DNA of 64,000 nt from Bacillota bacterium (GTDB lineage: Bacteria; Bacillota; Sulfobacillia; JAJZYS01; JAILZS01): contig JAILZS010000006.1 of the NCBI GenBank assembly GCA_023512375.1, forward strand, positions 1-64,000, read 5' to 3'. Of this stretch, positions 1 through 64,000 are shown in pieces; position 1 is the first letter of the stretch; the number at the start of each line of letters is the position of its first letter. The notes under the pieces are model-generated. The model was not told the origin of the DNA. It did not search any database and saw only the letters and a program-made list of their open reading frames with translations. A program made the translations under genes and the position numbers.

Positions 1-1125
1 GTCGATGTCGGTGGGCGGGTGCTCGCTGTCCAACATGGTGGGGGTGATCCAGGCGAAGGCGGGCAGGGTGCCGCGGCGGAGGTCGAGGAAGTACTGGGCG
101 AGCGGCACGAGGTCGCGGCGTAGGCGAGGGTCGTCCTGCACCGCCGGGAAGCCGGGCAGGGGGTTCCACAGCCAGAACTGGTCGGGCGGATAGCCGCTGT
201 AGTCCTTCCACGACACGCCTGCCGCCGCCAGCTGTTGGGCGAACGTCGGGAAGGTGAAGCCGCACGGCGTGGGCGGGGCCCACATGTTCCAGATCCACCC
301 CCCGCTCGTACCCGCCACCGTGTACAGGTGGTTGGGCAGCGACGGCCCCTGCAGGGAGGCGAAGAACATGTCGGCCAGGGTGAAGTGGGCGGCGTAGTAC
401 CAGTAGTTGGGGATGTCCGCGCCGGTGTAGTAGCCCATGACCTGGCGGTACGTGTCGGCGTACACGAACCCGTCCATGCGCCCGCGGTCGTAGGCGCGAT
501 GGGCGGGGATCCAGTCGTGCCCGAGGTCGTGGGTGAGGGGCCGGGTGAGGTGGTAGGGGGCGACGACGGGCGGCCCGCCGCGCACCGCCGGGAGGCGGAT
601 GCCGGGGTGAAGGCCGTCGACGCCCGGGTAGGTGCCGAAGTAGTTGTCGAACGAGTGGTTCTCCTGGACGATGAAGAGGACGTGGCGGATGACCCCCTCC
701 GGCTGAGGGGGTGTCGTGGGCGCGGGCCAGGGGCGACCGCCCACCACCCGCACGCTGTGCGCCCAGATGAGCCCTTGCCGCAAGGTGCCCGCCACGTCCA
801 CCACCTGCCCCGGCAGGAGCTCCTTGCCCGGGGCGTAGACGGTGGCGACGGTACCGCCGGGCGCGAGCACGGCGGCCGTGGCGCCGGCCGCCTCGAGGAC
901 GGTGCCGCGCACGCCGTGGGCGAGCCAAGCGTCGGACGTGGGCCGGGGGGTGTGGGCCTGATTCTCGAGGTGGGGCACGCCGCAGCCGGCGGCGGCATGG
1001 GCCCCGCCGCCGGCGGCGGCCGGAGCGCGGGGGGCAGCGGTGGCGCACCCCGACAGGAGGAGGGCGGTGAGCGCGGCCGTCATGGCGGCGGGGATGCGGC
1101 GTTCCCGACGGCCCAGTCGCTCCAC
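1..1125 (-). CDS. Phosphoesterase-family lipoprotein (AcpA / phospholipase C type), C-terminus beyond window
   Basis: This reading frame is absent from the ORF track because it leaves the window without a stop. Translating the minus strand gives a basic N-terminus, a hydrophobic stretch and the lipobox LLLSGC, so it is probably an exported lipoprotein. About 170 residues in comes the phosphoesterase signature VQENHSFDNYFGTYPG, followed by text typical of the family (HDWIPAHRAYDRGRMDGF, GPSLPNHLY). Members cleave phosphate esters such as phospholipids or other phosphomonoesters outside the membrane. The GTG at 1125 was chosen because AAGGGGG lies about 8 bases upstream; a GTG at 1134 and an ATG at 1083 are alternatives. 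The family call is firm; the substrate is unknown. Confidence 0.85.
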   Translation of the reverse strand, partial: MERLGRRERRIPAAMTAALTALLLSGCATAAPRAPAAAGGGAHAAAGCGVPHLENQAHTPRPTSDAWLAHGVRGTVLEAAGATAAVLAPGGTVATVYAPGKELLPGQVVDVAGTLRQGLIWAHSVRVVGGRPWPAPTTPPQPEGVIRHVLFIVQENHSFDNYFGTYPGVDGLHPGIRLPAVRGGPPVVAPYHLTRPLTHDLGHDWIPAHRAYDRGRMDGFVYADTYRQVMGYYTGADIPNYWYYAAHFTLADMFFASLQGPSLPNHLYTVAGTSGGWIWNMWAPPTPCGFTFPTFAQQLAAAGVSWKDYSGYPPDQFWLWNPLPGFPAVQDDPRLRRDLVPLAQYFLDLRRGTLPAFAWITPTMLDSEHPPTDID

Positions 1126-1178
1126 CGCGATCACCCCCTTCGCGCTTTCGCCCTCTCTCGAATGGGGGGCGGCGGCCG

Positions 1179-3791
1179 TCAGACGCCGCCGTCCGCCCGC
1201 GGCGGCATGGCGCCCACCAGGCGCAGGAGGGCGACAGGCGTCTGCTCGTGCCCTTGGCCCAAGGGGTTGTCCAGGAAGAGGCGGCGCACGCGCTCCGGGT
1301 CGACGCCGTCGCTGTGGCCCAGGACGACCGCGTCGATGTCGTTGGCGTCCACGACGGCCACACCCGCGCCCAGGGCGCGGGCCAGAGAGGCCGCCACCCC
1401 GGCGGGATCGGCGGGCGCCATCTTCGCGTGGCCGTTGTAGGGCGGGATGGTGCCGCGGGTGGGGCCGTCGATGGCGGCCACGGCGGGGGGGAGGAGACGG
1501 TAGAAGACCCCGCGCCTGCCCAGGGCGCGGGCGGCGGCGGCGACGGCGGCGGCGGCGACGATGCGTCCCGCCCCCACCTCCCGAAGGGCGAGCTCCATCG
1601 TCTCGGGGATGCCGAGGCCGATGCCCGCCGGCGTGCGGCGCACGAAGCGGCTGAGGAACCGGGCCAGGGGCCGCGGCCGCACCTCGCCCACGGGGAAGGA
1701 GCGCCCTTGGCTGATGGCCACGATCTTCTCGCTCACGGCCACCACATCCCCTGGGCGGAGGTCGTCGCCCACCGCCTGCCCCACCACCTGGGCGAGATCG
1801 TCGCCTGCTTCCACCAGGGGGGTGCGGCGGGGGGCCCTGAGCCAAACCTCTCCGTCCAACGCCTGGAAGAGATGGCGGCCGAAGTTGGGCCGGTAGCGGC
1901 CGAGCGCCTCGGCCGCAGCTCCGCCCAGGCGCTCGGCCACCCAGGCGTCGCCGACGGCCGCCACGTCGGCGGGCGGGGAGGCGCCGCCGGCCAGGGGGCG
2001 GGAGAAGAACACGCGCAGCCACAGCTCGGCGTTGATCACCCGCCACAGGAACAGGGAGGAGGCGATTTCCCCCCGGGCGGCGGCGCGGAAGGCCCGAGCC
2101 ACCGCCTCGCCGTCCCAGAACGGCCGGCTCTGGAAGAGAGGGGATTGGAAGAGGCTCTGGAAGACGGCGCGGCGGGCGAACAGCCAGCGCGTCTCCGGGG
2201 TGGTGAACCCGACCTTCCAGCGCCGGCGGCGGATGCGCTCCGGCAGGACGCCGCGCATGCCCTGCCGCAGCAGGTAGCGCGCCCAGCCGTCGCGGATGAT
2301 CGCCTCCTCGGGGAGGGCGAGGATGCGCTCCACGAGTTCCTGGTCCAGCCACGGCACGCGCGATTCGAGGGAGTGGGCCATGGAGTTGCGGTCCTCGTAC
2401 CGGAGCAGGGCCGGCAGGCTGTACGTGGTGACGTCCTCGAGCAGCCGGCGCTTGAGGTCGTCCGCCGGCCGCGTATCGCGCGCCGGCGCCATGCGCGCGG
2501 TCCACGCCGGGTCGAGCAGGCGCCGGCCCGGGAAGGGACGCCGCCGATCCCGGCGCTCGCGCGCCAACAGGGGCGCGAGGACGTCGCGTGCCGCCCACGC
2601 CTCGCGCACGAGCCTGCCCAGGCGGCGCTGGCGCCACAGCTGCCGGAGGTAGACGAGATGGTAGGGGACGTATCCCGCCATGAGCTCGTCCCCGCCCTGA
2701 CCGTCGAGGACCACCGTGACGTGGCGGCGCGCCTCGCGCATGACGCACCACTGGGCGTAAGGACCGGTGCTGACGAACGGCTCGTCCTGATGCCATACGA
2801 GCTGGGCAAGCTCGGCGACGAACGTGGTCGAGTCGGGGCGGACGTAGTCGGTGTCGGCGCCTGCCGCCGCCACGGCCACCTCGATGTAGGCGCGCTCGTC
2901 GATGGGGTCGCCGTCGTAGACGGCGGAGAAGGTCTTCACGCGCCCGCGCAGGCTGGCAGCGTCGGGCAGCTCCTGCCGCAGGAGGTCGGCCATGAGGCAG
3001 ACGATGGTGGAGGAGTCGAGGCCGCCGCTCAGGCAGGCGCCCACCGGTACGTCGGCCACCAGGCGGCGGGCGACGGAGCGGCGGAAGGCGTCCGCGAAAG
3101 GGGCGGCCTCGGCGTCGCCGTCGCGGCGCAGGGAGGGGCGCCAGTACGCCTCCAGGCGGACGCCGTCGGCGTCCACCACCGCGTAGTGGGCCGCCGGCAG
3201 GCGGCGGACGCCGGCGAAGAAGGTCTCGGGCCGATGGTCGTGCAGGCCGTACGCCAGGTACTCGTACAGCACCTGCTCGTCCACCGCCGGCTTGAGCTGG
3301 GGCGCGCGCAACAGGGCCTTGATCTCCGACGCGAACAGGAGCCGGTCCCCGGCGCGGGCGTAGTAGAGGGGCTTGATGCCGAAGTGGTCCCGGCACAGCA
3401 CCAGGCGCCGGCGCGGGCGGTCGTAGATGGCCAGCGCCCACATGCCGTTGAAGCGGGCGAAGGCGTCGGTGCCCCAGGCCTCGTAGGCCCGCAGCACGAC
3501 CTCCGAGTCGGCGTCGGTGCGGAAGCGGCTCCCCAGCGCCATGAGCTCCGCCCGCAGCTCGCGGTAGTTGTACACCTCGCCGTTGTACACGAGGGTGACG
3601 GCGCCGTCGTCGCCGTGCATGGGCTGGTGGCCGCCCGCGGGGTCGATGATGCTCAGGCGGCGGAAGCCGAGCGACACCCGCTCGTCCACGGCGTACCCCT
3701 CGTCGTCGGGGCCGCGGTGGCGCAGGGTGTCGGTCATGGCCCGCAGGAGGTCGTCCGCGCGGGCGCCCCAGAAGCCCGCGATGCCGCACAC
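1179..3791 (-). CDS. Asparagine synthetase fused to a CofE-like (F420-0:glutamyl ligase family) domain
   Basis: The protein starts MCGIAGFWG, giving the Cys-2 nucleophile of class II glutamine amidotransferases (residues about 1-200). The synthetase domain carries the PP-loop SGGLDSS and extends to about residue 590, so this half matches a complete glutamine-hydrolysing asparagine synthetase. After a linker, the last 220 residues match the bacterial CofE-like family (PF01996), with GDVVAVSEKIVAISQGR, RTPAGIGLGIPETMEL and DNPLGQGHEQTP. Ordinary asparagine synthetases are about 610-640 aa, so 870 aa reflects a real in-frame fusion with no internal stop. The fused product may amidate a substrate other than aspartate; this is inference. 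A second, unfused AsnB lies at 55649. Confidence 0.85.
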   Translation of the reverse strand: MCGIAGFWGARADDLLRAMTDTLRHRGPDDEGYAVDERVSLGFRRLSIIDPAGGHQPMHGDDGAVTLVYNGEVYNYRELRAELMALGSRFRTDADSEVVLRAYEAWGTDAFARFNGMWALAIYDRPRRRLVLCRDHFGIKPLYYARAGDRLLFASEIKALLRAPQLKPAVDEQVLYEYLAYGLHDHRPETFFAGVRRLPAAHYAVVDADGVRLEAYWRPSLRRDGDAEAAPFADAFRRSVARRLVADVPVGACLSGGLDSSTIVCLMADLLRQELPDAASLRGRVKTFSAVYDGDPIDERAYIEVAVAAAGADTDYVRPDSTTFVAELAQLVWHQDEPFVSTGPYAQWCVMREARRHVTVVLDGQGGDELMAGYVPYHLVYLRQLWRQRRLGRLVREAWAARDVLAPLLARERRDRRRPFPGRRLLDPAWTARMAPARDTRPADDLKRRLLEDVTTYSLPALLRYEDRNSMAHSLESRVPWLDQELVERILALPEEAIIRDGWARYLLRQGMRGVLPERIRRRRWKVGFTTPETRWLFARRAVFQSLFQSPLFQSRPFWDGEAVARAFRAAARGEIASSLFLWRVINAELWLRVFFSRPLAGGASPPADVAAVGDAWVAERLGGAAAEALGRYRPNFGRHLFQALDGEVWLRAPRRTPLVEAGDDLAQVVGQAVGDDLRPGDVVAVSEKIVAISQGRSFPVGEVRPRPLARFLSRFVRRTPAGIGLGIPETMELALREVGAGRIVAAAAVAAAARALGRRGVFYRLLPPAVAAIDGPTRGTIPPYNGHAKMAPADPAGVAASLARALGAGVAVVDANDIDAVVLGHSDGVDPERVRRLFLDNPLGQGHEQTPVALLRLVGAMPPRADGGV

Positions 3792-3821
3792 GCCCGCCCC
3801 ACCTCCCGTGTGCCCCGCCCG

Positions 3822-3855
3822 CGAAAACTCCCGCCCGGTGACACCGGCGCGGGAG
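3822..3855 (-). terminator. Rho-independent terminator downstream of rpsT
   Basis: On the minus strand, just past the rpsT stop, a GC-rich hairpin (CTCCCGCG...CGGGCGGGAG, one bulge) is followed by TTTT. It lies between rpsT and the start of the asparagine synthetase fusion gene, which is also on the minus strand, so the two are probably separate transcripts. Confidence 0.6.
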
Positions 3856-3872
3856 GGGGGCGGGGGGATGGG

Positions 3873-4136
3873 TCAGCCGGCCGCTTCGAGCCGGCGCGCC
3901 AGGCGCGCCTTCTTGCGGTTGGCGCGGTTGCGGTGGATGGCGCCCTTCTGGGCGGCCCGGTCGAGGGCGCGGTAGACGTTGCGCAGAGCGGCCGCCGCTC
4001 CCTCCCGGTCGCCCGCCTTGAGGAGGCGCTCGAAGCGCCGGATGGCGGTGCGCACGAACGTGCGCCGCCGCCGGTTCTCCATCGTCCGGCGCAACGTGAC
4101 GCGGATGCGCTTCTGCGCCGACTTCGTGTTGGCCAC
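3873..4136 (-). CDS. rpsT: 30S ribosomal protein S20 (bS20)
   Basis: The 87-residue product starts VANTKSAQKRIR and is rich in Lys and Arg, as expected for S20, which binds 16S rRNA early in assembly of the small subunit. The track ORF begins further upstream at 4259, but the GTG at 4136 has the Shine-Dalgarno GGAGGG seven bases ahead and gives the normal family length. The gene is monocistronic, with its own promoter at 4250-4278 and a terminator behind it. In Bacillota rpsT is typically close to gpr, spoIIP and lepA, and lepA lies about 5 kb away here. Confidence 0.95.
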   Translation of the reverse strand: MANTKSAQKRIRVTLRRTMENRRRRTFVRTAIRRFERLLKAGDREGAAAALRNVYRALDRAAQKGAIHRNRANRKKARLARRLEAAG

Positions 4137-4249
4137 CGAATCCCTCCGTACGCCGAATGTCGCCTTGCGGCCCGGGCCACCGTCGGGCCCGCGCGCCGCG
4201 GTATGCACAGCGCCGCCCGGCTCCCGGCCCGCCGGGCGAAGACGGCCCG

Positions 4250-4278
4250 AGTCTAGCACGTGCGCCCCCCCAGCGCAA
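4250..4278 (-). promoter_or_regulatory. Sigma-A type promoter of rpsT
   Basis: Read on the minus strand: TTGCGC, 17 bases, TAGACT. The -10 is identical to the one before rnpB in this window. It leaves a leader of about 105 bases before the rpsT GTG, room for translational feedback, though no S20-binding structure was worked out. Confidence 0.6.
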
Positions 4279-4419
4279 CCGAAGGGCTGTGCCGCGGGGG
4301 CGGGGAGGAGTTCGCCGGCAAGGCGAGAAGGTGCACCGGCCGGGTGGGAGACAGATCCAGGCGAGAGCCGGCCTGGGCCGGGGGGCGGCGGTCGGTTGGC
4401 GGTGACAGGCGGAGCCGTG

Positions 4420-5346
4420 GTGACCGTGGGCGAGGCGCTCGGGGTGCTCGACGCCGGCGAGGGGCGCCTCGAGGAGGTCGACCGCTACGAGGCGGGCGTC
4501 GCGGGCGCCGAGCTCAACTACGCCGTGGACCTCGCGCGCCTGGGCGTGGCCGTTCGGTACTTCGGCGCCGTGGGGGACGACCCGTTCGGCCGTCGCGTGG
4601 TGCGGACGCTGCGGGCGGAGGGCCTCGATGCGTCCGACGTCAGCGTCGATCAATCCCGTCCCACCGGGCTGTTGTTCAAGGGCAGGTCGCTTCCCGGTGG
4701 CGAACGCGAGGTGGTCTACCGCCGGCGGCACAGCGCCGCCAGCGCCTACGTTCCGCCGGCGGCGCTCGCCCAGGCGGCGCGGGCGGCGCGAGGCGTGCAC
4801 GCCACCGGCATCTCCCTCATGTTGGGCGAGGGGATGGCCGAGGCCGTCCGCACCTTGTTCGAGGAGGGCGCGGGGGCGCCGTGGCGCAGCTTCGACCTCA
4901 ACGTCCGGCTGCGCCTCGCCCCTGCCGAGGCATGGCGGGCGGCGCTGGAGGCGATGCTCGCCCCGGGGCGCGTTCTCTTCGCCTCCGCCTCCGACCTGGC
5001 GGCCATCGGCCTCGGGCCGGAAGAGTTGGTCGGGCGCTGCCGGCGACGGGGCGTCGCGGCCGTCGTGCGCAGCGCCGACCATGGCGCCCTGGTGGCGACG
5101 GCCGACGGTCGGGAGCGGCGCGTCCCCCCCGTCCCCGAGGCGGTGCCGGTGGACCCCGTGGGGGCCGGCGACGCCTTCGCCGCCGCGGTGACGGCTTGGC
5201 GGCTGGCCGACGCCCCCTGGGAGGAGGCGGTGCGCGCGGGCCAATGGGCCGGGGCCATGGTGGTCAGGTTGCGCGGCGACTTCGCCGGCGCCCCCTATCG
5301 GCACGAGCTGGAGGCGCTGCTGGCGGGTGCGGGACCGTCACGGTAG
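4420..5346 (+). CDS. kdgK: PfkB-family sugar kinase, probable 2-keto-3-deoxygluconate kinase
   Basis: A 308-residue ribokinase/PfkB-fold kinase. The N-terminus has the substrate-lid region (GVAGAELNYAVDLARLG) and the C-terminus has the PfkB signature with its catalytic Asp, DPVGAGDAFAAA. It sits 70 bases before a KDPG aldolase, which is why 2-keto-3-deoxygluconate is the likely substrate: the pair would phosphorylate KDG and split KDPG into pyruvate and glyceraldehyde-3-phosphate. The track ORF starts far upstream; GTG 4420 was chosen with AGGCGGAG ahead, and TTG 4396 is an alternative. Other sugars cannot be excluded from sequence alone. Confidence 0.85.
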   Translation: MTVGEALGVLDAGEGRLEEVDRYEAGVAGAELNYAVDLARLGVAVRYFGAVGDDPFGRRVVRTLRAEGLDASDVSVDQSRPTGLLFKGRSLPGGEREVVYRRRHSAASAYVPPAALAQAARAARGVHATGISLMLGEGMAEAVRTLFEEGAGAPWRSFDLNVRLRLAPAEAWRAALEAMLAPGRVLFASASDLAAIGLGPEELVGRCRRRGVAAVVRSADHGALVATADGRERRVPPVPEAVPVDPVGAGDAFAAAVTAWRLADAPWEEAVRAGQWAGAMVVRLRGDFAGAPYRHELEALLAGAGPSR

Positions 5347-5415
5347 GCGGCCGCCGGCAGCGCCTGTACCCGAGGTCGAGGCGCACGGGCGGGACAGGCT
5401 GGGGGAGGTGGCGGC

Positions 5416-6048
5416 ATGGTGGCGGACGGCGAAGGGGTGCGGGCCCGCCTGTCGGAGGCGGGCGTGGTGCCCATTTTGCGCGTGGCCGACGCGGAGCGTG
5501 CGCTCGCGCTGGGAGGTGCCCTGGCGGGGGCCGGGGTGGGCGTGCTGGAGGTGTCGTTCAACACCCCCGACGCGCCGGCGGTGATCGAGCGCCTGGCGGA
5601 GGAGCACCCTGGCGTCGTGGTGGGAGCGGGGACGGTCCTGCGCCCGGAGGAGGCGGCGCGCGCGGCGGGGGCGGGTGCGCGCTTCCTCCTGAGCCCGGCG
5701 TTTCACCCCGAGGTGGCGCGTGCCGCCCGCGACCTCGGCTGCCCGTACATCCCGGGGGCGTTCACGGCCACCGAGGTGTGGCGGGTGATCGAAGCCGGCC
5801 TCGACATGTTCAAACTCTTTCCCGCCGGACTGTACGGGGTCGCCGGCATGCGCACCCTGCTCGAGCCGTTCCCAGGCCTGGGGGTGGTGCCGTCGGGCGG
5901 CATCGGCCTCGGTGAGGTGGGCGCCTGGCGGGCCGCGGGGGCGGTGGCGGTAGGTCTTGGCGGGGCCATCACCCGCGCCCCCGACCCGGTGGCCGCAGCG
6001 CGCGCCGCCCTGGCGGCAGCGCGCGTCCCTCGAGCGGAACCGGTCTAG
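5416..6048 (+). CDS. eda: 2-keto-3-deoxy-6-phosphogluconate (KDPG) aldolase
   Basis: A 210-residue class I aldolase of the KDPG/KHG family. Visible elements are GVVPILRV near the N-terminus, VVGAGTVL, the Schiff-base lysine in MFKLFPAG, and PSGGIGL in the phosphate-binding loop. It catalyses the last step of the Entner-Doudoroff / KDG route. ATG 5416 has GGAGG seven bases upstream. It is almost certainly co-transcribed with the kinase before it. Its stop codon overlaps the convergent stop of the yetF-like gene in the palindrome CTAG. Confidence 0.93.
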   Translation: MVADGEGVRARLSEAGVVPILRVADAERALALGGALAGAGVGVLEVSFNTPDAPAVIERLAEEHPGVVVGAGTVLRPEEAARAAGAGARFLLSPAFHPEVARAARDLGCPYIPGAFTATEVWRVIEAGLDMFKLFPAGLYGVAGMRTLLEPFPGLGVVPSGGIGLGEVGAWRAAGAVAVGLGGAITRAPDPVAAARAALAAARVPRAEPV

Positions 6049-6554
6049 ATCCGGCGCGTGCGCACCCGCCGCCGGCCGCGCCGCACGTCGGAGGCGGCGG
6101 GCACGACGGAGATGGTGCCGTCGGTCTCCAAGACGGCCAGGGCCACCTCGGATACGTCCTCAAGACCGTGTTCCCTTAGGGCCATGCGGCAATCCTCGGG
6201 GTCGAGGCCCTCGCGCGCCACCACGCCGTCGAGCCACGCCCCGTCGCGGGCGATCACCGTCGCCTCTCCCTCGAGCAGGTGGCGCAGGCGAGGCAGGCGG
6301 AGGTTGAGGCGGGCCACGGCGGCGTTCAGGAGGAAGAGGGCGGCGAGGATCACCAGGCCGCCGGCGAGCGAGGAGTCGGGCCCGGTGATGGCGGGCTGGA
6401 CGGCGTTGGCCGCCAGGAGCACGAGGGCCAGGTCGAACAGCGTGAACTGACCCACCTCGCGTTTGCCGAACAGCCTTAGGCCGAGGAGAAGGGCGACGTA
6501 GACGACGGCCGATCGGACGGCGAGGGCCCACCAGGGGATGGCGAGGCGAAACAG
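6045..6554 (-). CDS. YetF/DUF421-family membrane protein, likely CTG start
   Basis: The track frame starts inside the first conserved block. Extending upstream adds a membrane segment and completes the DUF421 hallmark GKREVGQFTLFDLALVLL. The product would be 169 aa with about three membrane helices and a C-terminal cytoplasmic domain (EGLDPEDCRMALREHG). No in-frame ATG, GTG or TTG exists upstream before the stop. A CTG at 6554 lies seven bases after GGGAGGTG, so CTG is the probable start. The family is a membrane protein of unclear function found in spore formers, with roles in spore and envelope stress suggested for paralogues. It is convergent with eda. Confidence 0.8.
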   Translation of the reverse strand: MFRLAIPWWALAVRSAVVYVALLLGLRLFGKREVGQFTLFDLALVLLAANAVQPAITGPDSSLAGGLVILAALFLLNAAVARLNLRLPRLRHLLEGEATVIARDGAWLDGVVAREGLDPEDCRMALREHGLEDVSEVALAVLETDGTISVVPAASDVRRGRRRVRTRRI

Positions 6555-6579
6555 GACGGGTCACCTCCCACGCCGGCGC

Positions 6580-8154
6580 TCAGCCCGCACGGCCGGCGGC
6601 ATGGGCCCACGGCCCCAGGCGGCGGCGCAGGTAGACGAGGGTCTGGGCCATCTCGGGGATGCGCAGGAGGACGGCGAACAGGGAGAAGCCCGCCACGCCG
6701 GCGGCGAGGGCGGCGAGGAGGCTTACCACCGTCGGCGCGCCGGCCAGGGCGAGGCGCACGACCGCCACGACCGCCGCCATGCCGGCGCTGGCGACCAGGG
6801 TGCGCAGGAAGGACGAGGCGGTGGCCATGAGGCCCAGCCGCCGCCGTAGGCGCCGGCGCAGGAGGATGGTGAGGAGCCCTACGTTGAGAAAGCCGCTTGC
6901 GCTGTACGCGAGGGCGAGTCCGAGCAAGTGGAGGTAACGCGCCCCCAGGTAGTTGAGCCCCACCGACACGAGGAGGTTGACGGCGCTGGCCGCGAGGGGC
7001 GTCCGGGTGTCCTCCACGGCGTAGAAGCCGCGGCTGACGATCTCGTACGTGGCGTAGGCCACCACGCCCACGCTGTAACCGACGACGGCGCGGGCGGTGA
7101 CGGCGGTGTCGGCGGCGGTGAAGGCGCCGTGCTGGAAGAGGACGGCCACCACCGGTCCGGCCAAGAGCATGAGGCCCACCGAGGCCGGCAGGCTGAGGAA
7201 GACCACGCTCCCCAGGGCGCCGGAGAAGAGGCGGCGGTAGGAGGCCCAGTCGCGCACCGCCGCCACCCGGCTCAAGGCGGGGAGGGCGGCGATGCCGATG
7301 GAGATGGCGAGCATGATGGGCACGAGCACGACGCGGCTGGCCAGGGTGAGGGCGTTGATCGAGCCGGCAGGCAGGAACGAGGCCAGGAAGGTCTGGTTGA
7401 CGAGGAAGTTCAGCTGCACGAAGGAAAGGCCGATCATGACCGGCAGGGAGAGGCGGGCCAGGCGCGCCACCCCCTCGTGCCGCCAGTCGAGGGAGGGGGC
7501 GTAGCGCGGGCGCAGTCGGGCCACGCCCCAGAGCTGGATGAGGAAGTTGAGCAGCGACGCCACGGCGGTGGCCAGGGCGAAGGCCTCGACCCGCATGTCG
7601 ATGGGCCCCGGCCCGTGGGGAAGGACCCGCATCCAGAGGAGGCCGAGTACGATGATGGCCGCGTTGTACACGAGCGGTCCCAAGGCCGTGCCCCAGAACG
7701 ACTGGTAGGCGTACTCCACCCCCATGAGCACGGCGTTGAGGGCGTGGAAGAGGATGGCCAGGAACATGATGCGGGTGAGGGCGGCCGCGTCCGCCAGGGC
7801 GGCGGGGCCGAAGCCGGGGGCCACGACGCGGACCAGGAGGGGGGCGAAGGCGACGGCTGCCGCGAGGACGACGAAGAGCAGGAGGAGGACGAGGTTGTAG
7901 GCCACGGAGGTCACGTACCACACCTGGTCCTCGCGCCTCTCGGCCAGGTAGCGGCTGAGGATGGGGATGAAGGCGGTGGACATGCCGCCCCCGACGAGGA
8001 TCAGGTAGATCGTGTCGGGCGCGAAGTACGAGGCGTTGAGGATGTCGACGGAGCGGTTCTGCCCGAACGCGGCCGAGATCACGGAGTTGCGCACGAAGCC
8101 CAGGACGCGCGACAGGGCCATGGCCACCCCGATGAGCGTGGCCGCGCGCGCCAC
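6580..8154 (-). CDS. murJ: Lipid II flippase MurJ
   Basis: A polytopic MATE/MOP-superfamily protein of about 524 aa with 13-14 predicted helices. The N-terminus reads ATLIGVAMALSRVLGFVR followed by GGGMSTAFIPILSRYL, both characteristic of MurJ/MviN, which moves lipid II across the cytoplasmic membrane for peptidoglycan synthesis. The track ORF (727 aa) includes some 200 low-complexity upstream residues that overlap the divergent spoIIP region. GTG 8154 gives the normal family length but has no strong ribosome-binding site, so a start a few codons upstream remains possible. Confidence 0.9.
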   Translation of the reverse strand: MARAATLIGVAMALSRVLGFVRNSVISAAFGQNRSVDILNASYFAPDTIYLILVGGGMSTAFIPILSRYLAERREDQVWYVTSVAYNLVLLLLFVVLAAAVAFAPLLVRVVAPGFGPAALADAAALTRIMFLAILFHALNAVLMGVEYAYQSFWGTALGPLVYNAAIIVLGLLWMRVLPHGPGPIDMRVEAFALATAVASLLNFLIQLWGVARLRPRYAPSLDWRHEGVARLARLSLPVMIGLSFVQLNFLVNQTFLASFLPAGSINALTLASRVVLVPIMLAISIGIAALPALSRVAAVRDWASYRRLFSGALGSVVFLSLPASVGLMLLAGPVVAVLFQHGAFTAADTAVTARAVVGYSVGVVAYATYEIVSRGFYAVEDTRTPLAASAVNLLVSVGLNYLGARYLHLLGLALAYSASGFLNVGLLTILLRRRLRRRLGLMATASSFLRTLVASAGMAAVVAVVRLALAGAPTVVSLLAALAAGVAGFSLFAVLLRIPEMAQTLVYLRRRLGPWAHAAGRAG

Positions 8155-8284
8155 CGTGCCCGTCCGGCCGAACGCCTCCGGCCTCTCCTCGCGTTCCAGT
8201 CGCGTTCGCTCCCCGCACCCCGCGTACCCGCCGCGCCGGCGTCGTCCCCAGGGTACCACAGGGCACGGCCGGGCATGGACGGCG

Positions 8285-8313
8285 GCATGGGGGCGACGGC
8301 GGGGACATACCGT
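8285..8313 (+). promoter_or_regulatory. Possible sigma-E (sporulation) promoter of spoIIP
   Basis: CATACCGT, 23 bases before the spoIIP TTG, resembles the -10 of mother-cell sigma-E promoters (CATACANT). A weak GCATGG lies 15 bases upstream. spoIIP is mother-cell expressed in B. subtilis, which supports the reading, but the -35 match is poor. Confidence 0.3.
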
Positions 8314-8335
8314 GCCGGCGGGGGGAGGCAGTCGG

Positions 8336-9397
8336 TTGCGAGCGTGGTGGGTGCGGGTGGGCCGGCGCGGACCCCGGGCGGCCTGGGGCGCGCCGCGCCG
8401 TGCGCGCCCTGCCCACGCCCTCCTCCCCGCCGGCGTCGCCCTGGCCGCCGTCGCGGCGGTCCTCTCCCTTCCGTCCGCCCCGCGTGTGGCGCCGGCTTCC
8501 GCCCTCGGCCCGGCGCCCGCTCCGGACGGGCGCGCCCTCGCCCTCCTGGCGGCGGCGCTTCCCGCGTGGGCGGGCGCGGCAGGGGAGGGGTCACCATGGC
8601 AGCGCCTGGCCGAATGGTTGGCGGGCGGCGGCGCCGTCGCGCCGCCGGCCCCGCCGCCGGCGCCGCCGTACGCGCCCTCCGCCGCCCATCCGCCCAACGC
8701 CCGGCCGCCCGATCCGGCCCCTCCGCCGCCCGACGTGTACGGCACGCGGCCGCTGGTGGCCATCTACCACACCGACTCGACGGAGGCCTACCTGCCGGCC
8801 ATGCGGGAGGCGGGCCTGCCGGCGACGGCGCCCTTCTCGCGCGACCAGGCGGTGGGGGTGGTGCAGGTGGGTGCCGTCCTCGCCCAGGCGCTGTGGCGGC
8901 TGGGGGTGGCGGCGGTGCACAGCCGGGCGGTGAACGATCCGGACGGGGTCATCGGGGCGTACGAGAACAGCCAGCGCACGGCCCAGGCGCTCCTCGCCGC
9001 CTACCCCAGCGTGCGCATCCTGCTGGACCTGCACCGCGGCGGCGCGGGCGAGGCCCAGGCCCCCGCCCCGCCCGCCGGGGCGGGGAGCGACGGCGCAGCG
9101 GGCGTGGTGCTCGTGGTCGGCACGGATGACCGCCTGCCCCAGCCGCACTGGCGGCAGAACCTGGCCTTCGCCCGCGTGCTGGCGGCCGCCGCCGGCCGCC
9201 TCTACCCGGGCTGGCCGGTTGCCGTGGTGGTGAGTCCCAACCAGTACAACCAGGAGCTCAGCCCCGGTGCCCTCCTCGTCGAGGTGGGCGGGCCGAACAC
9301 CACCCTGGCGAGCGCCGACGCCGCTGCCCGCCGCCTCGCCCGCGTCCTGGCCGCCGTGGTCGAGGGGGGGCTCTATCCCGGCGCAGGCGGCGGCTGA
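8336..9397 (+). CDS. spoIIP: Stage II sporulation protein P (peptidoglycan amidase/endopeptidase)
   Basis: A 353-residue protein with a basic, hydrophobic N-terminal anchor, a Pro/Ala-rich linker (about residues 85-135) and a SpoIIP catalytic domain. Conserved text includes VAIYHTDSTEAYLP, AYENSQRTAQALL, ILLDLHRGG and the C-terminal NQELSPGALLVEVG. SpoIIP works with SpoIID and SpoIIM to thin peptidoglycan at the septum during engulfment. TTG 8336 was chosen because GGGAGG lies eight bases upstream; the track start lies inside murJ. The usual H-[ST]-H motif reads H-T-D here. The gene is followed by lepA, as in other Bacillota. Confidence 0.88.
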   Translation: MRAWWVRVGRRGPRAAWGAPRRARPAHALLPAGVALAAVAAVLSLPSAPRVAPASALGPAPAPDGRALALLAAALPAWAGAAGEGSPWQRLAEWLAGGGAVAPPAPPPAPPYAPSAAHPPNARPPDPAPPPPDVYGTRPLVAIYHTDSTEAYLPAMREAGLPATAPFSRDQAVGVVQVGAVLAQALWRLGVAAVHSRAVNDPDGVIGAYENSQRTAQALLAAYPSVRILLDLHRGGAGEAQAPAPPAGAGSDGAAGVVLVVGTDDRLPQPHWRQNLAFARVLAAAAGRLYPGWPVAVVVSPNQYNQELSPGALLVEVGGPNTTLASADAAARRLARVLAAVVEGGLYPGAGGG

Positions 9398-9404
9398 GGC
9401 CGCG

Positions 9405-9433
9405 TTGACGCCTCCCGGCCCCCCCGCTACCAT
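9405..9433 (+). promoter_or_regulatory. Sigma-A type promoter of lepA
   Basis: TTGACG, 17 bases, TACCAT, in the short gap between spoIIP and lepA. The -10 is the same as that of the tRNA operon at 38001. It separates lepA-hemW from the sporulation gene upstream. Confidence 0.65.
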
Positions 9434-9486
9434 GGGGCCAGCATGCCCGGGCTCGGCCCGGGCGGCCTCTACCCGGGGGTGAGGGC

Positions 9487-11358
9487 GTGGCGGACGGGGC
9501 CCGGCCGGCGGCCGCGACCGGGGAGCGGGCGAGGCAGGGGGCGGACGTCGGCGCCGTACCGCCCGCCCGCATCCGCAACTTCGCCATCATCGCCCACATC
9601 GACCACGGCAAGTCTACCCTCGCCGACCGCCTGCTCGAATACGCTGGGGCGGTGCCGGCGCGCGAGATGACCGAGCAGTTCCTCGACCGCATGGACCTGG
9701 AGCGGGAGCGCGGCATCACGATCAAGGCCCAGGCGGTGCGCCTCGGCGTGCGCGGCCCGGATGGCGAGGCGTACGCCCTCAACCTCATCGACACGCCGGG
9801 CCACGTGGACTTCAGCTACGAGGTGTCGCGCGCCCTGGCGGCGTGCGAGGGCGTCATCCTGGTGGTGGACGCCGCCCAGGGCGTCCAGGCCCAGACGGTG
9901 GCCAACCTCTACCTGGCGGCCGAACACGGCTTGGCCATCGTGCCGGTGCTCAACAAGATCGACCTGCCGGGGGCGGACCCGGAGCGGGTGCGGGCGGAAC
10001 TCGAGGACCTGGGTGTCGACGGCCGGGAGGCCATCCCTGTGAGCGCGAAGACCGGCGAGGGGGTGCCGGAGGTGGTGGCGGCCGTGCTGGAGCGGGTGCC
10101 GCCGCCCGGCGGCGACCCCGACGCCTCCCTGCGAGCCCTGGTGTTCGACTCCCGCTACGACCCGTACATGGGGGTCGTCTGCTACGTGCGCATCGTGGAC
10201 GGTTCGGTGGCGGCGGGCGAGCGCGTGCGCTTCATGGCGACGGGGCGGTCCTTCGAGGTGACGGAGGTGGGCGTCTTCCGCCCCGAGGGGGAGGCGGTGG
10301 AGCGGTTGGCGGCGGGCGAGGTGGGGTACCTGACCGCCGGCATCAAGAGCGTGCGGGAGGCGCGGGTGGGCGACACCCTGACGCATGACGACCGCCCGGC
10401 GGACGCGCCCCTGCCGGGCTTCCGCCCCGCTCTACCGGTGGTGTACGCGGGCCTCTACCCCTCCGACCCGGGCGCCTACGACGACCTGCGGGAGGCGCTC
10501 GAGCGCCTCCAGCTCAACGACGCCGCCATCGTGTACGAGCCCGAGCGGTCGGAGGCCCTGGGGATGGGCTTCCGGGTGGGGTTTCTCGGCCTTCTCCATT
10601 TGGACGTGGTGGAGGAGCGGCTGGAACGGGAGTACGGCCTCGACCTGGTGGTGACCGCGCCTTCGGTGGTGTACCGGGTGACGCGGCCCGGCCGGCCGCC
10701 GTACGAGATCCAGAGCCCCGCGGACATGCCCGACGACGCGCAGACGGTGGAGGAGCCGTTCGTGGAGGCGGAGATCCTCGTCCCTGCCGACTACGTGGGC
10801 GCCGTCATGGAGCTCTGCCAGGAGCGGCGCGGCAGCATGGTGGCCCTGGACTACCGGTCGGCGGAGCGGGCGGCCATCACCTACCGCATGCCCCTGGCCG
10901 AGATCGTGTTCGACTTCTACGACCGCCTCAAGTCCCGCACGCGCGGCTACGCCTCCCTCGACTACCGGCCGGCGGGGTACGAGGCGTCGGATCTGGTGAA
11001 GGTGCAGGTCCTGCTGGCGGGCGAGGCGGTAGACGCCCTCTCGTTCGTCGCTCATCGCAGCCGCGCCGAGGCGCGCGCCCGCGCCGTGCTCGCCCGGCTG
11101 CGCGAGGTCATCCCCCGCCAGCTGTTCGACGTCGCCCTGCAGGCCGCCATCGGCCGCCGCGTCATCGCGCGCGAGACGGTGCGGGCGCTGCGCAAGGACG
11201 TGCTCGCCAAGTGTTACGGGGGCGACGTGACGCGCAAGCGAAAGCTCTTGGAGAAGCAGAAGGCGGGGAAGCGGCGGATGCGGGAGATCGGACGGGTGGA
11301 GGTGCCGCAGGCGGCGTTCATGGCCGTCCTGGACGCGGAGCGGGAGGGGTCGAGGTGA
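9487..11358 (+). CDS. lepA: Elongation factor 4 (EF-4/LepA), ribosome-associated GTPase
   Basis: A 623-residue translational GTPase. The G1 loop is [15 protein letters not shown], followed by switch [10 protein letters not shown]3 DTPGH and G4 NKID. Domain II and the EF-G-like domains follow, and the C-terminus reads [18 protein letters not shown], which is diagnostic of LepA rather than EF-G. The protein acts on stalled or mistranslocated ribosomes. GTG 9487 precedes a variable tail of about 25 residues before the G domain. hemW starts within its stop codon. Confidence 0.96.
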
Positions 11359-12605
11359 TGCCGCAGGGTGCGCACCGGCGCCCGCCGGGGGAGCGAGTGT
11401 ACGGGACGGGACCGGCGGCGCCACGGCCGTGGGGGGAGGTGGAGGGGGGCGAGGCGCCGGACGCCCTGTCGCTGTACGTGCACATCCCGTACTGCGCGCG
11501 CCGCTGCGCCTTCTGCGACCTTTCGGCGGGTCGGCCGCGCGGGCCGGAGGAGCCGCTCGCCTACCTCACGGCCCTCAGGCGGGAGATCGTGCGCGCGGCG
11601 GAGGAGGAACCCGACCTGCGCGGCCGGCCGGCGGTGACCGCCTACTTCGGCGGAGGCACGCCCACCTCCGTGCAGCCGGAGGGGCTGGCGGGTGTGCTTT
11701 GGCTCTTGCGCAACCAGTTCGCCCTGCCCGACGAGGCGGAGGCAAGCGTGGAGGCCGATCCCGGGACGGTGGGGCAGGAGACGCTGTGGGCCCTGCGCCG
11801 GGCGGGGTTCAACCGCCTGTCGTTCGGGGTACAGACCCTGGACGACCGGGTTTTGCGCCGGCTGGGCCGGCTGCACGACGCTGCCCGGGCGCGGGCGGCC
11901 GTGGGTTGGGCGCGGGAGGAGGGGTTCGCGCACGTGAGCGTCGACCTCATCCTGGGGCTGCCGCAGGTGTCGCGCGCCGCCTGGCGGGAGACGGTGGCGG
12001 AGGTCGCGTCCTGGCCGGTCGACCACGTGAGCGTCTACGCCCTGCAGGTGGAGGAGGGGACCGCCTTCGGCCGCCGCCAGCGCGCCGGTCTGCTCTCCTT
12101 GCCGCCGGACGAACTCGTGGTCGAGATGGGCGACGAGGCGGAGGCGGTGCTCGCCGCCGCAGGATTCGAGCGCTACGAGCTCGCGTCCTACGCCCGCCCG
12201 GGCGGACGGTGCCTGCACAACGAGGGGTACTGGACGGGACGGGCCTACCGCGGCTTCGGCGCCGGGGCGCACTCGTACGTGGGAGGGGAGCGGCGTTGGA
12301 ACACCCGTTCCCCCCGCCGCTACATCGCGGCCGTGGTGGGAGGCGCGAGCCCCGTGGCCGGACGCGAGCGCCTGGCGGGCGAGGCGGCACGGGCGGAGGC
12401 GGCGATGCTCGCCCTGCGCCGCGACCGGGGCATCGAACGCGCCGCCTTCGCCCGCGCCTTCGGGGTCGACCCGGCCGCCGCCTTCGCCCCGGCCTGGGAG
12501 CGGCTGCAGGAGGCGGGGTTGGTCACGGTGGACGGGGAACGGATCGCCCTGAGCGGGCGGGGGCGCTGGCTGTACAATCGAGTGGCGTCGGCGCTGTTGC
12601 CCTGA
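11358..12605 (+). CDS. hemW: HemW heme chaperone, radical SAM family (formerly HemN-like)
   Basis: A 415-residue radical SAM protein. The iron-sulfur motif is CARRCAFC in HIPYCARRCAFCDLS, followed by YFGGGTPTSV and the HemW-typical NEGYWTGRAYRGFGAGAHSY. The spacing and the lepA-hemW-hrcA neighbourhood favour the heme chaperone HemW over the true coproporphyrinogen dehydrogenase HemN. ATG 11358 overlaps the lepA stop (GTGATG), implying translational coupling; GTG 11355 is an alternative. The long track start at 11211 lies inside lepA and is not used. Confidence 0.92.
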   Translation: MPQGAHRRPPGERVYGTGPAAPRPWGEVEGGEAPDALSLYVHIPYCARRCAFCDLSAGRPRGPEEPLAYLTALRREIVRAAEEEPDLRGRPAVTAYFGGGTPTSVQPEGLAGVLWLLRNQFALPDEAEASVEADPGTVGQETLWALRRAGFNRLSFGVQTLDDRVLRRLGRLHDAARARAAVGWAREEGFAHVSVDLILGLPQVSRAAWRETVAEVASWPVDHVSVYALQVEEGTAFGRRQRAGLLSLPPDELVVEMGDEAEAVLAAAGFERYELASYARPGGRCLHNEGYWTGRAYRGFGAGAHSYVGGERRWNTRSPRRYIAAVVGGASPVAGRERLAGEAARAEAAMLALRRDRGIERAAFARAFGVDPAAAFAPAWERLQEAGLVTVDGERIALSGRGRWLYNRVASALLP

Positions 12606-12623
12606 GGGCGGCGCGCGCCCGCC

Positions 12624-12652
12624 TTGACATGATCGGCTCTCCTCCGTAGCCT
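12624..12652 (+). promoter_or_regulatory. Sigma-A type promoter of the hrcA-grpE-dnaJ operon
   Basis: TTGACA, 17 bases, TAGCCT. It matches the rpsU promoter at 18593 in -35, spacing and -10. The start point would fall within the inverted repeat at 12658-12671. Confidence 0.75.
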
Positions 12653-12657
12653 ACATT

Positions 12658-12671
12658 CGCATAGGTATGCG
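12658..12671 (+). promoter_or_regulatory. Inverted repeat at the hrcA transcription start, candidate operator
   Basis: CGCATAGGTATGCG is a 6-bp perfect inverted repeat with a 2-base centre, placed 6-19 bases after the -10 of the hrcA promoter. No classical CIRCE element (TTAGCACTC-N9-GAGTGCTAA) is present. A repressor bound here would block initiation; HrcA itself is the obvious candidate but that is inference. Confidence 0.4.
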
Positions 12672-12698
12672 GAAAACGGGGATCAAGGGGGCGAGCGC

Positions 12699-13712
12699 GT
12701 GAACGGGCGCAAGCGCGAGGTGCTGCGCGCCGTGGTGGACGACTACGTCGCCACGGCCGAGCCGGTGGCCTCGAAGACGCTGGCGCAGCGCTATCCGTTC
12801 GGCGTGTCGTCGGCCACGATCCGGGGCGAGATGGCCGATCTGGAGGCGGACGGATACCTGCTCCAGCGTCACACGAGCGCCGGCCGCATCCCCTCCGACA
12901 AGGGATACCGCTATTACGTGGACGAGCTCATCGCCTTCCAACCCCCGACCCCGGGAGAGCGGGCGCAGATGGCCGCGATCCTCGGGCGCCGGGGGGCGGA
13001 GGCGCAGTGGCTGTTGCGCGAGCTCGGCCACCTTCTGGCCGACGCCACGCGCTGCGCCGCCGTGGCCGTGGGGGCGCACACCGGGCCGGTGCATGTGCGC
13101 CACATCACCACCGTGGCCACCGAGCCGCAGCGCGCGCTGCTCGTACTCGTGACCGACCAGGACACGGTGGTCCACCGCTCCGTGGACCTTCCCGAGGGCC
13201 TTGGCCAAGCGGAGCTGGAGGCGCTGGTGGCGGCCGCCAGCCAACGCCTCACCGGGCAGGGGCTGGGGCGCGCCGGGCGCACGGTGTGGCAGGAGGTGTA
13301 CGACCTCACGGCACCCTTCCGCGCCCTGGCGGACGCGATCCTGTCGCTTCTGGACACCGACCCCTTGGCCGGGGAGGAGCGGGTCTTCCTCGGGGGCGCC
13401 TCCCACCTCGTGGGGCAACCCGAGTTCCAAGACGCCGAGCGCATCCGTACCCTTCTCGACTTCCTCGACCGTCCGGAGGCGGTGGAATCGCTCCTGAACG
13501 AGGCGGCGACACCGCAGGGGCTCAGGGTGCGCATCGGGCAGGAGAACCAGACCGCCGCCATGCAGGAGATGTCCCTGGTCACCGCACCGGTGCGGCAGGG
13601 CGAGCGGGTGGTCGGCTACCTCGCCGTTCTGGGCCCGACCCGCATGCCGTACGGGCGCGTTCTGGGCATCATGGAGGCGCTGAACCGGATCGGCGTCGGC
13701 TTCGCGGGCTAG
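12699..13712 (+). CDS. hrcA: Heat-inducible transcription repressor HrcA
   Basis: A 337-residue repressor. The winged-helix N-terminus shows VLRAVVDDYVATAEPVASK and SSATIRGEMADLE, then the conserved HTSAGRIPSDKGYRYYVD, and a C-terminal GAF-like domain ending in RVLGIMEALNRIG. HrcA represses class I heat-shock operons and is stabilised by GroEL. GTG 12699 has AAGGGGG upstream. It leads an operon with grpE and dnaJ. Its binding site may be the inverted repeat ahead of the gene rather than a canonical CIRCE. Confidence 0.95.
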   Translation: MNGRKREVLRAVVDDYVATAEPVASKTLAQRYPFGVSSATIRGEMADLEADGYLLQRHTSAGRIPSDKGYRYYVDELIAFQPPTPGERAQMAAILGRRGAEAQWLLRELGHLLADATRCAAVAVGAHTGPVHVRHITTVATEPQRALLVLVTDQDTVVHRSVDLPEGLGQAELEALVAAASQRLTGQGLGRAGRTVWQEVYDLTAPFRALADAILSLLDTDPLAGEERVFLGGASHLVGQPEFQDAERIRTLLDFLDRPEAVESLLNEAATPQGLRVRIGQENQTAAMQEMSLVTAPVRQGERVVGYLAVLGPTRMPYGRVLGIMEALNRIGVGFAG

Positions 13713-13785
13713 GCGGCCGGAGGGGCGGGCCGACGGCGGCGGCCGCGGCCCGTTCGCCGTGCCGTTGGGGGAAGGAGGAGCGGCC

Positions 13786-14379
13786 ATGGCGCTGGAGCAG
13801 GACGAGACCGTACCCGCGCAGTCCGCGGCCGAGGCACCGCCTGCGGGGGAAGCGGAGGAAGGGACGGCCGAGGCCGATCTCGCCCGCGCCCAGGCCGACC
13901 TCGCCGCCCTGGAGGAGGCGCACCGTCGGCTGGCGGCCGACTTCGCCAACTACCGCCGCCGCGTGGAGCGCGACCGCGCAGGGTGGGAGGAGGCGGCGCA
14001 GGGGGAGTTGCTCCTGCGCCTCCTCCCCGTGTTCGACAACCTACGCCGGGCGCGGGAGGCGGCGGGGGCGGCGGCGGGCGAGGCGGGGACGGCTCTGGCG
14101 GCGGGCCTCGACATGGTGGTGCGCTCGTTGGACGAGGCGCTCGCCTCCGTCGGGGTGACGGAGAGCGTACGGGTGGGCGACCCCTTCGACCCCGCGACGT
14201 GCGAGGCCCTGGGGGAGGAGGTGCGCGACGACTTCGTCCCCGGCAGCGTGAGCGCCGTGCTTCTCCCCGGCTATCGTCTGGGCGGGCGCGTGCTTCGCCC
14301 CGCTCTGGTGCGCGTGGCCGCAGCGCCAGCGCCGCAGGCGGCCGCAGAGGAGGGGGCGGCGCGGGAGGGGGAGGGCTAG
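13786..14379 (+). CDS. grpE: GrpE nucleotide exchange factor
   Basis: A 197-residue co-chaperone. It has an acidic, disordered N-terminus, a long helix (RLAADFANYRRRVERDR), LLPVFDNLRRA, and the C-terminal beta domain with the GYRLGGRVLRPALVRVA signature. GrpE releases ADP from DnaK. ATG 13786 follows GGAGGAG; the track start nine codons upstream lacks this. The stop codon abuts the dnaJ start, so grpE and dnaJ are coupled. dnaK, which normally sits between these two genes in Bacillota, is absent here. Confidence 0.94.
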   Translation: MALEQDETVPAQSAAEAPPAGEAEEGTAEADLARAQADLAALEEAHRRLAADFANYRRRVERDRAGWEEAAQGELLLRLLPVFDNLRRAREAAGAAAGEAGTALAAGLDMVVRSLDEALASVGVTESVRVGDPFDPATCEALGEEVRDDFVPGSVSAVLLPGYRLGGRVLRPALVRVAAAPAPQAAAEEGAAREGEG

Positions 14380-15516
14380 GTGGCGCGCGACTACTACGAG
14401 GTGCTCGGCGTCCCGCGGGACGCCTCCCAGGAGGAGATCAAGCGCGCCTTCCGCACCCTGGCGCGCAAGCATCACCCCGACGCGAACCCGGGCGACCCCG
14501 GGGCGGAGGAGCGCTTCAAGGAGATCAACGAGGCGTACTCCGTCCTGAGCGATCCGGACAAGCGCGCGGCATACGACCGGTTCGGCACCGCCGACCCCGC
14601 GGCGGGCTTCGGGGCGGGCGGCGGCTTCGGCGGCGGCTTTGACGCCGGCAGCGATCCGTTCGGTCTGGGCGACCTGTTCGACATGTTCATGGGCGGGGCG
14701 ATGGGCGCTCGGGCGCGGGGACCGCAGCGCGGCAGCGATGTGGAGGTGGAGATCGCCGTCGACCTGCGGGAGGTGCTCGCCGGGGCCGAACGCACCCTGC
14801 GCTACCCCCGCGTGGAGCGTTGCGACACGTGCGGCGGTACGGGGGCGCGGCCGGGCAGCGGACCCGCGGTGTGCCGCACCTGCGGCGGCCGCGGCCAGGT
14901 CCAGACGGTGCGGCGCACGGCGTTCGGGCAGTTTGTCACCAGCCGGGTGTGCGAGACCTGCATGGGGCGCGGCCGCGAGGTGCGCGACCCCTGCCCGCGC
15001 TGTCGGGGTGCGGGTGTGGTGCGCCGCCAGGTGGAGCGCGTGGTGCGCGTCCCGCCCGGGGTGGAGGAGGGGCAGCGCCTGCGGGTGGCCGGCGAGGGGG
15101 ACGTCGGGCAGGAGGGCGGTCCCCCCGGCGACCTCTACGTGCGCATACGCGAGGCGCCGCACCCCGATTTCGTGCGCCGAGGGCGCGACCTCGAGTCGCG
15201 CCTGCGCGTCGGGCTGGCGGAGGCGGCGCTCGGCACGCGCAAGCGGGTGCGCACGCTGGAGGGCGAGGAGGAGGTGCACGTGCCGGCGGGAAGCCAGCCC
15301 GGGCAGGTGATCGCCCTCAAGGGGCACGGCCTGCCTGGCCTGCGAGGCCACGGGCGCGGCGACCTCAGGCTCGTGGTCGAGCTCGAGGTGCCGCAGCGCC
15401 TGAGTCCGCAGGCGCGCCAGGCGCTCCTGGACTACGCCCGTGCCATGGGGGAGCGCGTGGACGACGAGGGCGGGCATAGCCTGTTGGGGCGGGTGCGAGG
15501 CGCGTTCAAGGGGTAG
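14380..15516 (+). CDS. dnaJ: Chaperone DnaJ
   Basis: A 378-residue type I J-protein. The J domain (residues 1-70) has the HPD motif in [10 protein letters not shown] short Gly/Phe-rich segment ([12 protein letters not shown]) follows, then four zinc-binding repeats [24 protein letters not shown] and CPRCRGAG, and the C-terminal substrate-binding domains. DnaJ delivers clients to DnaK and stimulates its ATPase. GTG 14380 follows directly on the grpE stop, with the ribosome-binding site inside the grpE end. Confidence 0.96.
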
Positions 15517-15532
15517 ACGGCGAGGGGGCGGG

Positions 15533-16567
15533 TTGGCGCTGCGCGTCTTGGTGGTGTTCGGCGGCCCCTCGAGCGAGCATGAGGTCTCCCGCATGTCGGC
15601 CCAGGGCGTGGGTGCCAGCCTGGCACAGGCCGGCTGCGACGTGGTGTACGCCGAGGTGGACCGCGACGGCCGCTGGCGCAGCGGGGGCGAGTACCTCGAC
15701 CCGTTCGGCGCCGGCCGGCCCGGGGTGGACGTGGTCTTCCCCCTCATCCACGGCCCGTTCGGCGAGGACGGCAGCCTTCAAGGGCTGCTCGAGTGGTGCG
15801 GCGTGCCCTACGTGGGGAGCGACGTGGTGGGCAGCGCCGTAGCCATCGACAAGGCGGTGATGAAGACCGTGCTGAGCGCCGCCGGCCTGCCGGCGGTGCG
15901 GTGGTGCCTGGTCCACCGCCATGAGCTGGCCGATGGGCGCGAGGTGCTGGAGCGGTGTGAGGCCTTGGGCGACTACCCGCGCTTCGTCAAGCCGGCGCGC
16001 CTGGGCTCCTCCGTGGCGGTGAGCAAGGTGCGTTCGGACGCCGAGCTTTTGGCCGCGTTGGCGTCCGCGGCCCGCTACGACGAGCGGGTGTTGGTGGAGG
16101 AGGGCGTGCGGGCGCGCGAACTGGAGTGCGCCATCCTGGGGGGCCGGCCACCCAGGGCGTCGGCCGTGGGCGAGATCCGCCACCGGCGCGAGTTCTACGA
16201 CTACACGGCCAAGTACGACGCGGGCGCCGGCACCCGCCTGGACATCCCCGCCCGCGTGGAGGAGGGTGTGGCGGCGCAGGTGCGCGCGCTGGCGGTCGCG
16301 GCGTTCGAGGCGTGCGCCGCGCGCGACCTGGCGCGAGTCGACTTCTTCCTCACCGACGACGGCCGCCTGCTGGTGAACGAGATCAACACCCTGCCCGGGT
16401 TTACGCCCTACAGCATGTACCCCTTGCTGTGGCAGGCATCGGGGATGTCGCCCGCAGAACTCGCCCTCGCCCTCGTGCAGGCGGCGGCGGCGCGCGGCCC
16501 CAGGCCCCGGCGGGAGGCGGACGCGGGCGAGGGAGGTACGTCGGCGCGGCCGGAGGCGGCGCGCTAG
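15533..16567 (+). CDS. ddl: D-alanine-D-alanine ligase
   Basis: A 344-residue ATP-grasp enzyme that joins two D-alanines for the peptidoglycan precursor. Visible motifs are VVFGGPSSEHEVS at the N-terminus, GSAVAIDKAVMKTVLSAAGLP, VEEGVRARELECAILGG, and the Mg-binding C-terminal EINTLPGFTPYSMYP. TTG 15533 was chosen; it follows GAGGGGG and starts 16 bases after dnaJ ends, whereas the track start lies inside dnaJ. The gene is not usually next to dnaJ in Bacillota, where prmA and rsmE are expected. Confidence 0.93.
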   Translation: MALRVLVVFGGPSSEHEVSRMSAQGVGASLAQAGCDVVYAEVDRDGRWRSGGEYLDPFGAGRPGVDVVFPLIHGPFGEDGSLQGLLEWCGVPYVGSDVVGSAVAIDKAVMKTVLSAAGLPAVRWCLVHRHELADGREVLERCEALGDYPRFVKPARLGSSVAVSKVRSDAELLAALASAARYDERVLVEEGVRARELECAILGGRPPRASAVGEIRHRREFYDYTAKYDAGAGTRLDIPARVEEGVAAQVRALAVAAFEACAARDLARVDFFLTDDGRLLVNEINTLPGFTPYSMYPLLWQASGMSPAELALALVQAAAARGPRPRREADAGEGGTSARPEAAR

Positions 16568-16622
16568 CCCACCTGCGCGGGCAGCCGCGCGTGGAGAGGG
16601 CGCCGGGCCGGGCCGGAGCGCG

Positions 16623-16657
16623 CGCGGGCCGTCCGCCGATGCGGCGGACGGCCCGCG
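16623..16657. terminator. Strong hairpin between convergent ddl and htrA
   Basis: A perfect 15-bp stem (left arm CGCGGGCCGTCCGCC) with a 5-base loop lies between the stops of ddl (+) and htrA (-). It lacks a T-run but its placement suggests a bidirectional terminator. Confidence 0.55.
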
Positions 16658-16672
16658 GCCGCGGTGCGGCGT

Positions 16673-17815
16673 TCAGGCCGCCGGCGTGGGCCGGGTCTCC
16701 AGTACGGCCGTGAGCGAGAGGTGGCGCGTGCCGCGCACGACCTCGAACGTCATGGGGTCGCCCGGGTGCCCCGCCTCGATGATGGGCGTGAGCGCGCTCG
16801 CCGACGCCACGGGCTTCCCGGCCGCGGCCACGATCACGTCCCCGGGTTGGAAGCCCGCCGAGGAGGCGGGGGACTGGGGCTCGACGGCCACCACGAGGGC
16901 GCCGCTGCTGACCGACAGGCCGTCCTGCTGCGCCAGCGATGGCGTGACCGAGCTCACGATCACGCCCAGCCAGCCCTTGCCCACGAGGTGCTGCTTGGTC
17001 ATGGAGGCCATGGCCTTCTCCGCCACGCCGATCGGGATGGCGAAGCCCAGACCCTGGCCGGAGGCGTTTACCGCGGTGTTGATGCCCACGACCTGACCGT
17101 TCAGGTTGAGGAGGGGACCGCCGGAGTTACCGGGGTTGATCGGGGTGTCCGTCTGCAGGAGGTTGTCGTAGTGCCGGTTGGCGATGGTGAACGAGCGCCC
17201 CTTGGCCGAGATGACGCCCACGGTGACGGTGTTGTAGAGCCCCTCGGGGGCGCCGATGGCGATCGACCAGGAGCCGACCGGGGCCGCGGCGTTGCTGCTG
17301 GCCAGGCTCAGCGTCGGCAGGGCGCGCGGCGCCTGGATCTTGAGCAGGGCGAGGTCGAGGCCGTAGTCGGTGCCCACGACCGTGGCCTTGAAGCGGTTGG
17401 AGAAGCCGTTGACGCGTACCTGGACGGACGAGGCCCCGGCCACGACGTGGTCGTTCGTGAGGATGAGGCCGTCCGAGCTGACGATGAAGCCCGAGCCGAT
17501 GCCCGACGAGGGCGGGGTCAGCTGCTGGCCGAAGGGCGTCTGCACCACCTGGCCGGGGATGGTGGCGTAGATCGTGACCACGGCCGGTTCCGCCCGTGCC
17601 ACGAGGTTGGGGATGGTGTTGGCGGTGAGCACTTGGCCTTGACCGGTGGCGGGCGCCGCGGAACCGCGCGCGGCCGCCAGGCGCACGGCCGGGGCGACCT
17701 GAGGCGGCGGCGCCGCGGTGTGGGCGGCGGGGACGCGGCTTCCGAGGGCGTACCCGAACCCCATGGCCGCGGCCGCGACGGGAGCCACGATGGCGATGTG
17801 CCAGCGCGATTGCAT
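16673..17815 (-). CDS. htrA: HtrA/DegP-type serine protease with PDZ domain
   Basis: A 380-residue membrane-anchored protease. The N-terminus has a single hydrophobic segment (IAIVAPVAAAAMGFGYALG) that places the protease outside the cytoplasm. The catalytic triad is visible as TNDHVV (His), DYGLDLALLK (Asp) and NPGNSGGPLLN (Ser). A C-terminal PDZ domain includes AGFQPGDVIVAA. HtrA degrades misfolded exported proteins. The second ATG (17815) is eight bases from AAGGAGG, while the ATG at 17821 is only one base from it, so 17815 is preferred. An 11-bp-spaced CTAA repeat upstream suggests control by an OmpR-type regulator. Confidence 0.93.
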   Translation of the reverse strand: MQSRWHIAIVAPVAAAAMGFGYALGSRVPAAHTAAPPPQVAPAVRLAAARGSAAPATGQGQVLTANTIPNLVARAEPAVVTIYATIPGQVVQTPFGQQLTPPSSGIGSGFIVSSDGLILTNDHVVAGASSVQVRVNGFSNRFKATVVGTDYGLDLALLKIQAPRALPTLSLASSNAAAPVGSWSIAIGAPEGLYNTVTVGVISAKGRSFTIANRHYDNLLQTDTPINPGNSGGPLLNLNGQVVGINTAVNASGQGLGFAIPIGVAEKAMASMTKQHLVGKGWLGVIVSSVTPSLAQQDGLSVSSGALVVAVEPQSPASSAGFQPGDVIVAAAGKPVASASALTPIIEAGHPGDPMTFEVVRGTRHLSLTAVLETRPTPAA

Positions 17816-17898
17816 CGTCATGCCTCCTTGCCGCACGGCGTCGGGAATGCCTTGGGACCTTCCGCGGAAGATGTTGTCACTCCGCGCCGCCCGCGTGG

Positions 17899-17935
17899 TT
17901 AGGAAGCCCTTGCAAGGCGATTAGGATTGGCTTAG
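17899..17935 (-). promoter_or_regulatory. CTAA direct repeats at 11-bp spacing upstream of htrA
   Basis: On the minus strand CTAA occurs at 17935, 17924 and 17902, i.e. at steps of 11 and 22 bp, about 80-120 bases before the htrA start. Direct repeats at one helical turn are the usual binding pattern of OmpR/PhoB-family response regulators. Similar CTCA/CTAA repeats occur at 53059 and 55544. Confidence 0.4.
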
Positions 17936-17950
17936 AAGGCCGACACCGCC

Positions 17951-18454
17951 TCACGGGACGGCGACGGGAGCGTGCTCCGTACGCACCGCCTCGACGCCCG
18001 AGGGGGGCGCCGCCTCGCCCCCCAAGGCGAACTCGGGCGTGGGCCCGAGCACCATCTGCCGCCGCCACAGGGTAACCGTCGCGGGGAGGGAGGCGTAGAA
18101 GGTGTCGTAAGCGATGCCCCGCGCCTTGGCGAGCCACCACCAGGCGGTGCGGCCGGCGCCGTCCCCCCGGACGAGGGCGAAGACGCTCCCCGCGCCCGGG
18201 CCGCTCAGGGCGGCGACGGCGGCGTGTGCCTCGCCCGCCTCCCCTGCGACGGCCAGCCGGTTGAGATCGCCGAGGGCGGCCATGTCGCGCACCAGGTACC
18301 AATCGGCGTATCCGGCGTCGCCCAGCCACGGGGCGCCGCGCACCCGCTCCGCCCGCGAGGCGATGAGACCCGGCACCCCCGCTCGGGCCAGGGCCAGGTG
18401 GAACGCCGCCAGCCGGGACTCGTAGCGGGCGGGGTCGACCCCCCGTGCCGGCAC
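17951..18454 (-). CDS. Uncharacterised small protein, ferredoxin-like alpha/beta fold suspected
   Basis: A 167-residue soluble protein with no membrane segment. It is not assigned to a named family here. Its composition ([37 protein letters not shown]) resembles small dimeric alpha/beta-barrel or EthD-like proteins, which is only an impression. GTG 18454 is the first usual start codon. However, the frame runs seven codons further to ATC 18475 or ACG 18478, which lie 7-10 bases after AAGGAGGG, and those codons encode a strand-like IAYVFWHV. The real start may therefore be a non-standard codon. The gene lies between htrA and the divergent rpsU. Confidence 0.6.
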
Positions 18455-18592
18455 ATGCCAGAAGACGTAGGCGATCGTCGGCCGTCCCTCCTTCCGCGCC
18501 GCGCCTGGGCGGGCGCCGACGCGACCGTTGGCGACCGCGCCCTGCGCCTCCTCCTTCCGTGTGGCGCCGATCGGTTCGGGCGCGGCGCGCCC

Positions 18593-18621
18593 TTGACAGG
18601 GATTGGGCGCAGGGATAGCCT
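18593..18621 (+). promoter_or_regulatory. Sigma-A type promoter of rpsU-yqeY
   Basis: TTGACA, 17 bases, TAGCCT, about 40 bases before the rpsU start. It is the same as the hrcA promoter at all twelve consensus positions. Confidence 0.75.
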
Positions 18622-18661
18622 AGATAGGCTTCGTAAGATCCCCCGGAGGGAGGTTGACCTG

Positions 18662-18838
18662 GTGTCCGAGGTCCACATCGGCAAGAGCGAGTCCTTGGAT
18701 AGCGCCCTCCGGCGGTTCAAGCGGCAGGTGCAGAAGAACGGCGTCCTGCGCGACGCCCGCCGGCACGAGCACTACGAGAAGCCCTCCGTGCGGCGGAAGA
18801 AGAAGTCTGAGGCGGCGCGCAAGCGGAGGCGCGGATGA
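18662..18838 (+). CDS. rpsU: 30S ribosomal protein S21 (bS21)
   Basis: A 58-residue basic protein, [18 protein letters not shown] to [12 protein letters not shown], typical of S21 in length and sequence. S21 contacts the anti-Shine-Dalgarno region of 16S rRNA. The track frame begins 230 codons upstream; GTG 18662 is correct because GGAGGGAGG lies eight bases ahead and the promoter is just upstream. Its stop overlaps the yqeY start (ATGA), so the two are coupled, the usual rpsU-yqeY arrangement. Confidence 0.95.
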
Positions 18839-19293
18839 CGCTGAGGGAACGGCTGGAAGCCGACATGAAGGAAGCGCTCAAGGCGCGGGAGGCCGGCCGC
18901 CTGCGCCTTTCCGTTGTCCGCCTGGTGCGCGCCGGCGTGCGCAACGCCGAGATCGAGCGGGGGAAGGTGGAGCTGGACGACGCCGGCGTGGCGGCGGTGG
19001 TGCGGCGGGAGATCAAGCAGCGGGAGGAGGTTCTCCCCGACTACGAGCGGGCGGGGCGGATGGACGACGTCGAGCGCATCCGCGCCGAGCTGGCCATCCT
19101 GCGCGAGTACCTGCCGGCGGCCGCGTCGGAGGAGGAGATCCGCCGCGTCGTGGATGAGGTGGCGGTCGAGGTCGGGGCCACCGGACCGCGAGACATGGGC
19201 GCGGTCATGAAAGGCGCCCTCGCCCGCCTGGCGGGGCGGGCGGAAGGGGCCGAGGTGCGCCGGGCCGTGGAGGCGCGCCTGCGCAGCGGGTAG
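18835..19293 (+). CDS. yqeY: YqeY / GatB-tail-like protein
   Basis: A 152-residue helical protein of the GatB/YqeY family: [19 protein letters not shown] at the start, [18 protein letters not shown], and the GatB-like C-terminal region [19 protein letters not shown]. The family shares the tRNA-binding tail of the GatB subunit but its own role is unsettled. It overlaps rpsU by four bases. Confidence 0.92.
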
Positions 19294-19301
19294 GACGCCC
19301 G

Positions 19302-19330
19302 GTCTCACGCCGCCGTCGGGGCCATAGCAT
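19302..19330 (+). promoter_or_regulatory. Possible sigma-E promoter of yqfC-yqfD
   Basis: GTCTCAC, 14 bases, CATAGCAT, in the 54-base gap between yqeY and yqfC. The -10 resembles the sigma-E form CATANNAT. yqfC and yqfD are mother-cell genes in B. subtilis. The -35 match is weak. Confidence 0.3.
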
Positions 19331-19347
19331 GCCCCGGAGGGGTGGCC

Positions 19348-19608
19348 GTGTGGCAGCGCATCGCCGTCGGCTGGTTGGGCCTGCCGGCCGACGTGGTGCT
19401 CGACGTGCCGCACATCGTGTGGGTCGGACACCTGCAGGTGGCGGTGGCCAACCACCGGGGTCTGGTCCTCTACAGCCCGTCGCGGGTGGTGATCGCCTCC
19501 TCGCTGGGGCCGGTGCGGGTGGAGGGGCGGGATCTCGCCGTCCGGCGGGTGGGGGCCGACAGCGTCGAGGTCGTCGGGCACGTGCGCACCGTGCGGGTGG
19601 GGGCGTGA
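19348..19608 (+). CDS. yqfC: Sporulation protein YqfC
   Basis: An 86-residue protein of the YqfC/YabP family, mostly beta-strands: LGLPADVVLDVPHIVWVG, HRGLVLYSPSRVVI and GPVRVEGRDL. The family is made in the mother cell during sporulation; its precise role is unknown. GTG 19348 lies seven bases from GGAGG and is preferred over GTG 19342. The next gene, yqfD, starts inside its last codons, and the two are always paired in spore formers. Confidence 0.88.
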   Translation: MWQRIAVGWLGLPADVVLDVPHIVWVGHLQVAVANHRGLVLYSPSRVVIASSLGPVRVEGRDLAVRRVGADSVEVVGHVRTVRVGA

Positions 19609-20810
19609 GGGCGCCTCCCCCCTGGCCGCGCTCCCTGGAGCCCCGGGTCGTGGCCTGGCTCGAGGGGCGCCACCCAGAGCGCGCCCTCTACCGCGCCTTG
19701 TCCCACGGCGTGGTCGTGCGGGCGGTGCGGTCCCTCGCGCGCGGTCGCCTCGAGGTGGTGGTGGCGCCGGAGATGCTGGCGCCGCTTCGCCGCGCGGTGG
19801 CTCCCCTGGCGCGCGTGCGCGTCCGGCGCCGCCTGGGCGCGCCGTACGCCCTCTACGCCCTGGTGCGGCGGCCCGGCCTGTGGGTGGGGGCAGCGGCCTT
19901 CGCCCTCGCCTTGGGCGCCCTCGCCTCCATGGTGTGGGCGGTGCGGGTGGAGGGTGCGCCGCGCGCCCTAGGGGAGCGGGTGCTAAGGGTAGCCCTGCGC
20001 TATGGGGTGGCGCCGGGCGCGTGGCGGGCCGGGGTGCGGCCGCAGCGGTTGGCGGCGGCGCTCGTGGCGGGCGTTCCCGGCGTGACCTGGGCGGCCGTGC
20101 ACAGCGACGGCGGTTTGGTCGTGGTACGGGTCGTGCCCGCGCTCCGCCCCGTGGCGCGCGAGGAGGCGCCGCGCCGCCTCGTGGCGTGGCACGCCGGGCG
20201 CGTCGTGGCCCTCCACGTGCGCCAGGGCCGGCCCGAGGTGGCCGTGGGCCAGGAGGTGCGCGCCGGTCAGGCGCTGGTGACCGGCTACCTGGCGGAGGGG
20301 GCGCCTTTGGCGGACGGCTCGCCGGGCCCGGCGCGCTGGGTGGCGCCGCGGGCGGTGGTGGTGGCGCGCTGGAGCGAGCGCGCCCGCGCCGAGGTGCCGC
20401 TCGTGCGCCGGGGTCACGGCCCCGTGCGCTGGCAGCTCGCCTGGATGGTGTCCGTCCTGGGGCGCACCCTAAGCGCGCGCCCGGCCCCGGCCGGGGAGGT
20501 GGCGGCTCGGCGGCTGCTGCAGAGGTGGAGGATTCGCGTCGGGGGGATCGAATGCATCGCTCTCCGGGTGGAACGCGTCGCCGTGCGGCGCTCGTGGGTG
20601 CACCGGTTGTCGCCGGGCGCCGCGAGGGCGGCAGCGGTGGCGGCGGCGGAGCGGAGGCTGGCGCGAGCGGTGGGAAGCGGCGCGCGCATCCTCCGGCGGC
20701 AGGTGTCGGTGCAGGTGCGGGACGATCGGGCCCAGGCCGAGCTTCGGGTCGAGGTGGAGGCGGACGTGGCGCGGGCGGCGGGCGAGGCGCCTCCGGCCGG
20801 GCAGCGCTAG
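19605..20810 (+). CDS. yqfD: Sporulation protein YqfD
   Basis: A 401-residue protein with one central membrane helix (GLWVGAAAFALALGALASMV, about residues 87-106). After the helix, the extracytoplasmic part includes PGVTWAAVHSDGGLVVVRVV and HVRQGRPEVAVGQEVRAGQALV, which are typical of YqfD/SpoIV-like proteins. It is expressed in the mother cell with yqfC and is needed for efficient sporulation in B. subtilis. GTG 19605 overlaps the yqfC stop; the track start at 19329 belongs to an upstream extension through yqfC. Confidence 0.88.
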   Translation: MRAPPPWPRSLEPRVVAWLEGRHPERALYRALSHGVVVRAVRSLARGRLEVVVAPEMLAPLRRAVAPLARVRVRRRLGAPYALYALVRRPGLWVGAAAFALALGALASMVWAVRVEGAPRALGERVLRVALRYGVAPGAWRAGVRPQRLAAALVAGVPGVTWAAVHSDGGLVVVRVVPALRPVAREEAPRRLVAWHAGRVVALHVRQGRPEVAVGQEVRAGQALVTGYLAEGAPLADGSPGPARWVAPRAVVVARWSERARAEVPLVRRGHGPVRWQLAWMVSVLGRTLSARPAPAGEVAARRLLQRWRIRVGGIECIALRVERVAVRRSWVHRLSPGAARAAAVAAAERRLARAVGSGARILRRQVSVQVRDDRAQAELRVEVEADVARAAGEAPPAGQR

Positions 20811-20829
20811 GAGGGAGGGATGGCGGGCG

Positions 20830-21846
20830 TTGACCACGCGTTCGGGCGTACGGTCGCGGGGGCGGGAGCGGCCCAGCGCCGGCGCCCGACCGGCCGCCGA
20901 TGCGGGCTCCGACGACGCCTACGGCGTGGAGCGGCGCCTGTTCGGCGCCCTGGACGAGAACCTGCGCCGCATCGAGGCGGCGTTCTCCGTACGCATCGCC
21001 GCGCGCGACGGCCGCCTGCAGGTGAGCGGCCCGCCGCAGGAGCGGGAGGCGGCGATGGCCGTCCTGGAACGCCTGCGGGCATTGGCGGAACGGGGTGAGC
21101 GCGTGGACGAGCGCGAGGTGAGCATGGCCATCCGGGAGGTGCGCCGGGGCGAGGGCCCGGGCGAACCAGGGGGCGACAGCATCCTCGTGACCGCCCGCGG
21201 CAAGGCGATCTACCCCAAGACGCCGGGGCAACGGGCGTACGTGGAGGCGATGGCGGCGCACGCCATCGTGTTCGGCATCGGGCCGGCGGGTACGGGCAAG
21301 ACCTACCTCGCCATGGCCATGGCCGTGGCGGCGCTCAGGCGCCGGGAGGTGGCCCGCATCGTGTTGTGTCGCCCGGCGGTGGAGGCGGGGGAGAAGCTGG
21401 GCTTCCTCCCCGGCGACTTGCAGGAGAAGGTGGACCCCTATCTTCGGCCGCTGTACGACGCCCTGTTCGACATGCTCGGGGTGGAGCAGTTCGAGCGGTA
21501 CCGCGAGCGGGGCATCGTGGAGGTGGCTCCGCTCGCCTACATGCGCGGGCGCACGCTGGACGACGCCTTCATCATCCTTGACGAGGCCCAGAACACCACG
21601 CCCGAACAGATGAAGATGCTCCTCACCCGCCTCGGATTCGGGTCCCGGGCTGTAGTCACGGGAGACGTGACCCAGATCGACCTGCCGCGGGGCCAGTTCT
21701 CCGGCCTTCGGGAGGTCATGGAGATCCTGCGCTCGGTCGAGGGCATCGCCTTCTGCCACCTGACGGACGCCGACGTGGTGCGGCACGAGCTCGTAGCCCG
21801 CATCATCCAGGCGTATGAGGCGTACGAGCGGGCGCGACAGGGGTGA
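20830..21846 (+). CDS. phoH: PhoH-like ATPase
   Basis: A 338-residue PhoH family protein. The N-terminal KH-like part has DENLRRIEAAFSVRIAAR. The Walker A is GPAGTGKTYLA, Walker B is FIILDEAQNTTPEQMKM, and VVTGDVTQIDLPRGQ is the family's sensor region. It is a predicted RNA helicase or NTPase, usually beside ybeY. TTG 20830 is the only upstream start in this frame, at 10-15 bases from the Shine-Dalgarno; the better spaced ATG 20820 opens a different frame that ends after 92 codons, so the true N-terminus is uncertain. Confidence 0.92.
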   Translation: MTTRSGVRSRGRERPSAGARPAADAGSDDAYGVERRLFGALDENLRRIEAAFSVRIAARDGRLQVSGPPQEREAAMAVLERLRALAERGERVDEREVSMAIREVRRGEGPGEPGGDSILVTARGKAIYPKTPGQRAYVEAMAAHAIVFGIGPAGTGKTYLAMAMAVAALRRREVARIVLCRPAVEAGEKLGFLPGDLQEKVDPYLRPLYDALFDMLGVEQFERYRERGIVEVAPLAYMRGRTLDDAFIILDEAQNTTPEQMKMLLTRLGFGSRAVVTGDVTQIDLPRGQFSGLREVMEILRSVEGIAFCHLTDADVVRHELVARIIQAYEAYERARQG

Positions 21847-21850
21847 GGCC

Positions 21851-24013
21851 ATGGCAGGGGGAGCGGGCGGGGGCGGCGGGCGTTGGCCCTCCTCCCCCGC
21901 CCTGGGGGGAGCCGGTCGCGCCGCTCTGACGCTGGTGGTGGCGGCCGTGGCCACGGTGCTCGTCGCCTCCCACTTCCTGGTCGTACGCGTCAACCTGCGG
22001 GTCGGCGAGGTGGCGCCCCAGAACGTGTACGCCACGCGCGAGGTGCTCAACCGGCCCCTCACCGACCTGTTGCGGCGGCAGGCGGCGGCGCGGGTGGCGC
22101 CGGTGTACGTGGCCGACAGGTCGGCGCCGGGGGCCGCGCAGGTGGCTGTCGGCCGAATCTTCCGCGCCGTCGTCCGTGAGCGCGCGGCGCATGCGTCGGC
22201 GCGCGCCTTTCGCGTCGCCACCGGCCTCAGGCTGACGGCGGCGGCGGTGGCGGCGATCGAGGCCATGACGCCGCGCCGCCTGGCGGCCCTCGAGGCCGAC
22301 GCCCGCCTCGTGGTCGGGTCGGTGATGGCCACCGGCTACCGTTCCACCCCCGCCTCCGTGGCCGCCGCCCACAGCGCCTTGGCGGTGATGGTGGGCAACC
22401 TGGGCCTGGGCGCCGGTGCCGCCTCCCAGCTCGTGCTGGCGGCGGCGGAGCGCGCCTTTCGGCCCTCCCTCGTGTACTCTGCCGCCGACACCATGAAGGC
22501 GCGCCGGGCGGCGATGGCCGCCGTGGCCCCCGCGTACGTCGTGCCGGGGGACGTGGTGGTCGTGGCCGGCACGCGCGTGACGGCCGCGCAGATGACCGTC
22601 CTGCGGGAGCTCGGGCTCGTGCAGGGGCGGGGCAACGGCGCCGCCTACCTGGGGGCGGCGGTGGTGACGCTCCTCCTCCTGGGGCTGGTGGTGGCCTACC
22701 TGTGGCGGTTCGAACCCGACCGGCTGCGTCAGGGGAGCACCGTCTGGAGCCTGGGCATGCCTGCCCTCGGCGTCCTGCTCATCGGCCGCCTGGTGGCGCC
22801 GGTGTCCGGCTACCTGGTGCCCGTCTCGGCCGCTTCGATCCTCGCCGCCATCCTCGTGGACGCCCGCGTCGCCACCCTGTTCACGGTGGTCCTGGGCCTC
22901 ATGACGACGGTGGCGCTCGGCCTGGACGTGTCGGCGACGGCGGTGGACACCGTGGCCGGCTTGGCGGCGGTGGTGGCGGTCGCGGACATCCGCGACCGCC
23001 TGGCGGCTCCGCGCGCCCTCCTCTACGCCGCCGTCGGCGGCCTGGGGGCGGGGCTGGGGTTCGTCCTCCTGGGCGACGTGGAAAGCGGCGTGGGGCTGGC
23101 GCCGTGGGTGGCCCTGGGATGGTCGGCGGCGGGCAGCCTCCTGGGGGTGATCCTCTCCTTCGGGTCGCTGCCGCTGTTCGAGCAGTTCTTGGGCGTGCTC
23201 ACCCCGGTGCGGCTCATCGAGCTGGCGAATCCCAACCAGCCCCTCCTGCGCCGCCTCCTCATGGAGGCGCCGGGCACCTACCACCACTCGGTGGTGGTAG
23301 CCAACCTGGCCGAGGCGGCGGCCGAGGCGGTGGGGGCCAACGGTCTGTTGGCCAGGGTGGGCGCCTTCTACCACGACGTGGGCAAGCTGCGGCGGCCGTT
23401 CTTCTTCGTGGACAACCAGTTCGGGGCCCCCAACCCGCACGACCGCCTCGCTCCTTCCGTGTCGGCGGCGATCATCATGGCGCACGTGAAGGACGGGGTG
23501 GCCATCGCGGCCGAGGCCGGGCTGCCGCCGCCGGTGCTGGACCTCATCTCCCAGCACCACGGCACCACCCGTGTGGAGTTCTTCTGGCGCAAGGCGCGGG
23601 ACGAGGCGGAGGCCGGAGGGGGCGAGGGCCCGCAGCCGCAGGAGGAGGCCTTTCGCTACCCGGGCCCCAAGCCCGCGTCGCGCGAGGCGGCCATCCTCAT
23701 GCTGGCCGACACGTCGGAGGCCGCGGCGCGCGCCCTGCCGCGCCCCACCCCGGCACGTATCGAGGCCCGGGTGCGGGCCCTCATCCGGGACCGCCTGGCC
23801 GACGGCCAGCTGGACGAGGCCGATCTCACCCTGCGCGACCTCGACCGCATCGCCGCCACCTTCACCCAGGTCCTGGCAGGCGTCTTCCACTCCCGCGTCC
23901 CCTACCCGGACAACGAGCGCGGCGTACCGGACAGCGGGGAGGAAGAGGCGGCCGCCTCAGGTACGCCGCCGCCGAAGGCCGGAGGCGGGCCGGCGGCACG
24001 AGGGGAGGGCTGA
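21851..24013 (+). CDS. pgpH: Cyclic-di-AMP phosphodiesterase PgpH (7TMR-HD family)
   Basis: A 720-residue membrane protein with an N-terminal helix, a large extracytoplasmic 7TMR-HDED domain (about residues 50-265), seven membrane helices and a cytoplasmic HD domain. The metal ligands are visible in GTYHHSVVVANLAEAAA, AFYHDVGKLRRP and ISQHHGTT. The protein hydrolyses the second messenger c-di-AMP, which controls osmolyte and potassium balance. ATG 21851 was chosen rather than the track start inside phoH. Order phoH-pgpH-ybeY-dgkA is the B. subtilis order. Confidence 0.94.
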   Translation: MAGGAGGGGGRWPSSPALGGAGRAALTLVVAAVATVLVASHFLVVRVNLRVGEVAPQNVYATREVLNRPLTDLLRRQAAARVAPVYVADRSAPGAAQVAVGRIFRAVVRERAAHASARAFRVATGLRLTAAAVAAIEAMTPRRLAALEADARLVVGSVMATGYRSTPASVAAAHSALAVMVGNLGLGAGAASQLVLAAAERAFRPSLVYSAADTMKARRAAMAAVAPAYVVPGDVVVVAGTRVTAAQMTVLRELGLVQGRGNGAAYLGAAVVTLLLLGLVVAYLWRFEPDRLRQGSTVWSLGMPALGVLLIGRLVAPVSGYLVPVSAASILAAILVDARVATLFTVVLGLMTTVALGLDVSATAVDTVAGLAAVVAVADIRDRLAAPRALLYAAVGGLGAGLGFVLLGDVESGVGLAPWVALGWSAAGSLLGVILSFGSLPLFEQFLGVLTPVRLIELANPNQPLLRRLLMEAPGTYHHSVVVANLAEAAAEAVGANGLLARVGAFYHDVGKLRRPFFFVDNQFGAPNPHDRLAPSVSAAIIMAHVKDGVAIAAEAGLPPPVLDLISQHHGTTRVEFFWRKARDEAEAGGGEGPQPQEEAFRYPGPKPASREAAILMLADTSEAAARALPRPTPARIEARVRALIRDRLADGQLDEADLTLRDLDRIAATFTQVLAGVFHSRVPYPDNERGVPDSGEEEAAASGTPPPKAGGGPAARGEG

Positions 24014-24015
24014 AC

Positions 24016-24501
24016 ATGGTCGAGTGGTCGGTGGAGCTTTCGCCCGCTGCCGTGCGCCGGTTGGGTGGCGAGGGCGTCGTGTCCCGGGTGACGGAGCGCG
24101 CCGCCGAGGCGTGCCAGGCGGTGCTGGAGTCGGAGGGCATGGCGGGGTGGGAGATGACCCTGACCTTTGTCTCCGGCCAGCGCATCCGCGCCTTAAACCG
24201 CGCGTACCGCGGCCTGGACCGGGCCACGGACGTGTTGTCCTTCTCCCAGCGCGAGGGCGGTGGACCCGAGGCTCCGCCCGGGATGCCTGCGCTCCTGGGC
24301 GACGTGGTGGTGGCACTTCCGGTGGCCGCCCGCCAGGCGCGCGCCTTCGGCCACGGCCTGGAACGGGAGGCGGCCTTCCTCGCCGTGCACGGCACGCTCC
24401 ATCTCCTGGGATACGACCATGAGACGGCCCAGGACGAGGCGACGATGATGGGCAAGGCGGAGGCCGTCCTGGGGCGGCTGGGGCTGGTGCGGGAGGCGTG
24501 A
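24016..24501 (+). CDS. ybeY: Endoribonuclease YbeY
   Basis: A 161-residue zinc-dependent RNase involved in 16S rRNA 3' end maturation and ribosome quality control. The zinc site is HGTLHLLGYDH, and ALNRAYRGLDRATDVLSF is the conserved central region. ATG 24016 is two bases after the pgpH stop. The track frame extends 438 codons further up through pgpH, which is a shadow. Confidence 0.95.
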   Translation: MVEWSVELSPAAVRRLGGEGVVSRVTERAAEACQAVLESEGMAGWEMTLTFVSGQRIRALNRAYRGLDRATDVLSFSQREGGGPEAPPGMPALLGDVVVALPVAARQARAFGHGLEREAAFLAVHGTLHLLGYDHETAQDEATMMGKAEAVLGRLGLVREA

Positions 24502-24502
24502 G

Positions 24503-25003
24503 GTGACCCCGGCCTGGAGGCGCTCCCCGGCTTGGCGCCTGGGGCGGCGCATGCGGGACGCGGCCCGGGGCGTGATCGACTTGGCGCGCGCCAGCGCCAA
24601 CGCCCGCATCGAGGCCCTGCTGGGCTACCTGGCCTTGAGCGCCGCCCTGGCGGAGGGGGGCGCAGGGCGGGTGGGCCTGGTGCTGGTGGCGTCCGCCACC
24701 GTATTGGCCGCCGAAGGCATGAACACCGCCCTGGAGCGGGCGGTGGACCGCAGCGGCCTTGGCCGCGACCCCTTGGCTCGGGCGGCGAAGGACGGCGCGG
24801 CCGGCGCCGTCCTGCTCACGGCCGCCGGGGCGGCGGCGGCGGCCGTGTGGGTTCTCGTGCCCCATCTGGCCGCCTGCCTCGCCGCTTGGCGCCGCGCCTC
24901 CGATCTCGCCCGGGGGGCGTGGCTGGCAGGCCTGGTCGTACTCGCCGTCGCGGCGCTCTGGCCGGAGGCCCCCGAGGCGCCGCCGGCACAGGGGCCGCGG
25001 TGA
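24503..25003 (+). CDS. dgkA: Diacylglycerol/undecaprenol kinase
   Basis: A 166-residue integral membrane kinase with three core helices. The active-site text EGMNTALERAVDR and DPLARAAKDGAAGAVLL matches the family ExxNTAxE...AKDxAAGAV pattern. In Gram-positive bacteria the enzyme mainly phosphorylates undecaprenol for envelope synthesis. GTG 24503 follows the ybeY stop by one base. The C-terminus has an extra hydrophobic segment of about 40 residues. In B. subtilis cdd and era would follow; they are absent here. Confidence 0.9.
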   Translation: MTPAWRRSPAWRLGRRMRDAARGVIDLARASANARIEALLGYLALSAALAEGGAGRVGLVLVASATVLAAEGMNTALERAVDRSGLGRDPLARAAKDGAAGAVLLTAAGAAAAAVWVLVPHLAACLAAWRRASDLARGAWLAGLVVLAVAALWPEAPEAPPAQGPR

Positions 25004-25028
25004 GGGTGTCGAACCAGAGGGCGGGGGG

Positions 25029-25448
25029 ATGGCGACGCGGGGCGAAGAGTCGCAGATGGCAGACGGACGCGTCGCGCGCCGCCGGCGAGCGTTGTTGGCG
25101 GCGGGGGAACGCCGCCGCCGCCTTCTGGCCGCTGCCGCTGCCGCGGCCGGTACGGTGGCGGCAGTGGGCGTGGGAGGCGAGATCCTGTACGCCGTCGTCC
25201 GCCTGGGAGGTGCGGCCTGGGCGGCGGCCGTAGGGGTTGCCGCCCTCGCCGCGGCGGCGGCGTTCGCGCTCGGGCGGCGACGGGCGGGGCCGCGCGACGC
25301 CTCTGCGGGGCGGCGACGGCGCGGGCGGTCGCCCGAGGCGGCGCGTCCGGGGCCCGGCGTCACCGCCTCGCTGGCCTTGCCGCCCGCGGCCTCGTCGCCG
25401 TCGCCTGCGGCTTCCTCCCGGAGCCGGCGGGGACGGCGGCGCGGTTGA
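25029..25448 (+). CDS. Hypothetical small membrane protein
   Basis: A possible 139-residue product with a very basic N-terminus (GRVARRRRALLAAGERRRR), two hydrophobic segments (about residues 37-53 and 62-83) and an Arg/Pro-rich tail. ATG 25029 has GGGGGG upstream. No family is recognised. Its last 89 bases overlap the convergent cytochrome c gene, so part of the tail may be a reading-frame artefact. It could belong to the dgkA transcript. Confidence 0.4.
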   Translation: MATRGEESQMADGRVARRRRALLAAGERRRRLLAAAAAAAGTVAAVGVGGEILYAVVRLGGAAWAAAVGVAALAAAAAFALGRRRAGPRDASAGRRRRGRSPEAARPGPGVTASLALPPAASSPSPAASSRSRRGRRRG

Positions 25449-25899
25449 GGGTGTAATAGATGTAGGCCGCCAGGGCGTCGGCTTCGCTCGCGGTGAGCGA
25501 GCCGGGGCGCGTGAGGGGCATGTTGTGGTGGATGAACGTTGCCAGGGCCTGGGGCGTCGGGTAGGTGGTGAGCACCGGCACCTGCCCGGTGCCGTTGAGG
25601 GCGGGCGCGGCGCTGGTGCCCGCACCCTGGGGGCCATGGCAGCTCCCGCAGGCGTGGGCGGTGTACAGCCTTGCCCCCTGGGCGGCGAGGGCGGGTGGGA
25701 TGGCCGGGGCGCTGGTGGTGCCTGCGGGGCGGGCGGCCGGCGTCCCGCGGGCGCTCGGCGCCCTTGCGCCCGTCCCGGAGGTGGCGGACGCGTTCGGCCG
25801 CCCCCCGGCCGCCCCGGGTGCGGGGCCGCACCCCGCCCCGAGGGCGGGCGTCAGGGCGGCGGCGAGGATTGCGGCGAGGAGAACCTTGCGCTCTTGCAC
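25360..25899 (-). CDS. Membrane-anchored c-type cytochrome (lipoprotein)
   Basis: A 179-residue protein with a signal peptide ending ALGAGC, which suggests a lipid-anchored Cys. A low-complexity linker of about 45 residues follows, then a single cytochrome c domain with the heme site CGSCH and the axial Met in HHNMPLTRPG. It would carry electrons on the outer face of the membrane, as cytochrome c-550/551 do in Bacillus, which implies aerobic or similar respiration. GTG 25899 is the start. It faces away from recO. Confidence 0.87.
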   Translation of the reverse strand: MQERKVLLAAILAAALTPALGAGCGPAPGAAGGRPNASATSGTGARAPSARGTPAARPAGTTSAPAIPPALAAQGARLYTAHACGSCHGPQGAGTSAAPALNGTGQVPVLTTYPTPQALATFIHHNMPLTRPGSLTASEADALAAYIYYTLNRAAVPAGSGRKPQATATRPRAARPARR

Positions 25900-25958
25900 A
25901 CCTTCACCCCCGGCCTAGCCTGTCCGCGCGGGCCGGGTGTTAGCAGGAGGCGCGGGGG

Positions 25959-26759
25959 ATGCGCGGCGGGGGAGGCGGCGGCGTGGCACGGCTGGAGCGG
26001 AGCGAGGCGGTGGTGCTGGCCAGCCGCGATGCGGGCGAGGCCGACCGCGAGGTCGTCCTCCTCACCCGCGCCCACGGCAAGGTGGTGGCCCAGGTGCGCG
26101 GTGCGCGGCGCGTCACCAGCCGCCTGGCGGGGTCGCTGGAGCCCCTCGCCACGGTCGACGTCATGCTCTTCCGCGGCGGCCGGCGCACGACCGTGACCGG
26201 CGCCGCCCACGCCCAGCCTTTTCGCGCCCTCCGCTCCGACCTGGGGCGGTTCCTGGCCGCCAACGTGTTCGCCGAGGCGCTCGACGCCCTGGTGCCCGTG
26301 GGGGACGTGACCGACGGGCTGTACGCTCTGGCGGTGGGGGGGCTCGAGTTCCTCGCCTCCGAGGCGGACGCCGACCTGGCCCTGGCCTTCGTCCTCACGA
26401 AGCTGCTCGCCCTTCTGGGCTATGCGCCCACCTGGCGCACCTGCGCCGCGTGCGGCCGGCCGGTGGAGGGGGGCCCCTACGGCCTGAGCGCCGCCCTGGG
26501 GGGGGTCGTGGCGGGGCCTTGCGCCCAGGGCGGGGCGCCGCTGTCGCCGCCGGCCCTGGGTGCCCTCGCCCTGTTGGCGGAGGGGAGGCCGGCGGCCGTG
26601 CGCCGCCTCCACCTGGCGCCGGGCGTGCGCGACGAGGTGCGGCGCGCCGTATGGGCGCTGGTGGGGCAGGCGGCGGGGCGACCCCTGCGCAGCGCGCCGG
26701 TGTACGAGGCGGTGGCGGGCGCGACGCGGCCGGCGTCCACGGTGCGCATTGACCCGTAG
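25959..26759 (+). CDS. recO: DNA repair protein RecO
   Basis: A 266-residue protein with an N-terminal OB fold (ARLERSEAVVLASRDAGEAD, LTRAHGKVVAQVRGARR) and a helical C-terminal half with a zinc-finger region. RecO loads RecA onto SSB-coated single strands in the RecFOR pathway. The zinc region has CAACGRP and one further Cys (GPCAQG), so only three of the usual four cysteines. ATG 25959 follows AGGAGG by eight bases. Confidence 0.92.
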   Translation: MRGGGGGGVARLERSEAVVLASRDAGEADREVVLLTRAHGKVVAQVRGARRVTSRLAGSLEPLATVDVMLFRGGRRTTVTGAAHAQPFRALRSDLGRFLAANVFAEALDALVPVGDVTDGLYALAVGGLEFLASEADADLALAFVLTKLLALLGYAPTWRTCAACGRPVEGGPYGLSAALGGVVAGPCAQGGAPLSPPALGALALLAEGRPAAVRRLHLAPGVRDEVRRAVWALVGQAAGRPLRSAPVYEAVAGATRPASTVRIDP

Positions 26760-26923
26760 GTCCGATGGTTGAGACACCGTACGCCGGCTCAGGCATACGG
26801 TTTCGCCTCCACCAGGACCCGTCCCTGCCGCGCGCAGGGCGCCCGGCGCGGAGGAAATCGGATGGACGGAAGAGAACGGCACGCGCGCAGGCAAACATTC
26901 CCTTGCGTGCGGGGGTGGATGCG

Positions 26924-28354
26924 GTGCGTGTGCGATTCGTCATGGATCGACAATTTCCGTCGATCCGGCCCGACGAGCCGGTGGGGGTGGCGCGCTGGCT
27001 TCTGCGCACGGGTTCGCGCGCGGAGGTGTACGTCGTCGACTCCGGGGGGCGGTTCCTCGGGGTGGTGCGGCGGGAGGACGCCGAGGGATGGAAGGATGGG
27101 CAGACGCTGGCCGACGTCCTGACGGCGCCGCAAGCGGCGATGACGACCTACCCGGATGCCGACGTGGCGGAGGTGCAGGCGGTCTTCACCGCCCACCCGT
27201 CGTGGCAGTCCGTCGCCGTCGTCGAGGACGGTGTCATGTGCGCCGTGGTGCACCGCGGCGCGTTGGCGGAACGGGCTACTCCATGGCCCGGCACGGGGTG
27301 GGAGGCGATCCCCGCCGACCTCTACCCACAGCTCCTCGACGCCATGCAGTCGGGGATCCTCGTCGTCGACGACCGTGGGGTGGTGCGCCTCCTCAACCGG
27401 TGCGGCGCCCAGCTGTTGGGTGTCGACTCTGAGCGAACCGTGGGCAGGCCGTATGAGGAGCTGGCCGAGCACATCTTCCCCCATATGGTGGACTACCTGA
27501 GGATGAGCGCCGTACCTGCGGCCATGGGGGTGGGCGCGAGGGAGGGGGAGCGGCAGGTCCGGGTCGCGAATGGGCGGGAGCTCCTCTTCCGGTTTGGCGC
27601 GCTGGACCGCGCTGGCGGCGGCCGCGGGGGAGTGGTGGTCACCTTTCTCGACGTGAGCGAACTCAAGGCGGCCCAGGCGCACAGCGCGGAGGAGGCGAGC
27701 GAGGCAGAGCGCGCGTTTGGCCTCACCCTGCCCAACAGCAAGGTGGAGTCGAAGCTTCGGACGTCGCCCGAGTACCAGGATGTCTACGATCCGAGGACCG
27801 GGCGGGCCATCGTCACGGCCGTCATCCCCGACGGGACCTACCGGCACGTGATCAACGGCCTTCGCATCATGGCCGACCTGAAGGCGCTGGATGTCTTCCA
27901 ACTCGTCGGGATCGACAAGGATACCCTTGTGCAGGCGTTCATCTTTCACGACGTGGGCAAGGAACAACCGCGCCTCGAAGTCGGGCAGGAGTTCGTGCCG
28001 GCGGACACGTTCGAACCCGGCCGCCTGCACGCCGCCCGCAGCGCGGACTGGGCAGCAAGCGAGTACCGCGTGCGCCCCGAGGCGGAACTGTTGATCCGTT
28101 ACCACCACACGGCGGAGGAGGATCTGCCCGACTCGTTCCCGCCCGCCCTGATGCCGATGTACCGACTCCTCCGCCTCGTCGACGGCCTCTCGGCCTGCCT
28201 CACCCGACGTGGCGGCAGGGTCGAGCTGGTGGGACGGCGGGGCAGCATCATCGAGGTGCACGAGGACAACCCCGATCCCCGCTACGACCGGCGGTACGAG
28301 CTTTCTCTCTACACGGGTGCGGCGGTGGACTGCGGGCACGCCCGCGGACGGTGA
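26924..28354 (+). CDS. CBS-pair / PAS / HD-domain signalling protein
   Basis: A 476-residue cytoplasmic protein with no membrane segment. Residues 1-110 look like a CBS pair (SIRPDEPVGVARWLL, AMTTYPDADVAEVQAVFTAHP). Residues 130-255 form a PAS domain (LLDAMQSGILVVDDRGVV, VVTFLDVSELKAAQ). The C-terminal half is an HD hydrolase with FIFHDVGKEQPRL and IRYHHTAEEDLP. The CBS and PAS parts could sense ligand or redox state and the HD part would hydrolyse a phosphate or nucleotide substrate; the substrate is unknown. GTG 26924 follows GGGGGTGG; ATG 26942 is an alternative. It lies just before glyQ, close to where ccpN, another CBS protein, sits in B. subtilis. Confidence 0.8.
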   Translation: MRVRFVMDRQFPSIRPDEPVGVARWLLRTGSRAEVYVVDSGGRFLGVVRREDAEGWKDGQTLADVLTAPQAAMTTYPDADVAEVQAVFTAHPSWQSVAVVEDGVMCAVVHRGALAERATPWPGTGWEAIPADLYPQLLDAMQSGILVVDDRGVVRLLNRCGAQLLGVDSERTVGRPYEELAEHIFPHMVDYLRMSAVPAAMGVGAREGERQVRVANGRELLFRFGALDRAGGGRGGVVVTFLDVSELKAAQAHSAEEASEAERAFGLTLPNSKVESKLRTSPEYQDVYDPRTGRAIVTAVIPDGTYRHVINGLRIMADLKALDVFQLVGIDKDTLVQAFIFHDVGKEQPRLEVGQEFVPADTFEPGRLHAARSADWAASEYRVRPEAELLIRYHHTAEEDLPDSFPPALMPMYRLLRLVDGLSACLTRRGGRVELVGRRGSIIEVHEDNPDPRYDRRYELSLYTGAAVDCGHARGR

Positions 28355-28394
28355 GGACGGCGGCGCCTTGGCGCATCGGATGGCGACGGCGCGG

Positions 28395-28424
28395 TTGATC
28401 CCCCGGCAGCGCCGATGGTAACGT
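28395..28424 (+). promoter_or_regulatory. Candidate sigma-A promoter of glyQ-glyS
   Basis: TTGATC, 18 bases, TAACGT, in the 137-base gap before glyQ. The spacing equals that of the tRNA promoter at 38001. Confidence 0.4.
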
Positions 28425-28436
28425 AGGCGGCGACTG

Positions 28437-28456
28437 GCCCCGGCGCCCGCCGGGGC
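28437..28456 (+). other. Stem-loop in the glyQ leader
   Basis: GCCCCGGCG and its exact complement enclose two bases, giving a 9-bp stem shortly after the candidate promoter and 36 bases before the glyQ start. No T-box sequence (TGGNACCGCG) was found, so it is not evidently a T-box riboswitch. Confidence 0.35.
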
Positions 28457-28491
28457 GACCGCGGCCGCCGCATGCCGAGGGGGGCCTTGCG

Positions 28492-29388
28492 TTGACGTTC
28501 CAGGATCTCGTCCAGACCCTCGACCGCTTCTGGACGCGGCAGGGTTGCCTGCTCGTGGAGGCCTACGACACGGAGAAGGGCGCGGGGACCCTGAGCCCGT
28601 TCACCTTCTTCCGCACGCAGGGCCCGGAGCCGTGGCGGGTGGCGTCCGTGGAACCCTCACGCCGTCCCGCCGACGCCCGCTACGGCGACAACCCCAACCG
28701 CCTCTACCGCTTCCATCAGTACCAGGTGATCCTCAAACCGTCGCCGCCGCAGTCCCCGGAGCTCTACCTGGACAGCCTTCGGGCCGTCGGCATCGAGGCG
28801 CGCGACCACGATATCCGTTTCGTCGAGGACAACTGGGAGGCGCCGACGCAGGGGGCGTGGGGCCTGGGGTGGGAGGTGTGGCTCGACGGCCTCGAGATCA
28901 GCCAGTTCACCTATTTTCAGGGCATGGCCGGGCGTGAATGCCGGCCGGTGAGCGTGGAGATGACCTACGGCCTGGAGCGCATCGCCGCCTACCTGCAGGG
29001 CAAGGACAGCGTGTTCGACGTCGAATACGGCGCGGGGCTGACGTACCGCGAGATGTTCGGCGACCAAGAGGCCCAGCAGTCGGCGTACGTGTTCGAGCAC
29101 GCCGACCCGGAACGGCTCGGGCGCGCCTATTCGGACGCCGTGGCCGAGGCCCGCGCCCTACTCCACCGCGACCTGTACGTGCCCGCCTATGACCAGGTGC
29201 TCCATGCCTCCCACTTGTTCAATGTCATGGACGCCCGCGGTATCCTCTCGGTCGCCCAGCGCACGGCCCGCGTGGCGGAGATCCGCACCCTGGCACGCCA
29301 TTGCGGCGAGGCGTACGAGCGGGCGCGGGAGGCCATGGGCTATCCCCTCCTCGGGCGGGCATGGGGCCGAGGAGGGACGGAGGCGTGA
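28492..29388 (+). CDS. glyQ: Glycyl-tRNA synthetase alpha subunit
   Basis: A 298-residue class II catalytic subunit: LTFQDLVQTLDRFW at the start, EPWRVASVEPSRRPADARYG, and NRLYRFHQYQVILKPSP, all highly conserved in GlyQ. It charges tRNA-Gly together with GlyS in an alpha2beta2 enzyme. TTG 28492 is the start. The stop overlaps the glyS GTG. Confidence 0.96.
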   Translation: MTFQDLVQTLDRFWTRQGCLLVEAYDTEKGAGTLSPFTFFRTQGPEPWRVASVEPSRRPADARYGDNPNRLYRFHQYQVILKPSPPQSPELYLDSLRAVGIEARDHDIRFVEDNWEAPTQGAWGLGWEVWLDGLEISQFTYFQGMAGRECRPVSVEMTYGLERIAAYLQGKDSVFDVEYGAGLTYREMFGDQEAQQSAYVFEHADPERLGRAYSDAVAEARALLHRDLYVPAYDQVLHASHLFNVMDARGILSVAQRTARVAEIRTLARHCGEAYERAREAMGYPLLGRAWGRGGTEA

Positions 29389-31487
29389 GCGGCCTTCTCG
29401 TCGAGGTGGGCGTGGAGGAGCTGCCCAGCCGGGATGTGGCTCGAGCCAGCGCCGCCCTGGCCGAGGCCTTGGCGGCGGCCGTGCGGGAGCTCGGGCTGGG
29501 CGGAGGGGAGGCGCGCGCCTACGGCACCCCCCGCCGTCTCGCCGCCTACGTGGCCGATGTGGCGGAGCGCCAGGCGGTGGAGGAGCGGGAGGTGCGCGGG
29601 CCGAGCGCGGCCCACGCCTACGACGGGGAGGGACGGCCCACCCCCGCCCTGTTGGGCTTCTGCCGCAGCCAGGGGGTGGAGCCCGAGCGAGTACGCGTGG
29701 TCGAGACCCCGGGCGGGGCCTACGTCATGGCGCGAGTGCGCCAGGGTGGGAGGCCGGCGCGCGACCTCCTGCCCGAACGGGTGGCGGCTGTCCTGGCCGA
29801 TCTGCCCTTCGCCCGCACCATGCGGTGGGGGGAGGGGACGGTTCGCTTCGGCCGCCCCGTGGTGTGGCTGGTCTGCCTGTTGGGGCGCGAGGTGGTGCCG
29901 GTGACCTTCGCCGGCGTGGCAGCCGGGCGGGAGTCGCGCGGCCACCGTTTCCTGGCACCTGGGCCCGTGCCGCTGGGTGCGGCGGAAGACTACGAGGACC
30001 GCCTGCGCGACGCGTTCGTGCTCGCCGACCGGGCGGGACGGCGAGCCGCCGTCCGCCGGGCGGTGGAGGCGGCGGCGGCGGCGGAGGGGCTTGAGGCGGA
30101 GGTGGACGAGGGTCTGCTCGACGAGGTAACCGACCTGGTCGAACTGCCTACCGCCTTCGTGGGCCGGTTCTCGGAGCGGTATCTGGCCTTGCCGGACGCC
30201 GCCCTCACCACCCCCATGATCCACCACCAGCGCCAGTTCCCCACCCGACGGCGGGAGGACGGCGCCCGCGCCAACGCCTTCGTGGGCGTGCGCAACGGCG
30301 ACACCCGGCGCCTCGACCTCGTGCGGGCGGGAAACGAGCGCGTGCTGGCGGCGCGCTTGGCCGACGCCTGGTTCTTCTTCGAACGCGACCGCGCCACGCC
30401 CCTGGAGGAGATGCGCCGGCGGCTCGCGACCATGGAGCTCGGGGGCGGGCTGGGGAGCATGCTGGACCGGGCGGACCGGGTGGAGGCGATCGCCGCGGCG
30501 CTCGGCCGATGGGCCGACGAGGGGGAGCGACAGGGGCTCGAGCGGGCGGCGCACCTCGTGTTTGCGGATCGGGCGAGCCTGTTCGTGGGCGAGTTCCCCG
30601 AGCTGGGAGGCGTCATGGGGGAGGCGTACGCGGCCGCCGCGGGGGAGGATCCCGGGGTGGCGCGGGCCCTGTCGGAGGCGGTCCGACCCCGCGACGCCGA
30701 CGACCGCCTGCCCGCGCGCGGTCCGGGCCGCCTGCTGGCGCTGGCGGCGCGGGCGGAGGAGCTGGTGGCCGGCTGGCTGGCTGGGCGCGCCCCCACCGGG
30801 TCGGAGGATCCCTTCGGCCTTCGGCGCGCCGCCTTGGCCCTGTCCCGCATCGGTATGGCAGGCGGCGTGCCGGGGGGGTTGGAGCGGCTCGTGGCGACGG
30901 CGGCCGAGGCGTTCGCCTCCCGGTTCGGGGCGGATGAGCGGGCGGCCGCGCGGAACGGGGTCCTCGCCTTCGTGCGCGACCGGGTGGCGGGTCTCGTCGT
31001 GGAGGCGGGCGTGCCACCGGCGGTGGCCCAGGCGGTGTGCGCCGCCGGGGTGGACGGGCCCGACGGCGTGCTGGCGCGGGCGCGCGCCCTGGAGGCGGCG
31101 CTGGAGGAGGAGGGAGGTGACGCCCTGCTGACGGCCTACCGGCGCGCGGCACGCCTCGTGCGCCAGGCCGGTGCGGAGGCTGCCGCCGGGGAGGAGGTAG
31201 CGCAGGCCGCACCGGGGGCGGAGGCGGCGCTGGCCGCGGCCGTCTCTGCGGCGGAGGAGGCGGCGGGAGACGACCTGGCCGACCGCGACCCGGCGCGCTA
31301 CTTCCGCCTCGTGGCCTCCCTGGCGCCGAGCCTGGACGCCTTCTTCCGCGACGTCATGGTGCTCGACCCCGACCCCCAGGTGCGCCGGCGGCGCCTGGCG
31401 CTCCTGGTTCGGGTCGTGCGCCTGGCGTCGCGCGGCGCCGACCTGTCGCTGGTGGGACGGCGGCGGGAGGAACCGGTGGGCGCGTAA
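29385..31487 (+). CDS. glyS: Glycyl-tRNA synthetase beta subunit
   Basis: A 700-residue beta subunit with LLVEVGVEELPSRDVARA at the N-terminus, FARTMRWGEGTVRFGRPV, a central HD-like region (MLDRADRVEAIAAALG) and a C-terminal anticodon-binding domain ending near FFRDVMVLDPDPQVRRRRL. It recognises tRNA-Gly. GTG 29385 overlaps the glyQ stop and has GGAGGG eight bases upstream; the track start lies within glyQ. Confidence 0.95.
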   Translation: MSGLLVEVGVEELPSRDVARASAALAEALAAAVRELGLGGGEARAYGTPRRLAAYVADVAERQAVEEREVRGPSAAHAYDGEGRPTPALLGFCRSQGVEPERVRVVETPGGAYVMARVRQGGRPARDLLPERVAAVLADLPFARTMRWGEGTVRFGRPVVWLVCLLGREVVPVTFAGVAAGRESRGHRFLAPGPVPLGAAEDYEDRLRDAFVLADRAGRRAAVRRAVEAAAAAEGLEAEVDEGLLDEVTDLVELPTAFVGRFSERYLALPDAALTTPMIHHQRQFPTRRREDGARANAFVGVRNGDTRRLDLVRAGNERVLAARLADAWFFFERDRATPLEEMRRRLATMELGGGLGSMLDRADRVEAIAAALGRWADEGERQGLERAAHLVFADRASLFVGEFPELGGVMGEAYAAAAGEDPGVARALSEAVRPRDADDRLPARGPGRLLALAARAEELVAGWLAGRAPTGSEDPFGLRRAALALSRIGMAGGVPGGLERLVATAAEAFASRFGADERAAARNGVLAFVRDRVAGLVVEAGVPPAVAQAVCAAGVDGPDGVLARARALEAALEEEGGDALLTAYRRAARLVRQAGAEAAAGEEVAQAAPGAEAALAAAVSAAEEAAGDDLADRDPARYFRLVASLAPSLDAFFRDVMVLDPDPQVRRRRLALLVRVVRLASRGADLSLVGRRREEPVGA

Positions 31488-31531
31488 CGAAGGCAGGGCA
31501 GGCGACGGACGGGCGCGACGGGGGGGCAGGC

Positions 31532-32350
31532 GTGGAGGAGCTGACGCTGTTCGTCGTCTCGGACTCCCTGGGGGAGACGGCCGAAGGGGTGGCGCGCGCC
31601 GCGGCCAGCCAGTTCGACGTGCCGGTGCGCATGCGCCGCTTCCCCCACGTGGACGGCCCCGAGGCGGTGGAGCGCCTCATGCGCTCGGTCGCCGAGGCGG
31701 GCCCTGCCTTGGTGGTGTACACGGTGGTCATCCCCGACCTGAGGGAGCGGCTTCGGCTCGAGATGGCGCGCCTGGGGGTGGCGAGCGTCGACGTCATGGG
31801 ACCGGCGCTCGACGCCATGGAGGCCATCTTGGGCCGGCCGGCCACGCACAGCCCGGGGCTCGTGCACCGCCTGGACGAGGGCTACTTCCGACGCGTGGAG
31901 GCGGTGGAGTTCGCCGTCAAATACGACGACGGGAAAGATCCGCGCGGTCTATTGTTGGCGGACGTGGTCCTCCTCGGGGTGTCGCGCACCTCGAAGACGC
32001 CGCTGTCGATGTACCTCGCCCACCGGCGCCTCAAGGTGGCGAACGTGCCGCTCATGCCCGAGGTGGAGCTGCCCCGCGAGCTGTTCCAGGTGCCGCGCGA
32101 GCGGCTGGTGGGCCTGACCATCGACCCCCGGTCCCTGCGCCTCATCCGGCAGGCGCGGCTCAGGGCCATCGGCCTGCCGGAAGGGGCCTCGTATGCCGAG
32201 CTGGGCCGCATCGAGGAGGAGCTGGCGTATGCCGACGGGGTGTTTCGCCGCCTGGGGTGCCGGGTGGTGGACGTGACGCACCGGGCGGTGGAGGAGACCG
32301 CGGCCCGGGTCCTACAGGAGTTGCCCGGGGGGCTTGAGCTGCAGCGGTAG
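31532..32350 (+). CDS. ppsR: Pyruvate, phosphate dikinase regulatory protein (PPDK kinase/phosphorylase)
   Basis: A 272-residue member of the DUF299/PSRP family: LFVVSDSLGETAEGVARA at the start, the P-loop-like GVSRTSKTPLSMYLA, and KVANVPLMPEVELP. It switches PPDK on and off by ADP-dependent phosphorylation and Pi-dependent dephosphorylation of an active-site Thr. GTG 31532 follows GGGGGGCAGG. In B. subtilis the orthologue yqfL lies between ccpN and dnaG; here its target ppdK follows it directly. Confidence 0.93.
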   Translation: MEELTLFVVSDSLGETAEGVARAAASQFDVPVRMRRFPHVDGPEAVERLMRSVAEAGPALVVYTVVIPDLRERLRLEMARLGVASVDVMGPALDAMEAILGRPATHSPGLVHRLDEGYFRRVEAVEFAVKYDDGKDPRGLLLADVVLLGVSRTSKTPLSMYLAHRRLKVANVPLMPEVELPRELFQVPRERLVGLTIDPRSLRLIRQARLRAIGLPEGASYAELGRIEEELAYADGVFRRLGCRVVDVTHRAVEETAARVLQELPGGLELQR

Positions 32351-32387
32351 CGCGGGGCAGCCGCGCTGCGAAGGAGGGCGGAAGGGG

Positions 32388-35048
32388 ATGGCGATGCGAT
32401 CCACGACCCTGGTGTACGACTTTGCCGACGCCGCGCACCTGGGCCGCGACCTGCTCGGCGGCAAGGGGGCCGGACTAGCGGAGATGACGCGCATCGGCCT
32501 GCCGGTGCCGCCCGGGTTCACCGTCACCACCGAGGCGTGCCGGGCGTACATGGCCACGGGACAGGTTCCGGAGGGGCTGTGGCAGGAGGTGCGCGCTGCC
32601 TTGGCCCGGCTCGAGGAGCGCATGCACAGGCGCCTCGGCGACGCCGACGACCCCCTACTGGTGTCGGTGCGGTCGGGCGCCCCCGTCTCCATGCCGGGCA
32701 TGATGGACACCATCCTCAACCTCGGGCTGAGCGCCCGCTCCGTCGAGGGGCTGGCCCGGCGCACGGGGGACGCACGCTTCGCGTATGACTCGTACCGGCG
32801 CCTCATCCAGATGTTCGGGAACGTCGTCCTGGGCATCCCTCTCGAGCGGTTCGAGTCCGAGTTGGCGGCGGTGCGGCAAGAAGCCGGGGCCGCAGCCGAC
32901 GACGCCATCGACGCCGATCGCCTGCGCGCCCTGTGCGAGCGCTACCGGGTGGTGGTGCAGCGGGAGAGCGGCCGCCCCTTCCCGGAGACGCCGTGGGAAC
33001 AGCTGGAGCTGGCGGTGCGGGCGGTGTTCGATTCGTGGAACAACCCCCGCGCCCAGGTGTACCGCCGGTTGAACGGCATCCCGGACGACATGGGCACGGC
33101 CGTCAACGTGCAGGCGATGGTGTTCGGCAACCGCGGCGCCGACTCGGGTACCGGCGTTTTGTTTACGCGCGACCCGAACACGGGTGAGGCGGTGCTCACG
33201 GGCGAATACCTGGCGAACGCCCAGGGCGAGGACGTGGTGGCGGGTATCCGCACGCCCTCGCCGGTGGCCTCCCTGCGCCGGGAGGCACCCGAGCTGTACG
33301 CGCGCATCGAGGAGGTGGCGCGCCGCCTCGAGTCCCACTTCCGGGACGTGCAGGACATCGAGTTCACGGTCGAGGGGGGGACGCTCTACCTCCTCCAGAC
33401 GCGCGCCGCCAAGCGCAGCGCCCGCGCCGCCGTGCGCATCGCGGTGGAGATGGCGCGGGAGGGGCTTATCGACAAGGAGGAGGCCTTGAAGCGGGTGGAT
33501 CCCGCCGACCTTGAGCGCCTTCTGCACCGGGGGGTGGACCCGACGGCCCGGGTGCCGGAGCTGGCGCGCGGCCTGCCCGCGTCGCCGGGCGCGGCCACGG
33601 GGCGCGCCGTGTTCGACGCCGACCGTGCGGCGGAATGGGCGCGCCGAGGCGAGCGCGTTCTCCTTCTGCGCCCGGAGACCACGCCCGAGGACATCCACGG
33701 CATCGTGGCGGCGCAGGGCGTCCTGACGGCGCGCGGCGGCATGACGTGCCATGCCGCCATCGTCGCGCGCGGCATGGGCAAGCCCTGCGTGGTGGGTTGC
33801 GACGCCCTGCGCATCGACCTCGAGGGTCGGCGGGCGGAGGTGGGCGGGAGCGTGGTGGCCGAGGGGGATGTGGTGTCCATCGACGGCGCCACGGGCCGCG
33901 TCTTCCTGGGCGAGGTGCCGCTGGTAGAGCCCGAGCTGGGCGGGGACGTGGACACCCTCCTGGCCTGGGCGGACGAGGTGCGGCGTCTGGGGGTGCGGGC
34001 CAACGCCGACACGCCCGAGGACGCGCGGCGCGCCCGCGCCTTCGGGGCCCAGGGAGTGGGGCTGTGCCGGACCGAGCACATGTTCATGGCCCAGGATCGC
34101 CTGCCGGTCGTCCAGGCCATGATCCTGGCCGAATCGGAGGAAGAGCGGCGGCGCGCCCTCGACCGGCTGTTGCCCATGCAGCAGTCCGACTTCGAGGGCA
34201 TCTTCCGCGCCATGGACGGCCTGCCGGTGACCATCCGCCTGCTCGACCCTCCCCTGCACGAGTTCCTGCCCGACGTGGAGAGCCTGGCCGTGGCGGTGGC
34301 GGTAGCGGAGCAGCGCGGCGATGAAGGCGAGGAGGCGCAGCGGCGGCGCGAGCTCCTGCGCAAGGCGCGGGCCCTGGCGGAGAAGAACCCCATGCTGGGC
34401 TTCCGCGGCTGCCGCCTGGGGATGCTCTACCCCGAGATCTACGAGATGCAGGCCCGCGCCATCTTCCGTGCCGCGTTCGCCGCCGCCCGGGACGGGGTGG
34501 ACTGCCGGCCGGAGGTCATGATCCCCCTCGTGGGCGATGTGGAGGAGCTCAGGCGGATGCGCGACCTGGTGGAGCGCGTCTACCGCGAGGAGAGCGAGCG
34601 CGCGGGTCGCTCCCTCGCCTTCCCCCTGGGGACGATGATCGAGGTTCCGCGCGCCTGTCTGGTGGCGGACGAGATCGCCGAGGCGGCCGACTTCTTCTCG
34701 TTCGGGACCAACGACCTCACCCAGACGACGTTCGGCCTCTCCCGCGACGACGCGGAGGGGAAGTTCCTGGGCTTCTACGTGGAGCGCGGCGTGTACGCCC
34801 ACAACCCGTTCGAGGTCCTCGACGCCAAGGGCGTGGGGGGGCTCATGCGCATCGCCCTGGAGCGGGGCCGCGGTCGCCGTCCCGGCCTCAAGGCCGGCAT
34901 CTGCGGCGAGCACGGGGGCAATCCGGCTTCCATCGCCTTCTGCCATGCGGCGGGGCTGGACTACGTGAGCGCGAGCCCCTACCGCGTGCCGGTGGCCCGC
35001 CTGGCGGCGGCCCAGGCCGCGCTCGCCGAACGCGGGGGGCGTAAGTAG
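32388..35048 (+). CDS. ppdK: Pyruvate, phosphate dikinase
   Basis: An 886-residue enzyme interconverting pyruvate, ATP and Pi with PEP, AMP and PPi. The N-terminal nucleotide domain starts VYDFADAAHLGRDLLGGKGA. The phosphohistidine domain has GGMTCHAAIVARGMGKPCV with the catalytic His and the neighbouring Thr that is the regulatory target. The C-terminal PEP domain ends in GICGEHGGNPASIAFC. ATG 32388 follows AAGGAGGG and replaces the track start at 32334. It forms a regulatory pair with ppsR upstream, allowing gluconeogenic PEP formation. Confidence 0.96.
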   Translation: MAMRSTTLVYDFADAAHLGRDLLGGKGAGLAEMTRIGLPVPPGFTVTTEACRAYMATGQVPEGLWQEVRAALARLEERMHRRLGDADDPLLVSVRSGAPVSMPGMMDTILNLGLSARSVEGLARRTGDARFAYDSYRRLIQMFGNVVLGIPLERFESELAAVRQEAGAAADDAIDADRLRALCERYRVVVQRESGRPFPETPWEQLELAVRAVFDSWNNPRAQVYRRLNGIPDDMGTAVNVQAMVFGNRGADSGTGVLFTRDPNTGEAVLTGEYLANAQGEDVVAGIRTPSPVASLRREAPELYARIEEVARRLESHFRDVQDIEFTVEGGTLYLLQTRAAKRSARAAVRIAVEMAREGLIDKEEALKRVDPADLERLLHRGVDPTARVPELARGLPASPGAATGRAVFDADRAAEWARRGERVLLLRPETTPEDIHGIVAAQGVLTARGGMTCHAAIVARGMGKPCVVGCDALRIDLEGRRAEVGGSVVAEGDVVSIDGATGRVFLGEVPLVEPELGGDVDTLLAWADEVRRLGVRANADTPEDARRARAFGAQGVGLCRTEHMFMAQDRLPVVQAMILAESEEERRRALDRLLPMQQSDFEGIFRAMDGLPVTIRLLDPPLHEFLPDVESLAVAVAVAEQRGDEGEEAQRRRELLRKARALAEKNPMLGFRGCRLGMLYPEIYEMQARAIFRAAFAAARDGVDCRPEVMIPLVGDVEELRRMRDLVERVYREESERAGRSLAFPLGTMIEVPRACLVADEIAEAADFFSFGTNDLTQTTFGLSRDDAEGKFLGFYVERGVYAHNPFEVLDAKGVGGLMRIALERGRGRRPGLKAGICGEHGGNPASIAFCHAAGLDYVSASPYRVPVARLAAAQAALAERGGRK

Positions 35049-35115
35049 GCGAGGCAGGAGTTCCCTGGCGGGCGTTGAACCCTCCGTCGGGACCATGTGA
35101 CGGGGTGAACGAACC

Positions 35116-36862
35116 ATGGCCCGCTGGGACGATGAGACGGTCCGTCGGGTGCGCGAGCGTACGGATCTCGTCGCCCTCGTGGGCGAGACGGTGCGCCTGC
35201 GCCGGGTGGGCCGCCGGTACGTGGGCTTGTGCCCGTTCCACGCGGAGCGCACGCCGTCCTTCGGGGTCTCCCCCGAAAGGGGCCTGTTCCACTGCTTCGG
35301 GTGCGGCGCCGGCGGCGACGCCTTCGACTTCGTCATGCGGCGCGATGGCCTGACCTTTCCGCAGGCGCTGGAGATGCTGGCCACGCGGGCCGGGGTGGAG
35401 TTGCCGGGAGGGGCGGAGGATCCGGCCGCCGAAGGGCGCCGACGCGAGCGCGAGCAGCTGTACGCTGCACTGGCCGAGGCGGAACGCTGGTACCGGCAAC
35501 AGCTGGCCGGCCCGGAGGGGACGGCGGCCCGGCGCTACCTGGCTTCGCGCCGTGTCGGCCGCGAGGTGGCGGCGGCGTTCGGACTCGGTTACGCGCCGCC
35601 GGGAAAGAGGCTGTTGGCCCACCTCTCGTCCCTGGGCTTCGCGGAAGGGGCGTTGGCTGAAGCCGGTCTTCTCCCCCGGGGAGAGGGAGGCGACCGCCTG
35701 GGCGGGCGACTCATCCTGCCGATCCGCGACGAGCACGGGCGCACGGTGGGGTTCGGCGCACGGGTACTCGGCGAGGGCGAACCCCGGTACCTGAACTCCC
35801 CCGAAGGGCCGCTGTTCGTCAAGCGGCGCCTGCTGTACGGGTTGGACCGGGCGCGGGCGGCGATCCGGCGGCGCGGGGAGGCGCTGGTGGTGGAGGGGTA
35901 CTTCGACGTGCTCGCGTGCCACGCCGCCGGCTTCGACCACGCGGTGGCGACGCTGGGGACGGCGTTCGGGCCAGATGCCGTTGCGATCCTGCGGCGCCAG
36001 GGAGCGCGGGTGGTCTTCGCCTACGACGCCGACGCCGCCGGGGTGCAGGCGGCGAAGGCGGCGCTGGCGGCCTGCGACCGAGCCGAGGTGCCCGCGCGCG
36101 CGGCTCGGCTGGAGGGGGGCAAGGACCCGGCCGAGGTCCTGGCGGCGGAAGGACGCACCGCCCTGGAGCGTGCCCTGGAGGGCGCCCTCGCCCGCGTCCC
36201 CTTCGTGCTCGAGACGGCGGTGCGGGAGGGTCGGACGGAGAGCGCGGAGGGGAAGGCGGAGGTGGCGCGCGAGGTGCTGGCGGCGGTGGCGGAGCACCCG
36301 TCGGAGGTGGCGCGGGCGGCCTATCTGCGGGAGGTCGCGGCTCGCCTCGAGGTGCCCGAGGAGAGCCTGGCGCGCGAACTCATGCGCCTGAGCCGCGGCG
36401 GCACGCGTGCGGTCGCGAGCGCGCGCACGCCGGTGCATAGGCGAGAAAAAAATGGTAACGATATCCCTTCGAGGCGGAGGCTGGCCCACGGTGGGCGCGA
36501 GGAGGAACTTGCCGCGCTCGTCCTGAATGCCCCGGAGATGGGGCGGGCGATCGGGGTGGACCCCGGCCGTTTCCGGGATGAGGCGGTGGCGCGCCTGGTG
36601 GCGGCCGCCCTGGGCGGAGGCCTCGACGCCATCCCGGAGGACCTTAGGCCGCGGGCGGCGGCCCTTGCCCTACGGGGCGAGGAGCGGATGGAGACCTACG
36701 CCGATCCCGAGGCGGTGGCGCGGGACCTGTGGCGGAGGCTGGAGGAGGACTTCGAGCGCGCCCAGCGGGCGTTGTGGCGGGAACGGATCGCGGACATGGA
36801 GCGCAGGGGCGAGAACCCGCCCGCCCCCTACCTGGAAGCGGTGCGAAGGGAGGTGCGACGCG

Positions 36863-36870
<8 letters not shown>
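35116..36870 (+). CDS. dnaG: DNA primase
   Basis: A 584-residue primase. The zinc finger is [16 protein letters not shown] followed by HCFGCG (CHC2 type). The Toprim core has [18 protein letters not shown] and [14 protein letters not shown] linker around residue 440 precedes the C-terminal helicase-binding region. It makes RNA primers for replication. The linker contains an A7 tract at 36446-36452 that stands out in this GC-rich gene; a slip that adds one base (or a -1 shift) leads to a TAA two codons later and would yield a protein without the helicase-binding domain. sigA starts inside its end. Confidence 0.95.
36446..36452 (+). other. A7 tract in dnaG, candidate slippage site
   Basis: Seven consecutive A's (codons GAA AAA AAT) in the dnaG linker. 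Reading one base back gives AAA TGG TAA, an immediate stop. The surrounding DNA is otherwise very GC-rich. Function as a slip site is inference. Confidence 0.35.
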
Positions 36871-37990
<1,120 letters not shown>

Positions 37991-38000
37991 GCCGGCGGCG

Positions 38001-38030
38001 TTGACAGGGCGTGACTGGCCATAGTACCAT
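38001..38030 (+). promoter_or_regulatory. Sigma-A promoter of the tRNA operon
   Basis: TTGACA, 18 bases, TACCAT, ending 30 bases before tRNA-Asn. Confidence 0.7.
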
Positions 38031-38060
38031 ACCGCTTGCCGACGCGGTCGGCGCCTTTGT

Positions 38061-38135
38061 TCCTCGATAGCTCAATGGTAGAGCACTCGGCTGTTAACCG
38101 AGCGGTTGCAGGTTCGAGTCCTGCTCGAGGAGCCA
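38061..38135 (+). tRNA. tRNA-Asn (GTT), CCA encoded
   Basis: The acceptor stem TCCTCGA pairs with TCGAGGA. The anticodon loop CTGTTAA gives GTT. The T arm has GGTTCGAGTCC. Discriminator G and CCA end at 38135. It is the first gene of a three-tRNA operon. Confidence 0.95.
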
Positions 38136-38140
38136 GTTGC

Positions 38141-38212
38141 GGGCCCATAGCTCAGCGGTAGAGCAGCCGGCTCATAACCGGTAGGGCGCACGTTCGAATC
38201 GTGCTGGGCCCA
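38141..38212 (+). tRNA. tRNA-Met (CAT), elongator or Ile2-type
   Basis: The acceptor stem GGGCCCA pairs with TGGGCCC, the anticodon loop CTCATAA gives CAT, and the T arm reads CGTTCGAATCG. It lacks the three G-C pairs of initiator tRNA in the anticodon stem, so it is an elongator Met or a lysidine-modified Ile tRNA. Unlike its two neighbours it has no encoded CCA (A followed by CAGG). Confidence 0.9.
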
Positions 38213-38226
38213 CAGGTGGAGCCTTC

Positions 38227-38301
38227 GGGCGGCTAGCTCAGTGGGAGAGCGCTTGATTCACATTCAAGAGGTCGCAGGTTCGAAACCTGCGCCGCCCACC
38301 A
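38227..38301 (+). tRNA. tRNA-Val (CAC), CCA encoded
   Basis: The acceptor stem GGGCGGC pairs with GCCGCCC. The anticodon loop TTCACAT gives CAC. The T arm is GGTTCGAAACC and CCA is encoded. An integrase tail lies 39 bases downstream, so this tRNA may have been the attachment site. Confidence 0.95.
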
Positions 38302-38328
38302 GGATTTCGGCATCCGAACGCGGTTTCT

Positions 38329-38357
38329 GGCCCCGGTGCTCAGGCACCGGGGCCTTT
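38329..38357 (+). terminator. Terminator of the tRNA operon
   Basis: GGCCCCGGTGC and its exact complement flank a TCAG loop, followed by TTT. It overlaps the last codons of the integrase fragment on the other strand. Confidence 0.75.
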
Positions 38358-38465
38358 GCGTTCCACACGCGTTCCACTCGATGGCGCCCATTCGGTCAGC
38401 CGTGGCGGGACCACGTGGGCGTAGATGCTGGCCGTGTCGGCCGGGTGGGCGTGGCCGAGGCGTTG
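38340..38465 (-). pseudogene. C-terminal fragment of a tyrosine recombinase (phage-type integrase)
   Basis: Minus-strand translation of this stretch gives QRLGHAHPADTASIYAHV followed by about 20 residues and a TGA at 38340-38342. The LGH and the Tyr eight or more residues later match box II of phage integrases, including the catalytic His and Tyr. Upstream (to the right) similarity ends and no start or upstream catalytic boxes were found, so it is a remnant. The position beside tRNA-Val suggests an old integration there. Confidence 0.7.
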
Positions 38466-38728
38466 AAGGGAAGCGGCGGCGAAGGGGCGGACGAAAGGGC
38501 GGTGGCAAGGCGCAGCGGCCTAAGGCACCTCCCTCCGAGTCCCCGGTCCCCCTTCGCGGCCGCGGCCGTACCGTGTATCGGCCGCCACCAGCGCGATCCG
38601 CCGGGAATCCGAACCCAAGCGCGGCGGCCTGGGAGAGGGCGGTGGGTGCGGCGCGGGGGGCGGTGGCTGCCAGAGCGCGGCACCGCGAGGACCCGAGGGC
38701 GCCGCGCGCAGCGAAGGGGGAGCGAACG

Positions 38729-39106
38729 ATGGGGACCATCGGGGCCGACGTTGCCAAGCTCTTGCTCGATTTGGTGTATGTGGTCTCGCTCGCGGCGATC
38801 GGCGCCGCCGCTTCATGGTTCCGCGCAAACACCACCGCTGCCCAGCGCGCGTTGCTGGGGGCGTTGGCGGCCATCGCCGTGCCATTCGTCGAGCGCGAGT
38901 TCCCAACCCTGAGCGGTGCCATGAAAGCCGCCAAGGCCGTGTCCCTCGTGCTGGAATGGCTCCGCCGGCGCGGCATCGCGATGACCCTGCAGGAGATCGA
39001 GGCCGCGGTCGAGGCCGCCTACGCCGAGGCCGAGAAGAGCGGCATCCTGGCCGTCTACGCCCCACCTCCCGCCCCCGCCCCGACGGCGAAGACCGCCGCC
39101 TCCTAG
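38729..39106 (+). CDS. LLH-family phage holin-like protein
   Basis: A 125-residue protein with one or two N-terminal membrane segments (LLLDLVYVVSLAAIGAAAS), a middle region VPFVEREFPTLSGAMKAAKA and a C-terminal helix MTLQEIEAAVEAAYAEAEK. This layout matches the phage holin LLH family (Holin_6_1), whose members make membrane lesions for lysis. ATG 38729 follows AAGGGGGAG. No endolysin or other phage genes are seen next to it, so it is an isolated relic or has been kept for a host purpose. Confidence 0.65.
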   Translation: MGTIGADVAKLLLDLVYVVSLAAIGAAASWFRANTTAAQRALLGALAAIAVPFVEREFPTLSGAMKAAKAVSLVLEWLRRRGIAMTLQEIEAAVEAAYAEAEKSGILAVYAPPPAPAPTAKTAAS

Positions 39107-39497
39107 GAGGGGTCGGCGGGTGCCTGCCGTTCCGCGCCCCTGTGCCCTGCCTGGCCCGTCCAACCTCATGGCAGGTCCTGGCACCCCTGGGACGCGGCGG
39201 ACGGGAGCGGTGCGCCGGTTCGGAACCGAGGCGCCTCGGGGTCGGCGGCGATGTGGGGGCGCCGGGCCCCCCTTCCGAGGGGTTGGCGCCGCGCCGGCCG
39301 GACGTGAGGGCGTCGGCATGCGGCGCCCTGCCCTTCTTTCTGCACGGAGGTCTTCACCGGATGACGCCGCCGGCGCCGGGGCGGCGGGTCGAGGACGTTG
39401 CTCCACCGCGTGATCCAAGCGGGCCTGGGATGACGTACCACCACATGGGTCGGCGCCCATGCGCCGCCCGTCCATCCGGTCGAAGGGGGAGTCGTCC
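39107..39497 (+). other. Intergenic stretch without a recognised gene
   Basis: No convincing ORF or RNA was found in these 391 bases between the holin-like gene and the secreted protein. The short ORFs in all frames have biased composition and no family match. A small GGCGC hairpin lies near 39455. Confidence 0.5.
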
Positions 39498-40094
39498 ATG
39501 CGCACATGGAGGGCCCGGCTGTCGCTCGCCATCCTCGCCGCAGGCGCCGTGGGCGTCGCCGTGGCGGGATCCGTAGGGGCGGCCAACGCCAAGGTTCTGT
39601 ACACGAGCCGGCTATACGGCAACATTCCCAACGTGACCGTCCGGGGGGTGAAGGCCGGAGCGGCACCCTGGATCGTCCAAGGCAGCGCCCAGGTGACGAG
39701 CGATGCGCTCATCGTGCAAGGCACCGACCTCGTGGTGCCGCCCGGCGACATGGCCGACGGCAAGCCGGTGCCCAAGGCGCTCGTCGGCACCACGGTGGGC
39801 ATACCCAAGGTGGCGGCCGAGCTCACCTGCGGGCAAGGGACGTCGGTCCTCACTCCCGCGGTGACGCTGACCAAGCAGGGCGCGTTCAAGATCGACGCCC
39901 AGGTGAAGGTGCCCGCCGCGTGCACCGATCCCATCGTCCTCGTCGGTCCGGTGGCGAACGGGGCGATGAAGGCCTGGTTCGCCAGCACGAACTTCCTGGT
40001 CTACGGGCTTCCGGGAAGGAGCGCGCTGGGCTGGGGCGGCACGGCCGCGGGGTCGAGCTCCGGATCCGGTTCGAAGTCGACGTGGGGTGGCTAG
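39498..40094 (+). CDS. Secreted protein of unknown function
   Basis: A 198-residue product with a clear signal peptide (basic start, LSLAILAAGAVGVAVAG, likely cleaved near GAANA). The mature part has a beta-rich look, with two cysteines (LTCGQG and PAACTDP) that could form a disulfide, and a Gly/Ser-rich tail. No family is recognised. ATG 39498 follows AGGGGGAG; the track start is 13 codons upstream and would spoil the signal peptide. It lies just past the prophage remnant and may be accessory. Confidence 0.7.
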   Translation: MRTWRARLSLAILAAGAVGVAVAGSVGAANAKVLYTSRLYGNIPNVTVRGVKAGAAPWIVQGSAQVTSDALIVQGTDLVVPPGDMADGKPVPKALVGTTVGIPKVAAELTCGQGTSVLTPAVTLTKQGAFKIDAQVKVPAACTDPIVLVGPVANGAMKAWFASTNFLVYGLPGRSALGWGGTAAGSSSGSGSKSTWGG

Positions 40095-40121
40095 CGTGCA
40101 GGCACGGCGACCCGCACTGAC

Positions 40122-40160
40122 ACGGCCCGGCCGGGGCATCCCCCGGGGCGGGCGGGCCGT
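40122..40160 (+). terminator. GC-rich hairpin after the secreted-protein gene
   Basis: ACGGCCCGGCCGGGG and a partly complementary right arm enclose CATC. There are bulges and no T-run, so it is a tentative terminator. Confidence 0.4.
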
Positions 40161-40184
40161 GGCCGGCGCGTAGGGGCGGAGGGC

Positions 40185-41369
40185 GTGCAGGCCCCGGATG
40201 CGCGGCGCCTCGGGGCGACGGTGCTGACGGGTTTCGCCGTCGCCGGCGGCGCCCCCCTGGCCGTCGTCGCCGTCTCGCTCGTGGGGGTGGCCGCCGTTCC
40301 GCCGCGCCTGCTGGTGGCGACCACCGCCCTGGGCCTGCTCATGTTCTGCGTCCCCCTCGCGGTCTGGCTCGGGTACGCGCGGACCGTCGCCTCCGGCGGC
40401 GGCCTGTACGCGTACGTGAGGGAGGCGGCGGGCGAGAGGGCGGCGCGGTGGCAGGGTTGGATCTGGAGCGTGGCCTACGTCCTCTACCTCCCGTACACCG
40501 TCGTCTACATCGTCGACGACCTCCTTCCGTCGGTCCTCCCCGTGCGCGGCGCCCTCGCCGCCGGCCTGGAGGTGGCGCTCGCCGCCGGCCTGTGCGCGGC
40601 GGCGGCGTTCGCCGGCGGCGGGCTGCCGCGCGTGTTGACGCTGCTCGCCGGGGCGGAGGTCGTGACCGTCGCCGCCTGGGCGGCGCTCGTCTTGGGGGGT
40701 TCGCACGGCGGGCCGGTGGTGGCTGTGCCGCTGACGGCCGCCGACTGGTCGCGGGTCGCCGCCGGCGGGGCACAGGTGAGCCAGCTTCTCGTCTGCTCCA
40801 GCCTGGTGACGTTCCTGGGAGGGGAGGCGCGGGACGCCGGTGCGGTGCGGCGGTCTCTCCTCCTCGCCTTCGCCGTCTTGGCCGGCTCGGTGTTCGTGGG
40901 GGCGCTCGTGCTGGCGGCCGGCGCCGCGCCGGGCGGGGACAGCGCGCTTCCCGGCGCCTCCCTGGCGGGGCGGTACGGGGGTGCGGCGGCGGCGCTCGCG
41001 CTGGCCTTCGCGGCCCTGGCCGCCGTCGCCGGCCTCATCGTGGCCGAGTTCGCCGCCCTCGTGCGCCTGTGGCGGGCGATGTTCGCCCTACCGGAGGGGA
41101 AGGGGACGGCCGTCGTCTCGGCCCTCTTCTTGGCCGGTACCGTCGCCAGCCTGGCCGGACCCCAACGCTTCTACTCCCTCACCTTGCCTCCGTCGCTGAT
41201 GGCGCTGTTCGCCTCCCAAGCCATCGTCTTCGCCACCTATCCCCTCCTGCCGCATACGACGCGGGGATCGGCGATTCGGGCCTGGGCGCTGGCCCTCCTG
41301 GCCTGCGCCTGGGCCGTCTACGGCCTTGTGGGCGCCGTGCGGGGATCCGGACTCCTGGGTTACGGCTGA
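40185..41369 (+). CDS. APC-superfamily amino acid permease-like protein
   Basis: A 394-residue protein made of about 11-12 hydrophobic helices. The first helix region (LTGFAVAGGAPLAVVAVSLVG) and SGGGLYAYVREAAGERAARW resemble APC transporters, where GGxYxYv follows helix 2. It is short compared with typical 450-500 aa family members. The substrate is not evident. GTG 40185 follows GGAGGG closely. It lies upstream of an ArgO/LysE exporter and arginase, which hints at amino acid traffic, but there is a 450-base gap. Confidence 0.75.
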   Translation: MQAPDARRLGATVLTGFAVAGGAPLAVVAVSLVGVAAVPPRLLVATTALGLLMFCVPLAVWLGYARTVASGGGLYAYVREAAGERAARWQGWIWSVAYVLYLPYTVVYIVDDLLPSVLPVRGALAAGLEVALAAGLCAAAAFAGGGLPRVLTLLAGAEVVTVAAWAALVLGGSHGGPVVAVPLTAADWSRVAAGGAQVSQLLVCSSLVTFLGGEARDAGAVRRSLLLAFAVLAGSVFVGALVLAAGAAPGGDSALPGASLAGRYGGAAAALALAFAALAAVAGLIVAEFAALVRLWRAMFALPEGKGTAVVSALFLAGTVASLAGPQRFYSLTLPPSLMALFASQAIVFATYPLLPHTTRGSAIRAWALALLACAWAVYGLVGAVRGSGLLGYG

Positions 41370-41821
41370 CCGAAACAGGACGGCGTACGGCCGGCTGCCG
41401 GAGACGGGGCGGCCGCGCGTGCGCGGGCTTCGTTCGCCATCCGACGGGGAGGGCCTCGGCCGGAGGGCTGGCCGCACCGCTTGGGCGAGCACCCCTCGGC
41501 GTGCGGCCGGCTCCCCGTCGTGCCCCCGGACCCTCGCACCGCCGCCGGCACGCCGTACGGCAGGGCGCCGCTCCAAAACCCTGCATGGGAGGCGAGTCGC
41601 TTCGCCTGGGGCGCGTCGTGGACCCACACGGCGAAGGCCCACCGGTAGCCGATGCAAGCGCATGGCTGCCGTGACTGCGCCGGGAGGAACCGCACGCGGC
41701 GGCACCGAAGGCTGCCCGTGACGCGCCTGCGCCGCCCGGGCGAGCGGCCTGCACCCGACCCCGCGTCCCCGTGCGAGCGCGGCGTCGGAGCGGTGGCGCC
41801 GAGAGGGGGGACGGACGGGCC
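41370..41821 (+). other. Long gap between permease and lysE-like gene
   Basis: No gene is accepted here. A minus-strand reading frame across 41360-42187 contains a protein-like patch (IGYRWAFAVWVHDAP) but most of it overlaps the lysE-like gene and is low complexity. No riboswitch was recognised. Confidence 0.4.
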
Positions 41822-42454
41822 GTGGCCTTGGTACACGGCTTCCTCTTGGCGCTCGCCCTCATCCTGCCGATCGGGCCGCAAAACGCGTGGGTGTTGCAAC
41901 AGGGGATAGCGTCCTCGCGCTGGCGGGACGCCCTGCCGGTGGCGGCGGCCGCCGCTCTGTGCGATACACTCCTCATCGCCGCCGCTGTCGGCGGCGTCTC
42001 CCTGGTGCTCGTGGCCCTCCCCGTGCTGCGCGATGTCCTGCGCGCCGCCGGGGTCGCCTTCCTGGCGTTCATGGGCTACCGCATGTGGACGGCGGGGGAT
42101 GGGGTCGGAGCGGGGGCCGAGTCCGAAGGTTGGACCCTGGCACGCCGGATCCGCTACACTCTCTCCGTCTCGCTTCTCAACCCGCACGCCGTCAGCGACA
42201 CGGTGATGGTGATCGGGGCAGGCTCTGCCGCCTACGCGGCGGCCGATGGGCGGTGGGCCTACGCCCTGGGCGCGGCCGCGGTCTCGTGGCTGTGGTTCTT
42301 CGCCCTCGCCCTGACGGGACGGGCGGTCGCCCCATGGGTGGCTGGGCGGCCTGCCCAGCGGGCGGTACGCCGCGGTTCGGCCCTCGTCATGTGGTGGGTG
42401 GCGGCGCGTTCCGCCCTGGCCTGGGCATCGGGTGGGGTGTTCGGCCAGGCCTGA
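41822..42454 (+). CDS. LysE/ArgO-family amino acid exporter
   Basis: A 210-residue membrane protein with six helices. The N-terminus LILPIGPQNAWVLQQGI and the central SLLNPHAVSDTVMVIG match LysE/ArgO, basic amino acid exporters (family pattern PIGPQN, LNPHA). The pairing with arginase 120 bases downstream suggests arginine or lysine export. GTG 41822 places the conserved block at the start; the track start adds 17 unlikely residues. Confidence 0.85.
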   Translation: MALVHGFLLALALILPIGPQNAWVLQQGIASSRWRDALPVAAAAALCDTLLIAAAVGGVSLVLVALPVLRDVLRAAGVAFLAFMGYRMWTAGDGVGAGAESEGWTLARRIRYTLSVSLLNPHAVSDTVMVIGAGSAAYAAADGRWAYALGAAAVSWLWFFALALTGRAVAPWVAGRPAQRAVRRGSALVMWWVAARSALAWASGGVFGQA

Positions 42455-42573
42455 GGTGCAGGCTGGGTGCCCGTCTGCACGGGCGGGAGGAGGCGCGGGC
42501 AGGACGGGGAAGATGGGGGAGAGGCCGCGGGCGGCGCGGCGCCGGCCGAGCGGCGGCGGGAAGGGGACGGGAC

Positions 42574-43488
42574 GTGGCGGAGGGGGACGGCGGCAGGAAG
42601 GTGGTCGTGGTCGGCGTCCCCATGGATTTGGGCGCCGACCGCCGGGGAGTCGACATGGGGCCGAGCGCCATCCGCTATGCTGGGCTCTACGCCGAGCTCG
42701 AGCGCGCCGGGCGGGTGGTGGAGGACCGGGGCAACCTGGCGGTGCCCATCCCGGAGAGCCGGCCTCGCCCCACCGAACACCTCAAGTACGTGGAGGAGAT
42801 CGCCGCCGCCTGCCGGGAGCTCGCCCAGGTGGTGGCCGGGGCGCGGGCGGAGGGCGCCTTCCCCCTCGTGCTCGGGGGAGACCACTCCATCGCCATCGGC
42901 ACGATCGCAGGCGCCAGCGCCGGCGGGCCCGGTGTGGGGGTGATCTGGGTCGATGCGCACGGAGACTTCAACACCGCCGACACCTCGCCGAGCGGCAACA
43001 TCCACGGCATGCCGTTCGCCGTCTCCTGCGGTATCGGCGATCCGCGCCTCCTCGCGGCGCGCATCGGCGCCCCCGCCGTCGACCCGCGCCGGGCCGTCCT
43101 GGTGGGGGCGCGCACCCTCGACCCGGGCGAGAAGGCCCTGCTGCGGGAGGCGGGGGTGACGGTTCTCACCATGACGGAGATCGACAAGTACGGCATGCGC
43201 GAGGTGATGGAGCGGGCGCTCGAGGTGGCGGGCGGGGGCGGCGCGCGCGTGCACATCTCCTTCGACCTCGACGCCATCGACCCCACGTGGGCGCCGGGGG
43301 TGGGGACGCCCTACCCGGGGGGCATCACGTACCGCGAGGCCCACCTCGCCATGGAGATGGCGTGGGAGAGCGGCCTGGTGGACTCTGCCGAGTTCGTGGA
43401 GGTCAACCCCATCCTGGACCGCGAGAACCGCACGGCGGCGATGGCCGTCGGCCTCATCGGGTCGCTGCTGGGGCGGCGCATCCTCTAG
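42574..43488 (+). CDS. rocF: Arginase
   Basis: A 304-residue ureohydrolase cleaving arginine to ornithine and urea. Mn ligands are visible in LGGDHSIAIG, VDAHGDFN and ISFDLDAIDPTWAPG. The arginase-specific GVPMDLGADRRGVDMGPSAIR is at the N-terminus. GTG 42574 follows AAGGGG at the right distance; the longer track frames are upstream extensions. It sits between the exporter and trmK; regulation by arginine is likely but no operator was recognised. Confidence 0.95.
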   Translation: MAEGDGGRKVVVVGVPMDLGADRRGVDMGPSAIRYAGLYAELERAGRVVEDRGNLAVPIPESRPRPTEHLKYVEEIAAACRELAQVVAGARAEGAFPLVLGGDHSIAIGTIAGASAGGPGVGVIWVDAHGDFNTADTSPSGNIHGMPFAVSCGIGDPRLLAARIGAPAVDPRRAVLVGARTLDPGEKALLREAGVTVLTMTEIDKYGMREVMERALEVAGGGGARVHISFDLDAIDPTWAPGVGTPYPGGITYREAHLAMEMAWESGLVDSAEFVEVNPILDRENRTAAMAVGLIGSLLGRRIL

Positions 43489-43491
43489 GCC

Positions 43492-44157
43492 ATGGGGCGG
43501 CGGAACCGGCGGCGCCTGGAGGCGCTCGCCGCCCTCACGCCCCGGGTGGGACGGGTGGCGGACATCGGCGCCGGCGACCTGGAGCTGGCGAGGCTTCTTC
43601 TCGCCCGCGGCCGGGCCGAGTCGGTCGTGGCCGTGGAGCGCGCGGAGGGCGCCTGGCGGCGCGCGGTCGAGAGGGCTCGGGGGGACGGACGCCTCGAGGT
43701 GCGCCGGGGCGACGGCCTCGACCCGGTGCGGGCGGGAGAGGCGGAGGCAGCGGTCTTGGCGGGCCTGGGAGGGACGGCCATCGCCCGCATCGTCCAGCGC
43801 GCGGCCGTCCGGCGACCCCCCGTCCTTCCCCCGTTCCTCGTGATCAATCCGACGTGCCAGCCGGAGGCGGCCGTCGCCGCCGCCTGCGTCGCGGGTTACG
43901 CGCCCGAGCGGGGGGCCGTGGTACCGGAGGGACGCCACCTGCGGTTGCTCGTCCGCCTCATGCGGGAGGGAGGCGGGCAGGCCGTCGGCGTCGAACGCGA
44001 CGCCGACGGCCTCTTCCGCCTCGAGGACGACAGGGCGGTGCGCGTGGCGTACGCGCAGGAGCGCCTCGCCCTTCTGCGGCGGGAGCTGGGGCGGACTGGC
44101 GCTCAGCGGGCGGATGTCCTCGAGACGTGGATCGATCACCTGGAGGGATGGCTGTGA
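43492..44157 (+). CDS. trmK: tRNA (adenine-22-N1)-methyltransferase TrmK
   Basis: A 221-residue SAM methyltransferase with motif I DIGAGDLELARLL, VVAVERAEGAW and the TrmK-type INPTCQPEAAVAAA in place of the NPPY motif. It modifies A22 of tRNA in Gram-positive bacteria. ATG 43492 lies three bases after the arginase stop with little Shine-Dalgarno, so translation may be coupled. In B. subtilis trmK and nif3/yqfO follow sigA; here they are the same pair, moved 5 kb away. Confidence 0.88.
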   Translation: MGRRNRRRLEALAALTPRVGRVADIGAGDLELARLLLARGRAESVVAVERAEGAWRRAVERARGDGRLEVRRGDGLDPVRAGEAEAAVLAGLGGTAIARIVQRAAVRRPPVLPPFLVINPTCQPEAAVAAACVAGYAPERGAVVPEGRHLRLLVRLMREGGGQAVGVERDADGLFRLEDDRAVRVAYAQERLALLRRELGRTGAQRADVLETWIDHLEGWL

Positions 44158-45284
44158 GCCCGAACGCGGACGTGGCGGGGGTGCTTCGCCTGCTCGACGA
44201 GCTGGCGCCGCCGGAGCTCGCCGAGGGCTGGGACCACGTGGGCCTGCAGGTGGGTCGACCGGACCAGGAGGTGGCACGGGTGCGCGTCGCCCTGGAGGTG
44301 ACGCCGGCCCTTCTCACCCTGCTGGCCGGGGAGCGCGGCACGCTGGTGGTTACCCACCATCCCCTGCTGTTTCGGCCACTCGAAGGGGTTCGCACGGACG
44401 GCGCGGTGGGGAGGGCCTTGGCGGTGCTCCTGTCCGGTGGGCATGCGCTCGTGGCCTGCCACACGAACTGGGACAAGGCGCCGGGCGGAAACGACGACGT
44501 CCTGGCCGCCCTGGTGGGCATGGCCGACGCCGCACCCATCCGCCCCGAGGAGCGCGCCCTGTACCGGCTGTCGGTGCTGGTGCCGGAGGAGCACCTCGAC
44601 GCGGTGCGCGAAGCCATGGCGGCGGCCGGGGCGGGGGAGAGCGAGCGATACCGGCGCGCCTCCTTCAGCGTGGAGGGGGAGAGCACGTTCGAAGCCAAGG
44701 AGGGGGCCCGTCCCGCCTACGGCGAGGTGGGCGAGTTCCGCCTTCGGGCCGAACGGCGCCTGGAGATGGTGGTGGAGGGGCCGCGGCTGGCTGCCGTCGA
44801 GCGCGCCCTCCTGTCCGCCCATCCGTACGAGGAGCCGGCGTACGGTGTGGACCGGCTGGTGCGAGGACGTGCCCTCGGGGGCCTGGGGCGCATCGGCGTC
44901 TGGCCGCGGTCGGGGACGCTGGGCGAACTGGCGGCGGCGGTGCGCGCCGCCTTGGGTGCGCCCGCCCTGCGGGTCGTGGGCGACCCCGGGCGGCGGGTGC
45001 GGCGCCTGGCCACCGTCTCGGGCGCCGGACGCAGCCTCTTGGCGGATGCCGCGCGCCTGGGGGCGGACGCCATCGTCACGGCCGACATCGGCCACCACGA
45101 CGCGAGGACGGCGGAGGAGCTGGGGCTGGGCGTGGTGGACGCGGGTCACCGCGAGACCGAGGAGCCGGGGGTGCGGGCCCTGACCGAGGCGCTCGCCCGC
45201 CGTCTGGAGGCGGAAGGAGTCGGCCTCCCTGTGGCCTTCTCCCCCGTCGCCCCCGCCCTGGTCATACCGGGGCAGGGGGGTTGA
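44154..45284 (+). CDS. Nif3-like dinuclear metal center protein (YqfO)
   Basis: A 376-residue Nif3 family protein with EGWDHVGLQVGRPDQEV, the metal-binding VVTHHPLLFRPLEG, CHTNWDKAPGGNDDVLA and VTADIGHHDARTAEELG. The middle insertion is the PII-like domain (residues about 130-240) seen in YqfO. It may act as a GTP cyclohydrolase-like enzyme; its role is uncertain. GTG 44154 lies six bases after GGAGGG and overlaps the trmK end; ATG 44148 is adjacent. Confidence 0.92.
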   Translation: MSPNADVAGVLRLLDELAPPELAEGWDHVGLQVGRPDQEVARVRVALEVTPALLTLLAGERGTLVVTHHPLLFRPLEGVRTDGAVGRALAVLLSGGHALVACHTNWDKAPGGNDDVLAALVGMADAAPIRPEERALYRLSVLVPEEHLDAVREAMAAAGAGESERYRRASFSVEGESTFEAKEGARPAYGEVGEFRLRAERRLEMVVEGPRLAAVERALLSAHPYEEPAYGVDRLVRGRALGGLGRIGVWPRSGTLGELAAAVRAALGAPALRVVGDPGRRVRRLATVSGAGRSLLADAARLGADAIVTADIGHHDARTAEELGLGVVDAGHRETEEPGVRALTEALARRLEAEGVGLPVAFSPVAPALVIPGQGG

Positions 45285-45286
45285 GC

Positions 45287-45718
45287 GTGCGCGTGCGCAT
45301 CGAGACCGACGGGGCGGCACGGGGCAACCCCGGCCAAGCGGCGGGGGCGGCGGTCCTCTACGACGACGCCGGCCGGCCGCTCGTACGCGTGGGCCGCTAC
45401 CTCGGGCGTGCGACGAACAACGTGGCCGAATACGAGGGTCTGCTGGCCGGCCTGGAGGCGGCGGCCGAACTCGGCGCCACCGACGTGGAGGTGCGCGCCG
45501 ACAGCGAGCTCATGGTGCGGCAGCTGACCGGCGTGTACCGCGTGCGCAACCCGGCCCTGCAGGCGCTCTACCTCCAGGCCCTAGAACGGCTCCGGCGGTT
45601 TCGCAGCCACCGGTTGGTTCACGTGCCGAGGGAGCAGAACCGCGCTGCCGACCGGACGGCGAACGAGGCCATCGATCGCGCCGCGTCCTTCCGCGAGATC
45701 GTGGGAGGCATGGGATAG
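45287..45718 (+). CDS. rnhA: Ribonuclease HI family protein
   Basis: A 143-residue RNase H fold. The catalytic acids are visible in IETDGAARGNPG, NNVAEYEGLLAG, VRADSELMVRQL and RAADRTANEA. It cuts RNA in RNA-DNA hybrids. This short form, with ATNNVAEY, belongs to the family common in Gram-positives and archaea. GTG 45287 was chosen, six bases from a G-rich site; TTG 45281 overlaps the nif3 stop. Confidence 0.9.
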   Translation: MRVRIETDGAARGNPGQAAGAAVLYDDAGRPLVRVGRYLGRATNNVAEYEGLLAGLEAAAELGATDVEVRADSELMVRQLTGVYRVRNPALQALYLQALERLRRFRSHRLVHVPREQNRAADRTANEAIDRAASFREIVGGMG

Positions 45719-45724
45719 GGCGCG

Positions 45725-45753
45725 TTGCCGCGCACGGCCGCGGCTGATAGACT
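45725..45753 (+). promoter_or_regulatory. Sigma-A promoter of rnpB
   Basis: TTGCCG, 17 bases, TAGACT, ending eight bases before the mature RNase P RNA. The -10 equals that of rpsT. Confidence 0.7.
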
Positions 45754-45760
45754 CAAGCGG

Positions 45761-46093
45761 CGAGTCGAACAGGCGGTTGCGGGCGCTCACGCGTCCGAGG
45801 AAAGTCCGGGCTGCACAGGGCAGGGTGCTGGGTAACGCCCAGTGGGGGCGACCCCAAGGAAAGTGCCACAGAAACAAACCGCCGCATGGTCGGTAAGGGT
45901 GCAACGGTGGTGTAAGAGACCACCGGGGGCCGGGCGACCGGCCCGCCAGGCAAACCCCACCCGCAGCAAGACCCAATAGGGGAGGCATGACGCGGCCCGC
46001 CGACCTCCCGGGTGTGGTCGCTGGAGGCGCGCGGCAACGCGCGTCCTAGATAGATGACCGCCCACGACAGGACCCGGCTTACCGTTCGGCTCG
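45761..46093 (+). ncRNA. rnpB: RNase P RNA, bacterial class A
   Basis: The universally conserved GAGGAAAGTCCGGGCT, ACAGAAAC, AGGGTGCAACGGTG with GTGTAAGAGACCACC, and GATGACCGCC followed by ACAGGACCCGGCTTA are all present in order. The 5' end CGAGTCGAAC pairs with GTTCGGCTCG at the 3' end, which sets the ends at 45761 and 46093 (333 nt). The RNA removes 5' leaders from tRNA precursors. Class A is typical of bacteria outside the low-GC Bacillus group, whose RNase P is class B. Confidence 0.96.
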
Positions 46094-46114
46094 CTTTTTC
46101 GTTTTCCCGTTTTT
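46094..46114 (+). terminator. T-rich terminator behind rnpB
   Basis: Three runs of T (five, four and five) follow at once after helix P1 of rnpB, a clear intrinsic stop in an otherwise GC-rich region. Confidence 0.7.
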
Positions 46115-46326
46115 GCACCCGACGCGGGGGGATGGCTCGCCGCCGCCGAGGGTGGGGCGGGCGGCCCGGCAGGCGGCGTGGTTCGCGGGTCCACCCTCGC
46201 GCCTGTCGCAGGGTGGGCGTCTTCACCCGTCCGTTCGTCTGGGACGCTCCGCAGCCGCACGCGGATTGCCTGCGGGAGGGGTGGCGGCGGACGGCCGCGA
46301 ATCCGTGGTCGCGGGGAGTGGGGCGT

Positions 46327-47025
46327 ATGGCGGACGACACGGCACTCCTTGCGATCGGCATGGAGCGCGGTGGCGACGGCGGCTGGATGGCGCATTGCTT
46401 CGACTATCCCGGCGCGACGGTGAAGGCGCCCGACGAGCGCCTGGCGCAGGCGCTGGTCGCACACTTCGTGATAGAAGAGGCGGCTGCGTTGGGCGAGAGG
46501 GCGCCGGTCGGCACGACGGTGGTGGAGCGCGTCGAGACGCCCCACGCGGCGTGCCGGGCTGGGGATACCGAAGCCATGTTCGACGTGTGGCGTACTCCCC
46601 TTGCCGACGCTGTTTGGGCGAGGGGTCGCAACTACCTGGCTTGGTCCCGGAGCCAGCTCCTAGCCCTGTGGAACGCCGTGCCGGACGAGATGCGAGATTG
46701 GAGGCCTCTGCCGGACAAGCGCAGCATCGCCGAGATCGTCTCCCACGTGGCGGATGCGGAGGATTTCTATCTCGTGCGTCTGTCGCCTACGGGTGCACCG
46801 GTGCGGGAGCTGTGGCAACGTCACGCCCGGCGAGACGCTCCGGTTGAGGCCCGCCTGACTACGATACGGGCCGATCTCCTGGACGCTTTGGAGAACGTAC
46901 CTAGATCGCGTGTGGCCGTGCACGATCCCGATGGGGAGACGTGGACGCCTGCCAAGGTTCTGTACCGGGCGATCTGGCATGAACGCCACCACACGCGCCA
47001 GATTCGTCGGTTCTTGGTATCCTGA
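46327..47025 (+). CDS. DinB-like protein with an extra N-terminal domain
   Basis: A 232-residue protein. The C-terminal 160 residues look like the DinB four-helix bundle, with metal-ligand histidines in IVSHVADAEDFYLVR and AIWHERHHTRQIRR. Residues 1-75 form a small beta-rich part (GWMAHCFDYPGATVKA) resembling a HicB-like domain. DinB proteins include thiol-dependent transferases; no substrate is known here. ATG 46327 follows GGGGAGTG. Codon usage is a little less GC-rich than in the neighbours. Confidence 0.8.
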   Translation: MADDTALLAIGMERGGDGGWMAHCFDYPGATVKAPDERLAQALVAHFVIEEAAALGERAPVGTTVVERVETPHAACRAGDTEAMFDVWRTPLADAVWARGRNYLAWSRSQLLALWNAVPDEMRDWRPLPDKRSIAEIVSHVADAEDFYLVRLSPTGAPVRELWQRHARRDAPVEARLTTIRADLLDALENVPRSRVAVHDPDGETWTPAKVLYRAIWHERHHTRQIRRFLVS

Positions 47026-47076
47026 GCCGCTTGCTGGCAGCTCCCCAAGCCCCGCCAAGGAGGTGGGTTCGAGGGC

Positions 47077-47295
47077 GTGGCCGCCGGCGGGGCGGCACGG
47101 GGTGGTGCCGTGGCCGCCCAAGACAGCGGCTCCATGCAGACGCCCCTGACGGACTCCCGCACGTTTCGGAGAGGATTCCGGTTCGGCACAGCGCGGCTGC
47201 CGATCGTCGACCCGTGCGCGCCCGCACCCCTCCCCAGGGACTTCCCGCATAGCCTGACGCCGGGGGCGGGAGGATGCGGTGGGGATTGGCGTTGA
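47077..47295 (+). CDS. Possible small ORF ahead of patatin gene
   Basis: A 72-codon frame starts at GTG 47077, 11 bases after an unusually complete ribosome-binding site AAGGAGGTG. It overlaps the patatin start by 22 bases. No family is recognised. It may instead be a leader or chance. Confidence 0.2.
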   Translation: MAAGGAARGGAVAAQDSGSMQTPLTDSRTFRRGFRFGTARLPIVDPCAPAPLPRDFPHSLTPGAGGCGGDWR

Positions 47296-48140
47296 GCGGG
47301 GGCGGGCTCCTCGGGGCCGCGCACCTCGGGGTGCTCAAGGCGCTGGAGAGCCGGGGCCTGCGTCCCGACGTGGTGGCGGGCACCTCGGCGGGAGGCCTGG
47401 TGGCGGTGGCGCTGGCTGCGGGGGCAGGGGCCGAGACCCTCGTCGCCTTCGGCCGGGATGTGGCCGCGCACCCGGCCCGCTACTTCTCCCTCCAGGTGGT
47501 GCGGCTCGTGCTTACGGCCCTGCCGGAGGACCCTCTGCCGCCCGCCACGGGGCTGGTCGCGGCGGACGAGTTCGTCGCCGCGCTGGCGCACGCGGGCGCG
47601 GTGCCGGAGAAGATGGACGGGTTGGGGATGCCGGTCGCCGTGACGGCGGTCGACGTCGTGGGCTTGGGGGCCGTGGCGTTCGTCGGGGGGCCGGTGGGCG
47701 ACGCCCTCCTCCCTGGTTGGCGCGTCTTGCGCCGACAGGCGGCGGTCGTCGCCATGTCCGCCACCATGGCCCAGCCCGGCCTGTTCACCGCCGTCCCCTT
47801 GGGCCCCATGCTCCTGGTCGACGGCGGCGTGGCGGATACGCTGCCGGTCGACTGGGCGTTCGCCCTGGGGGCCGACCGCGTGGTGGCCGTCGACGTCGCG
47901 GCGCCCGGACCGGCGCCCACCCGCATGGACGTGTGCGCGGTGGTCGGCCGGGCCGAGGCCTACACTACGCACGCGCTCTCCCGCCTGCGCACGCCCGCCG
48001 CTCGGCCTGTGTACATCCTGCGCCCGCCCACGCAGGGCGTGCCGTTCGCGCGCCTGTCCGCCTACCCGCGCCTGGTGGCTGTGGGGCGGCGGGCGGCCGA
48101 GGCGGCCATGGAGGAGATCGAGGGCTTTTTGGCGCAGTAG
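47274..48140 (+). CDS. Patatin-like phospholipase (RssA/YchK type)
   Basis: A 288-residue serine hydrolase with the oxyanion motif LSGGGLLGAAHLGVL, nucleophile elbow GTSAGG and catalytic Asp in VDGGVADTLP. Family members hydrolyse membrane lipids. ATG 47274 follows GGGAGG closely. It has no signal peptide. The neighbours do not point to a pathway. Confidence 0.9.
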   Translation: MRWGLALSGGGLLGAAHLGVLKALESRGLRPDVVAGTSAGGLVAVALAAGAGAETLVAFGRDVAAHPARYFSLQVVRLVLTALPEDPLPPATGLVAADEFVAALAHAGAVPEKMDGLGMPVAVTAVDVVGLGAVAFVGGPVGDALLPGWRVLRRQAAVVAMSATMAQPGLFTAVPLGPMLLVDGGVADTLPVDWAFALGADRVVAVDVAAPGPAPTRMDVCAVVGRAEAYTTHALSRLRTPAARPVYILRPPTQGVPFARLSAYPRLVAVGRRAAEAAMEEIEGFLAQ

Positions 48141-48295
48141 GGCGCGGGACGGCCGTGGCCGGTCGTCGGCGGTCGCGGCCGATGGTCGCCGCGAGGCGGG
48201 GACGATCGCCGGGTGTCGGGGTGGGGAACGGATTCCACCATGGGGGTGGGACGCGGCGCTCGCGCCCCGAGGCGGTGGTGCAAGGAGGAGTGGCC

Positions 48296-48790
48296 GTGAT
48301 CGAGAGGATCCTCGTGCCGCTGGACGGATCCGAGTTCAGCGAACATGTGCTGGACTGGCTTGCGCCGCGCGTGGACGCCGACACCCATCTCATCCTTCTG
48401 CGCGTCGTGCCGACCCTCGGCGCCACCGACTGGGCCGGGTTCGGCGCCTGGTCGACCACGCCCGGCGGCGAGCCTGCCGACGACCCGAGGAGCCAGGCCC
48501 GCGCCTACCTCGAGGGGCTGAGAGAGCGGCTGTCGCACGCCGGGGCGGTGAAGGTGGTGGTGGAGGCGGGCGACCCCGGACCGGAGATCCTCGAGGCGGC
48601 GCGCCGGTTCCGGGTGGACGCCGTCGCCATGGCCAGCCACGGCCGCGCGGGCCTGGGGCGCAAGCTCATCGGCAGCGTTGCCGAGTACGTGCTGCAGCGC
48701 GCCGCCGTGCCCCTCTTCCTGGTGGGGCCGCGCAGCTACGGGCTTCGCCCCGTGGGGCGCGCGCCCTCGGTTCCGCGCACGGAGGGCTAG
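48296..48790 (+). CDS. Universal stress protein (UspA family)
   Basis: A 164-residue protein with ILVPLDGSEFSEHVLDWL at the N-terminus and the ATP-binding ASHGRAGLGRKLIGSVAEYVL near the C-terminus (G-2x-G-9x-G-S type). USPs bind ATP and act in stress survival. GTG 48296 is seven bases after AAGGAGG. Confidence 0.92.
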   Translation: MIERILVPLDGSEFSEHVLDWLAPRVDADTHLILLRVVPTLGATDWAGFGAWSTTPGGEPADDPRSQARAYLEGLRERLSHAGAVKVVVEAGDPGPEILEAARRFRVDAVAMASHGRAGLGRKLIGSVAEYVLQRAAVPLFLVGPRSYGLRPVGRAPSVPRTEG

Positions 48791-48969
48791 GGGCCGGCCG
48801 CGGTGGCCACCTGGGGACGCGGTCGCGGCGTAAGCAGGCCGCGGTCCGGGACCCGCGGCGCGGCGAGAGGCCGCGGCTGGCGCCGCTCGGCAGGAGGCGG
48901 CACGCCTACGGCCGAAGTGCGGACGGGACCGGCGGCGAGATCGGCCGGCCGAAGGGAGAGGATGGGGCG

Positions 48970-50040
48970 CTGAAGCGCTATCGCGTTGCCCTCGTGGGCA
49001 TGGGGTTCGGACAGAAGGTGCACGCGCCGGGGTTCTTCGCCCACGAGCGCTTCGAGCTCGTGGCCGTGGCGGGGGCCCGCCCGGGGACGGCGCGCGACCT
49101 GGCGCGGGCGGCCGGGGCGCAGGCCTACGACGACTGGCGGGAGATGGTGGCGGAGGCGGACGTGGACCTCGTCTCCATCGCCACCGCCCCGCACCTGCAC
49201 GCGCCGGTCGCCCTGGCGGCGCTGGCCCGGGGGCGGCACATCCTGCTGGAAAAGCCAACGGCGATGGACGCACGCGAGGCGGGACAGGTGGTGGAGGCGG
49301 CGCGGACGGCGGGGCGCGTGGGGGCGATCGTGCACGAGTTCCGCTACCGGCCGGAGCGCCTGGCCGCCTGGCGGGCCGTCCGCGCAGGCGAGCTCGGGCG
49401 GGTGGTGGCCGTGCATGTGACGACGCACAACGCCTCCCTCGGCCAACTGTCACAGGCGCCGGTGGGGTGGCTCTTCCGGGCCGAGACGGGAGGCGGCTAT
49501 CTGGGGGCCATCGCCTCCCACGCCGTGGACACGGTGCAATGGTGGCTGGACGAAGAGGTGGTGCGGGTGTGGGCGGACCTGCGCGCCACGCTCCCGTTCC
49601 GTCCCGCCCAGGGCGGCGGCACGGAGCGCGTCACGGCGGAGGACGCGTTCGTCTTGTTCCTCCAGTTCGCCTCGGGCGCCGTGGGTACGATCGTGTTCTC
49701 CACCGCCGGCGCGGGTTTCGGCGAGCGGTGGGAGGTGCTGGGGGAGCGCGGCGCGTTGCGCGTGGAGGGCGGCCGGACCCTGTTCGTGCCGGCGGGGGGC
49801 GAGGTGCGCGAGCTCGACCTCGAGCCCCTGCCGCCCGCGCCCGCTCTTCCGGGCGGCGCCCCGGACCCGCGCACGCCGCCCTTCCTGCGGCTTCTCGACC
49901 GCCTGGCCCGCGCCCTGGACGGGGACGACGGGGTGTGGGCCGAGCTGGCCGGCCTGACGCAGGGGCTGCGCGTCCAGCGCGTCCTTGACGGCGCCCGTCT
50001 TGCCAGCGCCACGGGCGGGGCCGTCCGCATCCTGCCCTAG
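48970..50040 (+). CDS. GFO/IDH/MocA-family NAD(P)-dependent oxidoreductase, likely CTG start
   Basis: A 356-residue dehydrogenase. The Rossmann fold reads KRYRVALVGMGFG, and LLEKPTAMDAREAGQVV gives the conserved EKP motif. The C-terminal half is the substrate domain. The track starts at GTG 48994, which would remove the first beta-strand of the nucleotide fold. The frame continues upstream to CTG 48970, eight bases from GGGAGAGG, with no ATG, GTG or TTG between. The substrate is likely a sugar or sugar alcohol but cannot be named. A terminator follows. Confidence 0.85.
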   Translation: MKRYRVALVGMGFGQKVHAPGFFAHERFELVAVAGARPGTARDLARAAGAQAYDDWREMVAEADVDLVSIATAPHLHAPVALAALARGRHILLEKPTAMDAREAGQVVEAARTAGRVGAIVHEFRYRPERLAAWRAVRAGELGRVVAVHVTTHNASLGQLSQAPVGWLFRAETGGGYLGAIASHAVDTVQWWLDEEVVRVWADLRATLPFRPAQGGGTERVTAEDAFVLFLQFASGAVGTIVFSTAGAGFGERWEVLGERGALRVEGGRTLFVPAGGEVRELDLEPLPPAPALPGGAPDPRTPPFLRLLDRLARALDGDDGVWAELAGLTQGLRVQRVLDGARLASATGGAVRILP

Positions 50041-50058
50041 GGACTTTCGCCCCCTGTG

Positions 50059-50092
50059 CCCCTGCCGCTCGCTCCCAGGCGAGCGGCAGGGG
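50059..50092 (+). terminator. Terminator hairpin behind the oxidoreductase
   Basis: A perfect 14-bp stem (CCCCTGCCGCTCGC) with a 6-base loop. No T-run follows. Confidence 0.6.
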
Positions 50093-50244
50093 ATCTGTTC
50101 CATTCCGAGACGAAGTCGCTTCCCATGGCGGTTCGGGGCATTCGCCGGCGGCGCCCGCATGGCCCGACCGAGCCGACGGGCCGCGCTCTGCCGTCCGACC
50201 GGTGGGCGGCATGGGGGCGCGCGCCGGAGGGAGGCGCGAGCCCA

Positions 50245-51123
50245 ATGGCGATCCGGTTCCATCTCAACGGGAGGACGGTGGCGACGGCGGCGTCGCCGAC
50301 GACGCCCCTTCTCTATGTGCTGCGAGACGAGTTCGAGGCGAACGGGCCGCGGTTCGGGTGCGGGCTCGGCGAGTGCGGCGCCTGCACCGTGCTCGTCGGG
50401 GACGCCGCCGAGAGGTCCTGCAGCGTGCCCGTGGTGGCGGTCGCGGGCCAGGCGGTGACCACCCCGGAGGGATTGGGGACGCCGGAACACCCCAGCCCGG
50501 TGCAGGCGGCGTTCATCGAGGAGCAGACGGCGCGGTGCGGCGACTGTGCCAACGGCATGATCATGCAGTCGACGTCCTTCCTGCGTCAGAACCCGCACCC
50601 CACGGAGGCGGAGATGCGCACCGCCCTTCAGGACAACCTGTGCCGCTGCGGCACGCACCTGCGCATCCTCCGTGCGGTGCAGCGGGCCGCCGCCAAGGGA
50701 GGCGTCTCGCATGGCCACGGCCGCGCCGACCCCCGACCCGCGCGGGGAGTTGCCGTTGCTCCCGATTCCGGTTCGCCGGCTCGATTTCCTCAAGGGGGGC
50801 GGCGCCCTCGTCGTGGGCTTCAGCATGGCTGGCGGCCTGGTGGGCGCCCTGGCCGAAGGGGCGCAGGCGGCGGCGCCGGGCGCGGCCGCCCTTGCCCGCG
50901 GACAGCCCGCGCAGGCCCAGCGTGGACGCATGGCTGGCGGTGCGGCCCGACAACACGGTGGAGATCTACCCGTCGAAGGTGGAGATCGGCGGCGGCGAGA
51001 CGAAGGCCATCGCCCAGATCGCCGGCGAAGAGCTCGACCTGCCGCTGTCGCGCGTGGTCATGCACCGCGTGCAGACCTCCGTCACGCCGTGGGACGCCGG
51101 CACCTTCGGCAGCCAGTCGGTGA
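50245..51123 (+). CDS. Molybdenum hydroxylase small subunit, (2Fe-2S)-binding (IorA type)
   Basis: The first 155 residues match the small subunit of isoquinoline-1-oxidoreductase and related aldehyde or xanthine oxidases. Two iron-sulfur clusters are visible: CGLGECGACTVLVG and CGDCANGM with NLCRCGTHLR. Electrons pass from the molybdenum centre through these. The frame does not stop near 50710 as expected but stays open to 51123 over the large-subunit gene, so the true end may have been lost through a small indel. ATG 50245 follows GGAGGGAGG. Confidence 0.75.
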   Translation: MAIRFHLNGRTVATAASPTTPLLYVLRDEFEANGPRFGCGLGECGACTVLVGDAAERSCSVPVVAVAGQAVTTPEGLGTPEHPSPVQAAFIEEQTARCGDCANGMIMQSTSFLRQNPHPTEAEMRTALQDNLCRCGTHLRILRAVQRAAAKGGVSHGHGRADPRPARGVAVAPDSGSPARFPQGGRRPRRGLQHGWRPGGRPGRRGAGGGAGRGRPCPRTARAGPAWTHGWRCGPTTRWRSTRRRWRSAAARRRPSPRSPAKSSTCRCRAWSCTACRPPSRRGTPAPSAASR

Positions 51124-52986
51124 GCAGTGGGGGGGCGGCGGTGCGCGTCATCGCCGCCACCGCCCGGCAGGCCTTGCCCATCGTGGCGGCGGCGCGTCTC
51201 CACGCGTCGGGCCTCGGGGAGCTCGCGGTACACGACGGCGTCATGCGCGGGCCCGGGGGCGCGGTGACGTACGGCCAGCTCATCGGCGGGCAGCGCTTCG
51301 GCGTCAACGTCAACCCCGCCGCCCCCCGGAAGCGCCCGGCCGCCTACACGGTCGTCGGCCAACCGGTGCCGCGCTTCGACCTGCCGCGGAAGCTCACGGG
51401 GGCCGACGGCCCCCACCCGTACCTGGTGAAGGTGCGTCTACCCGGCATGCTGCACGCCCGCATCCTGCGCCCGCCCGCCTTTGGGGCCACCGTCGTTTGC
51501 GCCGACACGGCGGCGGTAGAGCGCATGCCCGGCGTGGTGGCGGTCGTCCCCCTCGCGTTCGGCCCCGGCATGAAGGGCTGGAACGCGGTGTGGAACATGG
51601 CCGAGGGCGAGTTCTTGGCCGTCGTTGCCGAGAGCGAGGGGCAAGCGATCGAGGCCCTGAACGCGCTGGCCGCGCGCGTCACCTGGAGCCGCTCCGCCAC
51701 GCTCCCCACGCGGCGAACCACCGAGGAGACCGCCGATGACATGCTCACCCTCCCCACGGTGCGATCGGTGGTGCACGGACCGGTGGGCGACCCGGCCGCC
51801 GCCATCGCCGGTGCGCCGCTCAAGGCCACCCACCACTACGCCACCCCCTACCAGACGAACGCGCCGATCGTTCCCGACGTGGCCCTGGCCGACGTGCGGG
51901 GGAGCGAGCGCGCCACCGTGTACAGCGGCGCCCAGGTGCCGTTCTCGGTGCAGGCGGCGGTGGCGGCCGTGACCGGGATCCCCGCCGACAAGGTGGACGT
52001 GGTCGTCTACGCCGCGAGCGGCAGCGACGGCCGCGGCAACCTCGACGATCCGGCCGTGGAGGCGGCGATCCTGTCGCAGACGCTCGGGCGGCCCGTGCGG
52101 GTGCAGTGGACGCGGCAGGAGGAGTTCGTCTGGTCCACGTGCCGCACGCCCCTCGCGTTCCGCTTCCAGGGCGGCGTCGACCGCAGTGGCCGCCTGTTGG
52201 GCTGGCAGTCCGTGGTGTGGTCGGACACCCACATCGTCGATCCGGGCGCTTTGTCCGGCGCCACCTACGGCGGCGTGCTGCCCATCTACGAGGCGCTGCG
52301 CCAGACGACCGAGCACTACGTGCAGTCGGCTTTGCGCAAGGGCGCCATGCGCGGCCTGGGCGCCTGGGCCACCGTGTTCGCGCACGAGGGGTTCATCGAC
52401 GAGTTCGCCTACTTGTCCGGTGGCCTTCCGCCTGCGCAACCTCGCCGACCCGCGCGGCCTGGCGGTGATCCAGACGGCCGCCCGCATGGCCGGCTGGCGG
52501 CCGCACGCGGCGCCGAACGGGAGCGGGGTCGGGCAGGGGATCGCCTTGTTGGCCGACGCGCGCGCCGGCACGTACGTGGCCGAGGTGGCCCAGGTGGCGG
52601 TGGATCGGGCCAACGGGCAGGTCCGGGTGGAGAAGGTGTTCGTCGCCCACGACTGCGGCCTGGTCATCCACCCCGACGCCCTTCGCAACCAGATCGAGGG
52701 CGGCATCGTCCAGGTCACCGGCTGGACGTCGCACGAACAGCTCACGTTCGACAACCACACCGTCACGAGCGTCGACGGGTACACCTACCCGATCCTGCGT
52801 TTCCCCGAGGTGCCCCAGGTGGAGGTGGCGCTCATCGACCGCCCGGACCGGCCTGCAAGCGGTGCGGGCGAGCCCGCTTCCATGGCGGCCGGAGCGGCCC
52901 GCGCCAACGCCTTTTACGACGCCACCGGGGTACGCAAGCGCGCCACGCCGCTCACGCCGGCGCGCGTGCGGGCGGCGCTCGCCTGA
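50711..52986 (+). pseudogene. Molybdenum hydroxylase large subunit (IorB type), disrupted by two frameshifts
   Basis: Conserved text runs across three frames. ATG 50711 (eight bases after GGGAGG) opens with a twin-arginine signal (VRRLDFLKGGGALVVGFSM). Near 50920 the family text shifts to another frame (DAWLAVRPDNTVEIYPSKVE) and continues to about 52420. It then shifts again and runs to the stop at 52986 (VAFRLRNLADPRGLAVIQTA). The protein would bind molybdopterin cytosine dinucleotide and be exported by Tat. Either the gene is decaying or the sequence has indels there. Confidence 0.75.
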
Positions 52987-52997
52987 CGCCGGCGCTG

Positions 52998-53031
52998 GGC
53001 GGGGCGCGGGGAAGATCCCCCGCGCCCCGCC
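52998..53031 (+). terminator. Terminator hairpin after the molybdenum hydroxylase genes
   Basis: GGCGGGGCGCGGGG and its exact complement flank six bases, with TTT seven bases beyond. Confidence 0.6.
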
Positions 53032-53058
53032 GCGCTTTGCCATGGGCACGGTCGCGCT

Positions 53059-53091
53059 CTCACCGAAGTCTCAGCGAGGTCTAAGTGGCTT
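53059..53091 (+). promoter_or_regulatory. Three 11-bp direct repeats (CTCA, CTCA, CTAA) before the ApbE/ferric reductase operon
   Basis: CTCACC, CTCAGC and CTAAGT start at 53059, 53070 and 53081, exactly one helical turn apart. They lie 64 bases before the first gene of the operon. This layout is usual for OmpR/PhoB-type response regulators. Confidence 0.5.
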
Positions 53092-53154
53092 CCAAGCACC
53101 GCGCCGCGTGCCTGTGGCACAGTGGGCGCAACGAACCGCAGCGGGGGGAGAGGC

Positions 53155-53496
53155 ATGGAGGCACGACGCGCGACGCCGGCTGGGCCGGCCGGCGCGCCCG
53201 CGCAGGGGGAAACGGCGCGGGCCCGTCTGGCCCGCCTCAAGACGTGGGCGGTGGTGGCCAGCGTCGGTTCCTTCGGCACCTTCGCGGGCCTTGCCGCCCT
53301 GCACGCCACGGGGGTCACGGCGCATGCGCCCGCGGCGTCCAGCGGCGCGCAGGTGCCCCGCTTCGGGGCGCCGGACGACGCCTTCTTCAACGGGGGGGAC
53401 CAGGTTGGCGGCGACGAGGGATTTTCGTTCGGCGGCGGCGCGGGAGGCTCTGCGCCCGTCGGACCGCCGCCCGCAGCCAGCACCACCGTCAGCTGA
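53155..53496 (+). CDS. Small single-pass membrane protein of unknown function
   Basis: A 113-residue protein with a polar N-terminus, one membrane helix (TWAVVASVGSFGTFAGLAALHATG, about residues 29-52) and an external Gly/Ser/Phe-rich tail (FFNGGDQVGGDEG). It lies 19 bases before apbE and after the 11-bp repeats, so it leads an operon with apbE and the ferric-reductase-like gene. It may help electron transfer or assembly. ATG 53155 follows GGGGGGAGAGG. No family is recognised. Confidence 0.65.
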   Translation: MEARRATPAGPAGAPAQGETARARLARLKTWAVVASVGSFGTFAGLAALHATGVTAHAPAASSGAQVPRFGAPDDAFFNGGDQVGGDEGFSFGGGAGGSAPVGPPPAASTTVS

Positions 53497-53515
53497 CCTC
53501 GCGCCCCCGCCGGGC

Positions 53516-54421
53516 ATGGAGGTCGAGCGGCGCGAGGCCATGGGCACGTGGGTGCGGGTGGTCGTGCCGCAGGGGGCGGACGCCGCACCGGCGTGGGAGG
53601 TGTTCGCCGAGTGGGAGGCGGTTCTCAGCCGCTTTCGTGCCGACAGCGAGCTCTCCTACCTGAACGCCCGTGCCGGGCGACCGGTGCGCGTGTCGCGCCT
53701 CCTGTACACGGTGGCGGAGCGCGCCCTGGCGGCGGCGGCGGCGACGGGGGGCCTTTACGACCCGACGGTCCTGCGCGCCTTGGAGGCCGCGGGTTACGAC
53801 CGCACCTTCGCCGCCCTCGAGGCGCGCGCCAGCGCCGCCCCTGCCCCCGCCCCCCGCCCCTTCCTGGGCACCTGGCGGCGGGTCCGCCTGGATCCGGCGG
53901 CGTCCACCGTCCACCTGCCGCCGGGCGTGGGGCTCGACTTCGGCGGCATCGCCAAGGGGATGGCGGTGGACAGCGCCCTTGGGGCCCTCGAGGAGCGCGG
54001 CGTGCGGTGCGCCCTGGTGGAGGCGGGGGGCGATCTGGGCGTACGCGGCCGGCCGCCCGGCCTGGCCGCCTGGCGCGTGGCGGTGCCGACGCCGCTGCGA
54101 ACCTACGTCGTGCAGCTGGAACGCGGCGCCCTGGCCACCTCGGGGATCGGGCGCCGACGTTGGCGGCGGGGGAGGACCTGGGCGCACCACCTCCTCGACC
54201 CGCGCACCGGCGCCCCCGCGGTCACTGGCCTGTGGTCGGTGACCGCGGCCGCCCCAGACGCCACCCGCGCCGAGGTGGCCGCCAAGGCGGCCTTCCTCCT
54301 GGGGGCCGCCGCAGGCGGGAGGTGGCTGGAGGAACGCCGCCTCGCCGGGCTGTTCGTCGGCGTCGACGGCGGTGTGACGACTGCCGGCCGTTGGCCGAGG
54401 GAGATGGAGGTGTGGGCGTGA
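53516..54421 (+). CDS. apbE: ApbE-type FAD:protein FMN transferase
   Basis: A 301-residue ApbE family protein. Conserved text includes MGTWVRVVV, LDFGGIAKGMAVDSALG and the FAD-binding HHLLDPRTGAPA. ApbE attaches FMN covalently to a Thr or Ser of target proteins in extracytoplasmic electron transfer. ATG 53516 lacks a good Shine-Dalgarno and may be coupled to the gene before it. No signal peptide is seen, unusual for ApbE. The next gene, a heme membrane protein, starts within its stop. Confidence 0.88.
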   Translation: MEVERREAMGTWVRVVVPQGADAAPAWEVFAEWEAVLSRFRADSELSYLNARAGRPVRVSRLLYTVAERALAAAAATGGLYDPTVLRALEAAGYDRTFAALEARASAAPAPAPRPFLGTWRRVRLDPAASTVHLPPGVGLDFGGIAKGMAVDSALGALEERGVRCALVEAGGDLGVRGRPPGLAAWRVAVPTPLRTYVVQLERGALATSGIGRRRWRRGRTWAHHLLDPRTGAPAVTGLWSVTAAAPDATRAEVAAKAAFLLGAAAGGRWLEERRLAGLFVGVDGGVTTAGRWPREMEVWA

Positions 54422-55497
54422 ACCAGGCCCTCCTGCAGGCGAGCTGGGACGCGGTGCGCGCCAGCGGCTTCACCGCCTACGTCCTCCTGTCGGGCGCCGT
54501 CGTGCTCGGGCTGCTCCTGAGCATCCGCTGGCAGTCGCGGACCTGGCCGCGTCTCATCACGAACGACATGCACAACTTCCTCACGCTGCTCGCCCTCGCC
54601 TTCGGTGTCGTGCATGGCGTGGCGGCCTACCTCGACCCGTTCATGCGCTTCGCCCCGGCCGAGGTCCTGGTCCCCATGGCCAGCCACTACCGGCCGCTGT
54701 GGATGGCCTTCGGCATCGTCTCCCTCTACCTGGCCGTGGCGGTGGTGTTGAGCACGTGGCTTCGCCCCCGCATCGGCTACCGCCTGTGGCGGGCCCTGCA
54801 CGTCCTGACGTTCCTCGTGTTCGCCTTCGCCACCCTGCACGGGCTGGGCACGGGCAGCGACACCCGCACGTGGTGGGGGGCGGGCATCTACGCCCTGGCG
54901 GCGGCGATCGTCCTCGCTCTCACCGTGCGTCGCCTCATGGCGCCCGCGGGCCGGGTCGCGCGACCGCGTCCGGCGGTGGCGGGGGCGGTGGTGGCGGCGG
55001 CGGCGACCCTGACGCTGTGGGCGGCACAGGGACCGTTGCGCCCGGGCTGGAACCGTGTGGCCAACGACGGGCGCGGCAGCGGCGCGCGCATCACCCTGGC
55101 GAGCCAGGTGTCCGCCGCCCTCCCGCCCCTTCCCAGCCGCTTCGCGGCCGCCTTCACGGGCACGATGCAGGTCGTCGGGTCGCGGGGGGACCTCGTGTTC
55201 CTACGGGTCGCCGGCACCTTTCGCGGGGGGGCGCGGGGCGATCTGGAGGTGCTCGTGGCGGGTGCTCCCGTGGGCGGAGGCGGCCTGGCGGTGGTGCGCA
55301 GCCAGGTCACCCTGTACCGGGCCGACGGCACGGCCGCCTACCGAGGGGCGATCGCCCGCGTCGCGGGGCCGCTCCTGGTGGCCGATCTCAAGCCTCTCGC
55401 GGGCGGCGGCCCGGACCTCAGCCTGTCGATGCGTTGGTCCGGGGTGGGGCGGACCGTGCAGGGGAGCGTCCAGGCGTCGCCCATGGGTTCGGGCTGA
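54418..55497 (+). CDS. Ferric-reductase-like heme membrane protein
   Basis: A 359-residue protein with about six membrane helices in the first 190 residues, resembling the ferric reductase-like transmembrane domain. Two His pairs fit bis-heme ligation: DMHNFLTLLALAFGVVH and ALHVLTFLVFAFATLH. The C-terminal 150 residues are outside the membrane and unassigned; they contain DGRGSGARIT, which recalls an ApbE flavinylation site but has Arg where Thr or Ser would carry FMN. GTG 54418 overlaps apbE. With apbE it would form a membrane electron-transfer unit. Confidence 0.8.
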   Translation: MNQALLQASWDAVRASGFTAYVLLSGAVVLGLLLSIRWQSRTWPRLITNDMHNFLTLLALAFGVVHGVAAYLDPFMRFAPAEVLVPMASHYRPLWMAFGIVSLYLAVAVVLSTWLRPRIGYRLWRALHVLTFLVFAFATLHGLGTGSDTRTWWGAGIYALAAAIVLALTVRRLMAPAGRVARPRPAVAGAVVAAAATLTLWAAQGPLRPGWNRVANDGRGSGARITLASQVSAALPPLPSRFAAAFTGTMQVVGSRGDLVFLRVAGTFRGGARGDLEVLVAGAPVGGGGLAVVRSQVTLYRADGTAAYRGAIARVAGPLLVADLKPLAGGGPDLSLSMRWSGVGRTVQGSVQASPMGSG

Positions 55498-55543
55498 CGC
55501 GGGCGTCGCCTCGGGTCGCAGGACGTCGGGTACTGGCGCCGTT

Positions 55544-55576
55544 CTCACGGGAATCTCATGCTCTTCTTGCGTCTCT
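55544..55576 (+). promoter_or_regulatory. 11-bp direct repeats (CTCA, CTCA, CTTG) before asnB
   Basis: CTCACG, CTCATG and CTTGCG start at 55544, 55555 and 55566, about 73 bases before the asnB start. The first two repeats match the set at 53059 closely in sequence and spacing, so the same regulator may bind both. Confidence 0.45.
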
Positions 55577-55648
55577 CCGATAGCGCCGTGTTGTGCTGGT
55601 ACGGACGGCCGCCGCGGGCGGCGGAGCGACGCAGGGGGGAGTCGCCGC

Positions 55649-57523
55649 GTGTGCGGGATCTGCGGCTTTTCGTCCTTGCCCGGGGCGGACGCGGCGATGC
55701 TGGCGCGCATGACCTCGGCCATGGCGCACCGGGGGCCCGACGACGAGGGCGCGTGGCTGGGTGAGGACGGGGTGGGGCTGGGGGTGCGCCGCTTGGCGGT
55801 CATCGACCCGGGCGGCAGCCCCCAGCCCCTGGCCAACGAGGACGGCTCGGTGCAGGTGGTGGTCAACGGCGAGATCTACAACTACCGCGAGCTGAGGCGG
55901 GAGCTGGAGGGGAGGGGCCACCGCCTGGCCACGGGCGGGGACGGCGAGGTCATCGCCCATCTGTACGAGGACCTGGGCCCGGACGTTGTGGCCCGCCTGC
56001 GCGGCATGTTCGCCTTCGCCCTGTACGACCGCCGTCGCGCCACGCTCCTGTTGGCGCGCGATCCCTTCGGCATCAAGCCGCTGTTCTGGGCCGAGGGCCG
56101 GTCGGGCGGGGTGCTCTTCGCCTCCGACGTGGGGTCGATCCTAGCCTCGGGGGCGGTGTCGCCGAGGGTGCGCGGGGCCGCCCTGTGGGACTACCTCACG
56201 TTCCAGTACGTCCCGGGTCCCGACACCCTGTTGGCGCGCGTCCACCGCCTGCCGCCCGGGCACCGAGCGACGGTGCGGGAGGGAGAGGTGCGGATCGAGG
56301 CATACGAGCACCTGCGCTTCGCCCCCGACGACACCCTCCCTTTCGCCGAGGCGAAAGTTCAGGTACGGCGGGCGCTGGAGGAGGCCGTGACCTCGCACCT
56401 GGCGAGCGACGTGCCGGTGGGGGCCTTCCTGTCGAGCGGCGTGGACTCCAGCGCTTTGGTCTCCCTGGCGCGGCGGCGGGGGGAGCTGGACACCTTCTCC
56501 ATCGCCTTCGAGGGCGCCCGCCCCCATGCCGACGAGGCGCCAGCGGCGCGCGCCCTTGCCGCCGCCTTGGGGACACGCCACCACGAGGTGCGGGTGGACG
56601 CGCGCGCATACGCCGACGCGTGGCCCGCCATCGTCCGCGCCATGGAGGACCCGGTGGCCGACCCCAGCGCCCCTGGTATCTACTTCCTCAGCCGGGAGGC
56701 GCGGCGGGCGGGCGTCAAGGTGGTTCTCTCGGGGGAAGGGGCGGACGAGCTGTTCGGCGGCTACCCGGTCTACCGCCAGCCCCACGACCTGCGGTGGGTG
56801 TCGCGGCTGCCCCCCGCCTGGCGGCGCTCCCTCGTCGCTGCGGCCCGGTGCCTGCCTGCCGGACGGCGCGGGCGCAACTACGTGGAGCGCGCCGCCACGC
56901 CGCTCGAGCGCCGCTACGTGGGAGGGGCGCGCATCCTGGAGGAGGGGGAGAAGGCCGCCCTCGCCGGCCCCCTGCTCTGGGCCGACGAGGGGCGGCAGGC
57001 GTCGTGCGAGCGCGCCGCCCCGTGGTATGCGGCGGTGCATGCCGACCGCCTGGACGAGCCCACGCGCATGCAGGCGGTCGACCTGGCAGGGTGGCTACCG
57101 GGAGACATCCTCGCCAAGGCGGACAAGATGAGCATGGCCCACGGCGTGGAGGTGCGCGTGCCCTACCTCGACCGGGGGATGTGGGAGGTGGCGCGCCAGC
57201 TGCCGACGCGCCACAAGCTGGGGGGCGGGACGACCAAGCGCGTCCTGCGGGCGGCCGTCGCCGACCTTCTGCCGGAAGAGGTGCGCCGCCGTCCCAAGCT
57301 CGGGTTCCCCGTGCCCCTGCGCGACTGGCTGCGGGGGCCGCTCGACGCCTACGTACGCGAGGTGGTGGCCGACCACTGGCCCGAGGGCTGGTTGGACCGC
57401 GCCGCCTTCGAGCGCATGATGGAAGAGAACCGCCTGGGCCGGGCGGACCGCGCCCGGGCCATCTACACGGTGGTGAACTTCGTCCTCTGGCACCGCATCT
57501 TCGTGACCGGCAAGGAGGGGTAG
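55649..57523 (+). CDS. asnB: Asparagine synthetase (glutamine-hydrolysing)
   Basis: A 624-residue enzyme starting VCGICGFSS (Cys-2 nucleophile), with [26 protein letters not shown], the PP-loop SSGVDSS and [15 protein letters not shown]. It makes asparagine from aspartate and glutamine with ATP. GTG 55649 is seven bases after GGGGGAG. The frame starts well downstream of the track start. Compared with the fused copy at 1179 it lacks the CofE-like tail. Some paralogues act in spore envelope or peptidoglycan amidation, so the precise substrate is open. Confidence 0.92.
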
Positions 57524-57528
57524 GGGCG

Positions 57529-58422
57529 ATTCGCGCCAGGGCGCGCCGGCGCCGCCGGCACCGGCCCACGTTCCGGACGGCCGCGGCCGTCCTGGTCGCC
57601 GCCACCCTGGCGGCGCTTTTGGCGGCAGGGCAGGGGGCACGGGCGCCGGGGCGCCCGGCACAGGCGGCGAGCCCCGCCCGTGCCGCCGCCGGCGGCGGGC
57701 CGCGGCCCCCGGCCACGGCCCGCCCTCCCCTGGCGGTCCTCCTTCGGGTCGAGCCGCAAAACCAGTTCCCCCAGCTCCCCAACGGGTGCGAGGTGACCAG
57801 CCTGTCCATGCTCCTGGGTGCGGTCGGCCACCCGGTGTCGAAGATGCGCCTTGCGCGCCTCATGCCGGTGGACCCGACGCCGCGGCGCCTGGGGGCCGGA
57901 GGGCAGATCCTCGCCTGGGGCGATCCCAACGTGGGGTTCGTGGGCAGCGTGTATGTCCACGCGGACGGGTTCGGCATGTACCACGGTCCGGTCGTGCGCC
58001 TCATCGACCGGCTGCTCCCGGGCCGCGGCCTCGACCTCACCGGGCGGCCGTTCGACTCCCTCCTCGCGCGGGTGGCCGCAGGCCAACCGGTGGAGGTGTG
58101 GACGACCGTGCCCCTCAGCCCGGACGTGCCGTGGGTGACCTGGCAGAGCCCAGAGGGGCCCGTCCACACGACGCTCGAGGAGCACGCCGTTCTCCTGGTG
58201 GGTTACACGCCCTCGAAGGTGCTCATCGCCAACCCGTTCAACGGCGAGGCGGCCCAGTCCGTGCCCCGGGCCCGGTTCATCGCCTCCTGGCAGGTGATGG
58301 GGCGGCAGGCGGTGACCGTGGCGGGCGCCCGGGTGCCGGCCCAGGACCGTTGCGTCGGCCGGCTGTCCGCCTGCCGCCTGCCGCCTGCGTCGGGGGGGCA
58401 GGCGGGGCGCCGTCAGGCGTAG
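57529..58422 (+). CDS. Secreted C39-like cysteine peptidase family protein, likely ATT start
   Basis: About 297 residues: a very basic start, a membrane/signal helix ([18 protein letters not shown]), a low-complexity spacer and a C39-like domain. The catalytic Cys lies in [18 protein letters not shown], the His in [10 protein letters not shown] and the third residue in IANPFNG. Members are secreted peptidases or peptidoglycan-linked proteins. The frame has no early ATG, GTG or TTG; ATT 57529 lies eight bases after AAGGAGGGG. TTG 57621 would cut the signal sequence. It follows asnB by five bases. It is convergent with fadE and overlaps it by ten bases. Confidence 0.8.
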
Positions 58423-60176
58423 GCAGCCAGCACGCGGGACGCCACGCGGCGCCGCAGGGAGATGGCGTCCAGGGGCGGGAAGGCGGTGAGGCGCTCCAGC
58501 GTGGCCAGGGCGAGGGCGCGGCGGTCGCCCTCGGCGCTGTGGGCGAGAACGCGGACGGCGGCGGCCCGCAGGCGGGAGACGGCGCCGTCCACCGCGAGCG
58601 CGGCCAGGTCGGCGTACTCCTCCTCCCGCGCCGTGCCGCGTGCCCGCTCCGCCCGCACGAGCGCGCTCTCCGCGGCGAAGAGCTCGATCGCCATGTCGGC
58701 GACCGCGCCCAGAACCTCCTCCTCTTCGGCCAGGTCGGCGCCGAACCGCTCCAAGGCGAGGGCCGCGGCGGCTGCCGCCGCCCGCCGCGCCCCGTCCACG
58801 CGCCAGCGTTCCGCCGCCAGGGGGGCGTCGAAGAAGGCGGGCCGACGGAGGGCGGCGATCTCCCCCTCGAGGGCGCGGGCCAGGTCGGCGAACGGGATGC
58901 GGCCGCGGCGGATGCGACGCATCAGGGTGTCCGGGATGGTGAGGCGGTTGATCTCGTTCGTGCCCTCGAAGATGCGCTGGATGCGGGCGTCGCGGTAGGC
59001 GCGCTCCACCTCGTACTCGCGCATGTAGCCGTAACCGCCGTGGATCTGCAGCGCTTCGTCCGCGACGAACCCGAGCACCTCGGACCCGAGGACCTTGGCG
59101 ATGGCGCACTCCACCGCGTACTCGGCCGCGGCGGACGCCTCGTCCGCCGCGATCCCCCGCTCCCCGGCACGTTCGATCAGGCCGGCGGTGCGGTAGACGG
59201 CGGCCTCCAGGGCCCAGGTGCGCACCTGCATCTCGGCCAGCTTCTCCTGCACGAGGCCGAAGCGGGCGATGGGGCGGCCGAACTGGATGCGCCCGAGGGC
59301 GTAGCGCGCCGCCACCTCGAGCAGGCGCTTCGCGGAACCGACCGCCCCCGCCCCGAGGTTGAGGCGGCTCACGTCCAGGATGCCCAGGGCCACCTCGTGC
59401 CCCCGCCCAGGCCGGCCCAGGAGGTTGGCCGTCGGCACGACCGCCCCGTTCAAAACAAGCGGCCGCGTCGAGGACGACCACAGGCCCATCTTCTCGTATT
59501 CGCCGCCCGTGTCGACGCCGGGGAAGGCACGCTCCACGAGGAAGGCCGTAAAGCCCTCCCCCTCCAGCTGGGCGAAGACGACGAACAGGTCGGCGATGCC
59601 GGCGTTGGTGATCCACTGCTTCTCGCCCGTCAGGACGTAGCCCTCGCCGTCCGGGCGGAGGGCGGCGCGGGTGCGCGCGTGGAGCGCGTCCGAGCCGAAT
59701 CCGGGCTCGGTGAGGGCGTACGCGCCCACCCACTCGCCCGTCACCAGGCGGGGAAGGTAACGGCGCTTCTGGTCCTCGGTGCCGAAGTACACGAGGGGCA
59801 GCGTGGCAAGGCCGGCATGCGCCCCCTGGGCCACCGCGAGCCCCCCGGCCGGCGCCAGCCGCTCGGTCACGAGGGTGGCCACGGTGCGCCCGAGCTCCAG
59901 GCCGCCGTACGCCCGGGGCACCTCCACTCCGAGAAGGCCGAGCTCGCCCATGCGCGCCATGAGGCGGCGGAGCTCGCCCAGGTCGTGCCCCTCAAGGGCG
60001 GGCAGGGCGGGGCGCACCTCCCGTTCGAGGAAGGCCTGCGGCACCTCGCCCACCGCCAGCGCCTCCTCGCTCAGGTCCTCCGGCGTGGCCACCTCCGCCG
60101 CCGGTACGGGGACGAACAGGAAGGCGCCCCCGCCGTGGGGGTCCAAACGGGGCGGCGCCCCGCCTTGCGAGTTCAC
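58413..60176 (-). CDS. fadE: Acyl-CoA dehydrogenase (FadE type)
   Basis: A 587-residue flavoprotein, longer than short-chain dehydrogenases and like B. subtilis FadE. Conserved text is [26 protein letters not shown], the catalytic-Glu region [20 protein letters not shown] and [12 protein letters not shown]. It does the first oxidation of fatty acyl-CoA. GTG 60176 follows GGGAGG by eight bases; the track start lies in fadA. It is the last gene of the fadR-fadN-fadA-fadE operon. Confidence 0.94.
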
Positions 60177-60199
60177 GATCGTTGCCTCCCCTTTGCCCG

Positions 60200-61339
60200 T
60201 CACGGGCGTTCGAATAGGGCGGCGGCGCCCATGCCGCCACCGATGCACAGCGTCACCATGCCGCGACGCGCCCGGCGCCGGGCCATCTCGTGTACGAGCG
60301 TGGCCGTGAGGCGGGCGCCGGTCGCCCCCAGGGGGTGGCCGATGGCGATGGCGCCGCCGTTCACGTTCACCCGCTCGCGATCGAGGCCGAGGCGGTCGAT
60401 GACCGCCAGCGTCTGGGAGGCGAAGGCCTCGTTGAGCTCGATCAGGTCGACGTCGTCCAGGCGCCAGCCCGCGCGGCGCAGGGCGCGCGGCACGGCTTCG
60501 ACCGGGCCGATGCCCATGATCTCCGGGTCCACCCCCGCCACCGCGTAGGCGCGCACGAGGGCGAGGGGCGACAGGCCCAGGGAGGCGGCCAGGTCGTCGC
60601 GCATGAGGACCACCGCCGCAGCGCCGTCGCTCGTCTGGGAGGCGTTGCCCGCCGTGACGGTGCCGTCCTGCGAGAAGGCCGGGCGAAGGGCGGCCAGACG
60701 CGCCGCCGACGTGTCGCGCCGCACTCCCTCGTCTGCGTCCAGCCGTCCGTCGGGGAGGTCGACGGCCACCGTCTCGGCGGCGAACCTGCCCGAATCCCAA
60801 GCGGCGGCGGCGCGTCGATGGCTCTCCAAGGCGTAGGCGTCTTGCGCCTCCCGCGATACGGCGAAGCGGCGCGCCACCTCTTCCGCCGTGTGGCCCATGC
60901 CGATGTAGTACTCGGGGTGGGAACGCGCCCACTCGGGGTTGGGGCTGGGGCGGTAGCCGACGGGCGGCACACGGCTCATGCTCTCCACCCCCCCGGCCAG
61001 GACGACGTCGGCCTCTCCCGTCCGGATGCGCTGGGCGGCGATGGCGACCGCCTCCAGGCCGGAGGCGCAGAAACGGTTCACCGTGGCGCCCGGCACGGAC
61101 GCGGGGAGACCCGCCCCCAGGGCGGCCAGGCGCCCCAGGTTGAGCCCCTGCTCCGCCTCGGGGAAGGCGCAGCCGATCACGACGTCGTCCACCATGGACG
61201 CCTCCAAGCCGGGCGTGCGCCGCAGCGCCGCACCCAGGACGAGGGCGGCCAGGTCATCGGGACGCACCCGCCTCAGGCTGCCGCGCGGCGCCCGCCCCAC
61301 CGGCGTGCGCACGGCGGTGACGATGGCGGCTTCGGGCAT
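60200..61339 (-). CDS. fadA: Acetyl-CoA acyltransferase (thiolase)
   Basis: A 379-residue thiolase. The acyl-accepting Cys is in [16 protein letters not shown], then [26 protein letters not shown] with the His region [16 protein letters not shown], and the second Cys in [15 protein letters not shown]. It carries out the last step of beta-oxidation. ATG 61339 follows GGAGGTGG. It lies between fadN and fadE. Confidence 0.95.
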
Positions 61340-61368
61340 GCGACCACCTCCAGTCCGCCTCAGGGCGG

Positions 61369-63744
61369 CTAGTTGCGCAGTGGGCGGCCGGTGCGCAACA
61401 GGTGTTCCATCCGCGCCTGGGTGCGCGGATCTCCGCACAAGCGCAAGAACGCCTCCCGCTCCAGCTCCAGCCACCGCTCCTCCTCCAAGGGCGTGCCCAT
61501 CGCCGCGCCCCCGCCGCACAGGACATGGGCGAAGGCGCGGGCGACGCGGGCGTCGTGCTCGCTGGCGCGGCCCGAGCGCACGAGGGCGTCGACCGCCACG
61601 GACAAGAGCCCCTCCACCTCCCGCCCCGGCGCGGGCAGGACGAGGGGGTCGGGGGGGTGGTAGCCCGCCTCGTCCAGGGCGATCACGGCGCGCCGGGCGG
61701 CGGCGACGCGGTCGTCGGGGTTGAGGACCACTTCGTCCCGCGCCGTGAGAAGTCCCATGGCCTGCGCCTCGGCCGCGCTGCGGGAGACCCGGGCCAAAGC
61801 CACCGTCTGCATGACCCTTAGGGCGAAGGGGGCGGGGTCGACGAAGGCGGCCGAGCCCACGCCGGCGGTCGGGGCGGAGGCGGCCAAGGCCGGCGCCCAG
61901 GGCAGGTCCTCGGGTAGGGCGGCGAGGGCGCGCGCCCACAGCTCCTTCGTGCCCCCGCCCGCCGGCACGAGGCCCGCCCCCGCCTCCACCTGACCCATGT
62001 ACAGCTCGGCCGCCGCCACCACCCGGTCGGCGTGCAGGCACAGCTCGGCCCCGCCGCCCAAGGTGAGGCCGGCGGGCGCCGCCACCACCGGCCGCGGCAG
62101 GTACTTGAGCTCGCGGTATGCCGTCTGCAGTGCGGTCACGTTCTGCTCGATGGCGGCGAAGTCGCCCGCCTGGGCGGCGGCGAGCAGCAGCATGAGGTTG
62201 GCCCCCACGAGCATGCGCTCGGCCTCGGGGGCGGCGAGGACGAGGCCCCGCCAACCGCGCTCCACCTCCCGCGCCGTGCGGTGGATGAGCTCGATGAGCT
62301 CCGGCCCGATGGCCGCCTTCGCGGGGGTGACCCAGAGGCAGGCCACGCCTTCCCCCAGGTCGGTGAGGGTGGCGGCGGGCGCGCGCCAGACGACGTCGCG
62401 GCCGAACAGGTGGACCGCCGCCGCCGGCTCCGCGTCTCCCTCGTACAGGCGCTGGCGCCCGGCCGCGGCGGCCGCGCGCACGAAGGCCGGCACCTCCTCG
62501 CCTTCGGCCTCGACGCGCGCCACCGTCTCGGCCAGTCCCAACGCCGCCCAGGTCTCGAACGGGCCCAGGCGCCAGCCGTAGCCCCAGCGCATGGCGCGGT
62601 CGACGGCCGCGAGGTCGCCTCCCGCCACCTCCTCCGCCCGCTCGGCGCTGTACAGCAGGATGCGCTTCAGGATCGTCCACACGAAGCGCCCGGCGACGTC
62701 GTCGGCGCGCGTGAGCAGGCGCAGGCGCTCGCCCAGATCGGCGACGGCACGCGCCCGCTCGAGGGAGGGGTAGCGTGCCGGCGCGGGCGGACGGTAGGTG
62801 AGGGTGGCGGGGTCGACCACCCACCGCTCCCCGCTCCCCTCCACGCGCCGGTAGAAGCCGCCGCCGGCCTTGTCGCCCACCATGCCCCGCTCCACCATGC
62901 GGCGGACGAAGTCCGGCAGGGCGAAGGCCGCCCGCTCCCGCGGGTCCTCGAGGCGGGCCGCGAGGTGATCGGCCACCCGTACCGCCGTGTCCAGGCCCAC
63001 CACGTCCAGGGTGCGGAAGGTGGCGGAGCGGGGATGGCCGATGAGCGTGCCCGTAAGGGCGTCCACCTCCTCCGGACGTAGGCCGAACTCCTCCATGGCC
63101 GCCAACGTGGCGTGCAGGGCGAAGCCGCCCAGCCGGTTGGCGATGAAGTTGGGCGTGTCGCGCGCCACCACCACGCCCTTGCCGAGGTCGCGCTCCAGCC
63201 ACCGGCGCGCCTGCTCGAGGTAGGCCGGGTCCGTGTCGGGGGCGGGAACGACCTCCACCAGGCGCAGGTAGCGCGGGGGGTTGAAGAAGTGCGTCCCGAG
63301 GAAGCGCGGGCGGGCCGAAGCCGGCAGCGCGGCGGCGATGTCGGCCACCGACAGGCCCGAGGTGTTCGTGCTCAGCAAGGCCGACCCGCCCGCCGCGGCG
63401 GCGGCCCGGCGCCACAGGTCGCGCTTGGTCGCCGCGTCCTCGACGATGGCCTCGATCACCCAATCGGCGTCCGCCAGGCGGCCCATGTCGTCGTCGAAGT
63501 TGCCGGGGCGGATGCGCTCCGCACAGCGGGGGAGGAAGAGGGGCGGCGGGTTCATGGCGGCCAGGCGCTCTACCGCCAAGCGGGCGGGGCGGCTGCGCTC
63601 CCGCCCGCTCCCAGCGGGGTCGACCACGTCCAAGAGGTCGACGGCGACGCCGACGTTGGCCAGATGGGCGGCGATCTGCGCCCCCATCACGCCCGCCCCC
63701 AGCACGGCGGCGCGCCTGAGGGGGGTGGCGGCGGCTCGGCTCAT
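61369..63744 (-). CDS. fadN: 3-hydroxyacyl-CoA dehydrogenase / enoyl-CoA hydratase (FadN)
   Basis: A 791-residue bifunctional protein. The NAD fold starts AAVLGAGVMGAQIAAHLAN and has GTHFFNPPRYLRLVE and DTPNFIANRLGGF. The C-terminal part has the crotonase fold with LTLGGGAELCLHADRVV. It has the FadN order, dehydrogenase first. ATG 63744 follows GGGAGGG by eight bases and overlaps the regulator's stop (ATGA). It forms the beta-oxidation complex with fadA. Confidence 0.95.
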   Translation of the reverse strand: MSRAAATPLRRAAVLGAGVMGAQIAAHLANVGVAVDLLDVVDPAGSGRERSRPARLAVERLAAMNPPPLFLPRCAERIRPGNFDDDMGRLADADWVIEAIVEDAATKRDLWRRAAAAAGGSALLSTNTSGLSVADIAAALPASARPRFLGTHFFNPPRYLRLVEVVPAPDTDPAYLEQARRWLERDLGKGVVVARDTPNFIANRLGGFALHATLAAMEEFGLRPEEVDALTGTLIGHPRSATFRTLDVVGLDTAVRVADHLAARLEDPRERAAFALPDFVRRMVERGMVGDKAGGGFYRRVEGSGERWVVDPATLTYRPPAPARYPSLERARAVADLGERLRLLTRADDVAGRFVWTILKRILLYSAERAEEVAGGDLAAVDRAMRWGYGWRLGPFETWAALGLAETVARVEAEGEEVPAFVRAAAAAGRQRLYEGDAEPAAAVHLFGRDVVWRAPAATLTDLGEGVACLWVTPAKAAIGPELIELIHRTAREVERGWRGLVLAAPEAERMLVGANLMLLLAAAQAGDFAAIEQNVTALQTAYRELKYLPRPVVAAPAGLTLGGGAELCLHADRVVAAAELYMGQVEAGAGLVPAGGGTKELWARALAALPEDLPWAPALAASAPTAGVGSAAFVDPAPFALRVMQTVALARVSRSAAEAQAMGLLTARDEVVLNPDDRVAAARRAVIALDEAGYHPPDPLVLPAPGREVEGLLSVAVDALVRSGRASEHDARVARAFAHVLCGGGAAMGTPLEEERWLELEREAFLRLCGDPRTQARMEHLLRTGRPLRN

Positions 63745-64000
63745 GCCCGAATCCCTCCCAACAGGAGTCGTTCGACGTCCGGGGCGAGCGCCGCCAGCGG
63801 GTAGGGATGGCGGGCCTGCACCCAGGCGGAGACGCATTCGTCCAGGGTGCCGAACACCATGCGGCGGGCCACGCGCGCGTCCACGTCGGCGCGGAATCGC
63901 CCCTCCCGGCGGCCGCGCGCCAGGACGGCGTCGATGCGCTGAACGAAAGGACCGATCGCCTCACGCACAGCGGCGCGGATGGCGGGGTCGGGCTGGCGCA
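63741..64000 (-). CDS. TetR-family regulator (FadR-like), C-terminal part only
   Basis: The visible part is the end of a TetR-type ligand domain (FVQRIDAVLARGRREGRFRAD, MVFGTLDECVSAWV, DVERLLLGGIRA), a typical FadR ending. The N-terminal DNA-binding domain lies beyond the window. The stop overlaps fadN (ATGA), so it leads the fad operon and probably represses it until acyl-CoA binds. Confidence 0.8.
   Translation of the reverse strand, partial: RQPDPAIRAAVREAIGPFVQRIDAVLARGRREGRFRADVDARVARRMVFGTLDECVSAWVQARHPYPLAALAPDVERLLLGGIRA

Follow-up and report, generated by a model that had tools for sequence, protein, structure and literature searches.

A stretch of DNA immediately downstream of a tRNA-Val gene in a Bacillota genome is probably what is left of a decayed prophage, in which a large internal deletion has brought the C-terminal end of a tyrosine recombinase next to an intact holin gene. 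The window, that is, the whole 64,000-nucleotide stretch, lies on contig C57 of a draft genome (2.68 Mb, 104 contigs), the sole representative of its family among the genomes used, and it was compared with genomes from the same order, class and phylum. A prophage scar at this position had been proposed in a first-pass annotation, and this reading is now well supported by profile searches, by intact relatives of both genes and by a whole prophage of like layout in the same class. The elements discussed below are listed in Table 1.

Table 1. Elements at and beyond the tRNA operon, with the evidence by which each was assigned.
Feature	Position	Strand	Evidence
tRNA-Asn, tRNA-Met, tRNA-Val operon	38061..38301	+	ARAGORN
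Intrinsic terminator (hairpin, then TTTGCGTT) of the tRNA operon	38329..38354	+	
Tyrosine recombinase, C-terminal 46 residues and stop	38340..38480	-	G009 alignment and tail profile
Presumed deletion junction, integrase tail to holin	38481..38728	.	No recognisable coding remnant
Intact LLH-type holin gene, 125 codons	38729..39106	+	PF09682, phrog_6918, phrog_2609, G009/G008 homologues

The tRNA operon has a primary sigma factor gene upstream of it, and the order tRNA-Asn, tRNA-Met, tRNA-Val is the same in all nine relatives examined. ARAGORN delimits the tRNA-Val gene at 38227–38301, and we infer that its 3′ end served as the attachment site. Beyond this gene the transcript would fold into a strong hairpin with a T-rich tail (z −5.5 for 38302–38366), and the stop codon of the integrase frame (38340–38342, 38 nt beyond the tRNA-Val end) sits within the 4-nt loop of this hairpin, just as the annotation had it when it located the stop inside the operon terminator. 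The tRNA operon still has a terminator, which, by analogy with the intact prophage described below, may have been brought in by the element itself.

The integrase frame points at the tRNA, in the position and orientation initially given. Its last 46 residues (AAASLQRLGHAHPADTASIYAHVVPPRLTEWAPSSGTRVERKGPGA) are recognisable, and the frame is closed by a stop 13 codons further upstream of them. The tail contains box II with the catalytic His (LGH) and Tyr (IYAH), and RLGHAHPADTASIYAHVVP could be aligned with intact integrases. The complete catalytic domain (R, K, HxxR) is missing, with only low-complexity matches to integrase upstream of the tail; the remnant is a non-functional fragment. A Pfam search returned no match for the tail and PHROGs gave only a weak one (phrog_1, E 0.3, profile positions 418–443), but a dedicated profile built from three integrase C-termini scored it at 29.5 bits (E 2e-8), compared to 7.8 bits for the next frame in the window and 12.9 bits for the best of 60 dinucleotide shuffles. 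Against an intact integrase from the same order (G009) the tail is 42.5% identical over 40 ungapped residues, and the alignment ends within one residue of the C-terminus of the intact protein. When 154 genomes of the class were searched with the tail, only two outside matches were obtained, both of them C-termini of full-length integrases that PHROGs assigns to phrog_1 (E < 1e-70). Since the matches to complete integrases and the tail-profile score are decisive, the tail is a true integrase C-terminus. That high GC content has instead produced this frame by chance, as might be argued from its length of just 46 codons and the empty Pfam search, is practically inconceivable: this reading is refuted by the profile search, in which the shuffles yield nothing comparable to an E of 2e-8, and by an ungapped alignment that runs almost exactly to a real C-terminus. 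The GC content by codon position (0.76/0.65/0.74) lacks a third-position peak, which points to decay, albeit only suggestively in a stretch of 46 codons.

The second element, a holin-type gene of the LLH kind that the annotation placed after the integrase tail, was confirmed as well. It starts 248 nt past the last recognisable integrase codon and matches Phage_holin_6_1 (PF09682) over nearly the whole profile with 34.7 bits, above the cut-off of 24.9; the NCBIfam equivalog holin_LLH (TIGR01673) scores 25.2 bits, under its cut-off of 34.75, and in PHROGs the gene matches phrog_6918 and phrog_2609 (holin). GGGGGAG precedes the ATG as a ribosome-binding site, the encoded protein has a single hydrophobic N-terminal stretch followed by a charged part and a Pro/Ala-rich tail, and the GC content by codon position (0.68/0.54/0.89) is like that of host genes. 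The closest relatives, 48% (G009) and 43% (G008) identical, come from the same order, and both stand directly after a gene for an endolysin-like Rv2525c-type glycoside hydrolase. One of these holin-hydrolase contigs is probably phage or plasmid DNA, because a Mom-like modification gene and a gene for a phage-type methyltransferase lie on it too; no structural gene was identified there. On contig C44 of G009 (L051), the holin and Rv2525c-type hydrolase genes adjoin genes for two subtilase-family proteases and a PLD-like protein, a cluster that could belong to the lysis region of a phage or be a cassette for release. Searches for holin relatives in phage records, in IMG/VR and in the collection of named genomes gave none that passed. 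An endolysin or hydrolase remnant beside the holin was looked for in the window and none was found; a single Rv2525c-type hydrolase gene is present elsewhere in the same genome, on contig C30.

How such an element looks when whole can be seen in another genome of the class (G142), where contig 1 carries an apparently complete 44.5-kb prophage at a tRNA-Arg gene (14.8–59.3 kb; L059, L084–L086). Its ends are marked by a perfect 46-bp repeat of the 3′ part of tRNA-Arg, with the far copy at 59.29 kb, and its integrase (phrog_1) faces tRNA-Arg, with 92 nt between the end of the gene and the tRNA. The terminase, portal and head protease genes lie on the strand opposite the integrase, as do the holin and an amidase-type endolysin, which are located towards the far end (53.9–55.2 kb). 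As read from the sequence, a GC-rich inverted repeat of the terminator type follows both tRNA copies, and the element thus appears to supply a terminator of its own on separating the tRNA from the previous one. The window resembles this prophage in that a phrog_1-family integrase adjoins a tRNA gene and points at it, and in its strand layout, with the integrase on the minus and the holin on the plus strand, as the late genes of G142 lie opposite the integrase. It differs in retaining just 46 integrase codons and one lysis-type gene and in having no second attachment site; moreover, the holin in G142 is from a different family (phrog_199). The window fits the G142 layout if almost the whole middle part is taken to be lost.

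A course of events can be proposed on this basis. A temperate phage would have integrated at the 3′ end of tRNA-Val, placing its integrase beside the tRNA and facing it, with the late genes on the opposite strand and, by analogy, the lysis cassette near the far end. One large internal deletion (we infer a single event), perhaps followed by later trimming, would then have left the final 46 codons of the integrase abutting the region just before the holin, and the far attachment site would also have been lost. The holin gene would have remained readable, whether silent, decaying or kept. Since the recombinase is fragmentary, packaging and head genes are absent from the flanks examined and a second attachment site is lacking, the remnant can neither excise nor make virions and is probably inactive as a mobile element.

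Several parts of a prophage are absent, and the lack of a far repeat and of an endolysin remnant counts against this course. The duplicate of the tRNA-Val 3′ end that had been suggested as a check does not exist in the assembly: a search of the genome that allowed up to 3 mismatches in 25 nt detected no second copy (attR), and a 12-nt repeat at 41726, the longest in the vicinity of the holin, was rejected as attR because shuffled sequence yields repeats of that length as well. The missing far repeat is consistent with a remnant and would be fatal for an intact prophage only. The claim that no other phage genes remain holds among the flanking genes examined, none of which is a structural, packaging or other phage gene. 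These are of host type (sigma-70, primase, arginase family, TrmK, NIF3 and a LysE-type exporter), together with a permease-like protein without a family match (40185–41369), which we interpret from its sequence as a transporter of the host. Next after the holin comes a gene (39498–40094) for a predicted secreted protein of unknown family with no PHROG match; the relatives of this protein, 41–47% identical, occur in six genomes from other families of the class and in none from the same order, and we take the gene to be of host origin. Elsewhere in the genome, a possible second copy of the scar on contig C86 (87% match over 39 nt) lies inside an unrelated coding sequence and was read as chance, and apart from it no other stretch resembles the scar. 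Separately, contig C50 (1–1036; L003) carries an intact integrase 0.5 kb from a tRNA-Lys gene at the contig end, possibly another tRNA-integrated element that was cut by the assembly.

The integrase tail and the holin likely stem from one element, and the link between them is only likely because LLH genes also occur as orphans in host chromosomes. In G029 (L071), where the neighbours were scanned, such a gene stands beside ferredoxin and FTR1-type permease genes. Translations read by eye give the same neighbours in G065 (L041) and an FTR1-like gene adjoining the LLH gene in G064 (L033), and in these three genomes the LLH-like gene seems to be a host gene resident in that family. In G468 (L072), a scan of the neighbours placed an LLH-like gene between nitroreductase and polysaccharide deacetylase genes, with no phage genes seen; this gene forms one clade with the LLH-like genes of G240 (L067) and G447 (L065). 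The tail could accordingly be the scar of a phage, plasmid or island, with the holin an independent orphan, either resident or separately arrived, and the tree, which does not resolve the window gene among the cassettes of the order, G078 and the f97 genes, leaves room for such a separate origin. We nevertheless consider it unlikely: just 248 nt separate the two genes, their strand layout fits a prophage, and both identity and path length in the tree place the window gene nearer to the hydrolase-holin pairs of the order. Because several genomes of the class and phylum carry orphan LLH genes with host genes as neighbours, the name LLH holin is by itself no evidence of a prophage, a side result that may matter more than the scar.

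A further possibility, compatible with a prophage origin, is that the holin now works as a host gene, retained either to lyse the cell in a controlled way or to export folded proteins without lysis; retention for lysis or release had also been raised initially. The complete frame, the ribosome-binding site, the host-like codon-position GC, the single N-terminal hydrophobic stretch and the hydrolase gene on contig C30 would all accord with retention. However, neither an endolysin nor a cargo gene is linked to the holin, the relatives of the secreted-protein gene downstream come from elsewhere in the class and not from its order, no relative is close enough to show purifying selection, and a recent deletion would leave an equally intact frame; judged by these features, retention seems decidedly improbable. 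Less credible still, and in our view very improbable, is the specific version of a domesticated holin that stays under selection after the loss of the prophage and acts as a partner of the C30 Rv2525c-type hydrolase or as a non-lytic exporter. If it were true, the same use would extend to the LLH genes that stand alone in other Bacillota chromosomes. Within the decayed prophage that we favour, the holin is the sole part that could still act.

Among known systems, bacteria use holins such as TcdE and TpeE for non-lytic export (type 10 secretion; reviewed in PMC9527704), and this is the route by which a retained holin could be useful. The window gene is like these in being a bacterial chromosomal gene for a small protein of the holin type, and unlike them in having no linked cargo or endolysin gene. 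With the Phage_holin_6_1/Holin_LLH family (PF09682, TIGR01673) it shares the length and the N-terminal hydrophobic stretch, but it differs in its sub-cut-off NCBIfam equivalog score and in having no adjacent endolysin. A prophage reduced to an integrase tail and a holin is a common kind of genomic fossil, and the window provides a clean small case of prophage decay at a tRNA gene, for which the intact analogue from the same class shows the likely starting layout.
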